Shown piece after piece: positions 1 through 12,934 of a stretch of 12,934 nucleotides of DNA (the stretch's first letter is position 1; each line of letters begins with the position of its first letter). This DNA is from Alphaproteobacteria bacterium (GTDB taxonomy: Bacteria; Pseudomonadota; Alphaproteobacteria; Micropepsales; Micropepsaceae), in NCBI GenBank assembly GCA_947455695.1, contig CANGRN010000011.1, positions 1-12,934 of the forward strand, written 5' to 3'. The notes below the pieces were generated by a model, which was given only the letters and a program-made list of their open reading frames with translations, was not told the DNA's origin and did no database searches. A program made the translations under genes and the position numbers.

Positions 1-1560
1 AGCCCCAAGCGCGCCGACAAGCAGCCAGCGCTGAACCTGGCCTCCGGCGATTACCAGCTTCCGTCCCTGGCCCTGCTGTCCGAGCCGGTCGCAGTGAAAG
101 ACACCCATGCGCTGTCCGATGAGGCGCTGGAAGAAAATGCCCGCATGCTGGAAGCGGTGCTGAGCGACTTCGGCGTCAAGGGCCGCATCACCGCCGTGCG
201 CCCCGGCCCGGTCGTCACCCTGTATGAATTCGAGCCCGCCGCCGGCGTCAAATCATCCCGCGTGATTTCGCTGTCCGATGACGTGGCCCGCTCCATGTCG
301 TCGGTCGCCGCGCGCATCGCCACCATCTCGGGCCGCAACGTGATCGGCATCGAGCTGCCCAACCAGACGCGCGAGACCGTGTATCTGCGCGAAATGTTCT
401 CTTCCGCCGATTATGAAAAGGCCCGCGCGCCGCTCACCCTGGCGCTGGGCAAGACCATCGGCGGCGAGCCCTTGATGGCGGACCTGGCCAAGATGCCCCA
501 TTTGCTGGTGGCCGGCACCACCGGTTCGGGCAAGTCGGTGGGCCTGAACACCATGATCCTGTCGCTGCTGTACCGCATGTCGCCGCAGCAGTGCCGCCTG
601 ATCATGATCGATCCCAAGATGCTGGAACTGTCGGTCTATGACGGCATTCCGCATTTGCTGTCGCCGGTCGTGACCGATCCGCGCAAGGCCATCGTCGCCT
701 TGAAGTGGGCGGTGCGCGAAATGGAAGACCGCTACCGCAAGATGTCCAAGATGGGCGTGCGCGGCGTGGAAGCCTTCAACGAGCGCGTCAAGAAGGCCAA
801 GGACAAGGGCGAAGTCCTGAAGCGCACCGTGCAGACCGGTTTCGACCGCGAGACCGGCAAGCCGATCTATGAGGACGAGAATCTCGAATTCGAAGCCATG
901 CCCTATATCGTGGTGGTGGTGGACGAAGTCGCCGACCTGATGATGGTGTCGGGCAAGGAAATCGAAGGCGCGGTGCAGCGCCTGGCCCAGATGGCGCGCG
1001 CCGCCGGCATCCACCTGATTGCCGCCACCCAGCGCCCCTCGGTGGACGTGATCACCGGCACCATCAAGGCAAACTTCCCCACCCGCATCTCCTTCCAGGT
1101 GACCAGCAAGATCGACAGCCGCACCATCCTGGGTGAGCAGGGCGCCGAGCAGCTGCTGGGCCAGGGCGACATGCTCTATATGGCGGCAGGCGGCCGCATC
1201 AAGCGCATCCACGGACCGTTCGTGTCCGACCATGAAGTCGAAGACGTGGTGCGGTTCCTGAAATCCCAGGGCGCCCCGGAATATCTGGACGCCGTCACCG
1301 AGGAACCGGACGAAGAGAGCGACGATCCCTATTCGGTGTTCGGCCAGGGCAACGGCCAGTCGGGCGACGACCTGTATGACAAGGCGCTGGCGGTGGTGGC
1401 GCGGGACAAGAAGGCGTCCACCAGCTACATCCAGCGCCGCCTGCAGATCGGCTACAACCGCGCGGCCAGCCTGATCGAGCGCATGGAACAGGAAGGCGTG
1501 GTCTCCAGCCCGAACCATAAAGGCGTGCGGGAAGTCCTGCTCCCGGATCACGAGCGCTAG
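1..1560 (+). CDS. ftsK: DNA translocase FtsK, C-terminal part (5' end outside window)
   Basis: The frame is open from base 1; the GTG at 94 is an internal valine codon, so 519 residues of a longer protein are seen. FtsK is a hexameric, ATP-driven, septum-anchored motor that pumps chromosomal DNA and promotes dimer resolution by XerCD at dif. Visible here are the end of the linker, the alpha domain, then the RecA-like motor: Walker A GTTGSGKS at fragment residues 172-179, Walker B IVVVVDE at about 303-309, and the [12 protein letters not shown] segment typical of FtsK/SpoIIIE at about 342-353. An acidic linker leads to the gamma winged helix (about 457-516, with the [14 protein letters not shown] recognition-helix region) that reads KOPS sites. 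The N-terminal membrane domain lies upstream of the window. Stop is TAG. The family call is essentially certain; whether this is the only FtsK/SpoIIIE paralogue in the genome cannot be judged. Confidence 0.97.
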
Positions 1561-1587
1561 TTAAGCCCCGCAAAATCCCCTAAAACA

Positions 1588-1606
1588 GCCTCCACAGAGC
1601 GGAGGC
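1588..1606 (+). promoter_or_regulatory. Hairpin sequestering the RBS of the PH-domain gene
   Basis: GCCTCC (1588-1593) and GGAGGC (1601-1606) form a perfect 6-bp stem with a 7-nt loop. The right arm contains the strong Shine-Dalgarno GGAGG, five bases before the ATG at 1611, so the ribosome site would be paired in the folded mRNA. The pairing is seen directly; a regulatory role is inference. Confidence 0.45.
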
Positions 1607-1610
1607 AGCG

Positions 1611-2111
1611 ATGTCCTATATCCAGAAGTCCCTGGGCGACGGCGAAACCATCATTGCCCGCGCTCATTTCCATGTCCTGTACAGCGTCACCGCCTGGTTG
1701 CTCTTGATCATTCCCATGGTGCTGCTGGTGATGGCCTTTGGCCAGGCGCAGGAGCAGCCCGATCCCTACACGGTGGCGGCGGGACTGCTGTTCGTGCTGG
1801 GGCTGGTCGCGTTCCTGAAGATGATGATCCACAAATGGTCGACCGAAATCGGCATCACCAGCCACCGCTTCGTGGAAAAATACGGCCTGCTCTCCATGCG
1901 CACCAACGAAATCGCCCTTCCCAATATCGAAGGCGTGAAGGTCCACCAGAGTCTTCTGGGCCGCATCTTCAGCTACGGCACGGTGAAGATCGAAGGCACC
2001 GGCGTGGATTCGGTTTCCACGCCCAATATCGCCGACCCTGTGGGGTTCGTGCGCGCCATCCAGACGGCCAAGGAACACATTGCCGGCCTGACGGCGACGC
2101 CGAGAGTCTAG
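1611..2111 (+). CDS. Membrane protein with bacterial PH domain (bPH_2 / YdbS-like)
   Basis: A 166-residue inner-membrane protein. Two hydrophobic helices (about residues 23-44 and 53-72) are joined by a short acidic periplasmic turn and followed by a compact cytoplasmic beta domain (about 74-152). That domain has the bPH_2 signature: an ITSHRFVEKYGLLS strand pair, then TNEIALPNIEGVKVHQS and a repeated GRIFSYGTVKIEGTG hairpin. Proteins of this family are found across bacteria; most have no assigned function, and roles in membrane or envelope stress have been suggested for relatives. The ATG at 1611 is chosen because GGAGG lies five bases upstream. It starts 50 bp after ftsK on the same strand with no terminator between, so co-transcription is plausible. 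It faces the histidine kinase gene tail to tail. Confidence 0.85.
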   Translation: MSYIQKSLGDGETIIARAHFHVLYSVTAWLLLIIPMVLLVMAFGQAQEQPDPYTVAAGLLFVLGLVAFLKMMIHKWSTEIGITSHRFVEKYGLLSMRTNEIALPNIEGVKVHQSLLGRIFSYGTVKIEGTGVDSVSTPNIADPVGFVRAIQTAKEHIAGLTATPRV

Positions 2112-2119
2112 GAGCGATC

Positions 2120-2154
2120 GACGATTCGAAGCGGCGTAGCCGCGAAGAACCGTC
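2120..2154. other. Imperfect hairpin between convergent genes
   Basis: Between the PH-domain stop and the kinase stop, GCGGC-GTA-GCCGC (2131-2143) forms the inner stem. After a symmetric 3x3 internal loop (GAA/GAA), the outer stem continues with TTC/GAA, one mismatch and GACG/CGTC. It lacks a T tract on either strand, so it is not a classic intrinsic terminator, but its position between two converging genes suggests 3'-end formation or RNA protection. Confidence 0.3.
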
Positions 2155-2174
2155 CGGCGCGACCATCAAACAAG

Positions 2175-4034
2175 TCAGATCGCTTCCAGCAGTTCTTCGC
2201 GGATCGCGCGCGGAAAGCTGACGGTGATGCGCGTGCCGCGGCCGCGGGCACTGTCGATCACGATGTTGCCCTTGTGCAGGTCCACCAGCGCCTTGGTCAG
2301 CGGCAAGCCCAGACCCGTGCCCTCATAACGGCGCTCCAGCCGGTTATCGACCTGGCTGAAGGGCTGGAAGGCGATCTCGACATCCTCCGGGTCCATGCCG
2401 ATGCCGGTATCGGCCACCGTGACCGCGATGCTGTCGGCGGTCGAGCAGGCATCGAGCGAGACCCTGCCGCCTTTTTCCGTGAACTTGATGGCGTTGGACA
2501 GCAGATTCAGGAAGATCTGGCGCAGCTTGGCGGCATCGCCCGTCATCGGCAGCGCATGGTCCATGCCCGTGACCGAAAGGGTCAGGCCCGCCTCGGCGCA
2601 TTGCTCGCGGATCATGGTGATGCAATCCTTCAGCACATCGCGCATGTCGGTTTCGCGCGCCGCCAGCACCATCTTGCCCGCTTCGCTCTTGGACAGGTCC
2701 AGCACGTCGTTTATCACCGCCAGCAGGTGCCGGCCGCTGCGCAGGATATCGCCGGAATAGTCCAGGTATCGCGCATTGCCCAGCGCGCCAAAGAACTGGC
2801 CGGAAATGATTTCCGAAAAACCGATGATGGCGTTCAAAGGCGTGCGCAGTTCGTGGCTCATATTGGCCAGGAACCGGGTCTTGGAGGCGTTGGCGGCTTC
2901 GGCCTCGCGCTTGGCGCGGCGCAGGGATTCCTCGCGCTCCTTGATGGCGGTGAAGTCGGACAGGAAGATGATCGAGCCGCCTTCGGAGGTGGCGCTGCCG
3001 GTCATGCGCAGCCAGCGGCCATCGGCCAGCTCCAGTTCGGCATGGCCCGAGGTGTTGATGTCCTCGCTTGGGGCCTGGGTGGGGGCAAGCTGTCCCTGAA
3101 TGAGCTCCAGCGCGGTGTCGAACTGGGTGCCCGGCATCAGCGAAAAGGCGATGTTGGGGAAAAAGCCGCGCAGGGTGGAATTGGACATCACGATCTTGCC
3201 GTCCGGCGCCACCAGCATCACGCCTTCACGGCTGGTCTCCAGCGCGTCCACCAGGCGGTTCTCGGCGGAGCGGCGCAGTTCTTTTTCCCGCGTCATGGCC
3301 TCGCGGATATTGTCCTGCATCACCGTCATGGAATTGAGCAGGGTGCCGGTTTCGTCGCGGCCGCCGCGCGGAATTGGTGTTTCCAACTGGCCATTGGCAA
3401 TGCGGTCGGCGACGGTGGCGGCGGCGCGCAGCGGACGCACGATGCGGCTGCGCAGGAGCCAGGTCAGGCCCGCCGACAACAGCAAGGCGAAAATGGTGAT
3501 CGCGATGCTGGCATATTTGAAATGGCTGATATTGGTGACGGTCTGGCGGCGGCCGATGTAGCTGTGATCGGTGTTGAACTCGATCAGCAGATCGAATTCG
3601 CCGTCGATCTGCTGGTCCAGATTTTCCAGCTCCTTGATGTCGCCGCGGGTGCGCGCCGCGCGCCAGCGTTCAAACAGGGGCTTGATCTTGGCGATGACCT
3701 TCTGCTCGTCCGCCTCAAGACTGCGCTGGGCGGCGACGTCCAGGTCGGCGCTGAAGGTGTCGGCCAGCTCGGTGATTTGCGCCGTGATGGCCGCACGGTC
3801 AGCCGGCGCTGCGTGTTCGAAACGCAACTCGGCCAGCTGCATCTCGGTAAAATCGGTCTGGGCGGCGCGCGCATAGTTGATCGCCATCAGCGGGCCATCG
3901 AAAGTCGTCACCGCGATGGTGCCGGCCGCCGACAGCACGCCATAGCCCGCAAGCCCCATCACACCGATGATGGCGCTCATGGCGGCGAAGGCGCCGAAGA
4001 TCTTGGCGCCGATGGTGTACTTGGCAAGTTGCAT
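2175..4034 (-). CDS. Membrane-bound PAS sensor histidine kinase
   Basis: A 619-residue transmitter kinase. Order of parts: TM1 (about 10-33), a helical periplasmic sensor of about 140 residues resembling the four-helix-bundle input domains of chemoreceptors, TM2 (about 174-195), HAMP (about 196-248), a PAS-like domain (about 260-365), then HisKA with the H-box NMSHELRTPLNAIIGFSE (phospho-acceptor His394) and HATPase_c with N-box NLLSNAIKF (507-518), G1 DTGIGM (542-547), F-box FQPFSQVD and G2 GTGLGL (572-577). All catalytic boxes are intact. There is no receiver domain and no response regulator gene in the window, so it is an orphan kinase here. The ATG at 4034 has only a weak RBS, but the TIGAKIFGAF segment just after it matches usual starts of such proteins. 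It lies 109 bp downstream of the second cupredoxin on the same strand; read-through from the haem/copper operon is possible. The periplasmic ligand is unknown. Confidence 0.93.
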   Translation of the reverse strand: MQLAKYTIGAKIFGAFAAMSAIIGVMGLAGYGVLSAAGTIAVTTFDGPLMAINYARAAQTDFTEMQLAELRFEHAAPADRAAITAQITELADTFSADLDVAAQRSLEADEQKVIAKIKPLFERWRAARTRGDIKELENLDQQIDGEFDLLIEFNTDHSYIGRRQTVTNISHFKYASIAITIFALLLSAGLTWLLRSRIVRPLRAAATVADRIANGQLETPIPRGGRDETGTLLNSMTVMQDNIREAMTREKELRRSAENRLVDALETSREGVMLVAPDGKIVMSNSTLRGFFPNIAFSLMPGTQFDTALELIQGQLAPTQAPSEDINTSGHAELELADGRWLRMTGSATSEGGSIIFLSDFTAIKEREESLRRAKREAEAANASKTRFLANMSHELRTPLNAIIGFSEIISGQFFGALGNARYLDYSGDILRSGRHLLAVINDVLDLSKSEAGKMVLAARETDMRDVLKDCITMIREQCAEAGLTLSVTGMDHALPMTGDAAKLRQIFLNLLSNAIKFTEKGGRVSLDACSTADSIAVTVADTGIGMDPEDVEIAFQPFSQVDNRLERRYEGTGLGLPLTKALVDLHKGNIVIDSARGRGTRITVSFPRAIREELLEAI

Positions 4035-4143
4035 TAACGGCCCGCAGGTAAACGATAAGAGTTTGACCTGTCAGGGGTTTATGGCGGCTTAAGTCCGCTT
4101 CCGTTCCGATCCGCTGCCGCGCCGAAAACCAGCATTTCCAAGG

Positions 4144-4446
4144 CTATCTCACATGCACCGTCATGCGCATCGTGGGATGGATGTGGCACCGGACCTGGAA
4201 GGTGCCCGATCTTGGAAAGGTCTCGTTAAGATTTTCGCCCGGGGCCTTCTCGTCGGAATCGAACAGCCCGTCGACATAGATCTGGTGGATATAGCTGTCG
4301 TCGTTGGTGAAGGTGACGGCCTCACCCCGGTTGACGGTGACGTCGGTGGGACGGAAGGCCCGATTTTTCTGGGTCACCACGGCATCGGCGGCGGCCGGGC
4401 CGATGGCCAGGACAAGACCGAACGCGGCAAGAAACAGCGCTTTCAT
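4144..4446 (-). CDS. Periplasmic cupredoxin, amicyanin-like (second copy)
   Basis: A 100-residue small blue-copper-type protein. Residues 1-20 are a Sec signal peptide ending AAA before DAVV. The mature part of about 80 residues has the cupredoxin beta pattern with likely type 1 copper ligands His54 (in IHQIY), Cys87, His90 and Met93; the C-x2-H-x2-M spacing is the one known from amicyanin, shorter than in plastocyanin or pseudoazurin. Such proteins are often labelled 'methylamine utilization protein', but no mau genes are present, so that name says nothing about function. It starts 9 bp after the stop of a close paralogue, and its AGGA ribosome site overlaps that stop (TAGGA). By hand, about 47 of 79 mature positions are identical between the two copies. 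Predicted role: single-electron carrier or copper-binding protein in the periplasm; partner unknown. Confidence 0.87.
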   Translation of the reverse strand: MKALFLAAFGLVLAIGPAAADAVVTQKNRAFRPTDVTVNRGEAVTFTNDDSYIHQIYVDGLFDSDEKAPGENLNETFPRSGTFQVRCHIHPTMRMTVHVR

Positions 4447-4455
4447 GTCGGGGTC

Positions 4456-4761
4456 CTAATTGGCATGCACCACAAGTTTCATCTTGGGATGGATATGGCA
4501 GCGTACCTCAAAGGTGCCCGCCTGGGGGAAGTTTTCCACCAAGGTCTGGCCCGGCACGCGCTCATCGGAATCGAACAGGCCGGTGACATAGATCTGGTGG
4601 ATGAACTCGTCATTGTTGGTGAAGGTCAGGCTTTCGCCCCGGCGGATGGTGATCTCGCCCGGATTGAAGCGGCGGCCTTTCTGCACGATGGTGGCATCGG
4701 CGAAGGCGGCTGACGCCATCAGGGGCGGCATCAGCAGCAAGAGACAGAACAGCGCTTTCAT
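4456..4761 (-). CDS. Periplasmic cupredoxin, amicyanin-like (first copy)
   Basis: A 101-residue exported protein, paralogue of its downstream neighbour. The signal peptide (1-21, ending AFA) is followed by a cupredoxin fold with likely copper ligands His55, Cys88, His91 and Met94, again in amicyanin spacing. All four ligands and the motif HQIYV-GLFDSDE, shared by both copies, are conserved, so both should bind copper. Divergence is concentrated in surface charge: for example the segment after the Cys-His-x-His-Pro is KMKLV here and TMRMT in the other copy. The ATG overlaps the stop of the truncated haemoglobin gene (ATGA, 4 bp), implying translational coupling of the haem and copper proteins. 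It could transfer electrons to or from the haemoglobin or a terminal enzyme; this is inferred from gene order only. Confidence 0.87.
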   Translation of the reverse strand: MKALFCLLLLMPPLMASAAFADATIVQKGRRFNPGEITIRRGESLTFTNNDEFIHQIYVTGLFDSDERVPGQTLVENFPQAGTFEVRCHIHPKMKLVVHAN

Positions 4762-5171
4762 CGCGACACGACCTGGCGCTGCATGGGCGCCAGACGCGCC
4801 AGGAACCGGTTCTGGGTGGCGGACGGCAAGCCGATCCTGTCCATCGCATCCTGCAGGTCTTCGACCACGGCGTTGAAATTGGCGTTGGTCAGGTGCAGCC
4901 CCTTGTGCGCCGCGGTCATGTCATGGCCCTTGTAGTCGCACGGTCCGCCCGCCACCTGGCAGAACTGGACTTTGAATTCGGCGCGCAAACGGTCGATGTT
5001 GGATTCATCGAAGATCGCCTTGATGCGACCGTCGGCCAGGTAATTGTCCACCGACGCATCCACGATCCGGTCGATCCCGGCCTGACCGCCCATGTCGGCG
5101 AACAGCGTGTCTTCAGCGAATGCCGGCGCCGCCGTCAGCAGCAGAAAACCAAGCGCAATCGAACGTTTCAT
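4758..5171 (-). CDS. Exported group 1 truncated haemoglobin
   Basis: A 137-residue protein. The start at 5171 is chosen because AAAGGA lies just upstream and residues 1-19 then form a clear signal peptide (MKRSIALGFLLL..AFA, cut before EDTLF); an upstream in-frame ATG at 5258 would add 29 residues read from inside the DUF3034 gene. The mature part follows the TrHb1 pattern: a FADMGGQAGIDRIV start, LADGRIKAIF with the CD1-type Phe54, the GGPCDYKGHDM turn, then proximal His89 in AAHKGLHLT and an F-x-A-VVEDL helix. Aligned by eye to mycobacterial TrHbN, the usual distal Tyr at B10 appears to be Val41, and two cysteines (71 and 78) sit in the E-F region. Export is unusual, since the best-studied truncated haemoglobins are cytoplasmic NO or O2 proteins. 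It sits 13 bp after the DUF3034 gene and overlaps the cupredoxin gene by 4 bp. Confidence 0.9.
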   Translation of the reverse strand: MKRSIALGFLLLTAAPAFAEDTLFADMGGQAGIDRIVDASVDNYLADGRIKAIFDESNIDRLRAEFKVQFCQVAGGPCDYKGHDMTAAHKGLHLTNANFNAVVEDLQDAMDRIGLPSATQNRFLARLAPMQRQVVSR

Positions 5172-5184
5172 GTGCGGTCCTTTC

Positions 5185-6048
5185 CTACAGCCCGGCCTGC
5201 AGCGACAGATAGGCGCCATGCTGGCCATCCCGGATGGCGATGTTGCCCAGGTCGGCATAAGCCGCCGTCACGGACAGGTTCTTGTCGAAGAAATAGGCGG
5301 CGAAGATGTCCCAGGCTGCGCCTTCATGGGCGATGCCCAGATTGCTGGGCTTGGTGCGCAGCTCGGCGCCGACCGTGAAGCGGCGGCTGAACAGGTAGGA
5401 AGCCGAGCCTTCGAACTGGCTGCTGTAATCGTTATGCTTGTCGCCGCCGAATCCCAGCAGGCCGAACTGGTTGGCTTTGGTTTCGCGCAAAGTCGCGTTG
5501 ACCAAGACGCTCTCGGCCAGGAACAGCTTGCTGGCGGCAATATAGTAATCGGTCCCGACGCTGTTCTTGCCGCCCAGCGCCGCAATGATCGCGCCGCGGT
5601 CGTTTTCCTTGTGCTGCAGGCCGATGGAAATTTCCGGCAGCCAGCTGTCCTGGTCATAGACCGCATCGCCCAGCAGCTTCAGCTTGGCGCCGAAGATGTT
5701 TTGGTGAAAGGTTAAGCCCTGCCCCACGCCCAGCACGGCGCCGACATTCTGGGTATCGAACCCTTGCCACGCATAGGAGAGTTCCAGAAGGTCGAACAGG
5801 CCGACCGCGATGCCGGCGCTTTGCAGGCCATAGTTGGTCAGCGGCAACACCGTGTAATGGACGTTGGCGCCCACACCATCGCGGGAGCCATAGCCGGTGA
5901 TCATCGCCCAGCTGGCCAGGCCGCTGCCGCCGGCGCCTTCCACCTGGGAAACGCCACCGGTGGCCAGCAGCTTTCCGCTGTCGAACAGTTCGTCGGCCAG
6001 GACTGGGGTGGAGAGACCGAGAAGAGCCAAAAGGGTCAAAAATCGCAT
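5185..6048 (-). CDS. DUF3034 family outer-membrane-type protein
   Basis: A 287-residue protein with a Sec signal peptide (1-18, ending VLA before DELF). Near the mature N-terminus is the GGVSQVEGAGGSGLASWAMI-type block (31-50) followed by TGYGSRDGVGANVHYT, which I recognise as the DUF3034 hallmark. The rest is a run of alternating short amphipathic strands rich in Gly, Tyr, Phe and Leu, such as the SAGIAVGLFDLLELSYAW and SVTAAYADLGN stretches, fitting an outer-membrane beta barrel. The family has no established function. It is the first gene of the envelope haem/copper operon, with an AGAGGG ribosome site before the ATG at 6048, and it is divergent from the initiator tRNA. A barrel at the head of an operon encoding an exported haemoglobin and two cupredoxins could be a channel or anchor for small molecules or metal; that is inference. 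Confidence 0.85.
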   Translation of the reverse strand: MRFLTLLALLGLSTPVLADELFDSGKLLATGGVSQVEGAGGSGLASWAMITGYGSRDGVGANVHYTVLPLTNYGLQSAGIAVGLFDLLELSYAWQGFDTQNVGAVLGVGQGLTFHQNIFGAKLKLLGDAVYDQDSWLPEISIGLQHKENDRGAIIAALGGKNSVGTDYYIAASKLFLAESVLVNATLRETKANQFGLLGFGGDKHNDYSSQFEGSASYLFSRRFTVGAELRTKPSNLGIAHEGAAWDIFAAYFFDKNLSVTAAYADLGNIAIRDGQHGAYLSLQAGL

Positions 6049-6088
6049 GTCGCCCTCTTAGCAAGGCAGCCGTTAAATCGGGCTGAAT

Positions 6089-6116
6089 GGCCCCGCAAGG
6101 GCTTGAAAATGGGGCC
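6089..6116. other. Inverted repeat between DUF3034 and tRNA promoters
   Basis: GGCCCC (6089-6094) and GGGGCC (6111-6116) form perfect 6-bp arms 22 bp apart centre to centre, about two helical turns. It lies 40-70 bp upstream of the DUF3034 ATG, where an operator for that operon would be expected. The arms are short and GC-rich, so chance is a real alternative. No convincing -35/-10 pair for DUF3034 was found. Confidence 0.2.
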
Positions 6117-6128
6117 GAAAAGCGGGAC

Positions 6129-6157
6129 TGGACAGGCCAAGAGGCATGGCCTATACC
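6129..6157 (+). promoter_or_regulatory. Housekeeping promoter of the initiator tRNA gene
   Basis: TGGACA (6129-6134) and TATACC (6152-6157) are separated by exactly 17 bp. Transcription would begin around 6164, about 10 bases before the mature 5' end. The bases after the -10 box are C/G-rich (CCCGCACC), as in stable-RNA promoters under stringent control. Confidence 0.6.
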
Positions 6158-6173
6158 CCCGCACCTTCCGTGA

Positions 6174-6250
<77 letters not shown>

Positions 6251-6256
6251 TCAAAT

Positions 6257-6288
6257 AAGCCCGGCCGAGAAATCGGCCGGGCTTTTTT
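6257..6288 (+). terminator. Intrinsic terminator of the tRNA gene
   Basis: A perfect stem AAGCCCGGCCGA / TCGGCCGGGCTT closes a GAAA tetraloop (6269-6272) and runs into six T residues (6283-6288), starting six bases after the CCA end. It should stop nearly all tRNA transcription before dksA. Confidence 0.95.
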
Positions 6289-6464
6289 GATGCCCTGGCG
6301 GCCGTGGCCGGGCGAGCCTTCAACCCTCCCGATGTCACACCAAACCCATCAGATTTGTGCGCTGCGATACCAAGCAGCTCTGTCGCGAAAGTGTCTGATA
6401 TCCGGGGCTTTTCGTTCCGACTGCCGCTTTTCTGTGCGCCCCTTGCCAGGCCGCGCGATAGTGT

Positions 6465-6494
6465 TTGCGGCTGGGGTGCGCGCACGGTTATAAC
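6465..6494 (+). promoter_or_regulatory. Candidate dksA promoter
   Basis: TTGCGG (6465-6470) and TATAAC (6489-6494) with an 18-bp spacer (17 bp if the -10 is read as TTATAA) lie about 60 bp before the dksA start. The -10 is good and the -35 moderate. The remaining upstream sequence (6289-6464) shows no supportable gene or further element. Confidence 0.45.
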
Positions 6495-6555
6495 CCCGGC
6501 CCTCGGGGCGGATTTTACGTGAGTCTTTCGCCCCTCGCGTTCGAAGGGAGTGCGC

Positions 6556-6972
6556 ATGGCAAACCAGGTCTCTGCCGACTACCGCCCGTCGGAAAACGAG
6601 CCCTTTATGAATGAGCGTCAGCGTGAATATTTCCGCCGCAAGCTCAACGTCTGGAAAGACGAGATTCTCAAGGAAAGCCGCGAAACCATCCAGAACCTCC
6701 AGGCCGAGACGGTGCCGCATGCCGATCTCGCCGACCGCGCCTCCACCGAGGCCGAGCGCCAGCTGGAACTTCGCACCCGCGACCGCCAGCGCAAGCTGAT
6801 CGCCAAGATCGATGCGGCGCTGCGCCGGATCGAAGACGGCTCTTATGGTTTTTGCGAAGAAACCGGCGAGCCGATTTCGCTGAAGCGCCTGGACGCCCGT
6901 CCCATCGCCACCCTGTCGATCGAAGCGCAGGAACGCCATGAACGGCGCGAAAAAGTCTATCGCGACGACTAG
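6556..6972 (+). CDS. dksA: RNA polymerase-binding transcription factor DksA
   Basis: A 138-residue protein that enters the RNA polymerase secondary channel and, with ppGpp, tunes rRNA, tRNA and amino-acid promoters. The coiled coil (about 18-95) has the tip motif D57-LA-D60-R-A62, equal to the DxxDxA needed for activity in E. coli DksA. The C-terminal zinc-finger-type region keeps one cysteine (Cys100, in YGFCEETGEPIS); the other three finger cysteines are replaced, as is common in alphaproteobacterial DksA. ARPIATLSIEAQERHE closes the fold. The ATG at 6556 is chosen because AAGGGAG (6544-6550) sits five bases upstream; the in-frame GTG at 6550 overlaps that ribosome site and cannot be the start. 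An internal ATG at 6607 would give a shorter protein without the first 17 residues. It has its own promoter and a terminator shared with flgH. Confidence 0.95.
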   Translation: MANQVSADYRPSENEPFMNERQREYFRRKLNVWKDEILKESRETIQNLQAETVPHADLADRASTEAERQLELRTRDRQRKLIAKIDAALRRIEDGSYGFCEETGEPISLKRLDARPIATLSIEAQERHERREKVYRDD

Positions 6973-6996
6973 GCGAAGCACCCAGTTTAGAACGTG

Positions 6997-7029
6997 AAAA
7001 AGGCCGGATCTTTCGATCCGGCCTTTTTT
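6997..7029. terminator. Bidirectional intrinsic terminator (dksA / flgH operon)
   Basis: GGCCGGATC and GATCCGGCC form a perfect 9-bp stem around a TTTC loop (7011-7014), flanked by AAAAA on the left and TTTTTT on the right. It can therefore terminate both the plus-strand dksA transcript and the minus-strand flgFGAH transcript, whose last stop is at 7054. Confidence 0.93.
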
Positions 7030-7053
7030 CTTTTCCCCACTATATCCGGGTTC

Positions 7054-7779
7054 CTACCAGGGCATCACGATGTCGAGCAGCTGGCTGCCATAGCGCGGCT
7101 GCTGCACGTCGCTGACCGTACCCTGGCCGCCATAGATGACACGGGCTTCGGCGATCTGCGCCAGGTTGACGGTATTGTCCTGGGTGATGTCTTCGCGGCG
7201 CACGATGCCTGACAGGCGCATGTCGCGCAGCTCGTTGTTCACGCGCACCTGCTGGTGGCCGTCGATCACCAGGTTACCGTTGGGCAGCACCTGGGCGACC
7301 AGCGCCGCCAACGTCATGCTGATGGATTCCTGGCGCTGGATCGAACCGGTGCCGACATTGGAATTGTCCGAACCCATTTTAACCAGGCTGGTGGGATCGA
7401 GCGTGTTGGGCAGAACCTTCTCAATGCCGAAGAAATTGGTGGCATTGGCATTTTCCGTGTTAGTGCGGGCGCGCGAGGTGGAGTTCTGCATCTTGGCGGC
7501 ATCGGTCACCGAGACATTCACCGTGATCACGTCGCCGATATGCATGGCGCGCGGATCGTGGAAGAAGCTCTGGGCACCGGCCTGCCACAGCGAATTGTTG
7601 ACATGGGTGATGGGCGCCGGGCGCGGGATCTCGGCCACGATGGTCTGGCCGGCGGGGTTGCCGACCCGGGCCATCTGCGGGGCTTCGCCGACGCGTTCCA
7701 GGCGGTCCACCGCCGAGCAGGCGGTCAAGGCGGCGCCGGCCAGGAACAGGGTCGAGATTTTCAGGATCAGGTTACGCAT
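7054..7779 (-). CDS. flgH: Flagellar L-ring protein FlgH
   Basis: A 241-residue lipoprotein that forms the outer-membrane L-ring bushing around the flagellar rod. The signal peptide ends in the lipobox LTAC, giving lipid-modified Cys21. The family pattern follows: SLW near 63-65, DPRAMHIGDVITVNV (about 75-89), a Ser/Thr/Asn-rich stretch, then LVAQVLPNGNLVIDGHQQVRVN-type hairpins and the terminal GTVSDVQQPRYGSQLLDIVMPW, in which WxxQLLDIxxPW-like endings are typical. Length is as expected. It is the last gene of flgF-flgG-flgA-flgH, 23 bp after flgA, with an AGGA-type ribosome site. The P-ring gene flgI is not in the window. Confidence 0.97.
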   Translation of the reverse strand: MRNLILKISTLFLAGAALTACSAVDRLERVGEAPQMARVGNPAGQTIVAEIPRPAPITHVNNSLWQAGAQSFFHDPRAMHIGDVITVNVSVTDAAKMQNSTSRARTNTENANATNFFGIEKVLPNTLDPTSLVKMGSDNSNVGTGSIQRQESISMTLAALVAQVLPNGNLVIDGHQQVRVNNELRDMRLSGIVRREDITQDNTVNLAQIAEARVIYGGQGTVSDVQQPRYGSQLLDIVMPW

Positions 7780-7802
7780 GTACTTATCCTATTGAAGAGG
7801 GC

Positions 7803-8309
7803 CTAACGGCGGGCGAGCTGGTTGATGACGGGAGAAGAGATGGCGCCGGTGGCGCGCACGGTTCCGGGCGCGGTCACGGTGGCCGAAACCATGCGGTAGG
7901 AAACCGGGTTCTGGACGGTGACGGTATCGCCGATGCCGCCTTCGCTCATGGCGCGGCCCATCGCCGACAGCTGCACGCCCGGCACCGCGAATTCCATGGT
8001 CACGGTCTGGCCCTTGGTGACGACGATCGGGCGGCGCACATCGTCGCCACGAAAGGGGCGGCCGGCGCTGAGGGTACGGCGCGCCTGCATGCCCTTCACT
8101 TCTTCCATCTTGGTGGGAAGGCCCGACATCAGGTCGGCGCCGTCCACGGTGGCATAGGTCAGGTCGGATTCGCCGATGGTGTCGCCGCGGGCGATATCGT
8201 GCGCCGGAACCACGACGCGCACCGTGCTGGCAAAGGCGGAACCCGCCAGCAGCAGCAATGCCGGAATCACCGCAAAGACACCGAGAATGAGGAGGAATTT
8301 GCGCGTCAT
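7803..8309 (-). CDS. flgA: Flagella basal body P-ring formation protein FlgA
   Basis: A 168-residue periplasmic chaperone for assembly of the FlgI P-ring around the rod. Residues 1-27 are a signal peptide (cleavage after AFA). The mature part has an N-terminal SAF-type domain (VVVPAHDIARGDTIGESDL, about 32-50) and a C-terminal domain with VVTKGQTVTMEFAVPGVQLS and GGIGDTVTVQN blocks, the usual FlgA hallmarks, ending with the GAISSPVINQL region. It is shorter than the roughly 220-residue enterobacterial FlgA, as is common in this class. Only one base separates the flgG stop from its ATG and its ribosome site GGGAG lies inside the flgG end, so it depends on flgG translation. Confidence 0.95.
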   Translation of the reverse strand: MTRKFLLILGVFAVIPALLLLAGSAFASTVRVVVPAHDIARGDTIGESDLTYATVDGADLMSGLPTKMEEVKGMQARRTLSAGRPFRGDDVRRPIVVTKGQTVTMEFAVPGVQLSAMGRAMSEGGIGDTVTVQNPVSYRMVSATVTAPGTVRATGAISSPVINQLARR

Positions 8310-8310
8310 G

Positions 8311-9099
8311 TTACGCTCCCAACCGGGCGGTGTTCTGCATCATCTGGTCGGCGGCGGAGACGACCTTGGAATTCATTTCGTAGGCGCGCTGGGCGGTGAT
8401 CAGCGCCGTGATCTCGTCCACCGAGTTCACGTTGGAGGTTTCCAGGAAGCCCTGCTGGATGGTGCCGTAGCCGGTGGAGCCGGGCACGCCGGCCTGGGGC
8501 GAACCCGATCCGGGGGTTTCCAGATACAGGTTGTTGCCGATGGCGTTCAGGCCCGCTTCGTTGGGAAAGCGCGTCAGTTCCAGCTGGCCCACCGTCTGGG
8601 GCGTGGAGTTGCCGGCCACGGTGGCGTTGACCTGGCCCTGGGCGTTGATGCTGACGCTGATGGTGTTCTGCGGGATGGCGATGCCGGGCTGCACGACCAG
8701 GCCATCCTGGGTGACAAGCTGGCCCTGCGGCGACAGCGACATGTTGCCCGAGCGGGTATAGGCGTCGGTGCCGTCCGACTGCTGGATGCGGAAAAAACCC
8801 GCCCCCTGGATGGCGACGTCGTAGGGATTGCTGGTCGACTTTAGGTCGCCCTGGGTGGTGATGCGATAGACCGCGGCGGTGCGCACACCGGCACCCAGCT
8901 GGATACCGTTGGGGGCATAGGTGCCCTGGTCGGAGGTCTGCGATCCGGGGGTCTGAATGTTCTGGTACAGCAGGTCGGTGAACTCGGCGCGCTGCTGCTT
9001 GAACGCGGTGGTGTTCATGTTGGCGAGATTATTCGCGATGACTTCGACGTTGGTCTGCTGGGCGAGCATGCCGGTCGAGGCGATGGAAAGGGCGCGCAT
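8311..9099 (-). CDS. flgG: Flagellar distal rod protein FlgG
   Basis: A 262-residue axial protein that forms the distal rod. It has the N-terminal rod signature MRALSIASTGMLAQQTNVEVIANNLANMNTTAFK with the conserved NNLAN motif, a central D1 beta region (TQGDLKSTSNPYDVAIQGAGFF, TRSGNMSLSPQGQLVTQDG), and the C-terminal helix FLETSNVNSVDEITALITAQRAYEMNSKVV. Length matches the family (about 260). Its ribosome site AAGGAG overlaps the flgF stop codon, with 12 bp between the genes. The protein is exported by the flagellar type III apparatus and has no cleavable signal. Confidence 0.98.
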   Translation of the reverse strand: MRALSIASTGMLAQQTNVEVIANNLANMNTTAFKQQRAEFTDLLYQNIQTPGSQTSDQGTYAPNGIQLGAGVRTAAVYRITTQGDLKSTSNPYDVAIQGAGFFRIQQSDGTDAYTRSGNMSLSPQGQLVTQDGLVVQPGIAIPQNTISVSINAQGQVNATVAGNSTPQTVGQLELTRFPNEAGLNAIGNNLYLETPGSGSPQAGVPGSTGYGTIQQGFLETSNVNSVDEITALITAQRAYEMNSKVVSAADQMMQNTARLGA

Positions 9100-9111
9100 A
9101 TCTAGATCTCC

Positions 9112-9861
9112 TTAAACGGGCATCTGGCCAAGCTTTTCGATAGCCTGGCGCATCATGTCTTCCTGGGATTTGGCAAGCGTGGCGGTCGCCTCATAGGCCC
9201 GCATCACCTCGATCATGTGGCTGATCTCGATCACCGGCTGGACGTTGGAGGCTTCCAGCGCGCCCTGGCGGACGCCGGGATTGGCCGGCGCGGTGGGGGT
9301 CTGGTCGGTGGAATAGAGATTGGCGCCCTGCTTCACCAGGGCGCTGGTATCGGCGAAATCGACGACCTTCAGTTTGCCCAGCTGGTTGCCGACACCATTG
9401 ACCACGCTGGAGATGGTGCCGTCAGGGGCAATATTGATGTCGCCGTCATTAGGGGTGATGGTGATGGTGCCGCCATCGCCCTGCACCTGGTAGCCCTGGC
9501 TGGTCACCAGATTGCCATTGGCGTCGAGGGAGAAGTGGCCGTCGCGGGTGTAGCGCATGCCCGAAGGCGTCTGCACCGCGAAGTAGCCCTTGCTGGTCAG
9601 CGCCACGTCATAACGTGCGCCGGTCTGTTCGATATTGCCCTGGCTGGAATCGCGCATCACGCCGGCGCCCTTCACAAAGCTCATGCTTTGCGGACCCGTC
9701 TGGCCTTCGGCCGGACGCAGCTTGGTGATGTATTCTTCGAATTTGGCGGCTTCGCGCTTGAAACCCGGTGTGGAAGCGTTCGCCAGATTGTTGGCGATCA
9801 CGTCCATCGCCCGGTAAGCGGCGAGCTGCTGCGAAAGACTAACGAGAAGTGAATTATCCAT
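9112..9861 (-). CDS. flgF: Flagellar proximal rod protein FlgF
   Basis: A 249-residue rod protein and first gene of flgFGAH. The start at 9861 gives the family N-terminus MDNSLLVSLSQQLAAYRAMD..NNLAN; the open frame continues upstream to 10023, but those 54 codons cross the sigma-54 promoter and are not family-like. Hallmarks are STPGFKRE after the NNLAN helix, YDVALTSKGYFAVQTPSG, YTRDGHFSLDANGNLVTSQGYQV and the C-terminal EASNVQPVIEISHMIEVMRAYEA helix, which carries the usual rod ending. AAAGGA lies nine bases before the ATG. The sigma-54 site ends 38 bp upstream, predicting a leader of about 27 nt. Confidence 0.96.
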   Translation of the reverse strand: MDNSLLVSLSQQLAAYRAMDVIANNLANASTPGFKREAAKFEEYITKLRPAEGQTGPQSMSFVKGAGVMRDSSQGNIEQTGARYDVALTSKGYFAVQTPSGMRYTRDGHFSLDANGNLVTSQGYQVQGDGGTITITPNDGDINIAPDGTISSVVNGVGNQLGKLKVVDFADTSALVKQGANLYSTDQTPTAPANPGVRQGALEASNVQPVIEISHMIEVMRAYEATATLAKSQEDMMRQAIEKLGQMPV

Positions 9862-9898
9862 GGCTCCGGATCCTTTCTGGTCCGACGGATGGAACGTT

Positions 9899-9913
9899 GC
9901 AGCCGCCGTGCCA
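9899..9913 (-). promoter_or_regulatory. Sigma-54 promoter of flgFGAH
   Basis: On the minus strand TGGCAC (9913-9908) is followed by five bases and CTGC (9902-9899): the GG-N10-GC core is exact and only one base departs from TGGCAC-N5-TTGC. Start would fall near 9888, 27 bases before the flgF ATG. Late flagellar operons of Caulobacter and relatives use RpoN with the activator FlbD. Confidence 0.8.
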
Positions 9914-9972
9914 GTCAAAAACACCTGATTTTGTTGGGTTTTGTGGAGCGCGCGCGGCACCTGCGGAAAAAC

Positions 9973-10002
9973 TTGCCGGGCAGCAGCGCGCGCGCCCGGC
10001 AA
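9973..10002. promoter_or_regulatory. Perfect palindrome, candidate enhancer-activator site
   Basis: TTGCCGGGC (9973-9981) and GCCCGGCAA (9994-10002) are exact inverted repeats, 21 bp centre to centre, two helical turns. The centre is about 100 bp upstream of the expected sigma-54 start of flgF, the usual place for an NtrC-family activator such as FlbD. On the minus strand the stem is followed by GTTTTT, so an intrinsic terminator shielding flgF is the alternative reading. Confidence 0.45.
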
Positions 10003-10004
10003 TT

Positions 10005-10023
10005 TGAACCACTCCTTAACCAC
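10005..10023 (+). promoter_or_regulatory. Candidate CtrA box upstream of fliL
   Basis: TGAACCAC (10005-10012) and TTAACCAC (10016-10023) are direct half-sites 11 bp apart, giving TGAA-N7-TTAA against the CtrA consensus TTAA-N7-TTAA (7 of 8). It lies 47-65 bp before the fliL ATG, where early flagellar promoters of Caulobacter carry CtrA sites. A clear -10 box was not found. Confidence 0.5.
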
Positions 10024-10069
10024 GTTTGCATAGGGTGGCCCTCGCAGAGAAACGCATCAGGACCGTTCC

Positions 10070-10618
10070 ATGGCGAAGAAAGAAGCCGCACCGGAAGCCG
10101 AAGAGGGCGAAAAGCCCGAAGGCGAAGGTGCAGAGGCCGCACCGAAGAAGGGGCTGCTTGGAAAACTTCTTTCCAAGAAGATGCTGATGATCGCCGTGCC
10201 GGCACTACTGCTTGTGGTCGGCGGCGGCGGCGCGGGCGCCTACTTCTTCCTCATTAAGAAGAGCGATGCGGCGCACGAGGCCAAAGCCGAAGAAGTCCCT
10301 TTGACCCCGCCCAAGGTCGCGTTCAGCGACATGCAGGACATTCTGGTCAATATCCAGAGCAATGACGGCACCCCCGCCTATCTCAAGCTGGGCGTGTCGC
10401 TGGAACTGGAAGACGAAGAGCAGAAGAAGGCGATGGAGCCTTTGATGCCGCGCATCACCGACCAGTTTCAGGCGTATTTGCGCGAATTGCGCCTGGACGA
10501 CCTCAAGGGCAGCGCTGGCGTGCTGCGCCTGAAGGAAGAATTGCTCCGCCGCGTCAATGTCGCGGCCGCCCCGTACAAGGTGCGCGACGTGCTGCTGAAG
10601 GAAATGATCGTCCAATAA
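10070..10618 (+). CDS. fliL: Flagellar basal body-associated protein FliL
   Basis: A 182-residue single-pass inner-membrane protein that surrounds or supports the stator units at the flagellar motor. A charged cytoplasmic N-terminus rich in Glu, Lys and Ala (1-37) precedes one TM helix (about 38-62, with a GGGGAGAYFF end). The periplasmic FliL domain (about 78-182) has FSDMQDILVNIQS, YLKLGVSLELED, PRITDQFQAYLREL and the typical ending VRDVLLKEMIVQ. Length is usual. It is the first gene of the fliL-fliM operon, divergent from flgF across a 208-bp control region, with a CtrA-like box upstream. The ATG at 10070 is preceded by AGGA (10060-10063). Confidence 0.96.
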   Translation: MAKKEAAPEAEEGEKPEGEGAEAAPKKGLLGKLLSKKMLMIAVPALLLVVGGGGAGAYFFLIKKSDAAHEAKAEEVPLTPPKVAFSDMQDILVNIQSNDGTPAYLKLGVSLELEDEEQKKAMEPLMPRITDQFQAYLRELRLDDLKGSAGVLRLKEELLRRVNVAAAPYKVRDVLLKEMIVQ

Positions 10619-10642
10619 GTTTCGCAAAAAGCGGAAATACTA

Positions 10643-10657
10643 TCCTTAGAACAAGGA
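10643..10657 (+). promoter_or_regulatory. Small hairpin covering the fliM RBS
   Basis: TCCTT (10643-10647) pairs exactly with AAGGA (10653-10657), the Shine-Dalgarno eight bases before the fliM ATG. The stem has five pairs, mostly A:U and G:C mixed, and a five-base loop, so it is only marginally stable. It may modestly limit fliM translation; chance is possible. Confidence 0.25.
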
Positions 10658-10665
10658 CTTAAGAC

Positions 10666-11730
10666 ATGGCCGACGAGACAGAGACCCAAGCCGCAGACGC
10701 CGCTGCTCCCAGCGCGTCGGCGACCTTCGAGAATGCGCCAGACACCGGGGGCACCGCCGAACGCGTCCTGAACCAGGATGAAATCGACTCCCTGCTGGGC
10801 TTTGACGTCAATTCCGACCAGATGCAGGACAAGTCCGGCGTCCGCGCCATCATCAATTCGGCGCTGGTCAGCTACGAACGCCTGCCCATGCTGGAAATCG
10901 TCTTCGACCGCCTGGTGCGGTTGATGACCACGTCCCTTCGCAATTTCACGTCGGATAACGTCGAAGTCAGCCTGGATTCGATCACCTCGATCCGTTTCGG
11001 CGATTACCTGAACTCCATTCCCCTGCCCGCGATCCTGGCGGTGTTCCATGCCGAAGAACTGGACAATTACGGCCTGTTCACCGTGGACTCCAACCTGATC
11101 TATTCGATCGTGGACGTTCTGCTGGGCGGCCGCCGCGGCTCGTCGGCGATGCGCATCGAGGGCCGCCCCTACACCACCATCGAACGCACCCTGGTCCAGC
11201 GCATGATTGAAGTGATCATGCAGGACATGTGCGCGGCCTTCGAACCGCTGGCGCCGGTCAATTTCAGCCTGGATCGCCTGGAAACCAATCCGCGTTTTGC
11301 CGCCATCGCGCGACCCGCCAACGCCGCCATCCTGGTCAAGTTGCGCATCGACATGGAAGATCGCGGTGGCCGCACCGAATTGCTGCTGCCCTATGCCACC
11401 CTGGAACCGATCCGCAAGCTGCTGCTGCAGCAGTTCATGGGCGAGAAGTTCGGCCGCGACTCCATCTGGGAAAGCCATCTGGCGACGGAGCTGTGGTCCA
11501 CCAAGGTTGATATCGAAGCTATCCTGGACGAACAGACCATGCCGCTGAACCAGGTGATGAACCTGGAAGTGGGCCAGACCATGATGCTGGGCGCCGGTCC
11601 CGACTCCAAGATCCAGCTGCGCTGCCGCGGCGTGCCGCTGCTGACGGGCCGCATGGGCCGGGTTGGCGCATCGGTCGCGGTACGCGTGGACGAAGCCATC
11701 GAACGCACGGATGCCTCGCGCATCCTTTGA
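10666..11730 (+). CDS. fliM: Flagellar motor switch protein FliM
   Basis: A 354-residue C-ring protein that binds phosphorylated CheY and passes the switching signal to FliG. The CheY-binding motif LNQDEIDSLLGF lies at 35-46, behind a 34-residue Ala/Glu/Thr-rich tail; in E. coli the equivalent motif is at the extreme N-terminus. The middle domain (about 55-250) has ERLPMLEIVFDRLVR, the DYLNSIPLP block and LLGGRRGSS (152-160), which stands where E. coli has the FliG-contacting GGDG, one residue longer. The SpoA (FliM-C) domain follows (about 275-345: VDIEAILDEQTMPLNQVMNL, then GRMGRVGASVAVRV). It starts 47 bp after fliL. FliN and FliG are not in the window. Confidence 0.97.
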   Translation: MADETETQAADAAAPSASATFENAPDTGGTAERVLNQDEIDSLLGFDVNSDQMQDKSGVRAIINSALVSYERLPMLEIVFDRLVRLMTTSLRNFTSDNVEVSLDSITSIRFGDYLNSIPLPAILAVFHAEELDNYGLFTVDSNLIYSIVDVLLGGRRGSSAMRIEGRPYTTIERTLVQRMIEVIMQDMCAAFEPLAPVNFSLDRLETNPRFAAIARPANAAILVKLRIDMEDRGGRTELLLPYATLEPIRKLLLQQFMGEKFGRDSIWESHLATELWSTKVDIEAILDEQTMPLNQVMNLEVGQTMMLGAGPDSKIQLRCRGVPLLTGRMGRVGASVAVRVDEAIERTDASRIL

Positions 11731-11758
11731 TTTCAACGTTTTTGAGAGAGTCCCACCG

Positions 11759-12166
11759 ATGCATTTTCCCACCGATTTGACGTTTTACCTGGAGCTGGCG
11801 CTGGAAGTGCTGCTGGCCTTCACCCTGGCCTATTGCGTGATCCTGGAGCGCCGCCTGGCGGCCGTGCGCAAGGGACAGGAAGGCCTTTCGCGCACCATCG
11901 GCGAATTGAACATGGCGATTTCGGGCGCCGGTGCTTCGCTGCGCGCGCTGAAGTCCGCCGCCGGTGAAGCTGCCCAAACCCTGGACGAGCGCCTCAAGCG
12001 CGCCCGCCTGCATATCGATGAACTGTCGGTCCTGACCGCCTCGGGCGAACGCATCGCCCAGCGCATGGAAAGCGCCGCCGCGAGCCCGCGCGTGGCCCGC
12101 GAAATTCCGGACATGCCGCTGCCGTCCACCTCGATCCTCAGCCGCCTGGAAAGGGCCGTGCAATGA
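11759..12166 (+). CDS. DUF6468-like one-helix coiled-coil protein of the fliM operon
   Basis: A 135-residue protein. The start at 11759 is chosen because GAGAGAG stands upstream and a TM helix then begins at once (about 8-28, LELALEVLLAFTLAYCVIL); the frame is open further back into fliM, but that part is out-of-frame fliM sequence. A charged RRLAAVRKGQ segment follows, then a long amphipathic, Ala-rich helix (about 40-107) with a regular heptad feel and a short Pro/Ser tail ending SILSRLERA. This matches the DUF6468 family of alphaproteobacterial flagellar clusters. From memory, the Caulobacter polar-placement factor PflI is also encoded among early flagellar genes of this kind; whether this is its orthologue I cannot establish. 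It overlaps the next gene by 4 bp, so the two are probably made together. Confidence 0.75.
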   Translation: MHFPTDLTFYLELALEVLLAFTLAYCVILERRLAAVRKGQEGLSRTIGELNMAISGAGASLRALKSAAGEAAQTLDERLKRARLHIDELSVLTASGERIAQRMESAAASPRVAREIPDMPLPSTSILSRLERAVQ

Positions 12167-12915
12167 AGCCGCGTTTCGCACGCCTTCTCCCCGCCGTTGT
12201 CGGCCTTGGCGCCGTGGTGCTGGTGCTGAAGACCACCGACCTTGTGCATGAAGCCTATGCCGAAGCCGGCGCCCAGGTTGCCGCGTTGACCCAGGAACCG
12301 GTGCCGTCCAACAAGGACTATGCCGGCGGCGAAGACGACCAGGCCGCCAGCGCGTCGCAGGTGGACGTGCTGAATGGGCTTTCCAAGCGCCGCCGCGAAC
12401 TGGACGCCCGTGAAAGCCAGATCAACACCCAGGCCAACATGATCGCCGCCGCCGAAAAGCGCGTCGATGCCAAGATCGCCCAGCTCCAGAAGCTGCAGGC
12501 CCAGATGAATGCCCTGCTGGTGCAGCGCGATGACGCCCAGAAGGCGCAGATCGCCTCCCTGGTGAAGACCTATTCCACCATGAAGGCCAAGGATGCCGCG
12601 CGCATCTTCAACAACCTGCCGGACGAAGTGCTCGTCCCGGTGGCGCATGACATGAAGTCGGACATCATGGCCCTAGTGCTGGCCAACATGAATCCCGACG
12701 CCGCCAAGTCGCTGACCATCAAGCTGGCCGACCGTTTGACCTTGCCGCAGACCACCGATGCGGTGGCCCCTGCCCCGGCGCCCGTTCCGGCGCCGCAGGC
12801 GGCTGCCGCGCCGGCCACCCCGGCCCCCGGAGCCCAGGCTTCCGCGGCCCCGGCCGCCAAGCCGGCCGCGCCCCCGGCACCCGCGCCGGATAAGCAAGCT
12901 GCGCCAAAGGGTTAG
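12163..12915 (+). CDS. MotE-like flagellar-cluster protein
   Basis: A 250-residue protein with an N-terminal signal anchor (about 8-23), a coiled coil (about 66-135, with LSKRRRELDARESQINTQAN and KIAQLQKLQAQ), and a small helical domain (about 133-191, SLVKTYSTMKAKDAARIFNN then LVLANMNPDAAKSLTIKLAD) of the MgtE-N/MotE type. A Pro/Ala repeat tail follows (about 200-250). Genes of this type are annotated MotE after the Sinorhizobium periplasmic chaperone for MotC, reported to work as a disulphide-linked dimer; this protein has no cysteine at all, and no motC is nearby, so the exact role may differ. The ATG overlaps the preceding stop (ATGA). It ends 19 bp before the window edge; no terminator is seen within the window. 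Confidence 0.8.
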   Translation: MKPRFARLLPAVVGLGAVVLVLKTTDLVHEAYAEAGAQVAALTQEPVPSNKDYAGGEDDQAASASQVDVLNGLSKRRRELDARESQINTQANMIAAAEKRVDAKIAQLQKLQAQMNALLVQRDDAQKAQIASLVKTYSTMKAKDAARIFNNLPDEVLVPVAHDMKSDIMALVLANMNPDAAKSLTIKLADRLTLPQTTDAVAPAPAPVPAPQAAAAPATPAPGAQASAAPAAKPAAPPAPAPDKQAAPKG

Positions 12916-12934
12916 ACCACAAAAAACGTGCTTA

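Follow-up and report, generated by a model that had tools for sequence, protein, structure and literature searches.

The locus described here probably constitutes a modular sensory system of the cell envelope, a reading that takes together its core, an add-on and the mechanism set out below. The core consists of a transmembrane receptor and, paired with it, a type-1 copper protein of the periplasm; the add-on is a DUF3034 barrel and an exported truncated haemoglobin (TrHb) with a pair of cysteines, joined here by a cupredoxin of its own clade. The genes of each are linked across genomes, core and add-on associate repeatedly in several arrangements, and the receptor outputs are exchangeable.

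The window, that is, the whole stretch of 12,934 nucleotides analysed, is contig C11 of an assembly that is 58.8% complete. The following features make up the locus and its border.

5185..6048, minus strand: DUF3034 protein, putative outer-membrane beta-barrel with signal peptide (PF11231, 312 bits)
4758..5171, minus strand: putatively exported group-1 TrHb with Cys pair and apolar distal site (PF01152; HbN match; residue counts)
4456..4761, minus strand: cupredoxin-1, of the TrHb-linked clade, with four type-1 copper ligands (Pfam, ligands, tree)
4144..4446, minus strand: cupredoxin-2, of the clade common to sibling cupredoxin-kinase loci, with four type-1 copper ligands (Pfam, ligands, tree)
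2175..4034, minus strand: membrane sensor histidine kinase (HK) with periplasmic four-helix-bundle (4HB) sensor, HAMP, PAS, HisKA and HATPase (Pfam, hydropathy)
6049..6173, no strand: intergenic stretch, expected seat of the promoter of the long state, which has DUF3034 and TrHb (no sigma-70-type site found)
6174..6250, plus strand: tRNA-Met bordering the locus (ARAGORN; synteny)

The preliminary description had placed four closely packed genes here, and their number and spacing were borne out by the minus-strand open reading frames (ORFs) and by reading of the DNA. The TrHb starts at the ATG at 5171; 13 bp separate DUF3034 from TrHb, the TrHb stop overlaps cupredoxin-1 by 4 bp, and the two cupredoxins are 9 bp apart. 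Pfam scores over cut-off upheld the assignment of the four as DUF3034, a globin and two cupredoxins. Their proposed export is supported by N-termini that read, by eye, as signal peptides, and a predicted structure backs the suggestion that the DUF3034 protein is an outer-membrane barrel. The claim for one haem protein and two type 1 copper proteins is strengthened by conservation of the ligands, with haem and copper binding itself a prediction. Exported haem and copper proteins and a barrel were indeed conserved as a set, but the set as drawn ended one gene early. An HK of 619 residues lies on the same strand 109 bp downstream of cupredoxin-2, no terminator-like site was found between the two genes, and the HK completes the window locus. 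Neighbouring genes in the window encode a PH-domain protein (Pfam) and FtsK-like, DksA-like and FlgH-like proteins (named by eye).

DUF3034 and the module TrHb subfamily are hardly ever found apart. The window protein scored 312 bits against a cut-off of 25, over profile positions 1–255 of 255, and belongs to PF11231. Loci were collected from a phylum sample, from the window's family, from its class and from named contigs (the best 80 of 557 relatives). Because the samples overlap (L010 is L072, L013 is L081, and several family loci are also named contigs), their counts are given apart and not summed. DUF3034 was present in 39 of the 398 genomes of the phylum sample. The module TrHb was found in all 39 and in two of the 359 others (G329 and G497), an association (Fisher, 4.6e-52) that is, as are all co-occurrence counts of module genes here, raw and uncorrected for phylogeny. 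With the module TrHb profile, 41 of the 398 genomes gave a match of at least 125 bits, and the next match lay near 90. TrHb directly followed DUF3034 in 39/39 phylum loci, so the gene set is not a product of chance; the same was seen in 19/19 family loci, 7/8 class loci and 78 of the 80 named contigs (best 80 of 557 relatives), where one of the two misses, L027, stops at a contig edge.

Within the family, 21 of 96 genomes gave a DUF3034 match. The gene was uninterrupted in 18 of them, full-length but broken by an internal stop in G568, and fragmentary in G630 and G635. The module TrHb accompanied it in 19/19 DUF3034 genomes as compared with 0/77 others; G569 had a generic TrHb match at 72 bits. 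Pairwise distances of DUF3034 and TrHb were correlated over 125 loci (r 0.72; 0/999 permutations as high). DUF3034 was also found on plasmids (13 records). A Caballeronia plasmid is annotated in the order DUF3034, group 1 truncated hemoglobin, methylamine utilization protein, EAL, and a Novosphingobium plasmid carries the module in divergent order. The preliminary description had called for a count of co-occurrence and had named scattered neighbourhoods in related genomes as grounds for abandoning its proposal. The neighbourhood is conserved among relatives, so those grounds do not arise. In the literature searched, no account of DUF3034 function was found; a figure legend in PMC12548924 names DUF3034, which looks like a slip for DUF3037.

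The window TrHb scored 53.3 bits with Bac_globin (PF01152; cut-off 21) and aligned to HbN without gaps over 114 profile positions. Its best PDB matches were HbN and other group 1 globins, and it belongs to group 1. The proximal His (F8), the haem ligand, was kept in 129/129 distinct module TrHb sequences, two of which are pieces of the broken L049 gene. Two cysteines, at E16 and just past the GGP turn, were both present in 118 of the 129, both absent from nine and single in two; without the L049 pieces, the figures for the 127 whole sequences were 118, eight and one. Such joint presence is the pattern that a disulphide would give, and it is probable that most module TrHbs carry one. The L049 pieces were also excluded from sequence set A3 and from the signal-peptide count, in which 114 of 127 proteins passed a simple test for an N-terminal hydrophobic segment and the other 13 were mostly signal-peptide-like by eye. 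Large in-frame TrHb ORFs (L159, 901 aa) were treated as open-frame extensions rather than fusions.

Site B10 was V, M, L, I or T in 124/129 module TrHbs (Val in the window) and E11 was L or F in 127/129 (Phe in the window), while CD1 was Phe and G8 was L, V or I in 124/129 each; we take these site names to follow from the gapless HbN alignment and the usual numbering. The distal TyrB10 and GlnE11 that would mark an NO dioxygenase of HbN type were not found as such in the module TrHbs. Judged by their distal-site residues, these globins look unusual: they are probably fast, weakly O2-retaining and no NO dioxygenases.

Both window cupredoxins are type-1 copper proteins by PF00127 and by their four ligands. 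Cupredoxin-1 passed Cupredoxin_1 (27.3 against a cut-off of 27) and Copper-bind (PF00127; 22.1 against 21.2); cupredoxin-2 passed Copper-bind at 29.1 and missed Cupredoxin_1 (25.7 against 27). The NCBIfam equivalogs for amicyanin, plastocyanin and pseudoazurin were not reached, the best score being 26.5 bits against cut-offs of 87.85–110.2. Copper ligands were kept in 29/30 short and 75/76 long cupredoxins. Of the two exceptions, the short one is a shadow ORF; the long one, L171, which was missed by one filter and is included in the neighbourhood counts, has odd spacing. A shadow ORF accounts for one short 'cupredoxin' at L015, where the real cupredoxin, of 226 residues, directly precedes the EAL gene. 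The module cupredoxin is annotated as a methylamine utilization protein, and nothing joining that name with GGDEF was found in the literature searched.

In the phylum sample, the long-type cupredoxin profile matched in 38/39 DUF3034 genomes as compared with 34/359 others. A cupredoxin lay within 4.5 kb of DUF3034 at 33/39 phylum, 19/19 family and 3/8 class loci, and at 58/80 named-contig loci (best 80 of 557 relatives). Of the six phylum genomes lacking a local cupredoxin, all but G256, which has none, encode one at another site. The common order in the phylum sample is cupredoxin > GGDEF-EAL > DUF3034 > TrHb on a single strand. In Sphingomonas and Caulobacter relatives cupredoxin > GGDEF-EAL is divergent from DUF3034 > TrHb, and the order in the window's family is DUF3034 > TrHb > cupredoxin > HK.

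The usual partner of the cupredoxin across genomes is a membrane signal transducer. The two genes were direct neighbours at 30/39 phylum, 16/19 family and 3/8 class loci, and at 46/80 named-contig loci (best 80 of 557 relatives). None of the receptor types sought was found within 4.5 kb at 7/39, 2/19 and 4/8 loci of the first three samples, nor at 27/80 named-contig loci (best 80 of 557 relatives), some of these loci lying at contig ends. The pairing extended to cupredoxins encoded away from DUF3034. Of 26 such matches of at least 100 bits, 20 loci were picked (G515, G405, G509, G317, G205 and G233 were not taken); a GGDEF/EAL gene was next to the cupredoxin in 13 of the 20, and in two more a sensor-like gene was recognised by eye. 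Output of the receptor is an HK in the window's family and, for most loci of the phylum sample, a c-di-GMP phosphodiesterase; a chemoreceptor occurred once.

The window HK is a sensor histidine kinase with PF12729, PF00672, PF00512 and PF02518 over cut-off, PF12860 below its own, and two transmembrane segments by hydropathy. Its type of 4HB sensor was joined to an HK in 21, to GGDEF-EAL in three and to an MCP in one (L036) of 25 proteins, L021 (cut short) and L149 (weak) having been excluded from an original 27; a few charged residues of the sensor were invariant across outputs. Among 51 GGDEF-EAL proteins encoded next to a cupredoxin (set A5, which contains 51 of 52, L015 not being included), EAL and GGDEF were present in all, dCache_3 in 49 and HAMP in 46. 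The residues that we take to be EAL-catalytic were invariant in these 51 phosphodiesterase-type receptors, and the GGDEF motif was degenerate in 36/60 receptors. The HK of L010 is extended by a third hydrophobic stretch and then a cupredoxin domain; no other genome showed such a fusion. Some observations fit less well, among them the DUF3034 loci that lack a nearby receptor and the absence of such a cupredoxin from G256. Sensor type varies between clades (4HB or dCache_3), which counts against a sensory reading, and eight receptor-like genes beside a cupredoxin, mostly in Xanthomonadales, had no recognised output domain, a feature that signalling alone leaves unexplained.

The four genes had been taken as a possibly self-contained chain, which the regular presence of a signal transducer beside the cupredoxin does not bear out. 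A stand-alone four-gene redox chain was rejected as the main reading, since the cupredoxin-receptor pair occurs without DUF3034 and TrHb. In a related alternative, which we consider unlikely, the locus would be a periplasmic detoxification or electron-transfer chain in which TrHb would draw electrons from the cupredoxins to reduce O2, NO or peroxide, the kinase serving only to regulate the chain. A haem protein and a type-1 copper protein are both redox-capable, their genes overlap by 4 bp, and a periplasmic TrHb has been suggested as the oxygen reductase of a cable bacterium (PMC12093952). Against this, no cytochrome-like donor was recognised among the recurrent neighbour clusters, a minority of which were searched by family; the HbN residues for NO dioxygenation are absent from the TrHb; and the cupredoxin-receptor pair persists without TrHb. 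We prefer a redox or gas sensor to a catalytic chain, because it is the receptor that the copper protein keeps where the haem half is absent.

The separation of the two halves was seen within the window's family. The 4HB HK was present in 32 of 96 genomes: every one of the 19 that have the module, and 13 that lack it. HK regions were examined in these 13 (using one of the two HK copies of G613) and in G640, 14 in all. In 12 of the 13 genomes without DUF3034, G613 being the exception, a cupredoxin lies directly upstream of the HK; we call this the short state. G640 has the same pair on a contig separate from that with its DUF3034-TrHb-cupredoxin genes. A tRNA-Met lies beyond the cupredoxin in 12/14 HK regions and also borders the long-state loci scanned, with partial tRNA copies in L287 and L291, and the window's neighbour genes (PH-domain, FtsK-like, DksA-like, FlgH-like) flank most of the 14 regions. 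The shared tRNA and flanks indicate that siblings have the same site minus DUF3034 and TrHb.

When 37 cupredoxins were placed in a tree, cupredoxin-1 fell in a clade of eight, all TrHb-linked (support 97/96), and cupredoxin-2 in a clade of six (99/94) with three short-state copies, one of which (L293 of G607) is 94% identical to it. At each of the five loci with two cupredoxins the first belonged to the TrHb-linked clade of eight and the second to a wider cupredoxin-2 set of eight (98/87). Long loci with a single cupredoxin sorted less cleanly, and many forks of the tree are open: at L190, L194 and L201 the sole cupredoxin, before the HK, is of the cupredoxin-1 type, and that of L202 clusters with the short-state copy of L290 (97/80). 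The most economical account is that two halves met at the window site, each bringing a cupredoxin. It is very improbable that they did so with no functional unity, as a DUF3034-TrHb(-cupredoxin) cassette that landed by a cupredoxin-HK pair at a tRNA gene. Short and long states, the separate contigs of G640 and module copies on plasmids are what such co-inheritance would give, but distant groups combine these kinds of gene in three or more arrangements, and a cupredoxin is encoded at another site in five of the six phylum genomes that have no local one.

In the sensory mechanism that we propose, the outer-membrane barrel would have an admitting or anchoring role. The haem of TrHb, in a fast, apolar, non-dioxygenase pocket, would bind a small ligand (O2 or NO) or react with an oxidant, and TrHb may then, by electron transfer, determine whether the cupredoxin is oxidised or reduced. 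In one of its states the cupredoxin would dock on the periplasmic domain of the receptor and so switch the kinase here, or elsewhere c-di-GMP hydrolysis or chemotaxis. We infer the exchange between cupredoxin and receptor, the feeding of the cupredoxin by TrHb and the nature of the signal. More tentatively, such loci may form a new class of envelope sensor, in which an exported disulphide globin with an apolar haem site would translate the binding of a gas or oxidant into a redox change of a diffusible copper protein, to be read by interchangeable membrane receptors (kinase, c-di-GMP phosphodiesterase, chemoreceptor), with a dedicated outer-membrane barrel.

Regulator motifs and the copper nitrite reductase NirK gave no direct sign of the sensed ligand. 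Besides the lack of a sigma-70-type site in 6049..6173, no FNR, NnrR, CueR or NsrR-like site was found within 350 bp upstream of DUF3034 at any of the 19 family loci, and the 80 named-contig loci (best 80 of 557 relatives) gave one loose FNR match for a shuffled mean of 0.15. NirK showed no link to the module in the family (2/19 genomes with it, 11/77 without), and NO sensing tied to denitrification was rejected on these counts.

A sensor of copper (or haem) availability, with metal occupancy of the cupredoxin as the signal, the barrel as importer of metal or haem and TrHb as a haem store or check, is a little less probable still than a detoxification chain. The almost invariant copper ligands, the receptor adjoining the cupredoxin and the outer-membrane location of the barrel would suit it. 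Type-1 copper sites, however, serve electron transfer rather than exchangeable sensing, the window HK scored 118.6 bits against the 292.55 required for CzcS/SilS/CopS (TIGR01386), no CueR-like site was found upstream of DUF3034, and TrHb is hard to fit.

The redox or gas sensor that we favour gives a common, testable context to three poorly named families, DUF3034, the exported TrHb and the 'methylamine utilization' cupredoxin. If it is correct, soluble haem and copper proteins let bacteria monitor gas or redox state in the periplasm and adjust motility, biofilm or the output of a kinase accordingly. What the haem half contributes could be read from the natural contrast between long-state and short-state members of a single genus.

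The module is apparently a widespread gene set that is undescribed in the literature searched. The one exported or periplasmic truncated haemoglobin found there is that of cable bacteria, which is linked to O2 in PMC12093952; like the module TrHb it is placed in the periplasm, and the passage on it names no DUF3034, cupredoxin or receptor partner. HbN (PDB 1idr, 2gkn and others) resembles the module TrHb in the gapless 114-position alignment and the invariant proximal His. It has TyrB10/GlnE11, whereas B10, E11, CD1 and G8 are apolar in nearly all module TrHbs, which add a putative signal peptide and the Cys pair (118/127 whole sequences). The window cupredoxins share the type-1 pattern His...Cys-x2-His-x2-Met and sequence matches with amicyanin, plastocyanin and the cupredoxin domain of copper nitrite reductase; they fall under the equivalog cut-offs for amicyanin, plastocyanin and pseudoazurin, and the partner is a signalling receptor. 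In NspS-MbaA (polyamine, GGDEF-EAL) and YfiR-YfiN, the gene of an exported partner adjoins that of a membrane receptor, the output being of HK or c-di-GMP type. The likeness of the module to these systems would be one of gene layout, known here from adjacency and a single HK-cupredoxin fusion. NspS-MbaA is mentioned in the abstract of PMC8967002. Unlike these systems, the module has a copper protein as the partner of its receptor, together with a putatively exported globin and outer-membrane barrel.

When a profile of the module TrHb, the exported group-1 truncated haemoglobin beside DUF3034, was run over the phylum sample, generic group-1 TrHb genes were found as tandem pairs or triplets in genomes of family f166 (for example G237:C44, G276:C14 and G361:C6, with further f166 genomes likewise). 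Genomes carrying these tandem genes are small, at about 1.6-3 Mb. Solitary TrHbs with a signal or lipoprotein-like N-terminus and a Cys pair were located in five loci:

L238:7058-7654
L239:7249-7695
L242:6048-6632
L243:6483-6956
L244:6643-7224

DUF3034 was absent from the stretches around these five genes. The two signal-less TrHbs inspected, in L240 and L241, lack these Cys, so the pair may be tied to export.

A receptor-like protein adjoins the long cupredoxin in L055, L061, L062, L066, L071, L073, L077 and L090. Sensor or HAMP matches were weak or absent in these eight proteins, and Pfam detected no output domain in them. In two further loci, an exported protein of ~405 residues follows the long cupredoxin in the receptor's place, and its sequence reads like an outer-membrane barrel:

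L266:6877-8106
L267:6625-7836

Decayed copies occur among L187, L185, L204, L205 and L297: DUF3034 is interrupted by an internal stop or present only as fragments, and the HK of genome G640 is split across two ORFs.

Next to the bordering tRNA-Met, partial second tRNA-Met matches were present at L287:4527-4565 and L291:3960-4011; ARAGORN called a second tRNA-Met in L291. Past the tRNA and a DksA-like gene, window positions 7054-12915 hold flagellar-type genes, named by eye.

Sigma/anti-sigma-type genes and a Lipoprotein_15 protein adjoin DUF3034-TrHb in L046, L056, L077, L090, L095 and others, mostly in Xanthomonadales. The neighbours comprise:

ECF-like sigma factor (named by eye)
anti-sigma factor, ChrR-cupin (Pfam, L046)
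or an RskA-like anti-sigma factor (named by eye)
Lipoprotein_15 protein (Pfam, L077)
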